In this document: positions 1-64,000 of the stretch, piece by piece | Layout: the number at the start of each line of letters is the position of its first letter | How positions within the stretch are numbered: the stretch's first letter is position 1 | Source of the DNA: Nitrospirota bacterium | Lineage (GTDB): Bacteria; Nitrospirota; Nitrospiria; SBBL01; JAADHI01 | NCBI GenBank assembly: GCA_029261165.1 | Contig: JAJDBV010000061.1 | Span: 1-64,000 of the forward strand | Reading direction: 5' to 3' | DNA length: 64,000 bases | The notes under the pieces: model-generated | Told to the model about the DNA's origin: nothing | The model's database searches: none | Seen by the model: the letters and a program-made list of their open reading frames with translations, nothing else | Made by a program: the position numbers and the translations under genes

Positions 1-781
1 CGTCTCTGCCGCGATTGCAGAACATCGGCCCATCGTCACCCTGCTCCTGACCATGGTGGCCGCCGGCACCTTTCTCTCGACCACCCTTAAGCCCTGCTAC
101 TTTGGCTTCCTGGCGCCGGACAAAGGACTCAAGGCCCAGGACCCTCCCCGACATATGCTCTGGGCGATGGGCGTGGTCGCCGCACTCTGTTTTATCACCG
201 GGAGCTTTCCGGGGTTACTCTACGGACTCCTGCCGCACCCCGTGGACTATCATCCTTACACCCTGGAGCATATTGCGGGATCCCTGCAGGGCCTCTTTTT
301 TACGGCCCTGGCCTTCATCCTTATCCTTTGGAAACTGCATCCCGAGGACGGCACCACCATTGATGTCGATGTCGGCTACCGGAAAGGCGTCCCGGGCTTT
401 ATGTGGCTGGCCCATAAACCCCTCGCCCGCTATGAAGAATTTATTACGGAGGTGTATAAAGCCCTGATCATACAGTCAACCATCCGCTGGGTTGCCCTGT
501 GCCGTAAGTTTGACACCAAAATTATTGATGGGATCGTCAATACCATTGGCCGGGTGGTCTTTTCAGGGGGATGGCTTTCTTCAACGATTGAAAAGTATGT
601 GGTGTATGGATCGCTTAATCTGCTGGGATATGCGAATCACGTGGCAGCCCGAATTCTCAAGCGCATCCAGACCGGAACGGTCAACCATTACGCCATGATG
701 ATCATCGTCGGCGTCTTTATATTGGTGAATCTCTATCTCATCCTGAAAAGCCAGCTCCCGGCACTGGTGGTCTTGAAATGA
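1..781 (+). CDS. nuoL: NADH-quinone oxidoreductase subunit L, C-terminal part (5' truncated by window edge)
   Basis: This is the last ~260 residues of the large antiporter-like membrane subunit of respiratory complex I. The reading frame is open from base 2, so the start lies outside the window. The visible part has several hydrophobic helices, a long middle section (roughly residues 110-200 of the visible part) with charged and amphipathic character as expected for the lateral helix HL that braces NuoM and NuoN, and a final membrane helix ending at the stop. In the cell NuoL is the most distal proton-pumping subunit of the membrane arm. The call rests on the terminal position before two nuoM genes and nuoN and on the NuoL-like C-terminal architecture, not on the antiporter core, which is not visible. 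An 8-base gap separates it from the first nuoM, so the genes are clearly co-transcribed. Confidence 0.9.
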   Translation, partial: VSAAIAEHRPIVTLLLTMVAAGTFLSTTLKPCYFGFLAPDKGLKAQDPPRHMLWAMGVVAALCFITGSFPGLLYGLLPHPVDYHPYTLEHIAGSLQGLFFTALAFILILWKLHPEDGTTIDVDVGYRKGVPGFMWLAHKPLARYEEFITEVYKALIIQSTIRWVALCRKFDTKIIDGIVNTIGRVVFSGGWLSSTIEKYVVYGSLNLLGYANHVAARILKRIQTGTVNHYAMMIIVGVFILVNLYLILKSQLPALVVLK

Positions 782-788
782 GGCATTT

Positions 789-2459
789 ATGCAGGGGACG
801 TTAAATCAAATTCTGGCAAGCGATCAGATTGGCTTTCCGATCCTGAGCCTCCTCATTTTTCTTCCTTTAATAGGGGCCGTTATTCTCTGGGTGCTGCCTG
901 ATAAAAATGCCATGAAGCAGCTTACCCTCGCCACGGTGGGAATCAACTTCCTCCTCTCTCTTCTTCTCCTGGTATTTTTTGAACCGGGAGTGGCCGACAT
1001 GCAGTTTGTCGAAAAGTTTTCATGGATCGCACCCATGGGAGCCAATTACCAGGTCGGCGTAGATGGCATCAGCCTCTGGTTGATTCTTCTCAGCACTTTT
1101 TTATCGGTCCTGACCGTTCTCTTTTCCTGGAAGATGGACACTGAGCATCTTCGGGAATATCTCCTGTGCCTCCTGGGCCTTGAAGTGACCCTGATCGGGG
1201 TTTTTGTCGCGATTGACCTCATCCTCTTCTTCCTCTTCTGGGAGGTCATGCTCATCCCGATGTATTTCCTTATCAAAATCTGGGGGGGGACCAATCGGGA
1301 CTATGCCTCTCTGAAATTTGTGCTATATACCCTCGTCGGGAGCGTTTTGATGCTGGTCGGTTTTGCCATTCTTACTTTGAACTATCATGACTTTGCTGTC
1401 GCACAAAACCTCCCTGTAAAATATTCGTTCAGTCTTATCGATCTTTTGAAGGCCCCCGTTCCTCCCAGGCAACAAATCCTCGTCTTCAGTCTCCTCTTTT
1501 TCGGTTTTGCCTTCAAAGTTCCAATGGTCCCTTTTCATACCTGGCTACCGGATGCCCATGTGCAGGCCCCGACGACCGGGAGCGTGATGCTGGCAGGTCT
1601 CTTGCTGAAGATGGGGACCTACGGCTTCGTCCGTTTTTCTCTCCCCCTCCTTCCGCATGCCTCACAGACCTTTGTGCCACTCATCTCTGTCCTGGCCGTC
1701 ATTGGCATCGTCTACGGAGCCTGGCTCGCGCTTGCGCAGGACGATATCAAAAAGTTGATCGCCTATTCTTCCATCAGTCATCTGGGATTTGTTATGCTTG
1801 GTATTTTCACGCTCAACCGTCTCGGAATTCAAGGCGGCATGATCCAGATGATCAACCACGGAGTCTCAACGGCGGGACTCTTCTTCATCGTCGGCTTTCT
1901 CTATGAGAGACGACACACCCGTCTCATCTCTGAGTATGGTGGGCTGGCCAAACAGGTTCCAATCCTGGCGGCCTTCTATTTCTTTATCAGTCTTTCCTCG
2001 ATGGGGATGCCGGGAACAAACGGTTTTGTCGGTGAGTTTTTGATCCTCTCCGGGGCCTTTCGCTCAGACTGGCGATATGCCGCAATCGCCGTCGGGGGTG
2101 TGATCCTTGGGGCAGGTTACCTCCTCTGGCTCTACCAGCGCCTCATGTACGGACCCCTTGAAAACCCGAAAAATAAGACACTGCTTGACCTCGACCAACG
2201 AGAAATGGCAATCTGCATCTCCCTGAGCGTAATCATACTCTGGACAGGTCTTTTCCCAGGACCTTTCTTAAAAAGAATGGAAGGCTCCGTCGCTTTTTTA
2301 ACAAGCCGGACGGCCACAGCATCCATTTCTGACGACGATTCAAACAATGAAGAGGGTGCTCAGATAGACACCCGTTTCAATAATCGTTTCAAGGCTTCCG
2401 GGAAAGTTCAGGATGTCGCTCAGGCAAGCCCTATTTCACACCAGGAGAGAAGCCCGTGA
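789..2459 (+). CDS. nuoM: NADH-quinone oxidoreductase subunit M, copy 1 (canonical)
   Basis: 556-residue antiporter-like proton-pumping subunit of complex I, inner membrane, about 14 helices. Channel residues known from the family are present: the glutamate of FWEVMLIPMY (E152), the lysine of FAFKVPMVPFHTWLPDAH (K243), the lysine of DDIKKLIAYSS and the glutamate of NGFVGEF. It therefore looks fully competent to pump. The last ~45 residues after the final helix are a hydrophilic tail rich in N, Q and S, longer than is usual for NuoM. The ATG follows nuoL by 8 bases. Its stop overlaps the GTG start of the second nuoM (GTGA), so the two are translationally coupled. Having two adjacent, diverged nuoM genes is the unusual feature; this copy is the conventional one. 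Confidence 0.96.
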   Translation: MQGTLNQILASDQIGFPILSLLIFLPLIGAVILWVLPDKNAMKQLTLATVGINFLLSLLLLVFFEPGVADMQFVEKFSWIAPMGANYQVGVDGISLWLILLSTFLSVLTVLFSWKMDTEHLREYLLCLLGLEVTLIGVFVAIDLILFFLFWEVMLIPMYFLIKIWGGTNRDYASLKFVLYTLVGSVLMLVGFAILTLNYHDFAVAQNLPVKYSFSLIDLLKAPVPPRQQILVFSLLFFGFAFKVPMVPFHTWLPDAHVQAPTTGSVMLAGLLLKMGTYGFVRFSLPLLPHASQTFVPLISVLAVIGIVYGAWLALAQDDIKKLIAYSSISHLGFVMLGIFTLNRLGIQGGMIQMINHGVSTAGLFFIVGFLYERRHTRLISEYGGLAKQVPILAAFYFFISLSSMGMPGTNGFVGEFLILSGAFRSDWRYAAIAVGGVILGAGYLLWLYQRLMYGPLENPKNKTLLDLDQREMAICISLSVIILWTGLFPGPFLKRMEGSVAFLTSRTATASISDDDSNNEEGAQIDTRFNNRFKASGKVQDVAQASPISHQERSP

Positions 2460-4033
2460 CACACCTCTTGTCCATCATATTATTTTCACTCTTCGGGGGC
2501 GCCATTCTTTTGATCTTTGTTCCCAATTCAAAGCCGATGATGGTCCGGGCTGTGGCGGCTGTCGCGGCATTCATTTCTATGATCGCCTCCTTCATCCTGC
2601 TTTATACTTTTGACTATAAAAAAGGGGGCTTCCAATTCATCGAGAAGTATGTCTGGGCACCGGATGTCGGGATCTCTTTCCATATGGGTGTCGACGGGAT
2701 TGCGGTTCCCCTTGTTCTCGCTTCCTGCATCCTCATGTTTGCGGGGATCTTTGTCTCCTGGCATATCAAAGATCGGACCAAGGAGTTCTATATCTTTCTC
2801 CTGATCCTGACCTCGGCCACCGTCGGGGTCTATGTCTCACTCGACCTCTTTTTTCTTTATTTTTTCTATGAAATGTCGGTTATCCCAATGTATCTCTTAA
2901 TCGGCGTCTGGGGAAGCCATACGAAAAACTTTCTCGAATCAAAAAACCCCCTGAAGGATACCCCCCGCTTCTTCTTTAATTTCACATCGAACAGCAAAGA
3001 ATACGCGGCGATGAAACTGGTTCTCTTTTTATCAGCGGGCGCGATCCTCGCCTTGATGGGCATCCTCCTCATCTACAGCAATTCAGGGCTCTACACCTTC
3101 GACCTGCTTGAACTTTCTGAGGTTCCGGAAGGGAAATACGGCAAAGCCTTGGTCAGCGCAATCTGGATTATGGTTTTCTTCGGCTTTGCCTCTATCGCGC
3201 CGCTCTGGCCGATGCACTCATGGTCACCCGTCGGCCATGCCTCCGCACCGGCAGCCACCAGCATGCTTCATGCTGGCGTTCTGATGAAACTGGGGCACTT
3301 CTCCATCATTCGGGTTGCCTTTTTTCTCTTTCCCGAGGCGACGCAGGAGTGGATGCCGATCGCGGCCTACCTTTGCATCGGAAGTATTGTCTACGGAGGC
3401 CTGGTCGCCCTTTTCCAGAGAGACACCAAGTATGTGATCGGGTATTCCTCCTCCAGCCATATGGGTTATATCTTCCTCGGCATGGCCGCCTTGAATGTCA
3501 TCAGCCTGACCGGGGCCATATTTTATATGTTCGCCCATGCTCTGGCCACAGGCCTCCTTTTTGCGATGGCCGGCTGGGTCTATGACCAGACGCACACCCG
3601 GGATATTCCTTCTCTCGGAGGACTTTCCCAAAAAATGCCCTTCATCACAGGGGCCTTTATTGTGGCCGTCGTCGCCTCATTCGGTCTTCCCCTGACGGTC
3701 AACTTTGTCGGAGAACTCATGATCGTCGTCGGAAGCTGGCGTATGTATCCCAAGATCACCATCCTCGCTGTTCTTGGCATCTGTCTCACACTTTGTTACC
3801 TCTTCCGGATGATGCGCGGCGTCTTTTTTGGAGATCTGAAACCGGAATTTTCCGGAGCCATGGACGCAACCCTCTGGCATGATCGCCTTCCCTTAATTTT
3901 AATGCTCTCATGCTCGATCTACTACGGACTCTTTCCCTCTCATTTCATCAATGTCATCCAATCCGGAGTCATTCCCTTGTTGGAGCGCATGCATAAAGTG
4001 ACACCCTTACTGACGCAAGTCGGAGGTTTTTAA
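2456..4033 (+). CDS. nuoM2: NADH-quinone oxidoreductase subunit M, copy 2 (divergent, channel lysine lost)
   Basis: 525-residue second NuoM-type antiporter subunit. It starts at GTG 2456, overlapping the stop of copy 1, with AGGAGAG just upstream. The family glutamate is kept (YEMSVIPMY, E139), as are the lysine of DTKYVIGYSS and the glutamate of VNFVGEL. The TM7 segment that reads FAFKVP...WLPDAH in copy 1 reads FASIAP...WSPVGH here: the buried channel lysine is isoleucine (I247) and the LPDAH motif is gone. There is also an extra hydrophilic insert after the glutamate helix (about residues 150-180). Complex I with two M subunits ('2M' type) is known from Nitrospira and several other lineages and is thought to add an extra antiporter-like module to the membrane arm. 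Whether this copy pumps protons or mainly lengthens the arm is open. The stop overlaps the nuoN start by one base (TAATG). Confidence 0.93.
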   Translation: MTHLLSIILFSLFGGAILLIFVPNSKPMMVRAVAAVAAFISMIASFILLYTFDYKKGGFQFIEKYVWAPDVGISFHMGVDGIAVPLVLASCILMFAGIFVSWHIKDRTKEFYIFLLILTSATVGVYVSLDLFFLYFFYEMSVIPMYLLIGVWGSHTKNFLESKNPLKDTPRFFFNFTSNSKEYAAMKLVLFLSAGAILALMGILLIYSNSGLYTFDLLELSEVPEGKYGKALVSAIWIMVFFGFASIAPLWPMHSWSPVGHASAPAATSMLHAGVLMKLGHFSIIRVAFFLFPEATQEWMPIAAYLCIGSIVYGGLVALFQRDTKYVIGYSSSSHMGYIFLGMAALNVISLTGAIFYMFAHALATGLLFAMAGWVYDQTHTRDIPSLGGLSQKMPFITGAFIVAVVASFGLPLTVNFVGELMIVVGSWRMYPKITILAVLGICLTLCYLFRMMRGVFFGDLKPEFSGAMDATLWHDRLPLILMLSCSIYYGLFPSHFINVIQSGVIPLLERMHKVTPLLTQVGGF

Positions 4034-5490
4034 TGGCCCCAGCGCTGAACCTTGCGGACATCGACCTTTCGCTCATGGCTCCCGAACTCTGGATGACCCT
4101 GCTGTCCTGTATTGTCATCTCAATCGACTTCCTTTTTCCGAAGTTCGGGAAAGATAAGCTCGCCTATCTCTCCTTGGCAGGAACCAGCCTCATCTGTCTC
4201 CAACTGATCGGATTTTTCGCCTCGGGAAAATCAGGAACACTCTTCAGCGGGATGTTTGTTCTGGATCCACTGGCCATCTTCTTCAAAATCTTCGTCCTTA
4301 TCGCGACGCTCCTGATTGTTCTCTCGTCTATTGATTACATCAACAAGGCCAAGTATTTTAGAGGAGAATATTATTTCCTTATCCTCTTCTCCGCCCTCGG
4401 AATGATGTTCATGTCCTCAGCCAACGATTTCCTCTCGCTTTATCTTTCCCTGGAATTTTCGACCTTCGGGTTTTATGTCTTGGTGACCTACCTGAGAAAT
4501 GATCTCCGATCAAGTGAAGCCGGCATTAAGTTCTTTATCCTGGGGGTCCTGACTTCATCCATCATCATCTACGGGATCAGTCTAGTCTACGGGGCAACAG
4601 GCACCATCCGGTTTTCTGAGTTGATGAACATCACGCCATCCCTTGGCGCCATCATCGGACTCCTCTTTATCTTCATTGGTCTCGGGTACAAAATCGGCGC
4701 CGTCCCATTCCATGCGTGGATCCCGGATGTTTATGAAGGCGCTCCGACACCCGTGACATCCTTCCTTTCGATAGCCCCCAAGGGGGCCGCCTTCGCGATC
4801 ACCTTGCGGGTCATCCTATCTACCTTTTCAGGGATGCGGAGCGACTGGGTTTGGTTTATGGTGGGCCTGGCTGTTCTCTCAATGACCTATGGAAACATTG
4901 TGGCGATCGCCCAGAAGAATATGAAACGCCTGCTTGCCTATTCAGGGATCGCCCAGATTGGGAATATTTTGGTCGGTCTGGCCGCCGGAACAAAGATGGG
5001 AGGAGACGCGATTCTCTTTTATCTACTGGCCTATCTCTTTGCCAATGTCGGAGCCTTTGCCGTTGTCATTATCTTCTCCAACCTCACGGACAAGGATGAT
5101 ATCGATGATCTGGCAGGACTGAATCGACGCTCCCCTTTCCTCGCTTTTTCACTCCTGGTTTTCCTTCTCTCACTCGCAGGAGTTCCTCCCCTTGGAGGGT
5201 TTATTGCCAAGCTCTATATATTTGCAGCCGCCATCAACCAGAACCTCATCTTCCTCGTCATCGTCGGCCTGCTTAACATCGTCATTTCGATGTACTATTA
5301 TCTCGTCGTCGTCAAAAAGATCTACATTGCCGAGCCGACGGATTCATCAAAGATCCCCATCTCACTTCCGCTTCGAGCCGTGGTCTACATTTCCCTGATT
5401 GGAGTCTTTGCATTGGGTGTTTTTCCTAAGACATTCATGGATTGGTCCATGGCCGCCACAGAGATTTTTTCAAACCTAGCCCTAAAGTAA
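4033..5490 (+). CDS. nuoN: NADH-quinone oxidoreductase subunit N
   Basis: 485-residue third antiporter-like subunit of complex I, inner membrane, last gene of the nuo operon here. Family landmarks: the glutamate of LYLSLEFSTFGFY, the lysine of LGYKIGAVPFHAWIPDVYEG, the lysine of NMKRLLAYSGIAQIG, and PLGGFIAKLY, whose lysine replaces the glutamate of NuoM/NuoL as is typical of NuoN. The ATG overlaps the stop of the second nuoM by one base. Length and motifs are typical. It is followed by a dispersed repeat, and no further + strand gene follows for ~780 bases, so the operon probably ends here. Confidence 0.96.
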   Translation: MAPALNLADIDLSLMAPELWMTLLSCIVISIDFLFPKFGKDKLAYLSLAGTSLICLQLIGFFASGKSGTLFSGMFVLDPLAIFFKIFVLIATLLIVLSSIDYINKAKYFRGEYYFLILFSALGMMFMSSANDFLSLYLSLEFSTFGFYVLVTYLRNDLRSSEAGIKFFILGVLTSSIIIYGISLVYGATGTIRFSELMNITPSLGAIIGLLFIFIGLGYKIGAVPFHAWIPDVYEGAPTPVTSFLSIAPKGAAFAITLRVILSTFSGMRSDWVWFMVGLAVLSMTYGNIVAIAQKNMKRLLAYSGIAQIGNILVGLAAGTKMGGDAILFYLLAYLFANVGAFAVVIIFSNLTDKDDIDDLAGLNRRSPFLAFSLLVFLLSLAGVPPLGGFIAKLYIFAAAINQNLIFLVIVGLLNIVISMYYYLVVVKKIYIAEPTDSSKIPISLPLRAVVYISLIGVFALGVFPKTFMDWSMAATEIFSNLALK

Positions 5491-5493
5491 GTC

Positions 5494-5633
5494 GTAATGG
5501 TTTATCTCACCTATCTAAGGCTCCATGGTTGCGTTTCTGTGGTGCTTGAATCCTCACGTATAAAATATACGCTCCGGTTCTGCGCTCCTCGTGCCTTACC
5601 CTGAATCAAAATCCAGGAAAGGTGAACCATCAC
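5494..5633 (+). repeat. dispersed intergenic repeat, copy A
   Basis: The space after nuoN holds a ~140-base element whose core (about 5533-5612) matches the core at 12604-12682 at roughly 80% identity. Shared blocks are CTGTGGTGCT, CTCACGTAT, ATATACGCT, CGCTCCTC, TGCCTT and CCTGAA-CAAAA. The centre can form a small hairpin (CGTAT...ATACG). Imperfect inverted ends are visible (TAATGGTTTA at the left, TGAACCATCA at the right). There is no coding capacity of note. It looks like a REP/MITE-like non-autonomous repeat. Borders are approximate because this copy is the more decayed of the two. Confidence 0.65.
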
Positions 5634-5652
5634 GTAAATAGTTCTCGAGGGC

Positions 5653-6060
5653 TTAGGTTTTGAAATAGGCTCTTCGTTTGTAGAGATAGATCAGGACAAT
5701 CACACTGCCGATGAGCAGTATGGTTCGAATCCGGTGTGGAGGCGGCATGCGAAAGTAGTTGATGAGAGGGCTGACAATGCCGTAGGCGGAAAATGCGATA
5801 AAAAGGTAGTAGGCCCATCGTCGGCAGAAAATTACGCCATAACCGACGATAAAATGAAGCAGGGGAAAAATAAAGATGACCATCCGGCCGAATGATCCCC
5901 CAAACTTCATCCCCAAAATCGGAAGTTGGTATTCCGGATGGTCCAGAATGATTTTGATATCATAAAACCCGGAGAGAATCATCACAACACCGAATGCGAT
6001 GATATCCAAGGGCACCTTTCTAGGGGGGCGGACTTCCGTTTGAGAAGGTGATTGAGACAT
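5653..6060 (-). CDS. small membrane protein of unknown function
   Basis: A 135-residue protein if translation starts at the ATG at 6060 (MSQSPSQTEV). The frame is open to a further ATG at 6135, but the extra 25 residues look non-structural. After a hydrophilic N-terminus of ~20 residues there are about four hydrophobic segments: one beginning DIIAFGVVMI, one around the GRMVIFIFPLLHF stretch, one around WAYYLFIAFSAYG, and a last one before the basic end YKRRAYFKT. This pattern indicates a small polytopic inner-membrane protein. No family is recognised. It stands alone between the convergent nuo operon and the divergent polyprenyl synthase gene. Upstream there is only a weak purine-rich stretch as ribosome binding site. 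Confidence 0.6.
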   Translation of the reverse strand: MSQSPSQTEVRPPRKVPLDIIAFGVVMILSGFYDIKIILDHPEYQLPILGMKFGGSFGRMVIFIFPLLHFIVGYGVIFCRRWAYYLFIAFSAYGIVSPLINYFRMPPPHRIRTILLIGSVIVLIYLYKRRAYFKT

Positions 6061-6167
6061 GCTTGATTCCACCCTATACTTTTCAAGGGACGAAGCTTTC
6101 AGCTTCAGGTCAACCACACACAGTATGGGACTCACGCCGCCACAGTCTGATTGAATTTAGTGATCGT

Positions 6168-6210
6168 GTCAAGTTTTTACGGGTGTTCCAAAAGAACGTT
6201 TTAACTTGAC
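6168..6210. promoter_or_regulatory. nested inverted repeat overlapping a -35 box, candidate operator
   Basis: Two 14-base arms (6168-6181 and 6197-6210) are inverted copies with 11 of 14 positions matching. Inside lies a second dyad GTTC...GAAC. The right arm contains the TTGAC of the polyprenyl synthase promoter, so a protein bound here would cover the -35 box. It is not followed by a T-run, which argues against a terminator for rightward transcription. The function is inferred. Confidence 0.4.
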
Positions 6211-6234
6211 ATAATGGGTGGCATCCCCTAGTAT
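6206..6234 (+). promoter_or_regulatory. sigma70-type promoter of the polyprenyl diphosphate synthase gene
   Basis: TTGACA at 6206-6211 and TAGTAT at 6229-6234, separated by 17 bases. This is a near-consensus housekeeping promoter about 40 bases upstream of the start codon of the next gene. Confidence 0.75.
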
Positions 6235-6271
6235 TTCCCTACTTTTTAAACATTGATTAAGGAGAACTTCC

Positions 6272-7255
6272 GTGGGGGGAATGGATCTTGTCTGGTCCAC
6301 TTACAAAGAGTCGTTAGATGAAGTTGAAGAACAGATCCTCAAGGGGCTTGACTCGAAGATTGACCTCGTCAACGATATCGCCACTTATATCCTCAATAGC
6401 GGCGGAAAACGAATTCGCCCCCTTTTTCTCATGATCTCTTCAGAACTCACTGGCAATACTGTCAATAAAGAACATCTTCTCCTTGGCGCGGGACTGATTG
6501 AATACATCCATACGGCAACACTCCTGCACGACGATGTTCTGGACAATGCGGACGTTCGACGCGGGAATGCAACTGCACGCGTGAAGTGGGGGAACCAACC
6601 CAGCATTCTCGTCGGTGATTACCTCTACACCCTTGCTGTTTGTCAAGCTGTTACAATAGAAAACCATGAAGTGAACCACCTCCTCTCCAGTACCTGCCGT
6701 AGCATGACGGAAGGAGAAACCCTCCAGTTCTACCACAACAAAGATTTTAATCTCGGAGAAGAGACTTATTTCAAGATCGTTGAATATAAAACAGCGTCCC
6801 TTATTTCAGCAAGTTGCCGCCTCGGAGCAATCATCGCGAAGGGTTCGGAAGAAACAAAAGGAGCCCTCTCGTCCTATGGACGGCACATCGGTATCGCATT
6901 TCAGGTCGCCGATGATACGCTCGACTACACTGCGGATGGAAGACGTCTGGGGAAATCTCTTGGTGAAGACCTCAAGGGCGGAAAAATCACCCTCCCCCTG
7001 ATCCACTTACTCCAACACTGTAAGGAAGAGGAACGAAAAGAGGTCGAACGCCTGATTGGAGAACCCGGCCTTCAGGAAGAAGACCTGAAACAGGTGACTG
7101 CGCTCATGAGGAATTATGGATCAATCAATTATGCGATCAAAAAGGCGCAAGACTTTGTCGACCTGGCAAAAGAAGACCTCTCCTGCTTTAAAGATTCAAG
7201 CCATCGTCAATCTCTCATCACGATGGCAGATTATGTCGTTGAAAGGGATCACTGA
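6272..7255 (+). CDS. ispB: polyprenyl diphosphate synthase (hepta/octaprenyl type)
   Basis: 327-residue trans-prenyltransferase that elongates farnesyl or geranylgeranyl diphosphate with isopentenyl diphosphate, giving the side chain of the quinones used by complex I and other respiratory enzymes. It has the first aspartate-rich motif DDVLD (87-91) preceded by GGKRIRP (44-50), and the second motif DDTLD (214-218) in FQVADDTLDY. The GTG at 6272 is chosen because AAGGAGA lies six bases upstream; an in-frame ATG at 6281 is an alternative. Product chain length cannot be read off safely, so the symbol could equally be a hepS/ispA-type name. A strong promoter with an overlapping dyad precedes it. 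Confidence 0.88.
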   Translation: MGGMDLVWSTYKESLDEVEEQILKGLDSKIDLVNDIATYILNSGGKRIRPLFLMISSELTGNTVNKEHLLLGAGLIEYIHTATLLHDDVLDNADVRRGNATARVKWGNQPSILVGDYLYTLAVCQAVTIENHEVNHLLSSTCRSMTEGETLQFYHNKDFNLGEETYFKIVEYKTASLISASCRLGAIIAKGSEETKGALSSYGRHIGIAFQVADDTLDYTADGRRLGKSLGEDLKGGKITLPLIHLLQHCKEEERKEVERLIGEPGLQEEDLKQVTALMRNYGSINYAIKKAQDFVDLAKEDLSCFKDSSHRQSLITMADYVVERDH

Positions 7256-7294
7256 CCATCCTCGGCGACACAACACTCTTTTCTCAATCGAAAC

Positions 7295-8254
7295 ATGACA
7301 GCTTTCTCCCCCCGGGAATCCATCACACCTCATTCACCCTTTCTACTTTCAAAAGTCTTGTTCATTATAAATCCCTCAGCCGGATCTTCTCGCAAGAGAA
7401 AGAAACTTAAAGAGATATTAGACCATCTTCACCGTTTCTCCGGGTTTCTTGAAGTTTTTTATACAAAGTCGTCCCTTGATGCAACACGTGTGGTCAGCGA
7501 AAAAAGGAGTGACGGCTGGACCCTTCTTCTATGTTCCGGGGGTGATGGCACAATAAATGAAGTCGTCAATGGACTGCTGACCCAGGCCATGGGACCCATA
7601 CCGCTGACCTTTCCACCCATCGGGATTCTTCCTACGGGAACCGGTAATGGCCTGGTCCGGGAAATCGGACTTCCTCTTGATCCAATACAAGCGTATCAGG
7701 CAATCATTAAAGGTAGTCCACAGGCAATCTACCCCGCCTTAGTCAACCAACGTTATTTCGTCTTAATGGCCGGAACAGGATTTGATGCCTTTGTCACCGC
7801 TCGGGTCGAGAGAAGAAAAGGGATCTTTAGAAAAATTCCGAAGATCTGGACCTATTTCCTCTTTGGATTCACCTCCATATTTAAATATCCCTATCCATCC
7901 CTCCATTTCAAGGTAGACGGCAAGCCTTATACTGGATCCACAGGCATCGTCACAAAGTCAAGGTGTGTCGTCGGCCCCTATATATTTTCTCCAAAATCAA
8001 ACCTTCAAGACCCTACACTGACACTCTGTCTCTTTAAGTCCAGGGGGTTCATCGGACATCTCTTCCTCACGGCTCGTTTTATTTTAAGCGGACGATGCGG
8101 AAAGGCGGTCCAGTATATACCGGGCAGAGAGGTCACTGTTCAGGAAGGGAATACGGTGATTCAGGCTGATGGAGAGGAGAACGGAAACCTCCCGGCCCGT
8201 TTTCTTATTTCCAGCCACCCGATTCTCCTCATCTATCCGAATGAACCCTCATGA
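7295..8254 (+). CDS. diacylglycerol/sphingosine-kinase-like lipid kinase (YegS/DgkB type)
   Basis: 319-residue cytosolic or membrane-associated kinase of the DAGK catalytic family, which phosphorylates lipid hydroxyl groups with ATP. Seen: FIINPSAGSSRKRK near residue 24, the nucleotide-binding GGDGT at 82-86 in CSGGDGTINEVVNGL, and PTGTGNGL at 113-120. The C-terminal half is the beta-rich domain of the family, ending in QADGEENG, which resembles the conserved D-GE element. The substrate cannot be told from sequence. The first ~18 residues before SKVLFIINP are extra and no good ribosome binding site precedes the ATG at 7295, so the true start may be slightly downstream. It follows ispB by 39 bases, and the two are likely co-transcribed. 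Confidence 0.82.
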   Translation: MTAFSPRESITPHSPFLLSKVLFIINPSAGSSRKRKKLKEILDHLHRFSGFLEVFYTKSSLDATRVVSEKRSDGWTLLLCSGGDGTINEVVNGLLTQAMGPIPLTFPPIGILPTGTGNGLVREIGLPLDPIQAYQAIIKGSPQAIYPALVNQRYFVLMAGTGFDAFVTARVERRKGIFRKIPKIWTYFLFGFTSIFKYPYPSLHFKVDGKPYTGSTGIVTKSRCVVGPYIFSPKSNLQDPTLTLCLFKSRGFIGHLFLTARFILSGRCGKAVQYIPGREVTVQEGNTVIQADGEENGNLPARFLISSHPILLIYPNEPS

Positions 8255-8412
8255 AACTATTGTAGCAAAGGCAAGCCCTTTCTTCGCTTCTGATATTTTT
8301 CTGCATATGCCAGACAAATTATATTATACTTCCGTCGGGCTTCAAGAAATGAACCCAAGACCACCCGATTCGGCCTCCCGGAAGGAAACAATCATCAGGA
8401 AGAGAAAAGACT

Positions 8413-10008
8413 ATGGCAGACAAAAAGATATTTAACGACCTTGGACTTTCAGAAAAAGTACTGGAGGCGATTCATAAAAAAGGCTTTGAAGAGCCCACTG
8501 CGATTCAAGCCATGACCATCCCCGTCATGCTGCGTGATGATACAAATATCATTGCCCAGGCCCAGACCGGTACAGGCAAGACCGCAGCATTTGGATTGCC
8601 TCTGATAGAAATGATCAACACTGAGTTCAAAGCCGTTCAGGCGCTCATCCTGGTCCCCACACGAGAGCTTGCCATTCAGGTCTCTGAAGAGATCAATTCG
8701 CTCAAAGGGAAAAAGAATATCAAAATCGTTCCAATCTATGGAGGGCAATCCATTGACCAGCAACTCCGCAGACTGAAAAAGGGGGTGCACATTGTCGTTG
8801 GGTCTCCGGGCAGGGTCATTGACCATTTGAACAGAAGAACACTAAAGCTTGGGAAAATCGAACACCTGATCCTTGATGAAGCGGATGAGATGCTGAATAT
8901 GGGCTTCATCGAAGACATAGAAGAAATCATGAAGCATACCAATGAAGACAAAAGAACACTTTTGTTTTCTGCAACCATACCAAGTCGCATAAAGACACTT
9001 GCACGGAAATACATGGATGGATATGAGCTTATTACCGCAAAAACAGAACAACTGACAACCAACTTGACGGAACAAATCTACTTTGAAGTAAAACACGCGG
9101 ATCGCTTTGAAGCGCTCTGCAGAATCATTGATATTGAAGATAACTTTTATTCTATAATTTTTTGCAGGACAAAGATTGACGTTGATTCTGTTTTCAGCCA
9201 CCTGGTGGATAGAGGATATGACGCGGAAGCCCTTCATGGAGACCTTTCTCAGGCACAAAGAGAAAGAACGCTGCTCAAGTTTAAGAACCAAAAAATAAAT
9301 ATTCTTGTCGCCACTGACGTCGCCGCGCGTGGAATTGATGTAAACAACCTCACCCACGTCATCAACTATGCCCTCCCTCAAGATCCGGAAGCCTATGTTC
9401 ATCGAATCGGCCGGACGGGAAGGGCCGGGAATCAGGGCACTGCAATTACCTTTATTACGCCGAGTGAATATAAACGTCTGATGGTCATAAAACGGGTTGC
9501 CAAGACGGACATCAAAAAATCTACAGTGCCCAAGGTTGCGGATATTATTGCGGCCAAGAAGAAAAAGATCACAGATGATCTGTCTTCCACCCTTGAGGGC
9601 GAGATTGATCCTAAATATTATAACTGGGCCAAAAAACTACTTATAGAGCATCATCCCACAGAGATTCTGGCGGCCCTTCTTCACTATTCTTTTGAAGAAG
9701 ATCTGAATCCTGATGTTTATGGCGTCATTAAGGAAGTCGGAGCAAAGGGAAGGCAACTGGATCAGGAAGGGAAAACGAGACTTTTTGTCGCCCTGGGAAA
9801 AAAAGATAAGATGAACGCCAGAAAACTGGTTGAGCTTATTTCAAGCAGAGTCTCCATCAAATCTAAAATGATTAGTGATATACAGGTAATGGACAAGTTC
9901 TCTTTTATCACGGTTCCTTTTGAGAAAGCAGAAAAAATCGTCCTCAGCTTCAAAGAAAAGGGCCGAAAACCCCTGGTCAGCCATTTTAAAAAGACAAAGA
10001 AAAGATAA
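8413..10008 (+). CDS. deaD: DEAD-box ATP-dependent RNA helicase (DeaD/CsdA-like)
   Basis: 531-residue RNA helicase remodelling structured RNAs in ribosome assembly, mRNA turnover and cold adaptation. All helicase motifs are visible: Q motif near PTAIQ, Walker A AQTGTGKT (50-57), PTRELA, GG, SPGRV, DEAD at 155-158, SAT at 186-188, then in the second RecA domain FCRTK, ATDVAARGIDV and HRIGRTGR. After residue ~370 comes a basic linker and a C-terminal domain (about 445-520) with the pattern of the DbpA-type RNA-binding domain, which favours DeaD/CsdA over the short RhlE type. An AGGAAGAG stretch precedes the ATG. A TATACT at 8325-8330 could be a -10 element, but no convincing -35 box was found. 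Confidence 0.92.
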   Translation: MADKKIFNDLGLSEKVLEAIHKKGFEEPTAIQAMTIPVMLRDDTNIIAQAQTGTGKTAAFGLPLIEMINTEFKAVQALILVPTRELAIQVSEEINSLKGKKNIKIVPIYGGQSIDQQLRRLKKGVHIVVGSPGRVIDHLNRRTLKLGKIEHLILDEADEMLNMGFIEDIEEIMKHTNEDKRTLLFSATIPSRIKTLARKYMDGYELITAKTEQLTTNLTEQIYFEVKHADRFEALCRIIDIEDNFYSIIFCRTKIDVDSVFSHLVDRGYDAEALHGDLSQAQRERTLLKFKNQKINILVATDVAARGIDVNNLTHVINYALPQDPEAYVHRIGRTGRAGNQGTAITFITPSEYKRLMVIKRVAKTDIKKSTVPKVADIIAAKKKKITDDLSSTLEGEIDPKYYNWAKKLLIEHHPTEILAALLHYSFEEDLNPDVYGVIKEVGAKGRQLDQEGKTRLFVALGKKDKMNARKLVELISSRVSIKSKMISDIQVMDKFSFITVPFEKAEKIVLSFKEKGRKPLVSHFKKTKKR

Positions 10009-10068
10009 AAACAGACTCCGAACATAACCGCAGTCTATAGTTTGGTCACATTCAGGACAAACCCTGCT

Positions 10069-10362
10069 CTAAGCTCCTTCCCACTCCCCGGGCGTCATGG
10101 CTTTTACGATGAATCCGTGGATGTCCTCCTTCATTTCCTCTTTTAAAATATCGAAGACTATCCGGTTTCGATTGACAAGGGACACGCCTTCAAACTTTTC
10201 TGAAGCGACACGCAGTATATAATGCCCCCCGCCTGTGGCGGCGGCGTGCCCGGCATGCTTCCAACTCTCATCAACAACGTCCACAAAAACCGCCTCCAGC
10301 GATTCTTTCATCTTGCTTTCTATTATTTCCTTTGTTTTCAAAGATCTTTCACTCATATTCAT
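10069..10362 (-). CDS. bolA: BolA-family protein
   Basis: 97-residue small protein of the BolA/YrbA family. In many bacteria these act with monothiol glutaredoxins in iron-sulfur cluster handling, or as DNA-binding regulators of cell shape under stress. Typical features: an N-terminal helix with IIESKMKESL, the strand-turn DESWKHAGH that carries the conserved histidine, then a helix with the NRNRIVFDILKEEM pattern, and the terminal HGFIVKAMTPGEW. Length fits the family exactly. It lies 17 bases downstream of a secreted protein gene on the same strand and may be co-transcribed with it. No glutaredoxin is nearby. Confidence 0.88.
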   Translation of the reverse strand: MNMSERSLKTKEIIESKMKESLEAVFVDVVDESWKHAGHAAATGGGHYILRVASEKFEGVSLVNRNRIVFDILKEEMKEDIHGFIVKAMTPGEWEGA

Positions 10363-10379
10363 CCTTTCTAATCACAAAA

Positions 10380-10931
10380 CTATATTTTAATTGTCGCGCA
10401 ATGACTCACTTCCTCAATAATTTCCGGAGGCGGTGCCGGGACCCGGAAAACCCTCTCCAGATCGAGCCCTTCCACAAAGCTGACGACAACACCCTCCGTC
10501 TTTATCCCCAGCACCAGGGACTGAAATAATTCAAACCCTTCGGTCCCCCCGAGAAAATAGGGGTTCGGTCCGTCATTGATCTTATTTATTTTCCCCTCAC
10601 TCGAACCGGCCAAGGTCTTGATCCAAGCCCTCTGAATCTTGATAGAGGTCACATCGGAAAGATCGATCTTGTGGACATGCCCTGCCGAAACTTTAATCAA
10701 GGTAAAGTAGCGGCCTTCATCTTTTACATCTACAGCCTTCTCCTCAACCAGGGACAGGTTCATGCCGATCACAATCCGGGTTTGCGTGATGCCCGTAAAA
10801 TGAATCACACAGGTGGTCCGCTCTGCCTTTGAGATCACCTGCGCCTGCCAATCGTAGAATTGCACACTCTCGACAGGGGCCGAAGGTTCAGCCAACAAGG
10901 ACACAAATAGGGCCAGGGACAAGAGTCTCAC
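10380..10931 (-). CDS. secreted protein of unknown function
   Basis: 183 residues. The N-terminus (MRLLSLALFVSLLAEPSAPVES) looks like a short Sec signal peptide, so the mature protein should be periplasmic or outer-membrane associated. The rest is predicted mostly beta with alternating hydrophobics, and contains a long acidic-basic middle and a proline cluster APPPEI near the C-terminus. A single cysteine lies close to each end. No family is recognised. It is downstream of guaA with about 100 bases between and upstream of bolA, all on the - strand. Nothing suggests a link with purine synthesis beyond proximity. Confidence 0.6.
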   Translation of the reverse strand: MRLLSLALFVSLLAEPSAPVESVQFYDWQAQVISKAERTTCVIHFTGITQTRIVIGMNLSLVEEKAVDVKDEGRYFTLIKVSAGHVHKIDLSDVTSIKIQRAWIKTLAGSSEGKINKINDGPNPYFLGGTEGFELFQSLVLGIKTEGVVVSFVEGLDLERVFRVPAPPPEIIEEVSHCATIKI

Positions 10932-11037
10932 AATAACCTTTCACGGTGATGGGAGCATGGGACAAGACAAATGTAGCAGGATCGACAGGATCTTTACAAT
11001 AAATGGGGTGGCACCGTCTCACCCATCTAAAATAACA

Positions 11038-12558
11038 TTATTCCCATTCAATCGTACTGGGAGGCTTGGAGGAGATATCGTAAACTACGCGGTTTATCCC
11101 TTTGACCTCATTCATGATCCGGTTTGAAACAAGCTTCAAGACATCATGTGGAAATTCAAACCAGTCAGCCGTCATGCCGTCCGCACTGGTCACAGCCCTG
11201 AGGCCAATGGCGTCTTCGTAGGTCCGTTCATCCCCCATGACACCGACACTCTGAATCGGGAGATACACGGCAAAAGCCTGCCAAATTGACCGGTAAAGGC
11301 CCGCGTTTCGGATCTCTTCCTCAAAGATGGCGTCTGCTTCCCGGAGACGGTCTAGTCGTTCCTTTGTTATTTTCCCCAGGATACGGACGGCCAGACCCGG
11401 CCCGGGAAAGGGATGCCGATATAGAAGCGGCTCCGGAATATCCAGCTTAAGACCCAGCCGTCGGACTTCGTCTTTAAAGAGGGTCCTGAGAGGCTCGACC
11501 GTTTTGAGGCGCATCCTTTTGGGAAGACCGCCGACGTTATGGTGCGTCTTGATCGTTGCAGAGGGTCCCTTTAACGAGACACTTTCGATCACATCAGGAT
11601 AGAGGGTGCCCTGGACCAGATAATCAACACGTCCAAGCCGTTTCGCCTCATCATTGAATATTGAGATAAAGGTTCTTCCGATGATTTTTCGTTTTTTTTC
11701 AGGGTTAATGACGGAAGAAAGCCGCATTAAAAATTGATCGGATGCATCTACACACTTTAAGTTTAACTTTAGATTATTTTTAAAGGTGGTCTTGACCGAT
11801 TTTGCCTCATTTTTTCTTAAAAGTCCATTGTCGACAAAGATACACTTCAGGCGCTTTCCGATCACCCGCTGGACGAGGACCGCAGCGACACTGGAATCCA
11901 CCCCGCCGCTCAGCCCGCAGATGGCCTTTCCCTTTCCAATCTGACGGCTGATCTCTTCCTCCGCTTCATGGATAAACGAACCCATGTCCCAGCTTGGCTT
12001 GCAGCCGCAGATTTTATATAGGAAGTTTTGTAGGATTTTGACCCCGCTCGGGGTATGGGCCACTTCGGGGTGAAATTGAATGGCATAAAAATTCCGCCGC
12101 TTGTCCTCTATTGACGCCGCGGGAGAATTGGCCGTTTGGGCAATGGCATGAAAGTTTGGCGGGAGCGCGTCAATCCGGTCTCCATGACTCATCCAAACCG
12201 GCATCCTTCGGGGCAAGCCCCTGAAAAGGAGGGAGCGTTCAATCAGGGACAATTCGGCACGCCCATATTCCCGCTTGGTGGAACGCCCAACCTTCCCCCC
12301 CACAAGGTGGGTCATGAGCTGCATGCCATAACAAATTCCAAGGACGGGAATGGAGAGATCAAAGATCCCCGCATCGCATCGAGGGGCCTTCCGGCCATAT
12401 ACACTCGCAGGCCCTCCGGACAGGATCAGTCCTGCGGGATGGTGAGCTTTTATTTCATCAAGGGAGAGATGGTGAGGAACAATTTCGGAATAAACCCGGC
12501 TTTCACGGACTCGGCGGGCAATAAGCTGGGTATACTGCGACCCGAAATCAAGAATCAA
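11038..12558 (-). CDS. guaA: GMP synthase (glutamine-hydrolysing)
   Basis: Converts XMP to GMP using ATP and glutamine, the last step of GMP synthesis. The glutamine amidotransferase domain has [16 protein letters not shown] at the N-terminus, nucleophile Cys76 in LGICYGMQ, and His163/Glu165 in HPEVAHT. The ATP pyrophosphatase domain has the P-loop SGGVDSS (217-223). The C-terminal dimerisation domain ends in the family signature [10 protein letters not shown]. About 506 residues, normal length. The start is unusual: no ATG is available. The listed start is TTG 12558, but the frame runs upstream (KILILDFGS pattern) to a CTG at 12576 with AGAGGGG just before it, so initiation a few codons upstream is plausible. 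That upstream sequence is the inverted end of a repeat element. guaB lies upstream on the same strand. Confidence 0.95.
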
Positions 12559-12564
12559 TATCTT

Positions 12565-12703
12565 GTTACTATCCAGAACGCCCCTCTTTTACTTCATGTC
12601 TGTGTTGCTGTGGTGCTCCAATGCTCACGTATGTATATACGCTGCGCTTGTCCGCTCCTCTTGCCTTGTCCTGAAGCAAAACTGTGGCGTTCTGAATAGT
12701 AAC
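12565..12703. repeat. dispersed repeat, copy B, with 18-bp terminal inverted repeats
   Basis: Ends at 12565-12582 and 12686-12703 are inverted copies matching at 17 of 18 bases. Between them lies a core matching copy A near 5533-5612. The centre has a small CGTAT/ATACG dyad. The element fills nearly all of the guaB-guaA intergenic space, and its left end runs straight into the 5' end of guaA. No protein is encoded. Its compact size, inverted ends and second copy suggest a MITE-like or RNA-structure element. Confidence 0.72.
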
Positions 12704-12725
12704 ATTTTTTCTATCGTTGCGGAAA

Positions 12726-14198
<1,473 letters not shown>

Positions 14199-14283
14199 TC
14201 AGTCTTTCGTTATAGAAAAGTTGATATTACCTAGCATAAACGGTGAATAAGGTCAAGGAAACACTCACATCAGGGTCGCTGAA

Positions 14284-15651
14284 TCAGTTAGCCAAAGAAC
14301 CCCTGGCCAAGTCCTGATCTGTGCGGATGACAAGCCCTTGCAGAGGTGACTCCACCTGAAGGGGACCCCGAGTGCCGATTGCCTCAGATTGCAACCAGAT
14401 CCTCTCCGGCGGAAGTTCATAACGTAAAAGATCCTCGAGAAGGTTTGGAGACGGCGACCCGCCTGGATCGGAGGTAAGAAGGTAGAAGTCGAATTTCGAC
14501 TGGTTTAATTCAAGGAGATCGAGAGAAGTATCAGTCAGCCCTTTCAAGGGATCTACCAGGATAAAATGGGGAATCTCAATGCCAAATTGTATTTCCGGGC
14601 GAACTGATTTGACTGTATTTCGGAGATCTTTCAAGACCTTGTTAATGTAACGGCTTCGCCACCCGACCCAGTGCCAGAATTGTGCCTCCCCGGGAAGGAA
14701 ACGCTTCTTGTCCGATATTTTATCAGGACTTTCGATCATTCGAAAAGGGATGGGCCGCTCCAGGAATAGATCCTCATATTGATTTTGGGCATGCGAGGTC
14801 CATCCTTCATCAGGCCCATAGGAGATCTCTTCAACATAGATACCATCAAATGGATATTGTGCAAGACGATGGTAGATCTGAAGGAGAACACTGGAAACAT
14901 CCTCGTTAAAAATATCAAGCTTGCTCAATGGACGTAAGGTTTCTCCATCTTTTTCATAGCCCTGATCACGCCATTGCGGTCTCCTGTCACTCACTGTACG
15001 AATTTCACGAAAGTCCATTCTCGCAATGACACGAAGACCGTCCCGATGCACGGTATGAATCCACCTTAAAAGAGATCCTTCATCCCTTCGCTGACCTCCA
15101 GACAAAACAAATCGTCCTAATGGCACGCTATATGTCACCGGAAAGATGAGTGTATTGACCCCTTTGTCTTTTAAGGCATGGATCTCCAATTCAAAAAAAT
15201 CCTGCAGGCCCGGATCAAGCGTGGCCGCGATCGTTTTTTTATGGAGCGGGTCAAGACGAAAGAGAAAAGCCTGAGCAAGTTCTTCATGGGGGCTATTTGT
15301 ATAATTTTGCAAAAAAGATCTAAGTTCCCCAAGCGCCAATGTCTTCTCTCCAGCACCCAGGTAGGAATTGACCAGAAACCACTGTGCCTCTTCCAGTATC
15401 GCTGCGCCGGGGTATGCCTCAATGACATCCTGAAGAATCGGAATCGCTTCCTCATATCTCCCCTCCCGATGCGCATCGATTCCCCTCAGCAAATCATTCC
15501 ATGCGCGGTCATCAAATCGCTTGATCGAACGAATACAACCGCTTAATACGAACAGCAGTGCGAGGAATGTAAGTGTCTGTCTGACAAAAACAGAGGATTG
15601 GAAGAACCCCGCTCTGGAAGAACGGGGATTGTGCTCGCTATGCCTATTCAT
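14284..15651 (-). CDS. lipoprotein with TPR-like N-terminus and glycoside-hydrolase-like (PgaB C-terminal type) domain
   Basis: 455 residues. A signal peptide ends in the lipobox LSGC with Cys39, so it is a lipidated envelope protein. Residues ~55-130 form a tetratricopeptide-like helical repeat (GRYEEAIPILQDVIEAYPG) as in BamD/YbgF-type proteins. From about 155 onward the protein resembles the TIM-barrel hydrolase domain of PgaB and related families: a strand with KGVNTLIFPV, later VIARMDFREI, and FDGIYVEEISYG, where the acidic residues could be catalytic. The family assignment is from pattern memory and is tentative. It overlaps the upstream FAD oxidoreductase gene by four bases (ATGA), implying coupled expression. 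The substrate is unknown; a cell-surface polysaccharide is a reasonable guess. Confidence 0.6.
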   Translation of the reverse strand: MNRHSEHNPRSSRAGFFQSSVFVRQTLTFLALLFVLSGCIRSIKRFDDRAWNDLLRGIDAHREGRYEEAIPILQDVIEAYPGAAILEEAQWFLVNSYLGAGEKTLALGELRSFLQNYTNSPHEELAQAFLFRLDPLHKKTIAATLDPGLQDFFELEIHALKDKGVNTLIFPVTYSVPLGRFVLSGGQRRDEGSLLRWIHTVHRDGLRVIARMDFREIRTVSDRRPQWRDQGYEKDGETLRPLSKLDIFNEDVSSVLLQIYHRLAQYPFDGIYVEEISYGPDEGWTSHAQNQYEDLFLERPIPFRMIESPDKISDKKRFLPGEAQFWHWVGWRSRYINKVLKDLRNTVKSVRPEIQFGIEIPHFILVDPLKGLTDTSLDLLELNQSKFDFYLLTSDPGGSPSPNLLEDLLRYELPPERIWLQSEAIGTRGPLQVESPLQGLVIRTDQDLARGSLAN

Positions 15652-17126
15652 TTTGATTTCTCTATCACATCCGCAAGAGTCTTTGCGGCCAGGAAAGAAG
15701 CACCGCCCCCAATGGGTTCGAAAAAATCTGACGGGAGGAGGAAAAGGTTTCTTCCTTCTCTCGGTTGTAGATAATTCAATAGGCCATTCGAGATAGGCTT
15801 GGCCTTATCTCCTAAACGATGCTCAAGCGCCTTCGGGAGGAGTCTCACCGCATCCTCGCCAGCCGGTTGTGGTATCGTTTCACCGGCCTCTTCAATGATT
15901 CCCTTTGAAAAAGGGATTAACCCGTGGAGACGATCAAGAACTCTTTTTCTTAGGTCTTTAAGCCTGGCTGGATCAATCTGCGTTCCAGGCTGCATCATGG
16001 CTGTGACGGAGAGTCCCCGGACCCCTTTGCGGAAGCCTTCTTCCTCTTGAGGCAGACTGAGACGGACGATTAGGGCATCAATGAAGTTCTCTGGGGGGGG
16101 CTTCTCCCATGTCATCACCAGAGTCTCCTTCATTGGGGAAGGGATGATTTCCTCTCGAATATAATAATAAAAGTGAAGCGTTGCATTGGGTTTAGATTGA
16201 GAAACCGTGAACTGTCTGCCCTTGAGAAAAGATCCATCGTCCAGTCTCAGTCCTTCGACAATTCTTCTCCCTTTCATTTCGACATCCAATACTTTTTTAT
16301 TTTTTAGAATTTCTCCTCCCCACCTAAGGATCAGGTTCCGGAGAAAATCGATCACGGTTCGACACCCCCCGAGCACCCGGACACCTCCCCTCTGAAGTCC
16401 TGAGACCAGAATGATGAGGTCATAAGCAGAGATGTCAGACAGATGTTTCCTATAAGCGAAAAGGGCGTGGAGATCGAGATAATCAAGGAAGGGTTTATTA
16501 AATAAATACGGCTCCAAAAAATCAAGCGCCGTTTTACGTTGATAGCGACCAAGCATATTTGCAAAATCACGCCTCTGGCCCCATTCATTCAGGCGATCAC
16601 CGACCCCTTGGAGTTCAAGTTGGGAAAATCGGCCAAGGAAAGGATAAAGTAAGAGATAAATCCGCTCAACTTCTTTTAGATAAGCTTTGATCTCTTTAAT
16701 CTGTCCCCCAAACTCTCTTTTCAGTTCGTCACCATAGTCTTCTTTTCCCGCGTAAACATTCAGACGATGGGTAGATTGTATGACCTGTAAAGATGGATTA
16801 CATTTTTGGTAGACAAGACCGTCTTTCTTTAAATTGGGGATCGGAAGACTCAACTCAGAAAAAAAACCTTCCATTGCGCCTCCCTTCTCAAATCCGAAAT
16901 AGAGATAGGGACCCAGGGCGTAATAGAATGCTTCGTCCGGAACAGTCCTTTCCCGCATTTCTGTCGTATCAAGGAAACAGACCGACCGCCCTCTTTTGCT
17001 TAAGAGAGCCGCTGCGGAAAGTGAAACCAGCCCGTTCCCGACGAAAATGGCATCATAGTGTTTGTTGTTGATTCGCCCTGAGCCTGCGGCAAATTGTGGC
17101 CTATGTCGGTTCTCGCTTTGTGACAC
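15648..17126 (-). CDS. FAD-dependent oxidoreductase, phytoene-desaturase-like
   Basis: 492-residue flavoprotein. Close to the N-terminus is a dinucleotide-binding fold with DAIFVGNGLVSLSAAALLSK followed by an acidic end to the second strand (FLD), the pattern of amine-oxidase/phytoene-dehydrogenase type enzymes, although the first glycine of GxGxxG is shifted (VGNGLVSL). The C-terminal part has a second FAD-contact region with FEPIGGGASFLAAKTLAD near the end, also typical. The substrate is unknown, and no carotenoid genes are nearby. It is translationally coupled to a lipoprotein with a hydrolase-like domain and sits 24 bases downstream of ndk. The conserved-looking pairing suggests a shared pathway, perhaps on a lipid or polyprenyl compound, but that is inference. 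Confidence 0.66.
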   Translation of the reverse strand: MSQSENRHRPQFAAGSGRINNKHYDAIFVGNGLVSLSAAALLSKRGRSVCFLDTTEMRERTVPDEAFYYALGPYLYFGFEKGGAMEGFFSELSLPIPNLKKDGLVYQKCNPSLQVIQSTHRLNVYAGKEDYGDELKREFGGQIKEIKAYLKEVERIYLLLYPFLGRFSQLELQGVGDRLNEWGQRRDFANMLGRYQRKTALDFLEPYLFNKPFLDYLDLHALFAYRKHLSDISAYDLIILVSGLQRGGVRVLGGCRTVIDFLRNLILRWGGEILKNKKVLDVEMKGRRIVEGLRLDDGSFLKGRQFTVSQSKPNATLHFYYYIREEIIPSPMKETLVMTWEKPPPENFIDALIVRLSLPQEEEGFRKGVRGLSVTAMMQPGTQIDPARLKDLRKRVLDRLHGLIPFSKGIIEEAGETIPQPAGEDAVRLLPKALEHRLGDKAKPISNGLLNYLQPREGRNLFLLPSDFFEPIGGGASFLAAKTLADVIEKSK

Positions 17127-17150
17127 GGCACTTTTCCCTTCCGGATCAGG

Positions 17151-17570
17151 TTATCCGTTGAGCGCCAACTGACTGAAGAAATAAGGGATCTCAAAGTCAG
17201 CAGATTCCTTTGAGTCAGATCCATGAACGATATTTTCTTCGATACTTCCGGCTAAATCTGCGCGGATACTCCCCGCTTCGGCCTGCTTCGGGTCGGTCGC
17301 TCCCATCAGAGATCGGTTCTTTAAGATCGCCCCCTCCCCTTCAAGAACCAGGGCGACAAGGGGTCCTGAAGACATAAAGGTCACCAGGCTGCTAAAGAAT
17401 CCTCTTTCCCGGTGAACGGCATAAAAACCTTCTGCTTCTTTTTTTGTCAGGGTTCTCATTTGAATCGCAATCACCTTGAGATTTGCCGCTTCAAATCGAC
17501 GAATCACATCACCGATTACATTCTTGGAAACCCCATCCGGCTTGATCATTGAAAGTGTTCGTTCCGTCAT
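17151..17570 (-). CDS. ndk: nucleoside diphosphate kinase
   Basis: Transfers the gamma-phosphate of ATP to nucleoside diphosphates through a phosphohistidine, keeping NTP and dNTP pools balanced; cytosolic. 139 residues, normal length. It starts [13 protein letters not shown], and the active-site histidine is His116 in ENIVHGSDS, with the Arg and Lys positions of the family ([16 protein letters not shown]) present. A very good ribosome binding site (GGAGGAG) precedes the ATG. It lies between tyrS and an oxidoreductase gene on the - strand. Confidence 0.96.
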
Positions 17571-17670
17571 ATCTCCTCCTCATTTTCCGTAATTAAACGA
17601 TTGACCACCCTATCCCGCTCCCTTTGAGCGTGGAATAATAAAACAAATACAGTGCCAAGCGCAGACAATC

Positions 17671-18885
17671 CTATCCTGTCAGCGTATATCGAATCTTCTT
17701 CCCGACTTTCAAATCAAATCGTTCTCCCTTGACGGGAATAATCTCATAATTCGGGTCTGTTATTTTATTTCCGTTGAGTTCCACCGCCCCTTGTTGAACA
17801 AGCCGTCGTGCCTCTCCTTTGCTTTTTGTCCAAGCCTGTTCATAGAGCAAGTCGATCACCCTCTTCGGCGTCAAGGACAACTTGAGCTCTAATTCATGCC
17901 CCCCTGGCGCTTTTCTGCCGACTGTGACATCAAATTGATCCGCCGCCTCACGCGCATGATCCGCACCATGGAAGCGATTGACGAGTAGAGAAGCCAATTT
18001 CAGTTTTGCTTCCATCGGGTGAATGTTTCGCAACTCATCCAAAGAGACTTCGGTTAATAACTCATAGAATCGATGCATCAATTTGTCGGAAACAGACATG
18101 ATCTTTCCAAACATATCAGACGGTTTGCCTTCCAGAGCGATTTCATTTCCAAAGCTCTTGCTCATTTTTCGCACACCATCTGTTCCCTCAAGGAGCGGCA
18201 TGGTCAGAACCACCTGTTGTGGCTGTCCATCCATTTTTTGTAAAGCACGCCCTACCAGGAGGTTGAATTTTTGGTCAGTTCCCCCCAATTCCACATCGGC
18301 CTTTAAAACAACGGAATCATACCCTTGAATCAAGGGGTACAGGAATTCATGTATCCCGATTGGATATTTTGCATTAAATCTCTTTTGGAAATCGTCCCGC
18401 TCGATAATCCGGGCCACCGTATACTTAGAGGCCAGATCGATCAGATCTACAGCCGACATTTCACCCATCCACTCGCTGTTATATCGAATCTCTGTTTTAT
18501 CCGGATCGAGTATTTTAAAGATCTGTTCTTTGTAGGTTTCCGCATTTTTTGTGACCTGTTCCGGGGTGAGCGGCACACGCATCTGAGACCGTCCACTCGG
18601 ATCACCGATCATTCCGGTAAAATCACCGATGAGGAAGATCACCTCATGTCCCAGATCCTGGAACTGTTTCATCTTCTGAAAGAGAACCGTGTGTCCCAGA
18701 TGAAGGTAGGGGGCGGTCGGATCAACACCCAGTTTTATTCTGAGCGGCTTGTTTTCAACAATTGATTTATTAAGCTTTTCTAAGAAGTTATCACGCTGAA
18801 TAACCTCTACTGCTCCGCGACAAAGAAGTGCTTCCTGCGCTTTGGCCTCAACCGAAGTTTTTTTAATCATTTTTTTCCGAATCAA
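17671..18885 (-). CDS. tyrS: tyrosyl-tRNA synthetase
   Basis: Charges tRNA-Tyr with tyrosine. 404-residue class I synthetase: HLGH at 62-65 (HIGH signature), KMSKS at 240-244, and a C-terminal S4 RNA-binding domain (about 340-400) with [17 protein letters not shown]. The HLGH and KMSKS forms place it in the TyrZ-like subgroup rather than the E. coli TyrS type with KFGKT. Its 5' end overlaps the ComEA-like gene by 23 bases. A later ATG at codon 6 would remove most of the overlap. No T-box leader is present. Confidence 0.95.
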
Positions 18886-19312
18886 AAAGAAGGTAAGGGC
18901 TTATCTTTTCCAGCCGTTTTGGACCAATGCCTTTGACTCGAAGTAGATCATCGGCTTGATGAAACGACCCCTTTTTAAGTCGATCCTGCATGATCGCATC
19001 TGCCAGTTTTGGCCCAATACCTGGAAGGGATTCAAGTTCTTTTTGAGAGGCACGATTGACATCAATCGTTTTAAAAATACGCGCTTTCCTCGCTACAGGA
19101 CGACTGGATTGAGAAGAGACGGTTAAAACAGAATTCCGAGAAGCCTGAAGCAACAACAGAGGCCTCTGTCGTTCAGCCCAGAATTTAAAAGCGAAAACAA
19201 AGGATAAAACGATGAAGAGTATTCCAAATTTAAGAAGGGAAGGTTCCTTGGTAATGAAGCGGATGGAACGAAATAAGCTCTTAATGTTCCTCCTTCTGGA
19301 GAAAAGTCTCAT
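18863..19312 (-). CDS. ComEA-like helix-hairpin-helix protein
   Basis: 149 residues: a basic N-terminus, one membrane helix (about residues 28-48, [14 protein letters not shown]), a linker, then a C-terminal DNA-binding helix-hairpin-helix domain (about 80-149) with [19 protein letters not shown] and [12 protein letters not shown]. This is the ComEA layout: ComEA is the membrane-anchored receptor that ratchets incoming DNA across the periplasm in transformation. No other competence gene is adjacent, so the role may also be different. The ATG at 19312 lies inside the end of gcvH (32-base overlap), preceded by GAGGA. The 3' end overlaps tyrS. Confidence 0.78.
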
Positions 19313-19667
19313 AATCCTCGTCCGTCATCAATTGTTCCAGCTCTTTGGGTTGGTTCATCTCAATCGCTACAATCCAACCATCATGATAGGCATCCTGGTT
19401 AATCAATTCCGGCTTGTCTTCCAAGACCTCGTTGATAGAAACAATTGTACCTCCGACAGGCGCATACAACGGAGATGTTGTTTTGGTTGACTCAATCTCT
19501 GTAATCTCGTCCCCGACCTTAACGACCAGTCCAAGCTTTGGCATCTCCAGATAAACAATGTCCCCCAGGTTTTCCTGGGCGAAATCCGAAATCCCGACAA
19601 CAGCCCTTTTCCCGTTGGCCCTAACCCACTCGTGGTCTTTATGATAGCGAAGATCTTCTGGAATCAT
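19281..19667 (-). CDS. gcvH: glycine cleavage system H protein
   Basis: 128-residue lipoyl carrier protein, which shuttles the aminomethyl group between the P and T proteins of glycine cleavage and in some bacteria feeds lipoate synthesis. It has the typical start RYHKDHEWVR, the barrel with GISDFAQENLGDIVYLE, and the lipoylation lysine K62 in ESTKTTSPLYAPVGG. No gcvT, gcvP or lipoate genes are present in this window, so it is a stand-alone gene here. A promoter (TTGACA, 18 bases, TATATC) lies directly upstream. Confidence 0.94.
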   Translation of the reverse strand: MIPEDLRYHKDHEWVRANGKRAVVGISDFAQENLGDIVYLEMPKLGLVVKVGDEITEIESTKTTSPLYAPVGGTIVSINEVLEDKPELINQDAYHDGWIVAIEMNQPKELEQLMTDEDYETFLQKEEH

Positions 19668-19693
19668 TCATTTTTCCCGGAAATTGGAAATAA

Positions 19694-19723
19694 GATATAA
19701 ACTAGAGTAGGGCATTTTGTCAA
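19694..19723 (-). promoter_or_regulatory. sigma70-type promoter of gcvH
   Basis: On the - strand, TTGACA (19718-19723) and TATATC (19694-19699) with an 18-base spacer, ending about 27 bases before the gcvH start codon. No glycine riboswitch fold is recognisable in the short leader. Confidence 0.6.
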
Positions 19724-19757
19724 GGACTTTGCCTCCCACTCCTCCGGGAAGGACAGG

Positions 19758-20747
19758 TCAGTCCTCGCGGTGTGTATTCAAACAGGCCTCAGCGTGCTCA
19801 ACATCCTTCTTGCTCCCAATAATCAGCGGGACCCTTTGATGCAGCTTTTCCGGGATAAGGTCAAGGATGGCACCCTTCCCTGTCGTCGCCTTTCCTCCGG
19901 CCTGTTCGACAATGTAGGCAAGCGGAGAAGCTTCATAGAGGAGCCGGAGTTTTCCATCCGGATTTCTACTATCCGCCGGATAAAGAAAGATACCCCCCTT
20001 CAATAGATTTCGGTGAAAGTCGGCAACGAGCGAGCCGACATAACGGGCGGTCTTCTCCCCCTTTTTAGCCTCTTCGACATACTTTCGGGTCCCTTCATCC
20101 CAATGCGAGGTATAGGCCTCATTAATGCTGTAAATCTTTCCTTCCTCCGGAATTCTCATATTTTCATGAGAAAGGAGAAACTCCCCGATGCCGGGGTCAA
20201 GCGTAAACCCATGAACACCGTAACCGGTTGTGTAGATCAGCATGGTACTTGAGCCATAAAGGACATAACCGGCACAAACCTGGAGGCGGCCTGATTGAAG
20301 GAAATCTTCCATCGTCGCCCGTCCCCCATCACTTTTGCGCCGATAGATCGAAAAAATCGACCCGATGCTGATATTCACATCAATATTCGATGATCCATCC
20401 AAGGGGTCCATCAGGAGGACATACTTCCCTTTTGGGGATATTTCAGAGACCTGGTAGGGGTCCTCCATTTCTTCCGACACAATCGCGATGAGTTGTTTTG
20501 CCGGACTCAATGTCTGGATGAAGGTATCATTGGCAAAAAGATCAAGTTTTTGTACCTGTTCGCCATGAACATTTTGCCCGCCCTGATAACCGAGGATGTC
20601 GTTTAATCCGGCCTTATTGATTTCCCGTGAAATGACCTTTGCGGCTGTGGCAATATCAACCAGTAATCCAGTAAACTCCCCGCTGGCTTCCTTGAATTTC
20701 CATTGCTCTTCGATTAAGAACTGCGTCAGCGTAGAACCCAACTCCAT
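19758..20747 (-). CDS. fbp: fructose-1,6-bisphosphatase, class I
   Basis: 329 residues. Hydrolyses fructose-1,6-bisphosphate to fructose-6-phosphate, for gluconeogenesis or the Calvin cycle; cytosolic, Mg-dependent. Metal-binding motifs are seen: EE at 92-93 in IVSEEMEDP, and DPLDGSS at 114-120. Downstream, YVGSLVADFHRNLLKGGIF and LYEASPLAYIVEQAGG match the sugar-phosphate site of the family. Length is normal. It lies 54 bases after thrB on the same strand. Together with pyk nearby it suggests central carbon genes are gathered here, but no Calvin cycle gene is in view. Confidence 0.95.
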   Translation of the reverse strand: MELGSTLTQFLIEEQWKFKEASGEFTGLLVDIATAAKVISREINKAGLNDILGYQGGQNVHGEQVQKLDLFANDTFIQTLSPAKQLIAIVSEEMEDPYQVSEISPKGKYVLLMDPLDGSSNIDVNISIGSIFSIYRRKSDGGRATMEDFLQSGRLQVCAGYVLYGSSTMLIYTTGYGVHGFTLDPGIGEFLLSHENMRIPEEGKIYSINEAYTSHWDEGTRKYVEEAKKGEKTARYVGSLVADFHRNLLKGGIFLYPADSRNPDGKLRLLYEASPLAYIVEQAGGKATTGKGAILDLIPEKLHQRVPLIIGSKKDVEHAEACLNTHRED

Positions 20748-20801
20748 GAGACTCCCTCCCTCATTTTGCGCTTCCGTCTCCCACCATATTGATACAGCAG
20801 G

Positions 20802-21728
20802 TCAGCCGTCTAGAATACGCGCGCCCTGTCGGTCCATCTTTGTAATTCGAACCTCGGCAACAACATGATGGCGTTCAAATGCATGCGCCATTGCCTCTCC
20901 AACCTTTTCTCCTTCTTGCTTCGACTCGGTCACTGCAAAAAGTGTCGCACCGGCTCCTGAGATGGAGCAGCCCAAGGCCCCTGCAGAAAGAGCAGCTTTT
21001 TTTACATCAACAAAGCCTTTTATCAGCGGACCGCGTGAAGGTTCCGCGACAAGGTCTTCAATAGACTGTCCAAACCGGACAGCATCATCCTTCGCCACAG
21101 CCCAGGAAATGATTGCCGCATGGGCCATATTGGAGATAAATTGTTTCATTTCAATGGAAGAAGGGAGCGCACGCCTGGCATCCTTTGTTAAAAGGGGAAA
21201 ATCAGGGGTCACAATGACAAGAACGGCTCGGTCGATACATCCAAGAGAGACCACCTCCTGTGTGAAGGGATTATTCCAAGTCACACCTCCCATCATGGAT
21301 GGACCGATATTATCAAGGAAAAGGCCTCCGCTGACCCTGGACTCCGCGACGGCGGCAAGAGGGACCAGAGCATCCTTGGTTAAGGGATCTCCAAAGAGGG
21401 TATTGACAGCAACAGATGCTGCCACGGCGCTTGCCGCGCTGCTCCCGAGACCCGTTCCGGGAATATCCTTGTGAAGCGTTAAGTTCACCCCGTCGGAAGC
21501 ACCCAGATGATCCAGGACCGCCTGCGCGGCAATTCCAGCCGTATTTTCATCGACCTGATATGAAAGCCGCCCCCCATCCCCAGTGATCTTGATGATCGAC
21601 ACGCCTTTATCGGCGCGTCTCGTCATCGAAACCGTATCCCCAATGCCCGAAACCGCCATTCCCAATACATCAAATCCAGGACCGATATTACCGACAGATC
21701 CGGGTGCAAATATACTGATATTTTTCAT
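20802..21728 (-). CDS. thrB: homoserine kinase
   Basis: 308-residue GHMP-family kinase phosphorylating L-homoserine for threonine synthesis. The ATP-binding GHMP motif is GLGSSAAS (93-100), with an N-terminal FAPGSVGNIGPGFDVLG that is characteristic of ThrB, and a C-terminal GCSISGAGATLFAV glycine-rich loop. It overlaps the upstream LOG-family gene by four bases (ATGA). asd, which supplies the precursor branch, is a few genes away on the same strand, so the aspartate-family pathway is partly clustered. Confidence 0.92.
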   Translation of the reverse strand: MKNISIFAPGSVGNIGPGFDVLGMAVSGIGDTVSMTRRADKGVSIIKITGDGGRLSYQVDENTAGIAAQAVLDHLGASDGVNLTLHKDIPGTGLGSSAASAVAASVAVNTLFGDPLTKDALVPLAAVAESRVSGGLFLDNIGPSMMGGVTWNNPFTQEVVSLGCIDRAVLVIVTPDFPLLTKDARRALPSSIEMKQFISNMAHAAIISWAVAKDDAVRFGQSIEDLVAEPSRGPLIKGFVDVKKAALSAGALGCSISGAGATLFAVTESKQEGEKVGEAMAHAFERHHVVAEVRITKMDRQGARILDG

Positions 21729-22762
21729 GAAGAAACCTGGTTTTTTATCGGAAAGGTATTAATCGCATCTATCATTTTGCGAAGTCGGCCAAAACTTTTT
21801 CTATCAAAACAAAAAACTATCCGGGGCAATTTAATCAAGTCGGGCTCATCTTTCTCTTCCGGAAGGGCCTCGGTATCGGCGATCTTTCCTTTGAGACAGA
21901 TCCCCGAAAAAATATCATTAAGATGGTCAAGCATCTCTCTTTGTACAGGATGATTTAATCGGACCACCATTTTGTCCCGGACAAACCGGATGGAGTGATA
22001 ATTATGGTAGAAACGCACAATTTCATCAACCGCCGCTCCGATATCATCTGTTACCTTGAAAAGACCCATGTCTGCTTTTGAAATGAGTTCACGAGAGAGG
22101 AATACCTCTTCCAGATATGTGCGCCATGCCTCCCAGTAACCCCCTCCAGGAACATCGACTAAAACCAGGGGCAAGGGATCCGTCTTTCCCGTCTGCAAGA
22201 GAGTCAATGCCTCAAATGCCTCATCGTGCGTACCAAATCCGCCCGGAAAAAGGGCGATGGCATTGGCCTCCTTGATAAAAAAAAGTTTCCGGGCAAAGAA
22301 ATATTTAAAAGTCATCAACTTTGGATCGTTTTCAATAAATTCATTCGCGCCTTGCTCAAATGGAAGCATGATATTGACACCAAAACTATTTCCAGGACCC
22401 GCCCCATCCTGGGCCGCACGCATGATTCCCTCTCCCGCACCAGTGATCACCATAAATCCTTTTGATGCAATCTTTCTTGAAAATGCAGCCGCATGTTCAT
22501 AAATCGGTTCCGATGTATTGCTGCGGGCCGAGCCGAAGACACTGACCTTTTTCCTGTTTTGATAAGGGGAAAAGAGCTTAAATCCATAGCGTATCTCTTT
22601 TAATGCCTGATGAATGATCTTAACATCCCCACGCGCAGCACGATCCGTAGACAAACGAAGAGCAGTTGATATCATCTCGGAGATTAAATCTTCGTGTTCG
22701 AGATTTCCACCACTCAATTCTATTAATTTTCGAATCTGATCCCGAAGCGCCCGATTATTCAT
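21725..22762 (-). CDS. LOG-family protein (Rossmann-fold nucleotide 5'-monophosphate phosphoribohydrolase-like)
   Basis: 345 residues, longer than the usual ~190-residue LOG protein because it carries extra N- and C-terminal regions. The LOG core shows VSVFGSAR near 74-80, ITGAGEGIMRAAQDGA near 107-121, and the signature PGGFGTHDE (173-181) with a glutamate in the active-site position. Family members cleave nucleoside monophosphates at the N-glycosidic bond (cytokinin activation in plants); the substrate here is unknown. It is the first gene of a LOG-thrB-fbp unit, with a near-consensus promoter directly upstream. Confidence 0.78.
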   Translation of the reverse strand: MNNRALRDQIRKLIELSGGNLEHEDLISEMISTALRLSTDRAARGDVKIIHQALKEIRYGFKLFSPYQNRKKVSVFGSARSNTSEPIYEHAAAFSRKIASKGFMVITGAGEGIMRAAQDGAGPGNSFGVNIMLPFEQGANEFIENDPKLMTFKYFFARKLFFIKEANAIALFPGGFGTHDEAFEALTLLQTGKTDPLPLVLVDVPGGGYWEAWRTYLEEVFLSRELISKADMGLFKVTDDIGAAVDEIVRFYHNYHSIRFVRDKMVVRLNHPVQREMLDHLNDIFSGICLKGKIADTEALPEEKDEPDLIKLPRIVFCFDRKSFGRLRKMIDAINTFPIKNQVSS

Positions 22763-22806
22763 CAGCCTCTATTTTCACCTCACGAAAAATGACCCAAGAT
22801 TTTTCT

Positions 22807-22835
22807 ATTATTTCCTAATGATACGTATCTGTCAA
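22807..22835 (-). promoter_or_regulatory. sigma70-type promoter of the LOG-thrB-fbp unit, palindrome in spacer
   Basis: On the - strand, TTGACA (22830-22835) and AATAAT (22807-22812) with a 17-base spacer, 45 bases before the start codon. The spacer contains the perfect 10-base palindrome GATACGTATC (22820-22829), well placed for a repressor. Confidence 0.7.
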
Positions 22836-22887
22836 CAATCCGTTTGATCCAACATTTCTCACTTGTAATCTGGGGCTTTCTTTCTTT

Positions 22888-24315
22888 TTATTCCAACTGA
22901 TAGACCTTGATGAGATCGGTTGGGGCAGCGTCCCTTTTTTTTTGACCGTGACGCGGCGACTGGGAAACCATCACCATGAGATCTCCCCTTTTGGCCAGCT
23001 TTCCCCGTTTAACCTCATAAACCATTTTATCGAAAATATCATCCACCGCTTTTAACATTGACATTCTCCGAGGCGTCACTCCCCAGAAAAGACTCATTCG
23101 ACGTTCCACTTCTGGATCCGGAGTAAACGCCAGAATTGGAACCTTGGGCCGATATTTCGAAAGCCGGAGGGCAGAACTGCCTGAGAGCGTCGATGTCACA
23201 ATTGCTTTCGTGTCCATTTGAGAGGCAAGATGGCAAGCTGTATTGCTCACTGCTTCTGGAAGGGAGAGTTCCCCCGTCGATGGGAGAAACCGGTCTGGAG
23301 GCCGCTCTTCAGCGGCAAGAATGGTCCGGCTCATCATCTGAACGGCTTTAACCGGATGTTTTCCTGAAGCCGTTTCAGCGGAAAGCATGACGGCATCTGT
23401 CCCATCAAAAACAGCATTCGCCACATCTGAGACCTCGGCACGTGTTGGCCTGGCCTGCACAATCATAGACTCCAGCATTTGGGTCGCTGTAATAACAGGG
23501 ATATGGACATCGTTGGCCTTTTTTATAATTTCTTTCTGGAGAAGCGGAACCCGCTCCAGAGGAATCTCGACACCGAGATCACCTCTCGCGACCATCACAC
23601 CATCCGCCACATTCAAGATATCATCCAGGTGCTCTATCGCCATCGCCTGCTCCAGCTTTGCAATAATCGGAACCTGGCACCCATGTTTTCGGATCAAACG
23701 CTTTACCAAAGTAATATCCTGAGCCGTTCGGACCATGGATACAGCGATGTAATCAACACCGTGTGCCAGACCGAAGGCCAGATCTCTCTTATCCTTCGCG
23801 GTCAGGGATCTGAGTCCTAACTCTCTTCCGGGGACGTTTACCCCTTTATGCGGCTGCAGAATGCCCCCATCAACCACCCGGCAATAAATATCCCCATCTT
23901 TGATTTTTAGGACACGGAGGTTGATTTGGCCGTCGTTGATTAAGATGTGGTCGTTTCGGTGGACTTTATCGGACAAGGCCGGATAATCGGTTGAAACGGC
24001 AGAACCCGTTCCTGGAACCAAGCGTTTCGTGATCACAAAAGAAGCATTCCTTTTTAATCGATAGGCTTCCTCCTGGAGTTGCCCAATGCGTATCTTCGGA
24101 CCTTGGAGATCCTGGACAATGGCAGTTGGTTTTCCTGTTTTTTTTGAAACCCGACGGATTCGGCGGATCGACTCCGCATGTTCCTTCAGAAGGCCGTGTG
24201 AAAAGTTAAGACGAAAAACGTCAGCCCCCGCCTGAACAAGTTGAGAAATCATTTCTTCTGAAGAGGTCGCTGGTCCCAGCGTACAGATAATTTTAACTTT
24301 TCGCCTTTTTTTCAC
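22888..24315 (-). CDS. pyk: pyruvate kinase
   Basis: 475 residues. Transfers phosphate from phosphoenolpyruvate to ADP at the end of glycolysis; cytosolic tetramer. Seen: the N-terminal KIICTLGPATSS and VFRLNFSHG, the catalytic region KLEQAMAIEHLDDIL with the substrate lysine, ARGDLGVEIPLERVP, and ITATQMLESM followed by RAEVSDVANAVFDGTDAVML. The C-terminal allosteric domain is present. The start is GTG at 24315 (GTGAAAAAAAGG); no strong ribosome binding site is seen, and a nearby upstream ATG is out of frame. It lies 39 bases after asd, so co-transcription is likely. Confidence 0.95.
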   Translation of the reverse strand: MKKRRKVKIICTLGPATSSEEMISQLVQAGADVFRLNFSHGLLKEHAESIRRIRRVSKKTGKPTAIVQDLQGPKIRIGQLQEEAYRLKRNASFVITKRLVPGTGSAVSTDYPALSDKVHRNDHILINDGQINLRVLKIKDGDIYCRVVDGGILQPHKGVNVPGRELGLRSLTAKDKRDLAFGLAHGVDYIAVSMVRTAQDITLVKRLIRKHGCQVPIIAKLEQAMAIEHLDDILNVADGVMVARGDLGVEIPLERVPLLQKEIIKKANDVHIPVITATQMLESMIVQARPTRAEVSDVANAVFDGTDAVMLSAETASGKHPVKAVQMMSRTILAAEERPPDRFLPSTGELSLPEAVSNTACHLASQMDTKAIVTSTLSGSSALRLSKYRPKVPILAFTPDPEVERRMSLFWGVTPRRMSMLKAVDDIFDKMVYEVKRGKLAKRGDLMVMVSQSPRHGQKKRDAAPTDLIKVYQLE

Positions 24316-24354
24316 AACGGGTTCACTGCCATGCGCTTCAGGAAGGAGATTCCT

Positions 24355-25368
24355 TCAATCACGGATCAGCCGCTCGGCAATCTGAACGGCATTGAGTGCG
24401 GCTCCTTTTCTCAGGTTATCGGCAACGACCCAAAGGTGAAGGCCATTCGTGACAGAATGGTCTTTCCGGACTCTCCCGACATAGACATTATCCTCTCCCA
24501 CGATATCAAGCGGAGTGGGATATATTTTTCTCCCCGGATCATCAAACACCGTAATCCCCGGCGCGCATGAAAGAAGCGCCCGTGCTTCATCCGGGTCAAG
24601 TTCCTTTTCAGTTTCAATATTGACTGATTCGCCATGCGAACGGAACACAGGAACCCGAATGGTCGTCGCCGTGACTTGGAGCGAAGGTTCTCCCATAATC
24701 TTTTTCGTCTCTTCGATGATCTTGCTCTCTTCCTCAGTAAACCCGGTTTCTGAATCACAATCCCAATTCACAATACAGTTAAACGCAATTTGGTTCGGGT
24801 AGACATTACATTCAACCTCCTTAAAGGAAAGAACCGCCTTCGTCTGATCCATTAATTCACTCATGGCTTCCTTCCCGCTCCCGGAGACAGATTGGAAGGT
24901 GGTCACCACAACGCGTCGTATTCTTGCGGCGTCGTGAAGCGGTTTTAGGGGAACAACCAATTGCGCCGTCGAACAATTCGGGTTGGCGATAATCCCCCGG
25001 TGCGTAGAAATAAGATCCCCATTGACTTCGGGGACAATTAGAGGAACCTTGGGCTCCATACGAAATGCGCTCGAGTTATCAATGACAACACACCCAGCCG
25101 TGGCCGCATGCGGGGTAAACTTCCGGCTCAAGTTACTGTCGGTCGCCCCGAGGACCAGATCAATTCCCTCAAAGACATCTTCGCTCAAGGCCAGAACCGA
25201 AATTTCCCGGCCCGCATACGATATCGTTGAACCGGCTGAGCGTTCGGAAGCAAAAAGATGGAGTTTCTCTATCGGGAACTTTCGCTCCTCCAGTATTTCT
25301 ACCATTTCCTGGCCGACAACACCCGTCGCCCCCATAATTGCAACCTGGTATGCTTCCTTTTTCTTCAT
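24355..25368 (-). CDS. asd: aspartate-semialdehyde dehydrogenase
   Basis: 337 residues from the ATG at 25368. The frame has an earlier start at 25386, but 25368 overlaps the leuB stop as ATGA, the coupling used throughout this operon. It reduces aspartyl phosphate to aspartate semialdehyde with NADPH, a branch point to threonine, methionine, lysine and diaminopimelate. Seen: the N-terminal [14 protein letters not shown] nucleotide fold, active-site Cys132 in [17 protein letters not shown], and a histidine in [11 protein letters not shown]. Length is typical. Confidence 0.95.
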
Positions 25369-26489
25369 GAACCCACGACCTTCCACTCTTTTAACCGCGC
25401 CACAACCTGATCTCCCATTTCTTTTGTGCCGATTTTTTGCGTCCCTTCTGAAAAGATATCAGGCGTTCGATAGCCTTCCTCCAATACATTGAAAACGGCA
25501 TCATCAATCGCGCAGGCCTCCTTCTCCAGACCAAAGGAATATCGCAACATCATCGCCGCAGAGAGAATGGTTGCAAGGGGATTGGCGATGTCCCGGCCAG
25601 CAATATCCGGTGCGCTGCCATGGATCGGTTCATACATCCCCTTCACATAACCATGCGGGTCTTTATCCGTCTGTCCTCCCATGCTTGCAGAGGGGAGCAT
25701 CCCGATAGAACCGGTGAGCATGGCCGCGGCATCCGACAGGATGTCTCCAAACATATTCGTCGTCACCAGGACATCAAACTGCTTCGGGTTTCGAATCAAC
25801 TGCATGGCACAGTTATCAACATACATGTGAGACAACTCAACATCGGGATAATCTTTATGGACAGAAATAACCACCTTACGCCACAACTCGGTCACCTCCA
25901 GGACATTGGCCTTGTCAACCGATGTCAACTTCTTACGCCGTTTCCGGGCAACCTCGAAGGCGACACGGGCAATCCGTTCCACTTCGGACGTGGTATAAAC
26001 CAGTGTATTGACTCCCCGCTCTTCCTGACCAAACTTCTCGATGCCGCGCGGTTTCCCAAAATAGATTCCTCCGGTCAATTCGCGCACAACCATCAGATCA
26101 ATCCCGTCAATGACTTCCCGTTTCAAGGTCGAGGCATCAGCCATCATCGGATAGAGGATCGCGGGGCGGAGATTAGCGAAAAGACCCAGTTTCTCCCGAA
26201 GTCCCAACAGCGCCCGCTCGGGGCGAATCGCGTAATCCATCCCCTCCCACTTCGGCCCGCCTACGGCTCCCAGTAAAACTGCATCCGCATCCTCTGCCAA
26301 CCGGAGGGTCTCCTCCGGCAGCGGTTCCCCAAATTGATCGATCGCTGCGCCTCCGACGATCCCACTTTTAAAATTAAACTGATGCCCGAACTTCCGCCCA
26401 ACCACCTCTAAAACGGCCACAGCCTGAGGAATAATCTCCCGCCCGATTCCATCGCCCGGAAAAACCGCCACTTTTATATTATCTGCCAT
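25365..26489 (-). CDS. leuB: 3-isopropylmalate dehydrogenase
   Basis: 374 residues. NAD-dependent oxidative decarboxylation of 3-isopropylmalate, third enzyme of leucine synthesis. Visible: the N-terminal [15 protein letters not shown], the family substrate loop [12 protein letters not shown], the lysine in [14 protein letters not shown], and the metal-binding aspartates in VDNCAMQL and [17 protein letters not shown]. The ATG follows a short gap after leuA, and the stop overlaps the asd start. leuC and leuD (isopropylmalate isomerase) are not in the window. Confidence 0.96.
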
Positions 26490-26523
26490 TATCTAGCTCC
26501 ATCTTTGTAATCCTGATCATCGC

Positions 26524-28071
26524 TTAAATTAAGCCCACTTCCTTTTCGCCTGAATTCTTCCTGTCTCCCCATGCGGCCAGTTTATTCAATCCGTTCAAAT
26601 AGGCTCGAACGGAGGCAATGATGATATCGGTATCCGCTCCGTGGCCCATGACGCGTCTTTCTCTTTCTTCAAGGATGACCGTCACTTCTCCCAGAGCATC
26701 CGTACCACCGGTGATTCCCTTCACCACATAGGACTTCAAATGGCTCTTTGTCTCCGTCATCGATGCGATTGTTTTATAGGCGGCATCGACAACACCGTCT
26801 CCCTGCCCGGCTTTTTTAAGAACTTGCTCTCCCACGGCAAGTTCAACCGTCACCTTAGGGGAAATATTGCTCCCGCTTTCCGAATGGATCGAGACAAGAC
26901 GGTAACGTTCCACTTTGCGGCCCATTTCTTCTGAAATGATGGCCTCCAGATCTTCATCGAAGATCTCTTTTTTCTGATCGGCCAAGTGTTTCAGTCGTTC
27001 AAATGCCTTATTCAAGTCAGCCTCATTCGGGTGATAACCCAACTCCTCAAGACGATTTTTAAAGGCGTGCCGCCCGGAATGCTTGCCCAACACCATACGT
27101 GTCTTTCCGACACCGACTGATTCGGGTCGGATGATTTCATACGTCATCTTTTCCTTAAGAAGTCCGTCCTGGTGTATTCCCGATTCGTGAGCAAAGGCAT
27201 TGGCACCGACGATGGCCTTATTCGGTTGGACCGGCATTCTTGTGATTCTACTGACCAGGCGACTTGTTGTTATAATCTCTTCCGTTGTAATCTGCGTATC
27301 CGCCGCGAAGAAATCTTTGCGTGTACGCAGGGCCATGACCACCTCCTCCAATGAGGCATTTCCAGCACGTTCTCCAATACCGTTGATGGTACATTCCACC
27401 TGACCGGCACCCGCATGAACCGCACTCAATGAATTGGACACAGCAAGCCCAAGATCATTATGGCAATGAACTGAAATAACGGCTTGATCAATATTCGGAA
27501 CACGTCTTCTAATCGCCTGAATCAGCCGGTGAAACTCCTCCGGCGTCGTATACCCGACTGTATCCGGAATATTCACCGTTTTAGCACCTGCGGAAATCAC
27601 TGCTTCCAGCATTTCACAGAGATAAGACTCTTCGGAACGGGTCGCGTCCATCGGAGAAAACTCCACATCCTCCACATAACCACGGGAATGTTGAACAATT
27701 TCAACAGCCCGATCAAGCGCCTCTTTCCGTGTCATCCTGAATTGGTATTTCAAATGAATATCCGATGTGGAAATAAAGGTATGAATCCTGACTTTTTCCC
27801 CTCCCTTCAAGGCCTCCCATGCACTGTCGACATCTGCCGCCTTTGCCCTCGCAAGACTACAGACCACCGGCCCTTCCACCTCTTGGGAGATTTTCTGTAT
27901 TGCCTCAAAATCTCCTGAAGAACTGACCGCAAAACCGGCTTCAATGATATCAACTCCCAGACGGGCAAGTTGCCTTGCAATGAGAATCTTTTCTTCAACA
28001 TTCATCGTCGCGCCTGGAGACTGTTCCCCATCGCGAAGGGTCGTATCAAATATCTGAATCAGTCGTGACAT
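26524..28071 (-). CDS. leuA: 2-isopropylmalate synthase
   Basis: 515 residues from ATG 28071, chosen because AAGGAA lies 8 bases upstream. The frame could extend 19 codons further but would then run through an intrinsic terminator hairpin. It condenses 2-ketoisovalerate with acetyl-CoA, the first committed step of leucine synthesis, and is normally feedback-inhibited by leucine. It shows the catalytic start IFDTTLRDGEQSPGATM, the metal-binding HCHNDLGLAVSN, the ESGIHQDG loop, and a C-terminal regulatory domain (about 390-510). It is downstream of pssA. The terminator 30 bases before its start strongly suggests attenuation or an independent transcript. Confidence 0.95.
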   Translation of the reverse strand: MSRLIQIFDTTLRDGEQSPGATMNVEEKILIARQLARLGVDIIEAGFAVSSSGDFEAIQKISQEVEGPVVCSLARAKAADVDSAWEALKGGEKVRIHTFISTSDIHLKYQFRMTRKEALDRAVEIVQHSRGYVEDVEFSPMDATRSEESYLCEMLEAVISAGAKTVNIPDTVGYTTPEEFHRLIQAIRRRVPNIDQAVISVHCHNDLGLAVSNSLSAVHAGAGQVECTINGIGERAGNASLEEVVMALRTRKDFFAADTQITTEEIITTSRLVSRITRMPVQPNKAIVGANAFAHESGIHQDGLLKEKMTYEIIRPESVGVGKTRMVLGKHSGRHAFKNRLEELGYHPNEADLNKAFERLKHLADQKKEIFDEDLEAIISEEMGRKVERYRLVSIHSESGSNISPKVTVELAVGEQVLKKAGQGDGVVDAAYKTIASMTETKSHLKSYVVKGITGGTDALGEVTVILEERERRVMGHGADTDIIIASVRAYLNGLNKLAAWGDRKNSGEKEVGLI

Positions 28072-28094
28072 TATTAATTTCCTTTTTTTAGGAC

Positions 28095-28142
28095 TTAAAG
28101 AAAAAAGGCCCTCATCAGGGTGTTCCAATTGATGAAGGCCAT
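28095..28142 (-). CDS. 15-codon micro-ORF through the leuA terminator, candidate leader peptide
   Basis: ATG at 28142 to TAA at 28095 encodes MAFINWNTLMRAFFL. The ORF contains exactly the terminator hairpin, so ribosomes on it would melt or cover the structure. It ends 23 bases before the leuA start. It has Ile and two Leu codons but no run of them, and only a weak A-rich sequence upstream as ribosome binding site. A translated leader is a hypothesis. Confidence 0.25.
   Translation of the reverse strand: MAFINWNTLMRAFFL
28101..28140 (-). terminator. intrinsic terminator between pssA and leuA (candidate leuA attenuator)
   Basis: On the - strand, stem GGCCTTCATCA (28130-28140) pairs with TGATGAGGGCC (28107-28117) over 11 bp with one G-U pair, loop of 12, followed at once by TTTTTTCTTT. 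It ends 30 bases before the leuA ATG, so leuA can be expressed from upstream only if this signal is bypassed. Confidence 0.85.
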
Positions 28143-28149
28143 TCTTTTT

Positions 28150-28176
28150 ATATCACATCGCAATGCAATGTGATAT
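28150..28176 (-). other. perfect 12-bp hairpin directly after the pssA stop
   Basis: On the - strand, ATATCACATTGC and GCGATGTGATAT (28150-28161 and 28165-28176) pair fully if one U-G is allowed, with a 3-base loop. There is no T-run. It lies just upstream of the terminator and may be an mRNA 3' stability element or part of an alternative leader fold. Confidence 0.6.
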
Positions 28177-28998
28177 CTAATGTTTAAGAATGATCTCCTT
28201 ATCTTCAATATCCTCAAGCTCCGATTGGAGTGGAGAATCCTCTCGGGGCTGATTTTTAAGCCGCCGGTAAAGCGCAAGCAATGGTCGTTCTGCTATTCCG
28301 GAGAGAACATAAATTGCAATCACTGAAAAAAGCATGACCTGCGGAGCCGTGACCAGGACCAATAAAATCAGAACCAGACCAACCAGGGCACCGAAGGGCT
28401 TTCGGTCTCTCAGGTTCAGGTCTTTAAAACTACGGTAGAAAATATTACTCACCATGAGAAAGGCCAGGATATAGATAACGGTCAACATTAGGACAGGACG
28501 AACCTCTTTCCCAAAATCAAGAATATAACCGTCCAGATTAATCGTTGTTGCAACCAGGGTCGCTGCAGCGGGGATCGGAAGTCCAATAAACCCTTTGCTC
28601 TCAGGTCCGGAAACCTGGACATTAAACCGTGCAAGACGAAGGGCACCGCAGACAATGAAGAGAAAAACCGCCACCCAACCCAATCGTCCGTAAGCGCGGA
28701 GCCCCCAGGAGTAGGCTAGAAGCGCCGGAGCCACACCGAAGGAAACAAGGTCGGACAATGAATCATATTCGACCCCGAAACGGCTTGTCGTATTTGTTAA
28801 ACGTGCCAATTTTCCATCAAGCATATCAAAAACAGTCGCGATCAGGATTGCCGTTGCGGCCGTATCAAAATGACCGTTAAAAACAGAAATAATGGAAAAA
28901 ACACCGCAAAAAAGGTTGCCGCTTGTGAACAGATTCGGAATGATATAGATCCCTTTTTTCCGAAGTTCTCTGATCTTGGGCTTTCTTTTTTTTCTCAT
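28177..28998 (-). CDS. pssA: CDP-diacylglycerol-serine O-phosphatidyltransferase
   Basis: 273-residue polytopic membrane enzyme making phosphatidylserine, the precursor that the adjacent Psd converts to phosphatidylethanolamine. The CDP-alcohol phosphotransferase signature DG-x2-AR-x8-G-x3-D-x3-D is present (D61, G62, D79, D83 in MLDGKLARLTN...FGVEYDSLSD), followed by several membrane helices and a hydrophilic acidic tail. It is the Bacillus-type PssA, not the E. coli type. It overlaps psd by four bases. Position between psd and leuA inside an ilv-leu operon is a known arrangement in deltaproteobacteria and relatives. Confidence 0.93.
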   Translation of the reverse strand: MRKKRKPKIRELRKKGIYIIPNLFTSGNLFCGVFSIISVFNGHFDTAATAILIATVFDMLDGKLARLTNTTSRFGVEYDSLSDLVSFGVAPALLAYSWGLRAYGRLGWVAVFLFIVCGALRLARFNVQVSGPESKGFIGLPIPAAATLVATTINLDGYILDFGKEVRPVLMLTVIYILAFLMVSNIFYRSFKDLNLRDRKPFGALVGLVLILLVLVTAPQVMLFSVIAIYVLSGIAERPLLALYRRLKNQPREDSPLQSELEDIEDKEIILKH

Positions 28999-29642
28999 CG
29001 TAGTATTCCGATCACGCTTTCCCCGCCTTTCACTTTGTCCCCTTTGGAAATGCGAATCTCCGTCTCAATCGGAAGATACAGGTCAACCCGGGAACCAAAG
29101 CGGATTAGGCCAAAACGTTCACCCCGGTGAAGGGTTTCACCTATTTTTGTCTTGCAGACAATGCGTCTTGCGATCAAACCTGCAATCTGGATGCAAACCA
29201 GTTTTTTCCCGGAATCCGTTTCCAGGATAAGGGCATTCTGCTCATTCTCCAGCGAAGCCTTTGGGACATTCGCCGCCAAGAAACTGCCCTTGTTATAGAT
29301 GAGGTCCAGCACCTTTCCGGCAACTGGACTTCGGTTCACATGGACATTAAAAATATCCAGAAAAATACTGATCTTGATCGCCGGTTTTTTTAAATACCGC
29401 CCTTCTTCCGTTGAGGAAATATCAACGATTTTTCCATCTGCCGGAGAAACCAGGACCCCCTCTTCGGCTGGGATGACCCGCTCCGGATCCCGGAAGAAAT
29501 AGGTGCAAAACAAGGTAAGTGCACCGAAAAATATTCCCCCGGGCCAACCAAGATAGAGACCTGCCGGAAGAATCAGGTTCCCAGCGATTCCGATAAAGAC
29601 AAAACCTTCTTTTGCAATGGGAAAACGCTTCTCTTGCATCAT
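28995..29642 (-). CDS. psd: phosphatidylserine decarboxylase proenzyme (short type)
   Basis: 215 residues. Decarboxylates phosphatidylserine to phosphatidylethanolamine; membrane-bound, self-cleaving enzyme with a pyruvoyl group. The predicted cleavage site is G183-S184 in IRFGSRVDLYLP. The family element FNVHVNRSPVAGKV with the conserved histidine is at 98-111. Two membrane helices lie at the N-terminus (about 13-30 and 35-52). The length matches the short form common outside the Enterobacteria. It lies between ilvC and pssA with a four-base overlap to pssA. Confidence 0.94.
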   Translation of the reverse strand: MMQEKRFPIAKEGFVFIGIAGNLILPAGLYLGWPGGIFFGALTLFCTYFFRDPERVIPAEEGVLVSPADGKIVDISSTEEGRYLKKPAIKISIFLDIFNVHVNRSPVAGKVLDLIYNKGSFLAANVPKASLENEQNALILETDSGKKLVCIQIAGLIARRIVCKTKIGETLHRGERFGLIRFGSRVDLYLPIETEIRISKGDKVKGGESVIGILR

Positions 29643-29694
29643 CCCTCAATATATCAATCTATTCACAAACAGAAATGTCTGTAACCGGAGGAAT

Positions 29695-31279
<1,585 letters not shown>

Positions 31280-31336
31280 TCACCCCCACGATACTGTCCA
31301 AAGTTTATAAAAATGGTAGAATGAAGCGTCCAAAGA

Positions 31337-33100
31337 TCAGGCCGTGAGAATGCCGTCGGCCTTCTCTTGCTCTTTCTCCCCCTTTTTCTTCGTCACCTCT
31401 TCCTCAGGGTCCGAAAAGACCATCTCATGAATTGCAGCGCCCGCAGGGACCATCGGATAACAATTCTCTTCCTCATCCACTTGAAAGTCCATCATGACCG
31501 GCTTATCGATGGAAAGGGCCTCCTGAATCACCTGATCCACCTCTCCGACCTCTGTTGCGCGCAAACCGACAGCACCGAAGGCTTCAGCCAGCTTCACAAA
31601 GTCAGTGCCGTCTCCCAAGTAACTTGAGGAGTAGCGGCGATCATAAAAGAGTTCCTGCCATTGACGCACCATACCGAGATATTTGTTGTTGATCACGGCA
31701 ATCTTAACCGGGAGTTTATATTCAACAGCGGTGGCCATCTCCTGGATATTCATGACAATGCTCCCGTCTCCGGCAACACAAAACACCAGATCATCCGGAA
31801 AGGCTTTTTGTGCACCAATCGCAGCGGGAAGCCCATACCCCATCGTTCCTAACCCGCCCGAATTTGGAAAAGTTCTCGGTCGGTCAAACTTATAATATTG
31901 CGCCACCCACATCTGATGCTGACCAACATCTGTTGCGACAATGGCCTTCCCTTGCGTCGCCTCATAAATTCTTTCGATCACATATTGCGGCTTAATAATT
32001 TTATCCCCCTGGTCATACCCCAGCGGGTGTTCCTTCTTCCAATCCGCAATCTGAGAAAGCCAGGGCTGATTTTTTCCCGACTCCCCATTTTCGGAAGCCT
32101 TTAAAATCTGGTTGAGCCCGCTCAGGATCACCTTGGCATCCCCCACTATCGGGATATCGGCCTTGATCACTTTATGGATCGATGTTGGATCGATGTCAAT
32201 ATGGACAATTTTAGCCTCTGGGGCAAAGTCAGCCACCCGTCCAGTCACACGGTCATCAAACCGAGAACCGACCGCAATGATTAAGTCGGAATGATGAATA
32301 GACATATTGGCCCAATAGGTGCCATGCATCCCTAACATTCCCAAAGACAAGGGATGTGTCCCCGGGAAAGCGCCCAGGCCCATGAGCGTCTGCGTCACCG
32401 GAATATGGGCACTCTCGGCCAAATCCAGCAACTCTTGAGACGCGCCGGAAGCAAGAACTCCGCCGCCAGCATAAATCACAGGTCTTTTTGCTTTCATGAT
32501 GCTTTGTGCCGCCTGCTTGACCTGCCATTTATTCCCTTTGTAGTTGGGCGCGTAACTTCGAATATAGACCTTATCCGGATATTTAAATTCAGTCTTCGCC
32601 AAGACCACATCTTTTGGCAGATCGACTAAAACAGGCCCGGGACGTCCGGAGGTCGCAATATAAAAGGCTTCTTTCACGGCTTTTGCGAGATCATTGACAT
32701 CTTTGACCAGTATATTGTATTTCGTGCAGGGTCGTGTAATACCGACAACATCTGCCTCCTGAAAAGCATCATTACCGATTGACTTCGTTGGAACCTGCCC
32801 CGTCAATACGACCAAGGGCGTTGAATCCATATACGCATCGGCAATGGCCGTCACCGTGTTTGTTGCCCCCGGACCCGAGGTGACCAAGACAACGCCGGGC
32901 CGTCCTGTTGCCCGGGCATAACCCTCCGCCATGTGGGTTCCTCCCTGCTCATGGCGGCAAAGAATGACCTCGATCTCTTTTTCACCATAGAGGACATCAA
33001 AAATGGGCAGGTTCACTCCGCCCGGATAAGCAAAAATGACGTCAACATTTTCTTTCTTGAGACATTCGATGAGTATTTGAGACCCGGATAACTTCATCAT
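31337..33100 (-). CDS. ilvB: acetolactate synthase large (catalytic) subunit
   Basis: 587 residues if started at ATG 33100, where AAGGAGAAGG immediately precedes it; a longer frame to 33169 has no such signal. It is a thiamine-diphosphate enzyme condensing pyruvate to acetolactate, or with 2-ketobutyrate for isoleucine. Seen: [15 protein letters not shown] with the catalytic glutamate in [15 protein letters not shown], the central FAD/ubiquinone-oxidase-like domain, and the ThDP/Mg motif [11 protein letters not shown]...INN. First gene of ilvB-ilvH-ilvC-psd-pssA. About 215 bases upstream contain no other gene; a TTGACT at 33254-33259 (- strand) lacks a convincing -10 partner. Confidence 0.95.
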
Positions 33101-33315
33101 CCTTCTCCTTAGAACCACACTATATTCAGACACACATGAGGGCTGCTCATAAATTCCTGAAGTCCTCATGCCCCGCTCTCAGGAAGTCAGATTTTGGTAA
33201 CAGAAACCCAACGTTATCATAAGTTTATTATTCTTAGCATAGCCAACAACCGGAGTCAACCGTAATGTCATGAGCAGGGGAAACAGATTCTATGGAGGGT
33301 TGATTTCGAAGAGGT

Positions 33316-34224
33316 CTATCTTGAGGAGAGGAAGAGGATGGAATCTCCCCTGGATATCGGCTCTATACTTTCTACGATGCGTGCGGTCGCGGTACGATCC
33401 TGCGTTGAAAGAATGACCAGATTTCCTACTTCGCGCTGAGGAAGGCCAGGCACTTTTTTAGATGAGCGAAATTCAGCTCGTTGTCCACCATGAAGGACCG
33501 CAAAGCGGTCGCCACGTGCCACGCCGTCCTTCTTGCCATAATCAATATAAACAATATCATGTTGCGCATTGTTTCTGCGATTGTCCCGGACCTCCACAAT
33601 CGTTCCTTCTGTATTTTCAGGAAGGACTTGATCTTTCAGGTCAGCCAGGCTCAACAAGTTTTCAAGCGAAACAATGAAGTCATTTCTGGAGATCGGTTCC
33701 TTCGAGTGAACAATCTTCGCCGTCGCCGAATCTTTATTGGCATGCGTGACCTCTATGATTCCTAAAACATTGATGAGATCTCCCAATCGCTCTTCTGTCT
33801 TCGGATGATAAACATCTTTAATCGTCTTAAAAACGACCCATTGTCCTTTATCAGAAAAATCTTCACGGAAAGATTTCAGGTAGACAACATCACCATCCCC
33901 CAGCATAATCTTGGCATCTTCCGCTGCTTGAATTTCCCCATCAGGAATCAAATCCGCCACGATCATACCATTTGAAAATGTGGCCCAGAATTCAGGTTTC
34001 GGAGGCGGCGCTTCCTCAACAACCTCTGGTTCAACGACTTCTAGAGGGAGAGGAGCAGGGATTTTTTTCTCCGTAAAGAATGGAGGTGGGAGCGGCTCAA
34101 CCAACTGCCGTTCTGTAGACAAAGCCTGACCCTTAGGGCGCCCATCCGCAAAGACCGAATGATGAGTAAAGATCACCATTAGAACAAACAGCCCCGTTCC
34201 CCACCACATTTTTTTCACGGACAT
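33316..34224 (-). CDS. secreted protein with duplicated beta module, unknown function
   Basis: 302 residues from ATG 34224, supported by AAAGGAGAAAGG and a promoter directly upstream. A Sec signal peptide (WWGTGLFVLMVIFTHHSVFA) is followed by a proline-rich linker (PLPPPFF, PAPLPLEVVEPEVVEEAPPPK). The rest holds two related beta modules, one around ATAKIVHSKEPISRNDF and one around ATARIVESIEPISRGDS, each with an upstream GDxV/GDRF element. This pattern resembles the C-terminal part of LysM-type or FlgT-like envelope proteins, but no LysM motif is visible. Probably periplasmic, perhaps peptidoglycan-associated. It precedes ilvB on the same strand without an obvious link. Confidence 0.62.
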   Translation of the reverse strand: MSVKKMWWGTGLFVLMVIFTHHSVFADGRPKGQALSTERQLVEPLPPPFFTEKKIPAPLPLEVVEPEVVEEAPPPKPEFWATFSNGMIVADLIPDGEIQAAEDAKIMLGDGDVVYLKSFREDFSDKGQWVVFKTIKDVYHPKTEERLGDLINVLGIIEVTHANKDSATAKIVHSKEPISRNDFIVSLENLLSLADLKDQVLPENTEGTIVEVRDNRRNNAQHDIVYIDYGKKDGVARGDRFAVLHGGQRAEFRSSKKVPGLPQREVGNLVILSTQDRTATARIVESIEPISRGDSILFLSSR

Positions 34225-34256
34225 CCTTTCTCCTTTCTTTACCATATAATAGAAAA

Positions 34257-34284
34257 AAGATACCAAATTACAAGAAATTGTCAA
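34257..34284 (-). promoter_or_regulatory. promoter of the secreted protein gene (leftward)
   Basis: On the - strand, TTGACA (34279-34284) and TATCTT (34257-34262), spacer 16, 33 bases before the start codon. It lies back to back with the serS promoter. Confidence 0.6.
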
Positions 34285-34298
34285 GCAATAACACAATG

Positions 34299-34328
34299 TT
34301 GACTCCCCTTTATTCAAAATGTTAGATT
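34299..34328 (+). promoter_or_regulatory. promoter of serS (rightward)
   Basis: TTGACT at 34299-34304 and TAGATT at 34323-34328, spacer 18. About 60 bases of leader separate it from serS. No T-box features are visible. Confidence 0.5.
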
Positions 34329-34395
34329 GAAGGCCATCAAGTCACGAAGAGCTTTATAAGGGTTTACTACATCTCATTTGGGCTGAATTCCATCT

Positions 34396-35670
34396 ATGTT
34401 GGCACTTAAAGACCTGCGCGAAGGCCTGGACCTCGTACAAGACCGAATTGCGCTCAGGCAAATTGATATTTCTTTTGACGAATGGATCGGTCTGGACCGT
34501 CGCCAACGCGATCTTAAGAAACAGATTGAAGGGCTCAAATACAAAAAAAATAAAGCCTCAGGTCAAATCGCAAAACGAAAAAAAGAAAATGCACCTATCG
34601 AACCCATCCTTGAAGAAATGAAACAGGTCTCTGACGAGGTTGCCAAGCTCGAAGGCGCCCTAAGGCAGACTGAAGCAGAAATAAACCCCTTCCTGCTCAG
34701 GCTCCCCAACCTCCCCCACACCTCCGTCCCGATCGGAAAAAATGAACGCGACAATCCGGAAATTCGTCGCTGGGGGAAAGGTCCTTCTTTTTCCTTTCAG
34801 CCCTTAACTCATTTGGAAATTGGAGAACGGCTCGACATCCTTGATTTTAAACGGGGTGCCAAGATTACGGGGACACGATTCGCACTCTACAAAGGATGGG
34901 GCGCCCGGCTTGAACGTGCATTGATCAACTTCATGCTCGATCTTCATGTGAATGAGCATGGATACAAGGAAATGCTCCCGCCTTTTATCGTCAACGGTGA
35001 GAGCATGACCGCCACCGGACAGCTCCCGAAGTTTGAAGAAGACCTCTACAAGCTCAAAGATGACGATTATTTTCTCATCCCGACTGCAGAGGTCCCGCTG
35101 ACCAATATCCATCGAGAGGAAACATTACTGGAATCCCAACTCCCTTTATCCTACGTGGCTTACACCCCTTGCTTTCGAAGAGAGGCCGGCACTTATGGCA
35201 ATGAAAGCCGGGGCTTGATCAGGCAGCATCAATTTAATAAAGTCGAACTGGTCACTTTTTCATTTCCTGATGAATCATATGACTTACTGGAAAAACTCTT
35301 AACCCACGCTGAAGAGGTCCTAAAAAGGCTGGGACTCCACTACCGTGTTGTCTCCCTCTGTACGGGTGATCTTGGTTTTTCTTCGGCAAAGACGTATGAT
35401 GTAGAGGTTTGGCTTCCATCACAAAAAACGTATCGAGAGATCTCTTCGTGCAGTAACTTCGAGGCTTTTCAGGCGCGGCGCGCCCGGATTCGATACCGAA
35501 ACAGGGAGGGGAAGGTCCTGCCTCTCCATACACTCAATGGCTCCGCCCTCGCGGTTGGCCGAACCGTCGTCGCCCTTCTGGAGAACTATCAACAAGCAGA
35601 CGGGTCGGTTCTCATTCCGGAATGCCTCCGGCCCTACATGGGAGGACTCAAGGCCATTGAAACAAATTGA
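34396..35670 (+). CDS. serS: seryl-tRNA synthetase
   Basis: 424-residue class II synthetase charging tRNA-Ser. The N-terminal long coiled coil (about 30-100), which grips the extra arm of tRNA-Ser, is visible as a charged heptad-rich stretch. The catalytic core has [18 protein letters not shown], motif 2 in [22 protein letters not shown], and motif 3 in [20 protein letters not shown] near the end. Two tRNA-Ser genes follow within 200 bases, so the enzyme and its substrates are encoded side by side. Confidence 0.96.
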
Positions 35671-35700
35671 GTACTTAATAATGTCTGTCCAAACATAAAT

Positions 35701-35786
35701 GGAGGGGTGGCCGAGTGGCCTATGGCGGCGGTCTTGAAAACCGTTACCCGAAAGGGTCGTGGGTTCGAATCCTACCCCCTCCGCCA
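35701..35786 (+). tRNA. tRNA-Ser (anticodon UGA)
   Basis: Cloverleaf with acceptor GGAGGGG/CCCCTCC, anticodon loop CTTGAAA giving TGA, a long variable arm as in serine tRNAs, T loop GGTTCGAAT, discriminator G and an encoded CCA. Confidence 0.96.
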
Positions 35787-35865
35787 TAAGCCGTATCGAA
35801 AGATCAGGGTGATCAGAAAAATATTTTGAAGTTTTCTATAAAAGGAAATGTCCTAGCATAACCAA

Positions 35866-35959
35866 GGAGAGGTGGCCGAGCGGCTTAAGGCAGCGGTTTG
35901 CTAAACCGCCGTAGGGGCTTCAACCTCTACCCAGGGTTCAAATCCCTGCCTCTCCGCCA
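35866..35959 (+). tRNA. tRNA-Ser (anticodon GCU)
   Basis: Acceptor GGAGAGG/CCTCTCC, anticodon loop TTGCTAA giving GCT, long variable arm (GTAGGGGC...CTCTACC region), T loop GGTTCAAAT, encoded CCA. It reads AGC/AGU codons. Confidence 0.96.
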
Positions 35960-35986
35960 AGTTTAGAACCATATGAAGAGGAGACT

Positions 35987-36526
35987 ATGAAACAAACAGC
36001 AACCGTCGTTCTTTTGTTCACCTTAATCTTTCTTGCTTCATGTAATAAAAATGAAGGAAGAGACGAACTTCCAGAGACCCTTCCACCGCCATTGTCCGTA
36101 CAAGACTCAGATCGTCCAACTCCGCCGCCTCTCCGCGGAGGGGCACATACGGACATACCGGACCTGAGCGGGGCAAAAGTCATTGTTCCGGACATGGTCA
36201 AGGGAAAATGGAAAAGTATTAAACTGATGCTGGAGAATAAAAAGACCCATGAGATCACAGAACATGCAGTGAACCTGGGAGAAATATGGCATGTTCCCGG
36301 TTCCAACATTCAAGTAAAAGTCGGCATCTTTCTGCCTGACCTGATTATCCAAGGAACGGTGTTTACCTCAGTTTCTAATGAGTTGAAAAACCCCGCGATC
36401 CATGTGGTCATTACAGAAAATGGAGCTGAACTTTTCGAGGGCTGGCTCTTCTCACTCTTCCCGACCATGCATCCATTTCAACATGACAATTTTGCCATTA
36501 CCCTGAAAGATGTCCTCGCCTCATAA
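35987..36526 (+). CDS. lipoprotein, DUF2155-like
   Basis: 179 residues with a lipoprotein signal (LLFTLIFLASC, Cys at about 19), so an envelope lipoprotein. A proline-rich linker (residues ~30-50) leads to a C-terminal domain of about 100 residues with the pattern GKWKSIKLMLENKKT, then VKVGIFLPDLIIQG, NPAIHVVITENGAELFEGW and FPTMHPFQHDNF. This resembles DUF2155, a small periplasmic domain of unknown function. It sits between tRNA genes, with its ATG 27 bases after tRNA-Ser(GCU) and tRNA-Arg just after its stop. It may be read from the tRNA transcript. Confidence 0.68.
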   Translation: MKQTATVVLLFTLIFLASCNKNEGRDELPETLPPPLSVQDSDRPTPPPLRGGAHTDIPDLSGAKVIVPDMVKGKWKSIKLMLENKKTHEITEHAVNLGEIWHVPGSNIQVKVGIFLPDLIIQGTVFTSVSNELKNPAIHVVITENGAELFEGWLFSLFPTMHPFQHDNFAITLKDVLAS

Positions 36527-36534
36527 ACCAGGTT

Positions 36535-36611
36535 GCGCCCATAGCTCAGTTGGATAGAGCACTTGACTACGAATCAAGGGGTCGGGAGTTCGAATCTCTC
36601 TGGGCGCACCA
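36535..36611 (+). tRNA. tRNA-Arg (anticodon ACG)
   Basis: Acceptor GCGCCCA/TGGGCGC, anticodon loop CTACGAA giving ACG (normally edited to ICG), T loop AGTTCGAAT, discriminator A, encoded CCA. Confidence 0.96.
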
Positions 36612-36952
36612 GTTTTTTAATGTGTTAGAAAAAGCATCTGCAACAGCTGTAACCCACCCATCGGTCTTCCTATTGTAACTGCTTGTAAATTGACCTCGAA
36701 ACTTAACCGCTAAAGTTTATTGCTTTTCATCCGATAGTGTATTGATAGGATCATTGATCAAAGAAAAAAGAGGTTCTATCTGTATAAAATGGATGTGATT
36801 TACTTGGTTCAACATTCGAGGCTTTAAATGTGTTGTGATCCATGTCCATCCATCGAGATCTTGAAATTGAAGACCCGTCCCTCGGTGTTCCAGGATCATC
36901 CTGGTGGACCCTTGGAGATGGGCATCGCCATCTCGCGGTATGGAGTAAGGGC
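36612..36952. other. intergenic region, no gene recognised
   Basis: About 340 bases between tRNA-Arg and the large sensor kinase. A TATAAA occurs at 36783-36788, but no -35 box is correctly spaced. Short frames on both strands lack any recognisable protein or ribosome binding site. The kinase promoter must lie here but I cannot place it with confidence. Confidence 0.5.
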
Positions 36953-39900
36953 ATGAAAAATGGATTACGAAGAAAGTTTATCCTTGCAGTCATTTTCCTT
37001 GGGGTTCTCTCTGTTGCGATTGCTCTAGTTGCGACTGCCTGGAGAGGGACGGCTGCACTGAGAGAGACCCTGGGAGATAACTTTCAGGGGCTGGCACACG
37101 AGACATCCCAAAAAGTCGATATCGCCATCATCAGAGAGATTACAGTTCTCCAGCACATGAGCAATGCCGAAGTCGTAAAAGCTGCTGTGATGGAGAACAA
37201 CACTCGTTATGAGGGGACTTTAGAAGCAGAGATCTTCAGGAAGATTCAGCGGGCTGAGACCGCTTGGGAGAAGAGCGATGCTGCGGCACGGGCAAAGCAG
37301 ATGTCGAGCAAGGCCTCCGCGTTTCTGGAAGAATCGGTCAAGCTCGAGAAGGAGGAGGGTGTACAATTTGTGACCTTTGTGACCGATAAAGAGGGCGTCC
37401 TTGTGGCCAGCACCACTGCGGTACGACCCTATCAATATGCCCGAGAGGACTGGTGGGTCAAAACGATGCAATTGAAGGGAGAAGCAGTCTTCCTCAGCAA
37501 CGTCTATCAAAATAAAAAAACAGACCGCTATGTCTTTGATCTGGCCGTTCCAATCTTTAATCGTGGGTCTTCTGAAGCAATCGGGGCGATAAAGATCGTA
37601 TTTGACTTAAAAGGGTTTCTCAGTCCCCTCATTGTTAAAACCCGATTTGGCCAGACCGGGCATGCCATGCTCATCGATTCAGAAGGGACCGTCCTGGCCT
37701 GTCCGATCCTTCCAACAGGGATGCATATCCCAGAGGGAGTGCTCATCACGGCAGTGACTGCCATGGATCCGGGGTGGATCGTTGCTGAGGACGATGCCCA
37801 TGGGGGAAAGAACTCTATCGTCGGATTTTCTCCTGTTGGAGAAGTCTTAAACATTTCCGCCCCCTTTGACGGCAATAGATGGCACAGCTTTATCAGGCAG
37901 GCACCGGAGGAGACCTATGCCCCGATCGACTCCCTACTCCGTACCATTTTCTATTCCGGCGGGCTTTCCATCGGATTTCTGGTCATCATCGGTTTTGTCG
38001 TTGCCGGACGGTTGGTTGAACCGATCCAAGTTCTCCAGAAAGGCGCGGAAGAGATCGGAAAGGGCGATCTGGATCACCGCCTCGATATCCGAACGGGCGA
38101 TGAGATCGAGCAGCTGGCCGAAGAATTTAACAAAATGGCGGAAAAGCTGAAGATCTCGCATGTACACCTGGAAGAAGAGGTCGCGGAAAGGACCATGGCG
38201 CTGAGAGAAACGGTCGCAAAACTACAAGAGGCAGATCGACTTAAATCCGAATTCCTCTCAAATATAAGCCATGAACTAAGGACCCCGCTTACCTCCATCA
38301 TCGGTTTTTCTGAGATCCTTATTGATCAGGTCTCTGGAGACCTCAATGAAATACAGATGGGATATGTCAAGAACATGTTGCATTCAGGACAGAATCAACT
38401 GGAACTCATCAGTAATCTCTTGGATCTATCTAAGATTCGATCAGGAAGAATGCAGACGAGTCTCGAACCCTTCCGGATACAAGAGGTTCTCGATTCCACG
38501 ATAATGACGATCATCCCTCTCATTGAGAAGGAAGGCCTCCATTTAGTACGTGAGATTCAGGAGGGGCTTCCAGAGATCCTCGCCGATAAAGGAAAGGTAA
38601 GACAGATTCTCTTAAACCTCTTAAGCAATGCCATTAAGTTTACCGGGGAAGGGGGAATGATCAAGATTGGAGGGCATACGACAACACATGAAAGAAAATT
38701 GTTCCTTGAAATCTCCGTAACCGATACCGGTGTCGGAATCAGGCAGAATGATCAGGAGATCATCTTTGATGAGTTCAGGCAGGTTGATGCCTCCTACACA
38801 AGAGATTATCCAGGAACGGGGCTCGGGCTTCCGATCACCAAACATTTTGTTGAGATGCATGGCGGAAGCATCTGGGTGAAGAGTGAATCCGGGAGGGGCT
38901 CTACCTTTACCTTTACATTACCGGTGGAGGTGCCAGCTGAAGGATGGACCGAAACGAAGCGCGCGGGTGGCAGGGAAACCGTAGAAGCGCAGGCGGTAAG
39001 CAAGGTGAAGCGAGAAAAGAGTCCTGTCGGTTCGGTAGGAGAAACCGACCGTCCCGTCATTTTAGTGGTCGAGGATGACCCTATGGTCAGCCAGCTCATT
39101 ACCCTCCATCTGACGCAGGCAGGGTACGAGATTGCTCATGCTTATAATGGTGACGAAGCCATTCTAAAGGCGAGGGCGCTGAACCCCTTCGCAATCACGC
39201 TCGACATTATGCTGCCGGGAAAGGACGGGTGGCAGGTCCTACAGGAGTTACAGTCGGATCTTGAAACAAGAGATATACCCGTGGTCATCCTCTCCATGGT
39301 GGAAAATACGGAGTTGGGTCTCAGCCTCGGGACAGTTGATTACCTGATGAAACCGATTGATAAGCAGGCGCTCTTAAATACCCTCACCAAACTCGACTTA
39401 AAAAAGAAGGTAATGATAAAACCGGTGACCATCCTCGTACTCGAACACAATCCTCATATGCTGGCAGAGATAAAAAATATCCTGAGGGAGACTGCATTTG
39501 GTGTCATTTCGGCTTCGGAGATAGAAGAAGGAATTGACCTTGCCTTGGAAGGCCGACCGGACCTCATTCTTCTGGGTCTTACCGGCTTTCCTGAAGAAAA
39601 TGGAATCGGTCTGCCTCAAAGGTTAGTAAAACACCGGATCATCAAAAACATCCCGATTGTTGCCTATCTCCAGGAAGAGTTGACCCGCGAATTGAAGGAG
39701 CGCTTGGAAGGGGAGATTAGAAAGATTATCCATTATGATAAAAAATCTATTCGCGAAGCCCTCCTCTTTGAGATCAAGAAGTACGAAAAACTATACCCCG
39801 ATAAGGCGAAGATGATTGACGGCTTGACAGGACTTTATAATGAGCGATACTTTAGGAGTCGTCTTGACGGCGAAGTCGAGGCCGCCTTCCGCTACAAGCG

Positions 39901-40339
39901 GATCTTTTCCCTCATGGCCACAAATGTCGATGGGTTTAAGGAATATAATGAGCGGAACGGCGTCGAGAGAGGAAATGAGGCCCTCAGGAATATCGCAGAT
40001 GCTTTTAGAATAAACCTTAGATCGGCTGACAGCATTAGCCGATTCGGAGGATCAACCTTCATGATTTTAATGACAGAAACAATTAAGGAATCAGGGACCT
40101 TGGCTGCCGGGAAGCTACGGAGAATCGTCGAGTCTCTCTCATTCCCACATCAAGAAGGGAAGGCCAAAGAACGCCTTACCATCAGTATTGGGATTTCCAC
40201 TTTTCTTACGGATGCCCAGACAGGGGAAGAGATCGTCAGTAAGGCATTCAGCGCTCTTGAACGGGCCCAGAATGAGGGAGGCAATCGTATCGTCGATGCC
40301 GGGAAGATGTTAACGGGGAGGAATCAGTCCGATGGGTAA
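36953..40339 (+). CDS. hybrid histidine kinase: Cache-HAMP-HisKA-HATPase-REC-pseudoREC-degenerate GGDEF
   Basis: 1128 residues from ATG 36953, preceded by GGAGTAAGG and placed right before the first membrane helix; a longer frame to 36842 has no signal. Order: TM1 (~6-28), periplasmic Cache-like sensor (~50-320), TM2 (~330-352), HAMP, coiled coil, HisKA with phospho-accepting His440 in SHELRTP, HATPase with NLLSNAIKF, DTGVGI and GTGLGLPITK. Then come a receiver with Asp751 (LDIMLPGKDG), a second receiver in which the phosphorylation aspartate is glycine (G875, LLGLTGF), and a GGDEF-like domain (~954-1117) whose signature is GGSTF (1032-1036) and whose metal aspartate is asparagine. The last two domains are predicted inactive, perhaps binding or scaffold modules. 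It overlaps a CheY-like gene by 8 bases. The ligand is unknown. Confidence 0.88.
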   Translation: MKNGLRRKFILAVIFLGVLSVAIALVATAWRGTAALRETLGDNFQGLAHETSQKVDIAIIREITVLQHMSNAEVVKAAVMENNTRYEGTLEAEIFRKIQRAETAWEKSDAAARAKQMSSKASAFLEESVKLEKEEGVQFVTFVTDKEGVLVASTTAVRPYQYAREDWWVKTMQLKGEAVFLSNVYQNKKTDRYVFDLAVPIFNRGSSEAIGAIKIVFDLKGFLSPLIVKTRFGQTGHAMLIDSEGTVLACPILPTGMHIPEGVLITAVTAMDPGWIVAEDDAHGGKNSIVGFSPVGEVLNISAPFDGNRWHSFIRQAPEETYAPIDSLLRTIFYSGGLSIGFLVIIGFVVAGRLVEPIQVLQKGAEEIGKGDLDHRLDIRTGDEIEQLAEEFNKMAEKLKISHVHLEEEVAERTMALRETVAKLQEADRLKSEFLSNISHELRTPLTSIIGFSEILIDQVSGDLNEIQMGYVKNMLHSGQNQLELISNLLDLSKIRSGRMQTSLEPFRIQEVLDSTIMTIIPLIEKEGLHLVREIQEGLPEILADKGKVRQILLNLLSNAIKFTGEGGMIKIGGHTTTHERKLFLEISVTDTGVGIRQNDQEIIFDEFRQVDASYTRDYPGTGLGLPITKHFVEMHGGSIWVKSESGRGSTFTFTLPVEVPAEGWTETKRAGGRETVEAQAVSKVKREKSPVGSVGETDRPVILVVEDDPMVSQLITLHLTQAGYEIAHAYNGDEAILKARALNPFAITLDIMLPGKDGWQVLQELQSDLETRDIPVVILSMVENTELGLSLGTVDYLMKPIDKQALLNTLTKLDLKKKVMIKPVTILVLEHNPHMLAEIKNILRETAFGVISASEIEEGIDLALEGRPDLILLGLTGFPEENGIGLPQRLVKHRIIKNIPIVAYLQEELTRELKERLEGEIRKIIHYDKKSIREALLFEIKKYEKLYPDKAKMIDGLTGLYNERYFRSRLDGEVEAAFRYKRIFSLMATNVDGFKEYNERNGVERGNEALRNIADAFRINLRSADSISRFGGSTFMILMTETIKESGTLAAGKLRRIVESLSFPHQEGKAKERLTISIGISTFLTDAQTGEEIVSKAFSALERAQNEGGNRIVDAGKMLTGRNQSDG

Positions 40340-40712
40340 GAAAATCTTGGTCGTGGATGATGATGCGGATGTACGGCAACTGATCAGGGTGACGCTCAGG
40401 GCTTATGAAGTCGTAGAAGGATCCAATGGCCTCGAGGCCTTAGAGATGGCAGCGCGTGAAAAGCCGGCCCTGATCATTCTGGATGTGATGATGCCCAGGA
40501 TGAACGGATTTGAGGTCATCAAACAGATGAAAGCCGACCCCATCGTTGCGGAAATTCCTATTGTCTTGTTAACAGCAAGAGGAGATCAAGGGACTTTAGA
40601 ACAGGGTCAGGATGCAGAAGTACTCACCTATCTCACAAAACCATTTTCTCCCCGAAAATTGGCGGATCGGGTAGAAAAAATTTTGAGGCCAAAAAAATCT
40701 AAAACCTCATAA
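40332..40712 (+). CDS. CheY-like single-domain response regulator
   Basis: 126 residues, one receiver domain and no output domain. Acidic pocket DDD at 9-11, phospho-accepting Asp51 in LDVMMPRMNG, the conserved threonine in LLTAR (T81) and lysine K103 in TKPF are all present, so it should be fully functional. It overlaps the 3' end of the hybrid kinase by 8 bases and is its probable phosphotransfer partner. The output is unknown: such proteins act through protein contacts, as in chemotaxis, c-di-GMP modules or phosphorelays. Confidence 0.92.
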   Translation: MGKKILVVDDDADVRQLIRVTLRAYEVVEGSNGLEALEMAAREKPALIILDVMMPRMNGFEVIKQMKADPIVAEIPIVLLTARGDQGTLEQGQDAEVLTYLTKPFSPRKLADRVEKILRPKKSKTS

Positions 40713-40748
40713 AGTCCTTTCTTAGCATATACATCTGCCTTAGCATTT

Positions 40749-42908
40749 TCAAGACGCGAGGGTCCATCCTCCCCGTTTTTCCATCTCATCCAACTGCTTG
40801 TCGAAATCGGAAGAAGGAAAAGGGCGGGCAATATAATAGCCTTGTGCCTCATCGCAACCAAGGTCGATCAGTCGCTCCAATACCTCCCGATCTTCTACCC
40901 CTTCTGCCGTAACCCTCATGCCAAGATTGTGCCCGAGATTTATTGTGGAGCGCACGATCACCGCATCGTCTTTGTTGACAATCATGTTTGAGACAAAGGA
41001 ATTATCGATCTTAATTGTTCTGGCCGAAAGCTTTCTGAGGTAAGTGAGAGAGGAATGTCCTTTGCCAAAATCATCGATGGAGATAGTGATCCCTTTTTCC
41101 ACGAGTTTATTCAGAACCTCAATTGCACGGATCTCATCTGTCATAATCGTGCTTTCGGTGACTTCCACTTCCAGAGAAGAAGGAGAAACATCAAATTTCT
41201 GAAGTAATTCTTCTATCTGATCCGGGAGTTGCGGGTCCTGAATGTTTCGGATAGCAAGGTTCACCGCGACAAAGACTTTTTTCCCGCTCTTTTTCCATCG
41301 ATGGCACTGGTGCAGGGCCTCACCCAAGACCCATCGCGTGAGCGGTTTAATCAACCCGGTCTGCTCCGCGGGCAAGATAAAGCGATCCGGAAACACCATC
41401 CCCTGTTTTGGGCGCTGCCAACGTACCAATGCCTCCACCCCGGCGATATTTCCCGTTCGAAGATTAATCTTGGGCTGGTAATATAACATCAATTGATTTT
41501 TGTTGATTGCATGATGCAACTCTCCCATCAGGGAAATACCTTTGGGAGAGTGCTTGCCCTTCTTTGGACTGTAAATATGAAAGCCCCTCCCGCTTTGTTT
41601 GGCTTCTTTTAAAGCGACATCGGCCTTCTGGAAAAGCGGACTGGCACTTATCCCATGGTCGGGTGAGATGGCAATACCAATGCCGGCTTCGATATAAAGG
41701 GGAAGACCTTCAATCTCAAGGGGCTCCTCGAAAAACTTCAAGATTCTATTCGCCACGGGCATAATCTCTCCCACACCCCCCACAGAAAGAATAAGACCGA
41801 ACTCGTCTCCACCAATGCGTGCGACCATATGGGTAGGGCCAAATGTCTCCAACAGATCCTTGCCAACACGTTGCAATAGGAGATCGGCATAGTCAAGCCC
41901 GAGGGTGTCATTGACATCTTTGAGATGGATGAGATTGATCAGAAGGAAGGCGATTCGTTTATTCTTATCCTCTTCAAGTAATATGGTCCTTTCCAGATGC
42001 TCTATGAAGTGAGCGCGGTTGGGGAGTCCCGTCAATCGATCATAATAGGCCATGTAATGAATCGACTTTTCCGCCCATTTCTGGTCGGTAATTTCTCGAA
42101 TTATGGCCAGCCCCCCAACAACTTCATCCTCATCCCCATATATAGGTGAGTAGTGGCCCGAAAAATAACCCTCCTTCCCCGTTTCAGGAACTTTGTAGGG
42201 ACGATCTTCAGAGATGACATTCTTACCTTCCAGCGCCTCGAAGAAAAATGTATCCTCGCCGCTCTCTTTCAAGAAAGGAAAGACTTCAAAGGCACATTTA
42301 CCCAAGACCTTCTCTTGGCCGACACCCGTGATCCGTTCCATGACCCGATTCCAGATGGTGTAGCGACAGTTACAATCAAAGGCCAGGATGCCATCAACAC
42401 TACTGTTTATGAGATTTTCAGAAAATTCCTTCTCATTTCGAACCTTCTTCTCTGCCTGTTTACGTTCGGTGATGTCGCGTGAGAACGCGCAGTTGTACTC
42501 TTTCCCCTGGAAGACCAGAAAGTTCCTTGTGACTTCTACCGGGAAGATACTGCCGTCCTTTCTGCGATGCCAGGATTCCACCCTAAAGGAACCGTGTTGT
42601 TTTAATTCTTTCCAGGACTTAAGCCAGGCTTCCGGCGTCATGCTCGGCGCGATGTCACAAACGGACATGGAAAGCAGTTCATCTCTTGAGTATCCGAGGG
42701 TTTGACAAGCGGCTTCATTCACATAATAAAAATATCCATCAGGTTTTATGAAAAATGTAGGATCTGAAGCGTAATCGATGGAAAACTGTGCGAGTTGCAG
42801 TGCCTCTTCAACCCGTTTTTGATCGGCGATATCACTTTTCAATGCAGACCCTCTCTGGAAAGCTTCTTCGTTTATAGAGACATAAATTTCGACACCACAA
42901 CTACTCAT
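40749..42908 (-). CDS. PAS-PAS-GGDEF-EAL protein, probable c-di-GMP phosphodiesterase
   Basis: 719 residues, no membrane helix: PAS 1 (~35-150), PAS 2 (~160-280), GGDEF (~285-445), EAL (~460-705). The EAL domain has EAL at 492-494, NLAIRNIQ, EVTESTIM, DDFGKG (612-617), KIDNSF and EGVED, consistent with an active phosphodiesterase hydrolysing c-di-GMP. The GGDEF signature is intact (366-370), but the usual DLDHFK metal site reads NLIHLK (N325), so cyclase activity is doubtful and the domain may bind GTP as an activator instead. It is convergent with the hybrid-kinase/receiver pair. The ATG at 42908 has only a weak ribosome binding site, but an in-frame stop lies just upstream. Confidence 0.9.
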   Translation of the reverse strand: MSSCGVEIYVSINEEAFQRGSALKSDIADQKRVEEALQLAQFSIDYASDPTFFIKPDGYFYYVNEAACQTLGYSRDELLSMSVCDIAPSMTPEAWLKSWKELKQHGSFRVESWHRRKDGSIFPVEVTRNFLVFQGKEYNCAFSRDITERKQAEKKVRNEKEFSENLINSSVDGILAFDCNCRYTIWNRVMERITGVGQEKVLGKCAFEVFPFLKESGEDTFFFEALEGKNVISEDRPYKVPETGKEGYFSGHYSPIYGDEDEVVGGLAIIREITDQKWAEKSIHYMAYYDRLTGLPNRAHFIEHLERTILLEEDKNKRIAFLLINLIHLKDVNDTLGLDYADLLLQRVGKDLLETFGPTHMVARIGGDEFGLILSVGGVGEIMPVANRILKFFEEPLEIEGLPLYIEAGIGIAISPDHGISASPLFQKADVALKEAKQSGRGFHIYSPKKGKHSPKGISLMGELHHAINKNQLMLYYQPKINLRTGNIAGVEALVRWQRPKQGMVFPDRFILPAEQTGLIKPLTRWVLGEALHQCHRWKKSGKKVFVAVNLAIRNIQDPQLPDQIEELLQKFDVSPSSLEVEVTESTIMTDEIRAIEVLNKLVEKGITISIDDFGKGHSSLTYLRKLSARTIKIDNSFVSNMIVNKDDAVIVRSTINLGHNLGMRVTAEGVEDREVLERLIDLGCDEAQGYYIARPFPSSDFDKQLDEMEKRGGWTLAS

Positions 42909-43206
42909 CGGAATAAATCAAGAAAACTTGATACCCAATAATAAGTATTTATCGACTCTCAGTCCATTTTCAAAGAGCCTCTGAATAAGACATGAATTGT
43001 TTTTTCATCGAAAAAATGTCTCGCTTCTACATTTCAAACCTTGAAAATAGCGGGCTATTCTCTGCGATCTACGCCTTGAATTGCAACATATTATCTCCTA
43101 AAACTCAACCCATACTTAATCAGAGGTTCCTAAAATATCGTTACCGATTCATTTTTTAAAAAAGACCAAGTTGCGAAAAGATTCCCTTGTCGATATAATC
43201 AACTTC

Positions 43207-43437
43207 ATGGCGGTTGAGGTTTTTGGGATCTGTGCAGTTGTATCGATGCTCGTTATGTACGCTCTTGAGGATCGCTCGCCTGTTTTTGTCCTTGGCTTCG
43301 CTGCCGCCTGTGCCGCGTCCTCTTTTTATGCTGTTTTGATACAGTCCTGGCCCTTCGCCATCGTCGAGGGAATATGGTCCGTTGTTGCCGTCCGGCGCTG
43401 GCTTGCCATCCTTAGGTCGGACCCACAGGGAGAATAG
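43207..43437 (+). CDS. small membrane protein (two to three helices), unknown function
   Basis: 76 residues from ATG 43207; the frame is open to a TTG at 43171, which would give 88. Hydrophobic segments cover FGICAVVSMLVMYAL, the FVLGFAAACAASSFYAVLI stretch, and PFAIVEGIWSVVAV, ending with charged RRW...RSDPQGE. The SFYAVLIQSWPFAIVEG-IW pattern recalls small membrane proteins that often stand beside PAS-sensor genes, but I cannot name a family with confidence. It ends five bases before the PocR-PAS gene and is surely co-transcribed with it. Confidence 0.6.
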   Translation: MAVEVFGICAVVSMLVMYALEDRSPVFVLGFAAACAASSFYAVLIQSWPFAIVEGIWSVVAVRRWLAILRSDPQGE

Positions 43438-43442
43438 GCCTG

Positions 43443-44612
43443 ATGTCTAACAAAGATGCCGATGAATGGAGTGCTGATCGTGGCCCGCTGCCTCCTGAAA
43501 AGAAATCGTCTCCTATAGGCAAAAGTATGTCTGTCCCTCCATCCATCCAGGTACTCGGTCAGGAAACCATTAACAATATTATGGATGAATATCTTGACCT
43601 GCTTGATTCCTCTGCCGCGGTCTTTGAGCTAAACGGCTCCTATCTAGGAAGTCGCGCTTCATCAGGATGGTGTAAACTGCTCAACGACACCTCCCGAGAA
43701 AGCTGTGGAACGGATGATGAACAGGCCGCCATGGCATCTGGAAAGTGGCACTGCCACGAATCCTGCTGGAAAGCCTCGAAAACCTCTATCGAGAGAAGCA
43801 AACCCGTCGATATCGGATGTTTGGGTGGTATCCATATCTACGCCGTCCCGGTTTTTTCCAGAGGGAACATTATCGGGTCGATCAATTTCGGATACAGTGA
43901 TCCCCCTAAAGAGGAAAGGGAGTTAAAAATCATATCCACGCGGTATGGTATTGATGTGGACCATCTTAAAGAAGCGGCTCAGCAACATACACCGCGTCCC
44001 CCTTTTGTCATTGATCTTTTCAAAAAGCGTCTGCAATCCGCCGCACGATTGATCGAAGAGATGGTCGAGCGTAAAGAAGCGGAGACGTCCTTTCAGGAGA
44101 GCGAGGCGCGCTACCACGCCCTCGTTGAACATGCATCCGATGGGATGATTGTGAGTGACGAAACCGGGACCATTGTCATGTGGAACAAGGGCGCCCAAAA
44201 GATATTCGGGTACCGGGCAGATGAAATCATCGGTCAGCCGGTGACAGTCCTCATGCCGGAGACCTATCGTCCGCGCCAGGTGGAGGGCATGCAGCGGATG
44301 GTAAAAGGTGGTGAAGGTCGGCACATCGGGATCACGCGTGAATTTGAAGGCATCAGGAAAGACGACAGCCTATTCCCGATAGATATCACCTTGTCCACCT
44401 GGCAACCAAAGACTAAAAAATTATTTGGCGCAATCTGCCGCGATGCGACCGAGCGCAAACGGATCTCAGAAGATCTCGAACGGCTGGTCGAGAAGCGCAC
44501 AAGCGAGATTAAAAAAAAGAACAATGAACTGAAGCGTTTTAACCAACTGTTTGTGGGAAGAGAGTTGCGCATTAAGGAACTGAAGGACAAGGTGAAAGCG
44601 CTTGAGAAGTAG
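43443..44612 (+). CDS. PocR-domain and PAS sensor protein without output domain
   Basis: 389 residues, soluble. Residues ~45-185 match the PocR sensory domain: CGTDDEQAA and CHESCWKAS give a cysteine/histidine-rich pattern, followed by GCLGGIHIYAVPVF and GSINFGYSD. PocR domains bind small hydrocarbon-type ligands in known cases, and the cysteines may hold a cofactor. A PAS domain follows (~220-345; MIVSDETGTIVMWNKGAQKIFGY, ending in the ICRDATERKR motif). The protein closes with a coiled coil ending in NQLFVGRELRIKELKDKVK. There is no kinase, GGDEF or DNA-binding domain, so the signal must pass by protein contact. The end motif is the junction normally followed by a kinase, which suggests a shortened sensor. 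A CxC mini-protein gene follows. Confidence 0.78.
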   Translation: MSNKDADEWSADRGPLPPEKKSSPIGKSMSVPPSIQVLGQETINNIMDEYLDLLDSSAAVFELNGSYLGSRASSGWCKLLNDTSRESCGTDDEQAAMASGKWHCHESCWKASKTSIERSKPVDIGCLGGIHIYAVPVFSRGNIIGSINFGYSDPPKEERELKIISTRYGIDVDHLKEAAQQHTPRPPFVIDLFKKRLQSAARLIEEMVERKEAETSFQESEARYHALVEHASDGMIVSDETGTIVMWNKGAQKIFGYRADEIIGQPVTVLMPETYRPRQVEGMQRMVKGGEGRHIGITREFEGIRKDDSLFPIDITLSTWQPKTKKLFGAICRDATERKRISEDLERLVEKRTSEIKKKNNELKRFNQLFVGRELRIKELKDKVKALEK

Positions 44613-44741
44613 GTATCGGAACATATTTTATACACGACTGTGTCGGTGGCGGGAGATTAGGCCTGAATGGTCATGAAGGAACATGCCGCTTCACATCAGA
44701 TCAAGAAAACGCTCTGATGAAAGGAATTCAAAGGTCCAAAA

Positions 44742-44972
44742 GTGGAAGATGACTACAGGTGGTTCGGAAATGTTTCCCCCGAAGCCCAGGAAAAGATAAC
44801 AGAAGAAGTCGAGTCCTATATACGGAATGGAATGGGACGATGCAAATGCGGTCCTTTAAATATCACCGCAGAAACCGACAGCCAGGATATATACTATGTT
44901 GCCCGGATCAGATGTAAATGCGGCGAGTCTGATTTTTTTGGGGATATCGAAGGCGTCATCTCTGTCGCGTAA
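44742..44972 (+). CDS. CxC-CxC mini-protein, copy 1 (possible zinc ribbon)
   Basis: 76 residues from a GTG at 44742. Four cysteines in two CxC pairs (RCKCGPL at about 33-38 and RCKCGES at about 57-62) could bind one zinc. The N-terminal half (YRWFGNVSPEAQEKITEEVESYIR) is predicted helical. It is clearly homologous to the protein at 47241-47468: both start ME-D-Y-WF and share NGMGRCKCGPL / SGMGRCKCGPL. No known family is recognised. The 3' neighbour relationship to the PocR-PAS gene suggests a signalling or redox role, but that is inference. Confidence 0.62.
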   Translation: MEDDYRWFGNVSPEAQEKITEEVESYIRNGMGRCKCGPLNITAETDSQDIYYVARIRCKCGESDFFGDIEGVISVA

Positions 44973-45169
44973 GTATTATGCACGTCAATGCCGACTTTCA
45001 AATGTGATCTTGAGCCTTGAGACGGTGATTATTTTCGGAATGAACGCATAAAGACGTTTCACCTCTTTCCCGGAATTCCTTCAAATATTGCCAACTGATC
45101 TATGTCTGCCCATCTCTCAGGGAGAAGATTGCGATCCCTGTGCATGGTATTTCCAGTCCTGGGGTTCTA

Positions 45170-45250
45170 ATGAACATCGTCGTACTTGAAATATTTCTAT
45201 TTTTGGCCGGTATCGCAATCCTGACTTATCTGATTTCCAAAAACCAGTGA
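45170..45250 (+). CDS. possible 26-residue single-helix membrane peptide
   Basis: ATG 45170 to TGA 45248-45250 encodes a short frame dominated by a hydrophobic helix (VVLEIFLFLAGIAILTYLI) with a basic end SKNQ. TGGGG lies 6 bases before the ATG. The pattern fits known small membrane peptides, but with no homologue known to me it may be chance. The remainder of 44973-45328 (about 350 bases) shows no other gene. Confidence 0.28.
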   Translation: MNIVVLEIFLFLAGIAILTYLISKNQ

Positions 45251-45328
45251 CATTGGGGTGTATTTTGTTCACCCGTTCTCTCTCGTTGCCAAGCCTCCCC
45301 GTTCTGAATAAATTCACACAAATGAAAT

Positions 45329-46363
45329 CTAGCAGAAGGTCTTATCTTGACGGGATGGGATTCCCGAATTAGGGAGGCCGCCTAAACACTCCATCGACCG
45401 TGAATTCTTTCCGGCTTCGACTTCCATCATCCGGATAGCTTGGACCCTGCCACGACCAACTTTTTTTGCCTTATCGAGGGCGTACTCTGCACAGACTAAG
45501 ACCTCTTGAACCCGTTTTATCCCTGGATCCGGTATCGAGGAAATTCCAATACTGACTGACATTTTTTTTTCCTTGTCTGAGAATTCTTCTAGAGAAATCC
45601 TTCCAATTCTTTCCGAGATCGTCGTGGCAATCAACACGGCTTTTCCTTGATCCTGCTCTGTGAGGAGCAACATAAACCCCTTTTCCCCGTTTCGGGCCAG
45701 GGTATCCACAGCCCGAACCTGTTCCTTGATTTCCTCAGAAATCGACTTCAAGGCTTTATCCCTCACCTCTTGACCACAAGAATCAATTATTTCCTCCTCC
45801 TGATCGACTTCGATGATCAAGCAGGAAAAGGGGCTTTTATAACGACTTGTCCTTTTTAACTCTTTTGCCACAATCGCTTGAAAACGTTCTTTGCTCACAA
45901 GTCCAGTCACCGGATCAAAAATGGCAAGTGAGTCTACATTCGTGAGAAGGTCGTTGTATTCCATCTCTTTCATTTTGAGCGCATCGCTGAGTAATCTTTC
46001 TCGAACGAAGGAATCAAACCTGACTTTTAATTCAAGCTGATCTACGGGCTTGCTAATATAATCAACCGCCCCTTCCTTCAGACAGACAATCCGTTCTTTG
46101 ATCTCTTTCCTTCCACCTAACATGATGATCGGAACTTTTTTGGTGAGCATGTTTAATTTTGACCAACGGCAGACCTCTATCGCAGAGATGTCGTGCAGGG
46201 CTAAATCCAATATGATCAGATCGGGGTGCTGTGCGGAGGCAAGTTTCATCCCCTGACGGCCCGACGCAGCCAGAGTCGCCTCATTTCCCATATCATCAAA
46301 CAAACGTTTGACTTCTTTCGATTCATAATCACCGTTCCCGATAATCAGCGTTTTGACTTTCAT
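45329..46363 (-). CDS. response regulator with degenerate GGDEF domain
   Basis: 344 residues from ATG 46363, where GGAGAG precedes it and a promoter is well placed. Receiver domain at the N-terminus with phospho-accepting Asp53 (ILDLALHDIS) and lysine in ISKPVDQ; a helical linker (~115-145); GGDEF-like domain (~150-310). The signature position reads GEKGF (226-230) and the metal aspartate is glutamate (IIEVDQ), so diguanylate cyclase activity is unlikely. It may bind GTP or c-di-GMP or signal through contacts. It lies between the two CxC mini-protein genes on the opposite strand. Confidence 0.85.
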   Translation of the reverse strand: MKVKTLIIGNGDYESKEVKRLFDDMGNEATLAASGRQGMKLASAQHPDLIILDLALHDISAIEVCRWSKLNMLTKKVPIIMLGGRKEIKERIVCLKEGAVDYISKPVDQLELKVRFDSFVRERLLSDALKMKEMEYNDLLTNVDSLAIFDPVTGLVSKERFQAIVAKELKRTSRYKSPFSCLIIEVDQEEEIIDSCGQEVRDKALKSISEEIKEQVRAVDTLARNGEKGFMLLLTEQDQGKAVLIATTISERIGRISLEEFSDKEKKMSVSIGISSIPDPGIKRVQEVLVCAEYALDKAKKVGRGRVQAIRMMEVEAGKNSRSMECLGGLPNSGIPSRQDKTFC

Positions 46364-46406
46364 TTCTCTCCTGAATGAAGAATTCATTTTATAGACCGCA
46401 TTAATA

Positions 46407-46434
46407 AAGATATCTTCTCGTCCAGATCTGTCAA
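46407..46434 (-). promoter_or_regulatory. promoter of the receiver/GGDEF-like gene
   Basis: On the - strand, TTGACA (46429-46434) and TATCTT (46407-46412), spacer 16, about 44 bases before the start codon. It has the same -35, -10 and spacing as the promoter at 34257-34284. Confidence 0.6.
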
Positions 46435-46663
46435 GAAAGAATGGCGATTAAAACGGCGAATCCCAATTATACTAAAATAATACTAAAAAAATTCACCTCT
46501 ACCCCATAAATTCATCCATTTAACAGGGAATTGAGTCAGGAAAAGCATCCAGCCGGACAGGCATGAAACGGACCACTTCCTGCGAAAAAATTTGTCCTCT
46601 GTTTATCCTCTGATAGAAAGCTTTAAAATAAGTAATAACTAGCCCATAATATCTTTGAACATG

Positions 46664-46692
46664 TTGTTATCGTGAATATTCTCTATTAATAT
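46664..46692 (+). promoter_or_regulatory. candidate promoter for the hypothetical gene at 46732
   Basis: TTGTTA (46664-46669) and TAATAT (46687-46692), spacer 17, in an AT-rich region 40 bases before the ATG. The rest of the 46435-46663 stretch shows no gene. Confidence 0.5.
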
Positions 46693-46731
46693 TAATATGA
46701 CAGTAAAAATTTATGATCAAATGAGTGGCGT

Positions 46732-47166
46732 ATGTATCGGTGTATGGGTTTTAACGGCTTTGAGAAGGATTGGACCGGACCCGTCATCAACGAGTTTGTG
46801 TACTATGTAAATACCAGCAAAATGGGGCGACACATCGAGCGGGCACAGGAAGCAATTGTCCCAGACCTTTATGCACCACGGTTCATGCTCCCTCCCCTCC
46901 CTGACCGTGAACTTCCAGACCGGATTCTGGTCGCCATTGGCAAGGGCTATGAACCCGTCCGTCGCATAGGTTTTGTCGAGAAGGAGATTAAACAAGCGAC
47001 TGCGTCAAGTGTATGGAACTTTGAGTATGATCATGAGGTGGGATATGCGTTACGATATTTCGCGAAATATGAGGGTCAGACCTACAACCTTCATTTGCCC
47101 CGCAATGTCTTTGCGGAGGCTCAAACCCCCAACCGTCTCTATCTCCGAATCGCCCTCCCCGCGTAG
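46732..47166 (+). CDS. hypothetical soluble protein
   Basis: 144 residues, no signal peptide and no membrane helix. Many aromatic and charged residues (WTGPVINEFVYYVNTS near the start, RYFAKYEGQTYNLHLPRN near the end) suggest a compact mixed alpha/beta fold. No recognisable motif or family. The GAGTGG before the ATG is a weak ribosome binding site. A short gap (about 75 bases) separates it from the second CxC mini-protein, and they may share the promoter at 46664-46692. Confidence 0.5.
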   Translation: MYRCMGFNGFEKDWTGPVINEFVYYVNTSKMGRHIERAQEAIVPDLYAPRFMLPPLPDRELPDRILVAIGKGYEPVRRIGFVEKEIKQATASSVWNFEYDHEVGYALRYFAKYEGQTYNLHLPRNVFAEAQTPNRLYLRIALPA

Positions 47167-47240
47167 GACGACATCGCGCAATAGACACTCAAACCCGAAG
47201 AACTTCGCGATAACCTTGATTATTGTTGAGATATGAATTG

Positions 47241-47468
47241 ATGGAAGACCAATATAAATGGTTCACCGAGATTTCAAAGGAAGCACAAAAAAAAGTAAAA
47301 CAAAAAATAACAGAATACGTTCAATCTGGAATGGGCCGATGCAAGTGCGGCCCCTTAATCATTAATATCGCCACGGACCCCCTCGACTCTTTTTTTAAAG
47401 CCCGGATTCGATGCCAATGCGGACTGACGGACGAATGGGGCATCATCGAAGGGGGGCTAACATCATAG
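47241..47468 (+). CDS. CxC-CxC mini-protein, copy 2
   Basis: 75 residues from ATG 47241, chosen because it aligns with the start of the paralogue at 44742; the frame could extend 6 codons upstream. Two CxC pairs (RCKCGPL and RCQCGLT) could bind zinc. The helical N-terminus YKWFTEISKEAQKKVKQKI is more basic than in copy 1. The identity with copy 1 is strongest around GMGRCKCGPL. The function is unknown. The two copies flank the receiver/GGDEF-like gene on either side. Confidence 0.6.
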   Translation: MEDQYKWFTEISKEAQKKVKQKITEYVQSGMGRCKCGPLIINIATDPLDSFFKARIRCQCGLTDEWGIIEGGLTS

Positions 47469-47549
47469 GGTTTATGTTTTTTGTATGAACGGGATAATTC
47501 GTCTACCTTTATGAGCCTGCCTCCCTAATAAAATCTGTCACCATACCTC

Positions 47550-48686
47550 TCAAACATGCACGGTGAAACCAATTCCGTAGATAAGGAAATTTCTCTCATT
47601 TCGGAACTGTCCATGTGGATTTACGCCGTGATAAAGTCGAAGATGAAAATCAGTCCGCCCAAAGATATTAGCGGGTTCATATATTTTATCTGTAATTCCA
47701 ATAATCAGATTAAAGGTTTTCCAGTCCATTTTTTCTCGCGCTGACCGGTCGCTTTTCTGATAATTGTAGACGATGCGAGGTCCATAGTGGAAAGAAATAA
47801 AAGGGAAAACCGGCCATCCAAACAGGGGGTCGTCTTCCCGCCATTCCATTCCGATATGCGGTTCGAAATGTCTTTTTGATCCAACGACCTCCCGCCCGTT
47901 GGTTTCGGAAAGGTCAAAGCTGTAAAATCCCTTTTCATTTGGATGAAAAAGTCCGGACAAACCGAGCCTTACCTTCGAAACCTCCCCTCCTAGAAATCCT
48001 TCCGCCTCCCAGGATAATACGAGTTCCCAGAACTCGTAACTGACATTAATTCTCTCAAATGGAGGCTCTGGACCACCAACGGGAAATTTCCCGTTGGCAA
48101 AAAGTGAAAGTTCATCTCCAAGGTGTGAACTTTCATGACCCAGTGTGAGACGGAGACCCATGCGCTGGTTCCGTGGAAGACCCTTCACAACCTTGAGCAT
48201 GACACCAAATCGATAGTCCGTATTGATGATCGGAAATGACGATGCACCAAGGTCCCAGAGCATGTGAAAACTGATCGGCACCCATATGCCGAAGCCATAA
48301 TCAGCATCTACGATAGAACTTTCACATGAGGCCCTGTCCTCATATCCGAAAACAGGGATCTCTTTTCCGACGGACATATCAATACCGATCCTCGGGTCCT
48401 GCCCGAGCCACTCCGCCCTATCGGCAAAGTTATACCTTGATATTCCTCCCAAATTGACCTTTACCTCGGCTGCCCGAAGACCTGAAACCAGAGGAAGAAA
48501 CCATCCACGGTTTTCAAACTGCCACCAGTTTTTACTGCAATCATTCCGATCATGATGCTTGTCAAGTGCCCATACATCAGGAGTTTGAAAAACCAATAAC
48601 AATAAAATTTCAAATAAAATAGTCAGGACCCTATTTGAAATTCTCAACCCTGCTCCTTTTATCTGACAAGAAAAATTTTCCGACAT
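47550..48686 (-). CDS. envelope protein, DUF1207-like (probable outer-membrane beta barrel)
   Basis: 378 residues. A hydrophobic segment at residues ~18-40 (VLTILFEILLLLVFQTPDVWA) acts as signal peptide, preceded by a somewhat long N-terminus, so an internal start is possible. The mature part alternates hydrophobic and polar residues in many strands, has aromatic residues at strand ends and finishes with IYGIGFTVHV, ending in an aliphatic residue as beta barrels often do. LGHESSHLGDELS and RHFEPHIGMEW resemble DUF1207 landmarks. Probably an outer-membrane protein of unknown role. The neighbours give no functional clue. Confidence 0.6.
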   Translation of the reverse strand: MSENFSCQIKGAGLRISNRVLTILFEILLLLVFQTPDVWALDKHHDRNDCSKNWWQFENRGWFLPLVSGLRAAEVKVNLGGISRYNFADRAEWLGQDPRIGIDMSVGKEIPVFGYEDRASCESSIVDADYGFGIWVPISFHMLWDLGASSFPIINTDYRFGVMLKVVKGLPRNQRMGLRLTLGHESSHLGDELSLFANGKFPVGGPEPPFERINVSYEFWELVLSWEAEGFLGGEVSKVRLGLSGLFHPNEKGFYSFDLSETNGREVVGSKRHFEPHIGMEWREDDPLFGWPVFPFISFHYGPRIVYNYQKSDRSAREKMDWKTFNLIIGITDKIYEPANIFGRTDFHLRLYHGVNPHGQFRNERNFLIYGIGFTVHV

Positions 48687-48949
48687 GTAAATCCCCCAGA
48701 AAATGGAAATATCGAGTGGGAATGCAAATAAAATAATGTCAAAAGGTATATTCCATTTAAGAGTAGAAAGTCAATACCCAGAACTTCTGAAAAAGATCAC
48801 AAAAATACATTCGACCTATTCGAGATCTGCCTTAGGATCATATTTTTTGTATTTCATTCTATGGAGCGCTGCACTATAATAGCGCGAGTCATCACTCGAA
48901 GTGTCCATGAGGAAGGGAGGATGCCTGACATCAGCGCATATAGGAAAAA

Positions 48950-49552
48950 ATGAAGAAACCTGCACTCATGCTATTGTTGTCCATATTGATCGCTTGCACT
49001 CCGGTTCCGTGGCACATCAAGGAAAACGAGTCTTCTCTTCACAATGCAGCAGAGATCTCTGTAGGTCCAGTATGGACTTATAGCCCTACGGTTAGTTTGA
49101 GCCTCTACAGGCGAACCGATATGCCCAAAGGAAAGATTATCCTTGTCGCCCATGTGCCCGGTGTCCGCTTATTCGCAGAAGAACCAAGCCTCATGTTCCA
49201 AATAGACGGGAAGGTCGTCACATTTTCATCGTCGGATAAACAAATACATCTTGAGACTGACCCGGGACCGGTAAATGAAACATTCTTTGGTTCATCAACC
49301 TCTTCTTCCTCAAAACGTTATGAGATTGATGATTTATTCCTAAGACGTCTCATCGAGGCAGAAAAAGTGATCGTACGTATCAAACTAAAGGACTCTTTTG
49401 CAGAAGGGATATTTTCGGATGATCGCGCCGCAGCCTATCAGGCCTTCTCCACTTTCTACGAGAGAATCACAGGACAGTCATTTTCGCTTCGCCGAAATAT
49501 ACAAAAGGGGAATCCCAGGCGCAGAGCAAGTGACCGTATTGTGATACCTTGA
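48950..49552 (+). CDS. lipoprotein of unknown function
   Basis: 200 residues with lipoprotein signal MLLLSILIAC (Cys at about 16). The mature part is predicted mostly beta with a serine-rich loop (SSTSSSSKRYE, ~119-128) and a basic C-terminus (RRRASDR). No family is recognised. The ATG follows AGGAAAAA. TATAAT at 48875-48880 is a good -10 with weak -35, flanked by GCGCT/AGCGC arms. A 10-codon frame with a strong GGGAGG upstream ends across the start (AATGA), so translation might be coupled to it. Confidence 0.55.
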   Translation: MKKPALMLLLSILIACTPVPWHIKENESSLHNAAEISVGPVWTYSPTVSLSLYRRTDMPKGKIILVAHVPGVRLFAEEPSLMFQIDGKVVTFSSSDKQIHLETDPGPVNETFFGSSTSSSSKRYEIDDLFLRRLIEAEKVIVRIKLKDSFAEGIFSDDRAAAYQAFSTFYERITGQSFSLRRNIQKGNPRRRASDRIVIP

Positions 49553-49614
49553 GCATGCAAAGCAAAAACAGGCCCCCAATAAACGGATCAATATAAAAGA
49601 TATCTGTGAGTGAT

Positions 49615-50343
49615 ATGAATAAATATTTCCTCTCATTGATTTTCCTACTTTTCCTTTTCGTGAATCATGCCTCAGCAGGTTTGGACATCACAACCCGAGG
49701 GAAGGGTTTGAGTTTAGGAGATATTCGATCAGACGGCAGGACGATAGACGGGATAAGCCTTCATATCGGAACCCCATTTCGCCCCGATTTCGACCCACCG
49801 ATTGATGAAATCAACGGGCTGACCATTGCGCTTTCACCGGCATCTCGGCAGATAAATGGCGTTTTAATCAGCCCGCTGTTTGCGGAAAATAGAGATGGGA
49901 CCAGGGGTATTGCCCTCGGCCTGCTTAGGACAGGTGGGAAAAAGATGGAGGGTCTCTTCATCAGTGGATTCGCAGCACTTGGGAATGAACTGACGGGTCT
50001 CGCGGTCAGCAGCGTCATCTCATTCAAGAATCAAATAGATGGAATTGCAATCGGGGCAATTGGGAGTTTTTCCGAAAAAGCGAGAGGGCTCTTAATCGGA
50101 GGGCTTTATGCCGTTCCGACTGAAATGCGCGGCATTACGATTGGCGGTATATTGAGCGGCGCCGATCAAACAATGTACGGGTTATCCATCGGGCTCGTCA
50201 ACGGAGCAGAGGTTCTCTATGGGGTCCAGGTCGGTGCATACAATGTTGCAAAAGAGCTTCATGGAATACAGATCGGAATTTTTAATATTGCCGGGAATAA
50301 CGCCTTTCTTCCTTGGCTTCCGATCATCAATGCACATTTTTGA
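49615..50343 (+). CDS. secreted repeat protein, LA_2272-like surface-repeat family
   Basis: 242 residues from ATG 49615 (a GTG three codons earlier is possible). A Sec signal peptide (LSLIFLLFLFVNHASA) is followed by about ten repeats of a hydrophobic-glycine pattern such as GIAIGAIGSF, GLLIGGLYAV, GITIGGILSG, GLSIGLVNGA, GVQVGAYNVA and GIQIGIFNIA, spaced ~20-24 residues apart. This is the pattern of the LA_2272 surface-repeat family, likely a beta-solenoid or barrel exposed on the cell surface. The function is unknown. It lies 13 bases upstream of a small secreted protein gene, so a two-gene unit is likely. Confidence 0.68.
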   Translation: MNKYFLSLIFLLFLFVNHASAGLDITTRGKGLSLGDIRSDGRTIDGISLHIGTPFRPDFDPPIDEINGLTIALSPASRQINGVLISPLFAENRDGTRGIALGLLRTGGKKMEGLFISGFAALGNELTGLAVSSVISFKNQIDGIAIGAIGSFSEKARGLLIGGLYAVPTEMRGITIGGILSGADQTMYGLSIGLVNGAEVLYGVQVGAYNVAKELHGIQIGIFNIAGNNAFLPWLPIINAHF

Positions 50344-50354
50344 TCGAAGGACTC

Positions 50355-50645
50355 ATGATGAAGAAGATGGTCTTAATCCTTATGGCTTTTGTCGTGATCT
50401 CCGGCATCACCGCCGTGAGTTATCCAGAGGAAAAGAAAACCACCTCCAATAAAATGACCGGAAAAGTCCTAAAGACCGAAGGGGCATTTTTGCTCGTCGT
50501 GGACAAAGAAGGGAGGACACACAAGTTTCACCTGGATGAAACAACACTTTTGAACGGGAAAATCACGGCAGGAGGGTCCGTTGTTGTCGCGTCAAGCGAT
50601 AACGGACATGCCATTTCAATCTCGGCCAATCATCCGAAAAGATAA
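50355..50645 (+). CDS. small secreted protein, unknown function
   Basis: 96 residues from the first of two adjacent ATGs at 50355, supported by AAGGACTC just upstream; a longer frame exists but has no signal. Signal peptide (VLILMAFVVISGITAVSYP), then a compact beta domain (NKMTGKVLKTEGAFLLVVDKEG...GGSVVVAS) reminiscent of small OB-like or DUF5666-type secreted domains. The fold is a guess and no function is known. It follows the repeat protein closely. Confidence 0.55.
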   Translation: MMKKMVLILMAFVVISGITAVSYPEEKKTTSNKMTGKVLKTEGAFLLVVDKEGRTHKFHLDETTLLNGKITAGGSVVVASSDNGHAISISANHPKR

Positions 50646-50672
50646 TCGCGTATTTCGACAGGACGACCTTCT

Positions 50673-51389
50673 TCAGATGTATCTAAAAATACCCCTCAGA
50701 TTGGAGATCCGATCAATATCCTCTCTCACCCTGTGCTTGTCGGTTCGATCGACCAACAGCGGCTTCATTCCAATAGAGAGCGCGCCCTTAATGTCATGAT
50801 CGATGCTGTCCCCGACATAAATCGACTCGGAGGGAGAGATCTTGGCCTGTTTCAGGGCATCCTTAAAAATCTCCGGAGACGGCTTGGCCGCGCCATGTCG
50901 ACTTGAGAAGGTTATCCCGCTGAAGTAGCGAGAAATACACAGCGAGTGACAAATTGATTCAAGGCGAGAGTCAAAGTTAGATATCATCCCGATATAGTAT
51001 GACATGGAATGAAGATCTTCCAACACACCTACGGTTTCTGGAAAAAGAACCCACCCATCCGAGCTTGAAAAAAAACGATATACATCATCAAAAAACATTT
51101 CAAAGGCCGGGAATTGAATCCCTTCAAAAACCTCACGGACAAGACAGTGCCACCAACTCCGCTCCAATCCATTCTGCTCATGCTGGACCGTTCCCGGAAA
51201 GGCCAGAGGTGGCGTAAGGACAAAAAGCTTTTTAAATCGGTCATTCAGAAAAACCGGATCAACCTGGACACCGTATTTTTTTGCGATGCGACTATATTGA
51301 ATGCCCACACCATCTTTCACATCAAATAAGGTCCCTCCAGCATCAAAAAAGACTCCTTTAATCGCTGGACCTTTAACCCCTCTTTCCAT
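50673..51389 (-). CDS. HAD-superfamily hydrolase
   Basis: 238 residues. Motif I FFDAGGTLFDVK (nucleophile Asp normally DxDGTL; here DAGGTL with the first Asp present), a helical cap, motif II around MISNF, motif III lysine in RHGAAKPSPEIF, and motif IV GDSIDHDIKGA. It should be a phosphatase of small metabolites, with substrate unknown. The second aspartate of DxD is replaced by glycine, as is common in the subfamily that reads DAxGTL. It lies 13 bases from the reductase gene upstream, on the same strand. Confidence 0.82.
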   Translation of the reverse strand: MERGVKGPAIKGVFFDAGGTLFDVKDGVGIQYSRIAKKYGVQVDPVFLNDRFKKLFVLTPPLAFPGTVQHEQNGLERSWWHCLVREVFEGIQFPAFEMFFDDVYRFFSSSDGWVLFPETVGVLEDLHSMSYYIGMISNFDSRLESICHSLCISRYFSGITFSSRHGAAKPSPEIFKDALKQAKISPSESIYVGDSIDHDIKGALSIGMKPLLVDRTDKHRVREDIDRISNLRGIFRYI

Positions 51390-51402
51390 CGACGGTCCCG
51401 GA

Positions 51403-52389
51403 TTAACGTTCTGATATATCTTGTGTTTTGTCCGAAGAACTAAATGACCGCTTCACGAACAATCCCTTCACCAGAGCATACAGCATCTGATGCGTCGGGG
51501 TCGGGACATTTACCCTTTTCCCCCGGAGAATGATATCACCGTTCAGGTCATCAATTTCGCTTCGCTTTCCTCTTTTATAATCTTCATACATCGAAGTATG
51601 ATACGCTCTAAACTGGTTCGATGCTGAAATCGTTTCACTGATGGTGTTTGGATTCAGATGAACCCCTTCCGCTGCAGCCACAGCCATTACCTCGGCAATC
51701 CCGCTCCGAACAACTTCTAATAACGGTGGTGAATCTAAAATCAGAGAAAGGGGATAATCAAGAATAACCGATAAGGGGTTGAAGGTTGCATTCCAGCACA
51801 ATTTCTCCCATTTTGCTTTTAGAATATTTTTCCTTAAACGGCAGGAGATCCCTGATTCAGAAAAAATATCATAAATTTGAGTCGCTCGCGCACTGTTTTC
51901 TCCAGATAACTCTCCCAGAGAAATCATCCCTCTTCGGTAATGTTCTATCACTCCGGGAGAGCTCAGTCTGGCCGTGATATATGCCAAGCCCGCGACCACA
52001 CAATCGCGTTTATAATACGACAAGATCTGTTCTTCAGTACTTACCCCGTTTTGGAGCGTTAAAATCACAGCGCCTTTTTCGACAAGCGGCGCAATCTCCT
52101 TCAGCACAGGAAGCAAGTCATAACACTTGACTGCTAAAACAATGAGATCTACTGAGGGTATCTCCGAAACGCTCTGAACCAGGAAGGGATGGACCCAAAA
52201 ATCTCCATGGGCACTCTTTATCGACAGTCCATTTTCAGAAATGTGACCATAGGATCCCGGGCGAACCAAAAAAGTGACATCCGCACCTGCCTTGCAAAGT
52301 GATCCACCAAAATAACCGCCAACGGCCCCTGCCCCAACGAAAAGGATCTTTCTAATATGTCTAGACGGAATCTGACCTGGATCAACCAT
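51403..52389 (-). CDS. panE: 2-dehydropantoate 2-reductase family protein
   Basis: 328 residues. Family enzymes reduce ketopantoate to pantoate with NADPH on the way to coenzyme A. Rossmann motif GAGAVGGYFGGSLCKAG at the N-terminus, VKCYDL with the catalytic lysine, LQNGVSTE, and a C-terminal helical domain with the KAKWEKLCWNATFNPLS region that carries the conserved lysine and asparagine. Related paralogues exist with other substrates, so the symbol is provisional. It is transcribed away from the histone gene. Confidence 0.82.
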   Translation of the reverse strand: MVDPGQIPSRHIRKILFVGAGAVGGYFGGSLCKAGADVTFLVRPGSYGHISENGLSIKSAHGDFWVHPFLVQSVSEIPSVDLIVLAVKCYDLLPVLKEIAPLVEKGAVILTLQNGVSTEEQILSYYKRDCVVAGLAYITARLSSPGVIEHYRRGMISLGELSGENSARATQIYDIFSESGISCRLRKNILKAKWEKLCWNATFNPLSVILDYPLSLILDSPPLLEVVRSGIAEVMAVAAAEGVHLNPNTISETISASNQFRAYHTSMYEDYKRGKRSEIDDLNGDIILRGKRVNVPTPTHQMLYALVKGLFVKRSFSSSDKTQDISER

Positions 52390-52578
52390 TTACTTAACTA
52401 CCATGGGGGAATGAATTGTGTCAAGGTAAGGCCACATTGCAAGATTTACAATATGATCAGTGTGTACGAAGGTCTGCAAAACCATCGCAATATCATGAGC
52501 ACGGCAAGCATGGTTACGGTAAGTTTAGGTAAATTTACCATGAGGTGATTGAAATCGTTACATCGAATTGCAATCTAA
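52390..52578. other. intergenic region upstream of the histone gene
   Basis: No gene is seen. It contains the perfect palindrome GGTAAATTTACC at 52528-52539 inside a looser dyad (ATGGT...ACCAT), located about 40 bases before the -35 box of the histone promoter. Confidence 0.5.
52528..52539. promoter_or_regulatory. 12-bp palindrome, candidate regulator site upstream of the histone gene
   Basis: GGTAAATTTACC is its own reverse complement. Position about -75 relative to the predicted transcription start would suit an activator or repressor. No known consensus was matched. Confidence 0.35.
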
Positions 52579-52607
52579 TTGCACCTCCTTATTTTTTGTG
52601 CTAGGAT
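52579..52607 (+). promoter_or_regulatory. sigma70-type promoter of the histone gene
   Basis: TTGCAC (52579-52584) and TAGGAT (52602-52607), spacer 17 bases. It leaves a leader of about 95 bases. AAAGGAGG lies at optimal distance before the ATG, so strong expression is expected. Confidence 0.65.
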
Positions 52608-52708
52608 TCTCATCACTTTCAGAAACCTTACCCAGTAGGACACAAAGCCCACCTGCTGGACGTGTTCGTCAGAAAGAGAACGCTTACACCGTTTAAAGGA
52701 GGAAATAC

Positions 52709-52891
52709 ATGTCTGACATGTTAGTCGTAAGTTCAAAAATAAAGCGATTTGTTCAGGAAAAGGCCCAATTTAATACATCGAGTGAGTTTTTGTCAGAACT
52801 AAGCCGTCAAGTTGAGAACATTTGCCTTGAAGCGATCGAGAAAACACGGGACAGCAAACGTAAAACCCTGAAAGCACGCGACCTTTCTTAA
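52709..52891 (+). CDS. bacterial histone-fold DNA-binding protein
   Basis: 60 residues that read as a minimal histone fold: helix 1 (SSKIKRFVQEKA, ~8-19), loop, long helix 2 (SSEFLSELSRQVENICLEAI, ~24-46), the loop RKTL (51-54) and a short third helix beginning KARDLS. The stretch RKTLKARDL matches archaeal RKTIKAEDI at the start of helix 3, and the whole pattern VxSKxK-F-x-EK-x-N-T-S-x-x-F recalls the dimeric bacterial histones described in Bdellovibrio and related bacteria, which have a truncated third helix. It should form dimers that bind DNA, perhaps coating it end-on as reported for Bdellovibrio. The start ATG follows AAAGGAGG at ideal spacing. It is a single gene with its own promoter. 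I rate the family call as strong, the in vivo role as open. Confidence 0.88.
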   Translation: MSDMLVVSSKIKRFVQEKAQFNTSSEFLSELSRQVENICLEAIEKTRDSKRKTLKARDLS

Positions 52892-53025
52892 GAAACGCCT
52901 TCTTAGGTCCCACACGATTCCCCTGAAACCAGGCACGGAAGAAGAGTTTTTTTACACTTGTTTTCCAGCTTATGTAATTCGTCTCTTGTAATCTGTCGCG
53001 ACACCCCTCAGAGTGGAAATATCCT

Positions 53026-54147
53026 TCATTTGGGTTCAGCAAGAAAAACGCAGCCCTTTCCATTTAACTTCGCGCGATACATTGCTTCATCCGCTTGTCT
53101 GATCAGAAGATGACGAATATTGTCATTCGATGACCGCATGTCAATATGATCCCTGATAGAAGACAGTCCAATACTGCATGTCAACCTTCCCTCTATCATA
53201 ACAACCTGCGCTTTGGGATGAATCGGCACGGATGTAAAAGTAAATTTTCGAATCGCGTTGCAAATGGATTCTGCAACATCTACCACTTGATTCAGGCTCG
53301 CCCGGGAGAAGATAATGACAAATTCATCACCCCCATATCGGGCAATCGTCACTCCCTTATGTGAAACCACTTCCCTAAGAATATTGGCGACATCCTGAAG
53401 GACATGGCTTCCGGTCAAATGTCCGAACTCATCATTGATCTCCTTAAAATGATCCATATCCATGAAGAGTAAGACGAGGTCGTCCTTACGCCGTTTTGCC
53501 AAGCGTACCTCTTCGTCCAGTTTCAGATGAAAATACCGATCATTGTAGAGACCTGTAAGGCCGTCTCGTTTTGACATTTCGCTATGTTTTCGAGCGTAGA
53601 GCACATTCTCGATTAAAGTCGATGTATATCCCGCAAAGATCTCCAAAAGTTTTAATTCTTTTTTGGAGTAATACCCTTTATCTTTTCTATTAATTAACTC
53701 AATGACACCGCAAACCGACTGTTCAACAATAATCGGCGCACATATAATCGATCGTGTTCGAAACCGACTTAACTGATCAATCTTGGGGGAAAGATAAGTC
53801 TCCCTTTTAGAAGTTTTGCTCAGGAAGGGCTTTCCATACAAGTAGCTCGCGCCGACAATTCCGGCATTGACCGGAAGTTGAATCCCAACCAGTTTAGAGG
53901 AACCTGCACCGAAACAAGCAACAAAAACAAGTTCGTGGCATTCTGAAGAAAGACTTCTCTTTACTGAATCCTCCAAAAGAATCGATCCCGCTTCCGACGG
54001 AACAAATTGATTTGCCTTTGTAAGGATCTCCTTCAACATCAGATCCAGGCCGGGACCGCCTTGGTCCAATTCGCTCCCCTGGCGATCATAGCTCAGCAAT
54101 AGATTAAGATGCCGGTTATCAAGAAGATGTAGCCTCATAATGAACAA
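53026..54147 (-). CDS. GAF-GGDEF diguanylate cyclase
   Basis: 373 residues, no membrane helix. GAF domain (~30-185) with typical VGIQLPVNAGIVG, RSIICAPI and VIELINRKDKG; GGDEF domain (~192-370) with intact GGDEF (272-276) and metal aspartate D230 in FMDMDHFKEIND. It therefore should make c-di-GMP in response to a GAF ligand. No RxxD inhibitory site is visible before the signature. The start is TTG 54147, chosen for AAAGG six bases upstream; ATG 54138 is an alternative. It is the only GGDEF protein in the window with all catalytic residues. Confidence 0.9.
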   Translation of the reverse strand: MFIMRLHLLDNRHLNLLLSYDRQGSELDQGGPGLDLMLKEILTKANQFVPSEAGSILLEDSVKRSLSSECHELVFVACFGAGSSKLVGIQLPVNAGIVGASYLYGKPFLSKTSKRETYLSPKIDQLSRFRTRSIICAPIIVEQSVCGVIELINRKDKGYYSKKELKLLEIFAGYTSTLIENVLYARKHSEMSKRDGLTGLYNDRYFHLKLDEEVRLAKRRKDDLVLLFMDMDHFKEINDEFGHLTGSHVLQDVANILREVVSHKGVTIARYGGDEFVIIFSRASLNQVVDVAESICNAIRKFTFTSVPIHPKAQVVMIEGRLTCSIGLSSIRDHIDMRSSNDNIRHLLIRQADEAMYRAKLNGKGCVFLAEPK

Positions 54148-54339
54148 CGTACCTTTTTCACAAGAATCTTGTCAAATTCCACCAACAATTACTGGCGTTA
54201 CCTTAATACGCTTTAAAGTTCTTGACACTACAGTAAAAAAAAGATAGCCTTCGAATTGAGATTCGGTATGGCTAATTTAAATAAAACAGCGTGGACTTTA
54301 ATTTTTTTTATACGCGTCGGGGGTCTTTGAGGGGGGGTC

Positions 54340-54537
54340 ATGGGAGAGGTTTTGCTCCTTTTCTCCCCATCCGGGCTCTTGCAGGATATCTTCCTGAAGG
54401 GATATCACCTCGGGATAAATCCTCCGGTCGTTCTTGACCTCCGCTTATTCACCTTTACGCTTGGATTTACTTTTCAGATCAACCTTCTCAGCCTGTTGGG
54501 AATCATTCTCGCCCTATATACCTACAAGCAGGCGTGA
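54340..54537 (+). CDS. small membrane protein, DUF4321-like
   Basis: 65 residues with a hydrophobic start (VLLLFSPSGLL) and a long C-terminal hydrophobic stretch (FTLGFTFQINLLSLLGIILALYTY), ending in KQA. The FTFQINLLSLLGIILAL pattern resembles the C-terminus of DUF4321. A run of G residues before the ATG acts as ribosome binding site. TTGACA at 54222-54227 with TAGCCT 17 bases on is a possible weak promoter. Convergent with uvrB, and the role is unknown. Confidence 0.58.
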   Translation: MGEVLLLFSPSGLLQDIFLKGYHLGINPPVVLDLRLFTFTLGFTFQINLLSLLGIILALYTYKQA

Positions 54538-54572
54538 AAAGAAGATCATTGGATCAAAGCATCCTCCTTACA

Positions 54573-56570
54573 TTAAATTCCCTCGATAATTTCCGTCTCT
54601 TTTAATACCTTAATCCGGTCACGAATTTCAGCGGCCCGTTCGAACTCTAATTGCTTTGCCGCTTCTTTCATGTCGTATTCCAATGTCTTAATAAGACTGG
54701 CCCGTTCTTCTTTCGTAACATAAGCCCCCCCTTCTTCCGCAACAAGCGAGGCGTCAGGAACATCAGACGCGAACTCCTTCCGAAGCGTTTCTGGAATCCC
54801 TTTTCGGATTGTTTCCGGTGTGATGCAATGCTTTCTATTGTGATCCTCTTGAATATGACGGCGTCGGTTTGTTTCATCAATGGTCATCCGCATTGACTTT
54901 GTCATTCTTTCAGCATAGAGAATGACCTTTCCGGAAACATTTCTGGCCGCTCTTCCTGCTGTTTGTATTAAGGAGCGATGTGAACGGAGAAAGCCTTCCT
55001 TGTCCGCATCGAGAATTGCAACAAGAGATACCTCAGGAAGATCAAGCCCCTCACGCAACAAATTTATTCCGACAAGGACATCGAATTCACCACGCCGCAG
55101 GTCGCGAATCACTTCCATCCGTTCAATCGTCTCAATATCCGAATGAAGATACCGGACTTTTAAACCGATTTCCTGGTAATATTCACACAGGTCCTCCGCC
55201 ATCCTTTTTGTTAAGGTTGTCACAAGAACCCGCTCAGACCGGGCCACCCTTTCTCGGATCTCTCCAATCAGATCGTCTACCTGTCCTTTCGCAGGACGGA
55301 CAGAAATCTCTGGATCCATCAATCCTGTCGGCCTAATGACCTGTTCAACCACCTGCCCGATCGATTTCTTCAGCTCGTAAGGTCCGGGTGTCGCCGATAC
55401 ATAAATCACTTGCCGCATAAACCCTTCAAACTCCGCAAAAGTCAAAGGGCGATTATCGAACGCTGATGGAAGACGAAAGCCATACTCGATCAGATTCTTT
55501 TTTCGGGCACGATCTCCTTCGTACATCCCTCCAATTTGTGGAACAGTTGCATGACTTTCATCAATAATCAAAAGTGTATTTTTTGGAAAATAATCGAGCA
55601 ATGTCGGCGGCGGTTTACCCGGCATACGCCCGGAAAGATAACGCGAGTAATTCTCTATTCCCTGGCAATACCCAATTTCCCGTATCATCTCCAAGTCAAA
55701 TCCAGTCCTTTGCTCGATGCGTTGTGCCTCTACCAGCATCTGGCTGTCATGAAATATTTTAATCCGATCCTGAAGTTCAAGTTCAATCCCGGTTAAGGCC
55801 GTCTCAATGCGTTCCGGGGGAATCACATAGTGACTCCCCGGGTATATTGCCACTTTATGAAGCCGCCGTATGACTGAACCTCGAAGCGGATCAACTTCAT
55901 GGATGGCCTCTACAATATCTCCAAAGAACGAAACGCGAATACAGTACTTATCGGACGAGGTCGGGAAAACTTCAACAACATCACCACGAACCCGGAAAGT
56001 TCCCCGATAAAAATCAATATCGTTTCTTTCATATTGGATCTCGACCAACTTTTTGAGAATAGCATCGCGGTTACTCTCCCGTCCTTCTTCAAGATAGACA
56101 AGCATTCCGTGGTAGGCCTCGGGCGACCCCAGGCCATAAATACAGGAGACCGAAGCAACAATAATAATATCATTCCGCTCAAATAATGACCGTGTCGCCC
56201 CATGACGCATTCGATCAATGGCATCATTGATTGAAGCATCTTTCTCAATAAATGTATCCGTATGAGGAAGATAGGCCTCCGGCTGGTAGTAATCGTAGTA
56301 GCTGACAAAATACTCTACGGCGTTCTCCGGAAAAAATCCTTTGAATTCACGGTAGAGTTGTGCCGCCAAGGTCTTGTTGTGGGCGATCACCAGGGTCGGC
56401 TTTTGGACCGATTGAATCACGTTTGCCAGGGTGAAGGTCTTCCCTGAGCCGGTCACGCCCAATAGAACCTGATGCCGCTTCTCCTGAGAAATCCCCTTCG
56501 TAAGCGCCTCAATCGCAGATGGCTGGTCCCCTTTTGGATCAAAATCAGAATAAAGTTTAAACGCCGGCAT
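54573..56570 (-). CDS. uvrB: excinuclease ABC subunit B
   Basis: 665 residues. DNA damage-verifying helicase-like protein of nucleotide excision repair, working with UvrA and UvrC. Walker A GVTGSGKT (38-45), the beta-hairpin region with [20 protein letters not shown] that inserts between the strands, [10 protein letters not shown], helicase motif QTAGRAARN, and a C-terminal UVR domain (about 625-660) for UvrC contact. Length and motifs are normal. It precedes no other repair gene here. Convergent end with the DUF4321-like gene. Confidence 0.97.
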
Positions 56571-56662
56571 GTCGAAACCCTTGTGAGACCTGAAGAGGTT
56601 TTCTTCTCCGTTCAGTCAGAAGAGAATCAGGCGGCACGTGAGGAGAAAAAGGAAGGTTCATC

Positions 56663-57592
56663 TTAGCCCTGAGGGGTATCTTCAAAAAGGGCGTCTACGA
56701 AAGATTCAACATGGAAGGGGATCAAATCATCTGCCCCTTCACCGACACCGATGTCAGTCACCGGAACCGAAAGGGTCTCTACGATCGGGATGACAATCCC
56801 TCCCCGCCCTGTGCCGTCAAGCTTCGTCAGAATAATCCCCGTGATTCCGATTGCTTCATTAAAAAGCTTTGCCTGAGAGAGAGCATTCTGGCCTGTTGTG
56901 GCATCAAGGACCAGGATCTTTTCATGAGGCGCGCCCGGCATGGCTTTTTCAAGAACCCGCACCATCTTTTTTAACTCCGCCATGAGATTATTCTTGGTCT
57001 GTAAACGGCCAGCCGTATCAATAAGAACGTGGTCCGACTTGCGTGCCAGGCCGGCACTCACGGCATCAAATGCCACGGCCGCCGGGTCTGCACCCGGACG
57101 ATGACGGATGACTTCGACACCGACCCGTTCACCCCAGAGTGCCAACTGCTCACCGGCTCCGGCCCGAAAGGTGTCCCCGGCCGCCAGGACAATCCGGCCT
57201 CCCTCTTCCTTCAGTTTTTGCGCTCGTTTCCCAATCGTGGTTGTCTTTCCGACACCATTGACTCCGACAAAAAGGGTCACCTTTGGGGATACTGAAAAAG
57301 GCATTTCACTCCTCTCTTTCTCCAGAATAGAAACCATAAATTTTTTCAGTTTTTTCTTCAATGAAACCAGGTCGGAGACCTCTTTCCTTTCAACGCAGGG
57401 CTTCAAGTCCCTCAGAAACCGCTCGGTCACCTCAACCCCCAAATCGGCACCGATGAGGAGTTCTTCCAGGTGGTCGAGCATATCCGCATCGATCGTCGCA
57501 CGGCCAAAAAAAAGCGCGGCAACCCCATCCGAAAAATAATTTCGAGTCTCTTTCAGGCCTAAGCCGAGCTTTTTCAAGAAGCCCTTCCCCAT
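56663..57592 (-). CDS. ftsY: signal recognition particle receptor
   Basis: 309 residues: GTPase that docks the SRP-ribosome complex at the membrane. The short N-terminal helix bundle, then the NG domain with G1 GVNGVGKTTT (110-119), DTFRAGAGEQL, DTAGRLQTKNNLM and TKLDGTGRGG. Compared with the usual DTFRAAAVEQL and TKLDGTAKGG, the extra glycines are small variants of known motifs. The acidic A domain of E. coli FtsY is absent, as in many bacteria. Start abuts the ybeY stop. Confidence 0.94.
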   Translation of the reverse strand: MGKGFLKKLGLGLKETRNYFSDGVAALFFGRATIDADMLDHLEELLIGADLGVEVTERFLRDLKPCVERKEVSDLVSLKKKLKKFMVSILEKERSEMPFSVSPKVTLFVGVNGVGKTTTIGKRAQKLKEEGGRIVLAAGDTFRAGAGEQLALWGERVGVEVIRHRPGADPAAVAFDAVSAGLARKSDHVLIDTAGRLQTKNNLMAELKKMVRVLEKAMPGAPHEKILVLDATTGQNALSQAKLFNEAIGITGIILTKLDGTGRGGIVIPIVETLSVPVTDIGVGEGADDLIPFHVESFVDALFEDTPQG

Positions 57593-58111
57593 CTACCCCT
57601 CCACTAAGCCTTCATCGTTGATTATGTGAAGCAGCCTTTTCTCGCGCCGCCGCATTCGCGCGGCCTCAGAAGGCGAATCTTCGTGATCGTATCCCAGCAG
57701 ATGCAGAAGACCATGAATCAGCATAATTAATAGGTGTTCCTGCATGGACCGTCCATATAGAAGCGCTTCCTTTTCAACGGTTTCCAATGAGATCATCACA
57801 TCTCCGATGCATTCCGGATGAAGACCGCTCCCGATGCCTTCCTGCATCGGAAAGGCAAGAACGTTGGTCGGCGCGTCATGTTTCCGATAATCACGATTAT
57901 ATCCCCTGATTTGACGATTATTCACAAAGACAAGACCCACTTCACCATTCAGTTTTTGTTCCTGAAGAACCCGGCGTGTCCATCGCAACAGTCTCTTCCG
58001 GTCAATACGATATTTTCTTTGGCGGTTCAGGATGGTGATCTGCATCGGGGGTGTCATACGGGAAGGGCTTATTTCTTTCTTCTCTTCACTTTTTCCCTTC
58101 AAAACGGTCAT
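57593..58111 (-). CDS. ybeY: endoribonuclease YbeY (rRNA maturation)
   Basis: 172 residues. Zinc-dependent RNase needed for 16S rRNA 3' end maturation and ribosome quality control. The signature H-x3-H-x5-H is at His133, His137, His143 (LIHGLLHLLGYDHED). TNVLAFPMQ is also typical. The start 58111 overlaps the end of phoH by 26 bases with AAAGG close upstream; a later start near the ITILNRQRKY segment would give the more usual ~150 residues. phoH-ybeY is a conserved pair in bacteria. Confidence 0.93.
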   Translation of the reverse strand: MTVLKGKSEEKKEISPSRMTPPMQITILNRQRKYRIDRKRLLRWTRRVLQEQKLNGEVGLVFVNNRQIRGYNRDYRKHDAPTNVLAFPMQEGIGSGLHPECIGDVMISLETVEKEALLYGRSMQEHLLIMLIHGLLHLLGYDHEDSPSEAARMRRREKRLLHIINDEGLVEG

Positions 58112-59096
58112 AGGCCTTTATGATTTCTTGAACCAGACGATGGCGAATGACATCTTTTTCGGTAAAATAGGAAAACTGGATGCCAGGAATATCACGCAAG
58201 ACACCCTGGATCTCGATAAGACCCGACGGCCTGTCTGATGGAAGATCCACTTGCGTGACATCACCCGTGATCACCGCCTTGGAACGAAAACCGAGGCGGG
58301 TCAGGAACATCTTCATTTGTTCAGACGTCGCATTTTGTGCTTCATCCAGGATAACAAATGAATCGTTCAGGGTTCGTCCGCGCATAAAGGCCAGCGGAGC
58401 GATCTCTATATCCCCCCGCTCCAGAAGGCGCTTTGCCCGGTCCACATCCATCATATCATAAAGGGCATCATAGAGAGGGCGAAGATAAGGGTTGATCTTT
58501 TCGTACATATCCCCAGGGAGAAATCCCAGCCGTTCACCTGCTTCGACGGCAGGCCGGGCCAGGATAATTCGCTCTACCTTTTTGCGCTGTAAGGCCGAAA
58601 CCGCCATAGCCATCGCCAAATATGTTTTGCCAGTCCCGGCCGGACCAATTCCAACGACGACATCATACTTATAGATATGATCAATGTACTCTTTCTGGGC
58701 AGGCGTCTTCGGTAGGATTGATCTCCTTTTTCCAGCCACCGGGATGGCCGCTTGGGAGAGCAATACGGCTTGTGACGGAGACTTCTCTAAAAAAGGAGAT
58801 AGCCCCACCCCCTCCCCTTCCGAATGGGCGGTTCGGGAGACACGAATGGCGTAACTGACATCTTCCTCAGTCAGTCGAAACCCCTCTTTCACAAGTGAGG
58901 ACAATGCGATGAGGGCTTGCTCGGCTTGCCGGACTTTCTCTGGTCTCCCCTGGATCGTAAGCTCTTCGCCTCTGGCCGAAAATCTTACGCCAAAAGCCTT
59001 CTCAATCATCTTGATGTGCCGATCACAACTCCCGTACAGGGAGAAGATATCCGTCCCTTTCTCTAAGCTTACTTTTCCCTGAAAAACCTTATCCAA
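58086..59096 (-). CDS. phoH: PhoH-like ATPase (PhoH/YbeZ)
   Basis: 336 residues from TTG 59096, which matches the usual length of PhoH/YbeZ. A longer frame starts at 59273, but a promoter whose -10 is TATAAT lies inside it, so the early codons are not transcribed from there, and GAGGGAAA precedes the TTG. N-terminal KH-like segment (around LYGSCDRHIKMIEKAFGV), ATPase domain with Walker A GIGPAGTGKTYLAMAM and Walker B VILDEAQNAT. Proteins of this family act in RNA metabolism with YbeY. First gene of the phoH-ybeY-ftsY-uvrB run. Confidence 0.9.
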   Translation of the reverse strand: MDKVFQGKVSLEKGTDIFSLYGSCDRHIKMIEKAFGVRFSARGEELTIQGRPEKVRQAEQALIALSSLVKEGFRLTEEDVSYAIRVSRTAHSEGEGVGLSPFLEKSPSQAVLLSQAAIPVAGKRRSILPKTPAQKEYIDHIYKYDVVVGIGPAGTGKTYLAMAMAVSALQRKKVERIILARPAVEAGERLGFLPGDMYEKINPYLRPLYDALYDMMDVDRAKRLLERGDIEIAPLAFMRGRTLNDSFVILDEAQNATSEQMKMFLTRLGFRSKAVITGDVTQVDLPSDRPSGLIEIQGVLRDIPGIQFSYFTEKDVIRHRLVQEIIKAYDRFEGKK

Positions 59097-59142
59097 CGAA
59101 AATTTTTCCCTCTGACAGTGATAGGAATCAACTTCTTTTTGT

Positions 59143-59171
59143 ATTATAACAATCGCCTTTTTAAAAGACAA
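59143..59171 (-). promoter_or_regulatory. promoter of phoH, extended -10 type
   Basis: On the - strand TTGTCT (59166-59171) and consensus TATAAT (59143-59148), spacer 17, with TG one base before the -10 (TGTTATAAT). Start point about 40 bases before TTG 59096. It fixes the phoH start as 59096 instead of 59273. Confidence 0.7.
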
Positions 59172-59309
59172 GGCGAAGTCTTTTCCAAATCTCGGCAGTT
59201 TATATATCCGTAATCTCGAAATGAGGGCCTTTCCTCTAACGGCTTGAGATTTTTCAACAGACAGATCACACAACTCCTGAGCAGGCTAATGTCTCTAATC
59301 TTCCGGATC

Positions 59310-60482
59310 TTACAAAACCTCGTGCCAGGCATTTAACGACAAGGGCGCATTATTTACGGCATTGCTCAAGGCGATACAACTATATTGGATGGACGAATTC
59401 CCATTTGACTTGATCCTGAAGTTCTCCCCTGTCGGATCTTCAGAAGTATTCGCCAGGAGCACCGCTCCTGTGATCGAGTCATTGCCGTTTGATTTAAAAC
59501 GGTCAAACGACGTATTTCCAGTGATAATAATTAAACCCGTCCAGTTAAAACCACCGTTGAATTCAACTCTACCTTTTTTGGTGGTCTCGCTATTGATAAT
59601 TAAGATCCCATACCCATCGGCATCCCCATTAAATTTAATCCTTGCGTCTTCTCCTGTCATGCTAATGACGGTCACCTCCGGATTCGCTTGCGTTCCCCAG
59701 CTCACATCAGGATTATTCACCTTCTGATCATCCACTAAAATCGTCCGGTCTGCATTCGCTGCAAGTGTGTTGGCAATGGTCTGAACCTCGGTCGGGTTCA
59801 TATCCTCAGGTCGAAGCTGTATGCTCGGGTCCATTCCAATCCCGGTGATGGTCGCACCCCCTTTCACCCGAATCTCGTCGTAGGCGCTCACCGTGTCAAC
59901 GCCCACCCCGGCCTTGTTCTGGGCACAATCGCTTCCGGCCACGGGTGTCTCGCCCGCAGGAAGGTCTCCATTGATCGTGGTATTCCCCTGAAACCTGATC
60001 CGACTAAAACCACCAGAAACGCCCAGCGAGGCATTCACCGGAACCATTGTGGAGACATTTCTCACCTCGGCCTCGATTTTCCTTGTCTCTCCGGAGGGAT
60101 ATTTTCCTGTGGCGGTAACATAGACGGTGTTGTCCGGGGCCAGATTGCCCTTGATGTTCGTTTTGCTTACTTCAATGCTATAGCCTAAGCCCTGAACGCC
60201 ATTGAAATCTGTTACGACGAGCCAGGGCTGGGGGGCAGCCGTGACAACATCAAAGTTTTGTCCTCTCAGGGCCCGCATGGCATGCTGGATACCGGCGTCT
60301 GCCGCATAGAGGGTCTCCGATGCCACGCGTTCGTTGCCTCCCAGCTTCACCTCTGTAGAGGAAAGCATGATGCCGGCCAAACCAAGCGCGGTCACCATCA
60401 CCAATATCAGCAACGAAACCACCAGGGCCATGCCTTTCTGGTTACAATGAAGTTTATGTAGATTGATCTCCTTAATTTTCAT
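59310..60482 (-). CDS. PilX-like minor pilin, copy 1 (riboswitch-controlled)
   Basis: 390 residues from ATG 60482 (GGAGG with 7-base spacing; a TTG at 60488 is in frame). N-terminus of the PilX family: NQKGMALVVSLLILVMVTALGLAGIM, a class III-like signal with GMALVV, then STEVKLGGNERVASETLYAADAG. The long C-terminal part (150-390) is a beta-helix-like domain with many asparagine/glycine turns and cysteines. PilX-type pilins prime type IV pilus assembly. Paralogue of the protein at 60779. A c-di-GMP riboswitch and terminator lie in its leader. Confidence 0.84.
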   Translation of the reverse strand: MKIKEINLHKLHCNQKGMALVVSLLILVMVTALGLAGIMLSSTEVKLGGNERVASETLYAADAGIQHAMRALRGQNFDVVTAAPQPWLVVTDFNGVQGLGYSIEVSKTNIKGNLAPDNTVYVTATGKYPSGETRKIEAEVRNVSTMVPVNASLGVSGGFSRIRFQGNTTINGDLPAGETPVAGSDCAQNKAGVGVDTVSAYDEIRVKGGATITGIGMDPSIQLRPEDMNPTEVQTIANTLAANADRTILVDDQKVNNPDVSWGTQANPEVTVISMTGEDARIKFNGDADGYGILIINSETTKKGRVEFNGGFNWTGLIIITGNTSFDRFKSNGNDSITGAVLLANTSEDPTGENFRIKSNGNSSIQYSCIALSNAVNNAPLSLNAWHEVL

Positions 60483-60552
60483 AGTCAACCCTCCTATATC
60501 TTGCGAGGGACCTTTTCAACGGATAACATCTACGATGAGACGCTTCCGCACC

Positions 60553-60587
60553 AAATAAAAAGGCCCATTTCTACTAAGAAATGGGCC
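60553..60587 (-). terminator. intrinsic terminator of the c-di-GMP riboswitch
   Basis: On the - strand an 11-bp perfect stem AGAAATGGGCC/GGCCCATTTCT reading 60587 to 60562 with a 4-base loop, followed by TTTTTATTT. About 40 bases downstream of the aptamer and 70 before PilX copy 1. Confidence 0.9.
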
Positions 60588-60627
60588 ACCATTGTTATCA
60601 TAAACCACCCTCATCGGATGGTTCTCC

Positions 60628-60715
60628 AGGCGGCCCAACCGGCATGCCTTCTAAACACATAAAGGCGAAACCTTGTGACTTTGCGTCCCGGTCTTTCGAC
60701 CGGTTTGCCTTTTTC
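60628..60715 (-). promoter_or_regulatory. GEMM-I (cyclic di-GMP) riboswitch aptamer
   Basis: On the - strand: GGCAAACC (60709-60702), a 6-bp stem CCGGTC/GACCGG capped by a GAAA tetraloop, then GGGACGCAAAG (60689-60679), then the second-helix region with GGCATGCCGGTTGGGCC (60651-60635). These are the invariant parts of class I c-di-GMP riboswitches, including the tetraloop that docks into the second helix. The base equivalent to G20 of the Vc2 aptamer, which sets ligand choice, is G (AGGCAAACC), so c-di-GMP, not cGAMP, is the expected ligand. A terminator follows. Borders are approximate. Confidence 0.9.
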
Positions 60716-60778
60716 TAGAAAGATCTCAGAAAATTACGCTAAATAAATCCTTTCTTATGTAATAAACTGATGAATCAA

Positions 60779-61978
60779 TTACAATATCTGGTGCCAGGCG
60801 TTAAGCGACAAGGGCGCCTTGTTCATGGCATTGGTCAAGGCGGTACAGCTATATTGGATGGTGGTGGCCGCCTCTACCCTGAACCTCAAATCCTCCGCCG
60901 AAGCATCGGGTTCTGTATTGGCAATAATCACTCCCCCGGTAATGCTGGTACCGGCAGTGCCATCAAACTCGATTCGGGTCGAGCCGGTAATGATAATAAT
61001 ACCATCCCATGAGAATGAATCTCCGAATTCAATCCTTCCTTTCCTGTCAATATTGCTGTTCAGGATCAGGATACCGGCTCCGGTCACCGTTCCATTGAAG
61101 CGAACCCTTGAGTCATCCCCTTCCATATTGAAGACCGTCACCTGCGGATTGGCGACAGTCCCGTAGGTCGTATTCGTGTTGATCTCCGCTGTCGTGTCAT
61201 TTACCGCGATGGTCCGGTCTGCATTTGTTGCAAGATCGCTTGAAAGAGCCTGAATTGCCGCCGCAGACATGTCCTGCGGCCGCAATTGAACACTCGGCGT
61301 CAAACCCATCCCGGTGATGCTTTGACCGCCGCCATCGAGTCTGATCTCATCGTAGGCACTCACCGTGTCTACGGCCACGGCTGCCTTATTTTGCGCACAG
61401 TCGCTCCCCGCGACAGGGACCTCGCCGCCGGAAAGGTCTCCATTGACGGTAACATTATCTTCGAACCTAATCTCGCTGTCGTTTCCCACAACACCCAGAG
61501 TGGAAGTGACCGGCACCATTGTGGAGAGATTTCTCACCTCGGCCTCAATCCTCTTGAGTCCCCCACCGCTTGGATAAGTCGCCGTCGCCGTGATAAAGAC
61601 CGTGTTGGCCGGGGCAATATCGCCATTGGTGTTTATTTTTTTAACATCGACAAAATAGTTTAACCCTGGGGTTCCATTGAAATTCGTTACATTAAGCCAA
61701 GGCTGGGGGGAAGCCGTGACAATATCAAAATCTTGTCCTCTCAAGGCCCGAAGGGCATGCTGTATGCCGGCGTCTGCTGCATAGAGGGTCTCCGCCCCCA
61801 CGCGTTCGTTGCCTCCCAGCTTCACCTCTGTAGAAGAGGCCATGATCCCGGCCAAACCAAGCGCAGTAATCATCACCAATATCAATAGCGAGACCACCAG
61901 GGCCACGCCTCTCTGATTAAGAGGGCGTCGGAGGATGTTCTGCCCAACGATCTCTCTATTTTTCTCGATGTCTTTCAT
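60779..61978 (-). CDS. PilX-like minor pilin, copy 2
   Basis: 399 residues, parallel in layout to copy 1: RGVALVVSLLILVMITALGLAGIMASSTEVKLGG at the N-terminus, AADAGIQHALRALRGQDF, then a beta-helix-like C-terminal region with TTYGTVANPQVTVFNMEGDDSRVRFNGT and ending LSLNAWHQIL. It is clearly a paralogue of copy 1 (tandem duplication, diverged). It lies 35 bases downstream of the large secreted protein on the same strand and upstream of the c-di-GMP riboswitch. Type IV pilus assembly or adhesion role inferred from the family. Confidence 0.82.
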   Translation of the reverse strand: MKDIEKNREIVGQNILRRPLNQRGVALVVSLLILVMITALGLAGIMASSTEVKLGGNERVGAETLYAADAGIQHALRALRGQDFDIVTASPQPWLNVTNFNGTPGLNYFVDVKKINTNGDIAPANTVFITATATYPSGGGLKRIEAEVRNLSTMVPVTSTLGVVGNDSEIRFEDNVTVNGDLSGGEVPVAGSDCAQNKAAVAVDTVSAYDEIRLDGGGQSITGMGLTPSVQLRPQDMSAAAIQALSSDLATNADRTIAVNDTTAEINTNTTYGTVANPQVTVFNMEGDDSRVRFNGTVTGAGILILNSNIDRKGRIEFGDSFSWDGIIIITGSTRIEFDGTAGTSITGGVIIANTEPDASAEDLRFRVEAATTIQYSCTALTNAMNKAPLSLNAWHQIL

Positions 61979-62013
61979 CGTCTACCTCCATCAAATCATC
62001 ATGATTCTTTATT

Positions 62014-64000
62014 TTAAGGATTGTAGATCCTGGAAATTGTTGTTTTATTGCCGCACCGGTCCGTCGCAGTAACCTTGAGGGTATGGTTCAGACCTCCGCT
62101 GGTCGATTGATACGATTCCGAGTAGACGTCCGGTGAAATCTCTGTCATCGTCGTCGGCGGTATCCCGATAAACCCGGTCACCTCAAGGCTGACATCCTGA
62201 AGGCCGACGACAGAGGAAGAGGCAGTCACTTCAACATCGACATTGCCGGAAACCGGCCCGGCGGCCGGTGTTGGAGGAGAATTAAACGAAAGTGACGGGC
62301 CGACGGTGTCACACTGAGCATAAGTGTAGGCGCCGGTTTCGGGCAGGATATCAAAGTTGCCCTCTGTATCAATCGTCTCCAGATAATACCAAACCCTCGA
62401 TGCCGTACTCATAGCGGGGATGCTTCCTGACCATGACCCCTTAGAGGCAATCACCGTTCCTAAGTTCAAGGGAATAGGATTGGGATAACTGACGCCGCCC
62501 TCCGTTGATGAGGGACGTGTCGGCGGTGTCGTACTGGTGAATGCATCAATCGCATAATGAATCTTCACCGAGTTGACCGAATAAGACGGGTTCGCGGTCG
62601 CATCGTCGACAGCAGTCGAGAGACCGACCAGCTTCCCGGGTGCAACATAGGAGGTGATCGTCGGGACGGTACTCGGGAGTGTGCTGGCCGCAGGTTGATC
62701 CTGAAAAGTGGTACTCTTCACAAACTGCGGACCCTGTGAAATTCTCTGCGATGCCAGGGTGGCAGAACAGACAAAAGAAGCATCTAGGGTATCCCGGGTC
62801 ATGAATCCTCCGGACACCGTCACCCCGCGCATATCAATACTCGCCGGAATTGTATTCACATTACTGGTAAAGGTCAGTCTTAACGTGGCCGTCCCGCCAT
62901 TTGCAGAAACTGTGGGGACAACACTAAAGACCACGACCGTACCGCTCCCTGTTTCAACCGGTGGAACAGTCGTTAGATTGGTGTCTTCAAAAAGAACCAG
63001 GGCCGGACTTGCGATTTCAACCTTTTTCAAGAAGGCCAAGGTATTTCCCCATTTCAGGAGCATATGCGTGATGTCCAGATTCTTGTCGGGGTGTGTGTTC
63101 TTGATTCCCAAATCCACGATATGATGGGTGTCATCCGGGGTTGAGATATTCGTCGTCGTCACCACGGCATCATCAAACTCAATTCCGCCGGTCCTGATCG
63201 TTAAAGGGATCGTGTTTTCTGCCGTATATTGCTCGCCGTCAACGGCCCTGACTCTAAAATCGTAATCCCCTGAACAGAACTTCCCCGTGTCAATGTCGAC
63301 GCTCGTCAGCGGATAAAATGGGAAATGATAATAATTGTCACTACTTCTAGGGGCGAGGTCTGAGGCCCCACCGCTTCCATAGGCAACGTCCGCCGGCGTG
63401 TTGGTCGGGTCGCCTGCTTTGTTGATGAAAAAGTCGACCTTGGCCCCTGTGGAAACGGTCACATAAGTGGGAGGGTCACTGTAATCAAAGCCCTGCCGAT
63501 CAAAATTACTCGAATCGGGAGTGCAATCAAGAGGATCGACCACCCAGGTAATATAACGGCTGCCCGGGACAAAATCCGGGTCGCTCGCGGCATTCGGATC
63601 GGTTCCAATGACTGTTCTTCCGGAGAGAAAGTCAATTGGCGTTCCTGTCGGTGTAAGTCCTGGATAAATTTTATTTCCCCCCCGAACGATGCCGGTGCCC
63701 GTCGTCCATTGAATCCTGGGGGCACAGGCCGCAGTCGAGATACTGCTGATCGTGCTGTCTGCGGCATCGCCGCAATCATCGGGAGGGGCCGCATCAATCG
63801 CAGAAACCTTGATGTCGTAAACGGTCGTCCCCATCAAACCAATCAGGATGGTCTGTCCGGTAGCGGGTAAAGTTCTCGAGGTCAGATCAATTGTCTCATA
63901 CGTGGTCCAGAGAGTGTCTGTGTCCTTCTTGTAATAGACCTTTAAAAGGGCCGGGGTACTGTGGGTATTCACATCAGGCGCGGGCACCAACCAATCGACG
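62014..64000 (-). CDS. large secreted protein with Ig/fibronectin-like repeats (5' truncated)
   Basis: At least 660 residues; the frame continues past the right edge of the window, and the first methionine seen at 63990 is a TTG inside the frame. The visible part consists of several beta-sandwich-like modules of ~90 residues: one at the start (YKKDTDTLWTTYETIDLTS...VYDIKVSAID, fibronectin-type look), a central one (AENTIPLTIRTGGIEFDD), and two final ones ending GLNHTLKVTATDRCGNKTT. Low-complexity threonine/serine-rich linkers lie between. Probably an exported surface protein, perhaps the PilY-type or PilW-type partner of the downstream PilX genes, but no pilin signature is visible in this part. 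Confidence 0.6.
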   Translation of the reverse strand, partial: VDWLVPAPDVNTHSTPALLKVYYKKDTDTLWTTYETIDLTSRTLPATGQTILIGLMGTTVYDIKVSAIDAAPPDDCGDAADSTISSISTAACAPRIQWTTGTGIVRGGNKIYPGLTPTGTPIDFLSGRTVIGTDPNAASDPDFVPGSRYITWVVDPLDCTPDSSNFDRQGFDYSDPPTYVTVSTGAKVDFFINKAGDPTNTPADVAYGSGGASDLAPRSSDNYYHFPFYPLTSVDIDTGKFCSGDYDFRVRAVDGEQYTAENTIPLTIRTGGIEFDDAVVTTTNISTPDDTHHIVDLGIKNTHPDKNLDITHMLLKWGNTLAFLKKVEIASPALVLFEDTNLTTVPPVETGSGTVVVFSVVPTVSANGGTATLRLTFTSNVNTIPASIDMRGVTVSGGFMTRDTLDASFVCSATLASQRISQGPQFVKSTTFQDQPAASTLPSTVPTITSYVAPGKLVGLSTAVDDATANPSYSVNSVKIHYAIDAFTSTTPPTRPSSTEGGVSYPNPIPLNLGTVIASKGSWSGSIPAMSTASRVWYYLETIDTEGNFDILPETGAYTYAQCDTVGPSLSFNSPPTPAAGPVSGNVDVEVTASSSVVGLQDVSLEVTGFIGIPPTTMTEISPDVYSESYQSTSGGLNHTLKVTATDRCGNKTTISRIYNP

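Follow-up and report, generated by a model that had tools for sequence, protein, structure and literature searches.

The 64,000-nucleotide stretch of Nitrospirota DNA analysed here (hereafter referred to as the window) encodes a 60-residue protein, MSDMLVVSSKIKRFVQEKAQFNTSSEFLSELSRQVENICLEAIEKTRDSKRKTLKARDLS, that is almost certainly an alpha-3 histone of the HBb class, the bacterial dimers. The gene and the features discussed below are located as follows:

52709–52891, + strand: predicted HBb-type (bacterial dimer, alpha-3) histone gene, from the ATG at 52709 to the TAA ending at 52891, 60 amino acids plus stop
52695–52702, + strand: Shine-Dalgarno sequence AAAGGAGG, ending 6 nt before the ATG
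52781–52852, + strand: codons of the long central helix alpha-2 (residues 25–48) predicted in the AF2 model
52859–52882, + strand: RKTLKARD motif (residues 51–58), with, by comparison with HBb, the RD clamp R51/D58 and the KT DNA contacts of loop 2
51403–52389, − strand: putative ketopantoate-reductase-like divergent neighbour, outside the histone system
53026–54147, − strand: putative GAF-GGDEF-like convergent neighbour, outside the histone system

The histone gene stands alone between the two oppositely oriented neighbours. A preliminary description of this DNA had assigned it its own ribosome binding site, and this is borne out by the position of AAAGGAGG and by the purine-rich Shine-Dalgarno sequences found at the equivalent place in its orthologs, where strong ones are common. 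The neighbourhood is kept within families and differs between them. In three relatives of the same family (L002–L004), too, the GAF-GGDEF-like gene adjoins the histone gene, and the adjoining genes, as read from their sequences, encode a GGDEF protein (part of family f1), a DEAD-box-like helicase (f5), an M16-type peptidase (f10) and a rho-like protein (f11). Comparison of the ortholog neighbourhoods revealed no operon partner conserved across families; since the neighbours change, no partner gene is implied. Further along the window, two related PilX-like, prepilin-type proteins appear to be encoded in tandem (59310–60488 and 60779–61978, − strand), adjoined by a large surface-type ORF (the group spanning 59310–63990, − strand).

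The preliminary description had proposed matches to histone profiles as a check, and these were obtained, at scores below both curated cut-offs: 19.5 bits for PF00808 (E 0.0012; cut-off 21.4 bits) and 22.6 bits for NF043032 (E 1e-4; cut-off 50 bits). HMM cut-offs alone would therefore miss the window histone. Similarly, a PF00808 search of the window genome returned nothing at E 0.001, which reflects a limit of the profile and not the absence of a histone. I also searched all PDB sequences with phmmer, for which the top matches were structures of HBb, also called Bd0055, from Bdellovibrio bacteriovorus (8fvx, E 1.7e-13; 8cmp, E 1.9e-13). The two proteins align without gaps over residues 1–59, with 44% identity. 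Weaker matches were to HLp (E 3.7e-4), HTkC (E 4.2e-4), HmvA (E 5.1e-4) and HMfB (E 0.44 only).

A structural model was generated with AF2, using 20 orthologs as input. It possesses helices at residues 2–19, 25–48 and 56–59 with a mean pLDDT of 84.4, and its confidence is moderate (pTM 0.57; mean pLDDT across the five models 64.8 to 84.4). Helix 3, residues 56–59, is a single turn. When the model was compared to the PDB with Foldseek, HBb chains took ranks 1–5 (probability 1.00, TM about 0.72), followed by HTkC and HLp, and then by eukaryotic nucleosome chains. Bacterial dimers of the alpha-3 type are delineated by a single histone fold whose helix 3 is truncated to 3–4 residues; the window protein groups with HBb, and has both the one-turn helix 3 and the RKTxxxD motif with its RD clamp. 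The bacterial dimer category is defined by sequence clustering, and the window protein was placed in it by phmmer E-values. With HMfB and the archaeal nucleosomal histones (1a7w) it shares the histone fold and the RxTxxxxD motif, but it differs from them in its poor match to HMfB and in its helix 3, one turn against about 10 residues in HMfB; neither the PF00808 and NF043032 cut-offs nor a full-length helix 3, which mark the archaeal nucleosomal class, are reached.

HLp from Leptospira perolatii (9qt0) and HTkC from Thermococcus kodakarensis (9f2c) belong to the same alpha-3 superfamily, resemble the window protein in the truncated histone fold and the clamp region, and are its next best structural matches after HBb. 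It is conceivable on these grounds that the window protein forms a face-to-face (FtF) tetramer wrapping about 60 bp of DNA, as Leptospira HLp does. However, HBb is matched with an E-value about 1e9-fold stronger than HLp or HTkC, and the residue pair of the FtF tetramer, R48/N52 (PMC11390915), is absent: in the HLp alignment, its positions correspond to K45 and S49. A Leptospira-type tetramer is therefore very unlikely.

The likeness to HBb (PDB 8fvx, 8cmp, 9ezz, 9f0e) extends from length, gapless alignment and the one-turn helix 3 to individual residues. HBb contacts DNA through T8, S9, K10, K12, K16, N22, T23, S24, K52, T53 and R57 (PMC11317129); the window protein has the identical residue at 9 of the 11, with T8 conservatively replaced by S, and K16 by Q. 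The R51–D58 clamp of HBb (PMC11317129) and the RKT motif are both retained, and the positions through which HBb chains pair, V11, L31, I35, L38 and I59 (PMC11317129), are I11, L31, V35, I38 and L59, all hydrophobic. The pI (9.4) and the charge (+2.5) are also similar to those of HBb. On the other hand, HBb belongs to another phylum, its D49 is S in the window protein, and among class members the window protein has the lowest identity to it (44%, against up to 63%). Across the 20 orthologs, M1, V7, S9, K10, K18, T23, S24, L31, S32, E36, A42, R51, K52, T53, K55, R57 and D58 are invariant; by comparison with HBb, these are for the most part positions of DNA contact, clamp or core. The dimeric, HBb-type bacterial histone put forward in the preliminary description is thus supported by sequence, fold model and residue conservation alike.

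From this conservation with HBb, I infer that the window histone dimerises, binds DNA and bends it. Two 60-residue chains would pair through their central helices, forming a histone handshake dimer, which would grip the DNA backbone at the minor groove without sequence preference. The predicted grip involves loop 1 (N22, T23, S24), loop 2 (K52, T53), R57 and, at the beginning of helix 1, S8, S9, K10 and K12. The bound dimer would then bend the DNA, aiding HU/IHF-type proteins in compacting the chromosome. Binding to DNA, with bending as the main mode of action, is probable; against this proposal stands the replacement by Q of K16, one of the three helix-1 lysines of HBb. The other two, K10 and K12, are kept, and position 16 varies between A, K, Q, R and S across the class. 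It was first proposed for Bd0055 that such dimers, side by side, coat straight DNA in a filament without bending it (PMC10627809), the reading also taken in the preliminary description, and every residue of the loop1–loop2 interface is retained in the window protein. However, a later study of HBb (PMC11317129), which drew on biophysics, simulations and two crystal forms, describes single dimers that bend DNA, and of the helix-1 contacts that support bending, S9 and K10 are invariant in the class and K12 is nearly so. Coating is accordingly an unlikely mode of action for the window histone.

Of the 270 genomes searched in the window's class, Nitrospiria, 26 carry the gene, in seven families (f1, f2, f5, f7, f10, f11 and f12), and the orthologs of the 25 other genomes are 59–62 residues long; one ortholog lies in record MHEO01000029.1, from Nitrospirae bacterium RIFCSPHIGHO2_01_FULL_66_17, and the f5 genomes measure 4.2–5.2 Mb. 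Among the families listed for the class, the large families f6, f13 and f14 yielded no ortholog. Among 396 genomes sampled evenly across the phylum, 17 were positive, every one of them a member of the window's class. The gene is under strong purifying selection, with dN of 0.00–0.05 against dS of 0.15–0.75 in six close ortholog pairs (dS below 1), and dN of 0.03–0.12 with dS of 1.4–2.1 in more distant pairs. The ORF is short and its G+C content is low (0.40, against about 0.48), as might be expected of a chance ORF or a decaying gene; this explanation was rejected, as its probability is negligible in view of the conserved length and Shine-Dalgarno sequence of the orthologs in 25 other genomes and of dN being much smaller than dS.

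A search of phage and plasmid records for a mobile origin gave no match to the histone. In the tree, built on 60 columns, too few to trace the origin, just small genus-level groups hold. Three Aenigmatarchaeota proteins of about 55 residues (L030, L031 and L032) possess a C-terminal RKTLKARD and are 37–41% identical to the window histone; in the tree, they group with the archaeal HTkC.

Every one of the 98 relatives searched has HU/IHF family proteins (PF00216), and the window genome gives 8 matches. A role for the histone as a replacement for HU was rejected on these counts; it is an addition, and with so many HU/IHF-type genes in the window genome it need not be a major organiser. One may ask instead whether its fold serves a local job, as a regulator or as part of a protein complex, and not genome organisation. 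The ubiquity of HU/IHF-type proteins in these relatives would fit this, as would the majority of class genomes that do without the histone. However, few positions are as conserved as the DNA-contact residues, no partner gene is conserved across families, and its closest relative, HBb, tops the nucleoid fraction of its host in abundance (PMC10627809). A purely local job is thus improbable.

HBb-type histones can be abundant, Bd0055 ranking 12 of 2,125 proteins in Bdellovibrio (PMC10627809). For the window histone, the near-consensus promoter claimed in the preliminary description was not recovered: scanning the + strand ahead of the ATG for sigma-70-like sites gave none, and the sole + strand match of the scan starts inside the histone gene, at 52713. 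A looser search gave the following best candidate:

52579–52607, + strand: promoter candidate TTGCAC-17-TAGGAT with TG extension, boxes at 52579 and 52602

This matches the consensus at 7 of 12 positions plus the extended TG, a score attained by 57.5% of shuffles in a comparison covering eight loci; the candidate is no better than chance, and is unproven as a promoter. By eye, TTGAC...TATAAT-like sequences can be seen for the f10 orthologs, but not in the window. Codon usage is uninformative on expression of the histone, because the ribosomal genes of the window genome show almost no codon bias distinct from that of other genes.

The window genome encodes a second histone, a 181-residue protein on another contig (G000:C84, L061:8236-8781:-). 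Over its C-terminal 60 residues, this protein is 43% identical to the window histone (E 8e-10). Its N-terminus is rich in Cys and His (C17, C20, C33, C38, C48, C52, H56, H62), in a spacing that agrees at 7 of 8 positions with that of the ZZ histone D0LYE7 (C20, C23, C36, C41, C51, C53, H59, H65; PMC11390915), and Pfam did not recognise this N-terminal domain. The protein is probably a zinc-finger (‘ZZ’) histone. ZZ histones (Schwab et al. 2024, PMC11390915) possess a histone domain resembling the bacterial dimers; the window protein, in contrast, lacks the zinc-finger domain, its ORF beginning at the histone fold. Among the 270 class genomes, the ZZ-like histone is confined to the window genome. 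The tetranucleotide composition of C84 fits that genome, and contamination, though possible, is therefore not indicated. That the dimer and ZZ histones pair, yielding a bacterial chromatin in which histone subunits are interchangeable and HU is also present, is a speculative and quite improbable suggestion.

Also on C84, near the ZZ histone gene, lies a gene for a large multicopper-oxidase-like protein (L061:157-5867, + strand), followed by three related, secreted-looking proteins in a row, of about 320 residues each; from their sequences, this cluster is possibly involved in metal oxidation. Only one other of the 270 class genomes, G015, has a second histone match. This extra copy, L027 (G015:C307:4450-4626:-), is dimer-like, is interrupted by an in-frame TAG that follows residue 32, and comes from a fragmented f5 assembly; it is either a pseudogene or an artefact of assembly or contamination.

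HBb, HLp and 17 groups of prokaryotic histones have already been published, and bacterial dimers are listed for Bdellovibrionota, Elusimicrobiota, Spirochaetota, Planctomycetota, Myxococcota_A and Chlamydiota (PMC11390915). The string ‘nitrospir’ is absent from the main texts of the histone papers examined, including PMC11317129, PMC10627809 and PMC11390915, whose supplementary tables may list members, and a literature search combining the histone fold with Nitrospirota found no paper. The window protein thus extends HBb-type histones to Nitrospirota, a phylum unnamed in the main texts of these histone papers, and illustrates that proteins of this type can be missed by curated HMM cut-offs. 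Within a single class, the gene is patchily kept yet strongly conserved, and since it is present in some and absent from others among close relatives that all possess HU, the gain or loss of a histone can be tested here by comparison.
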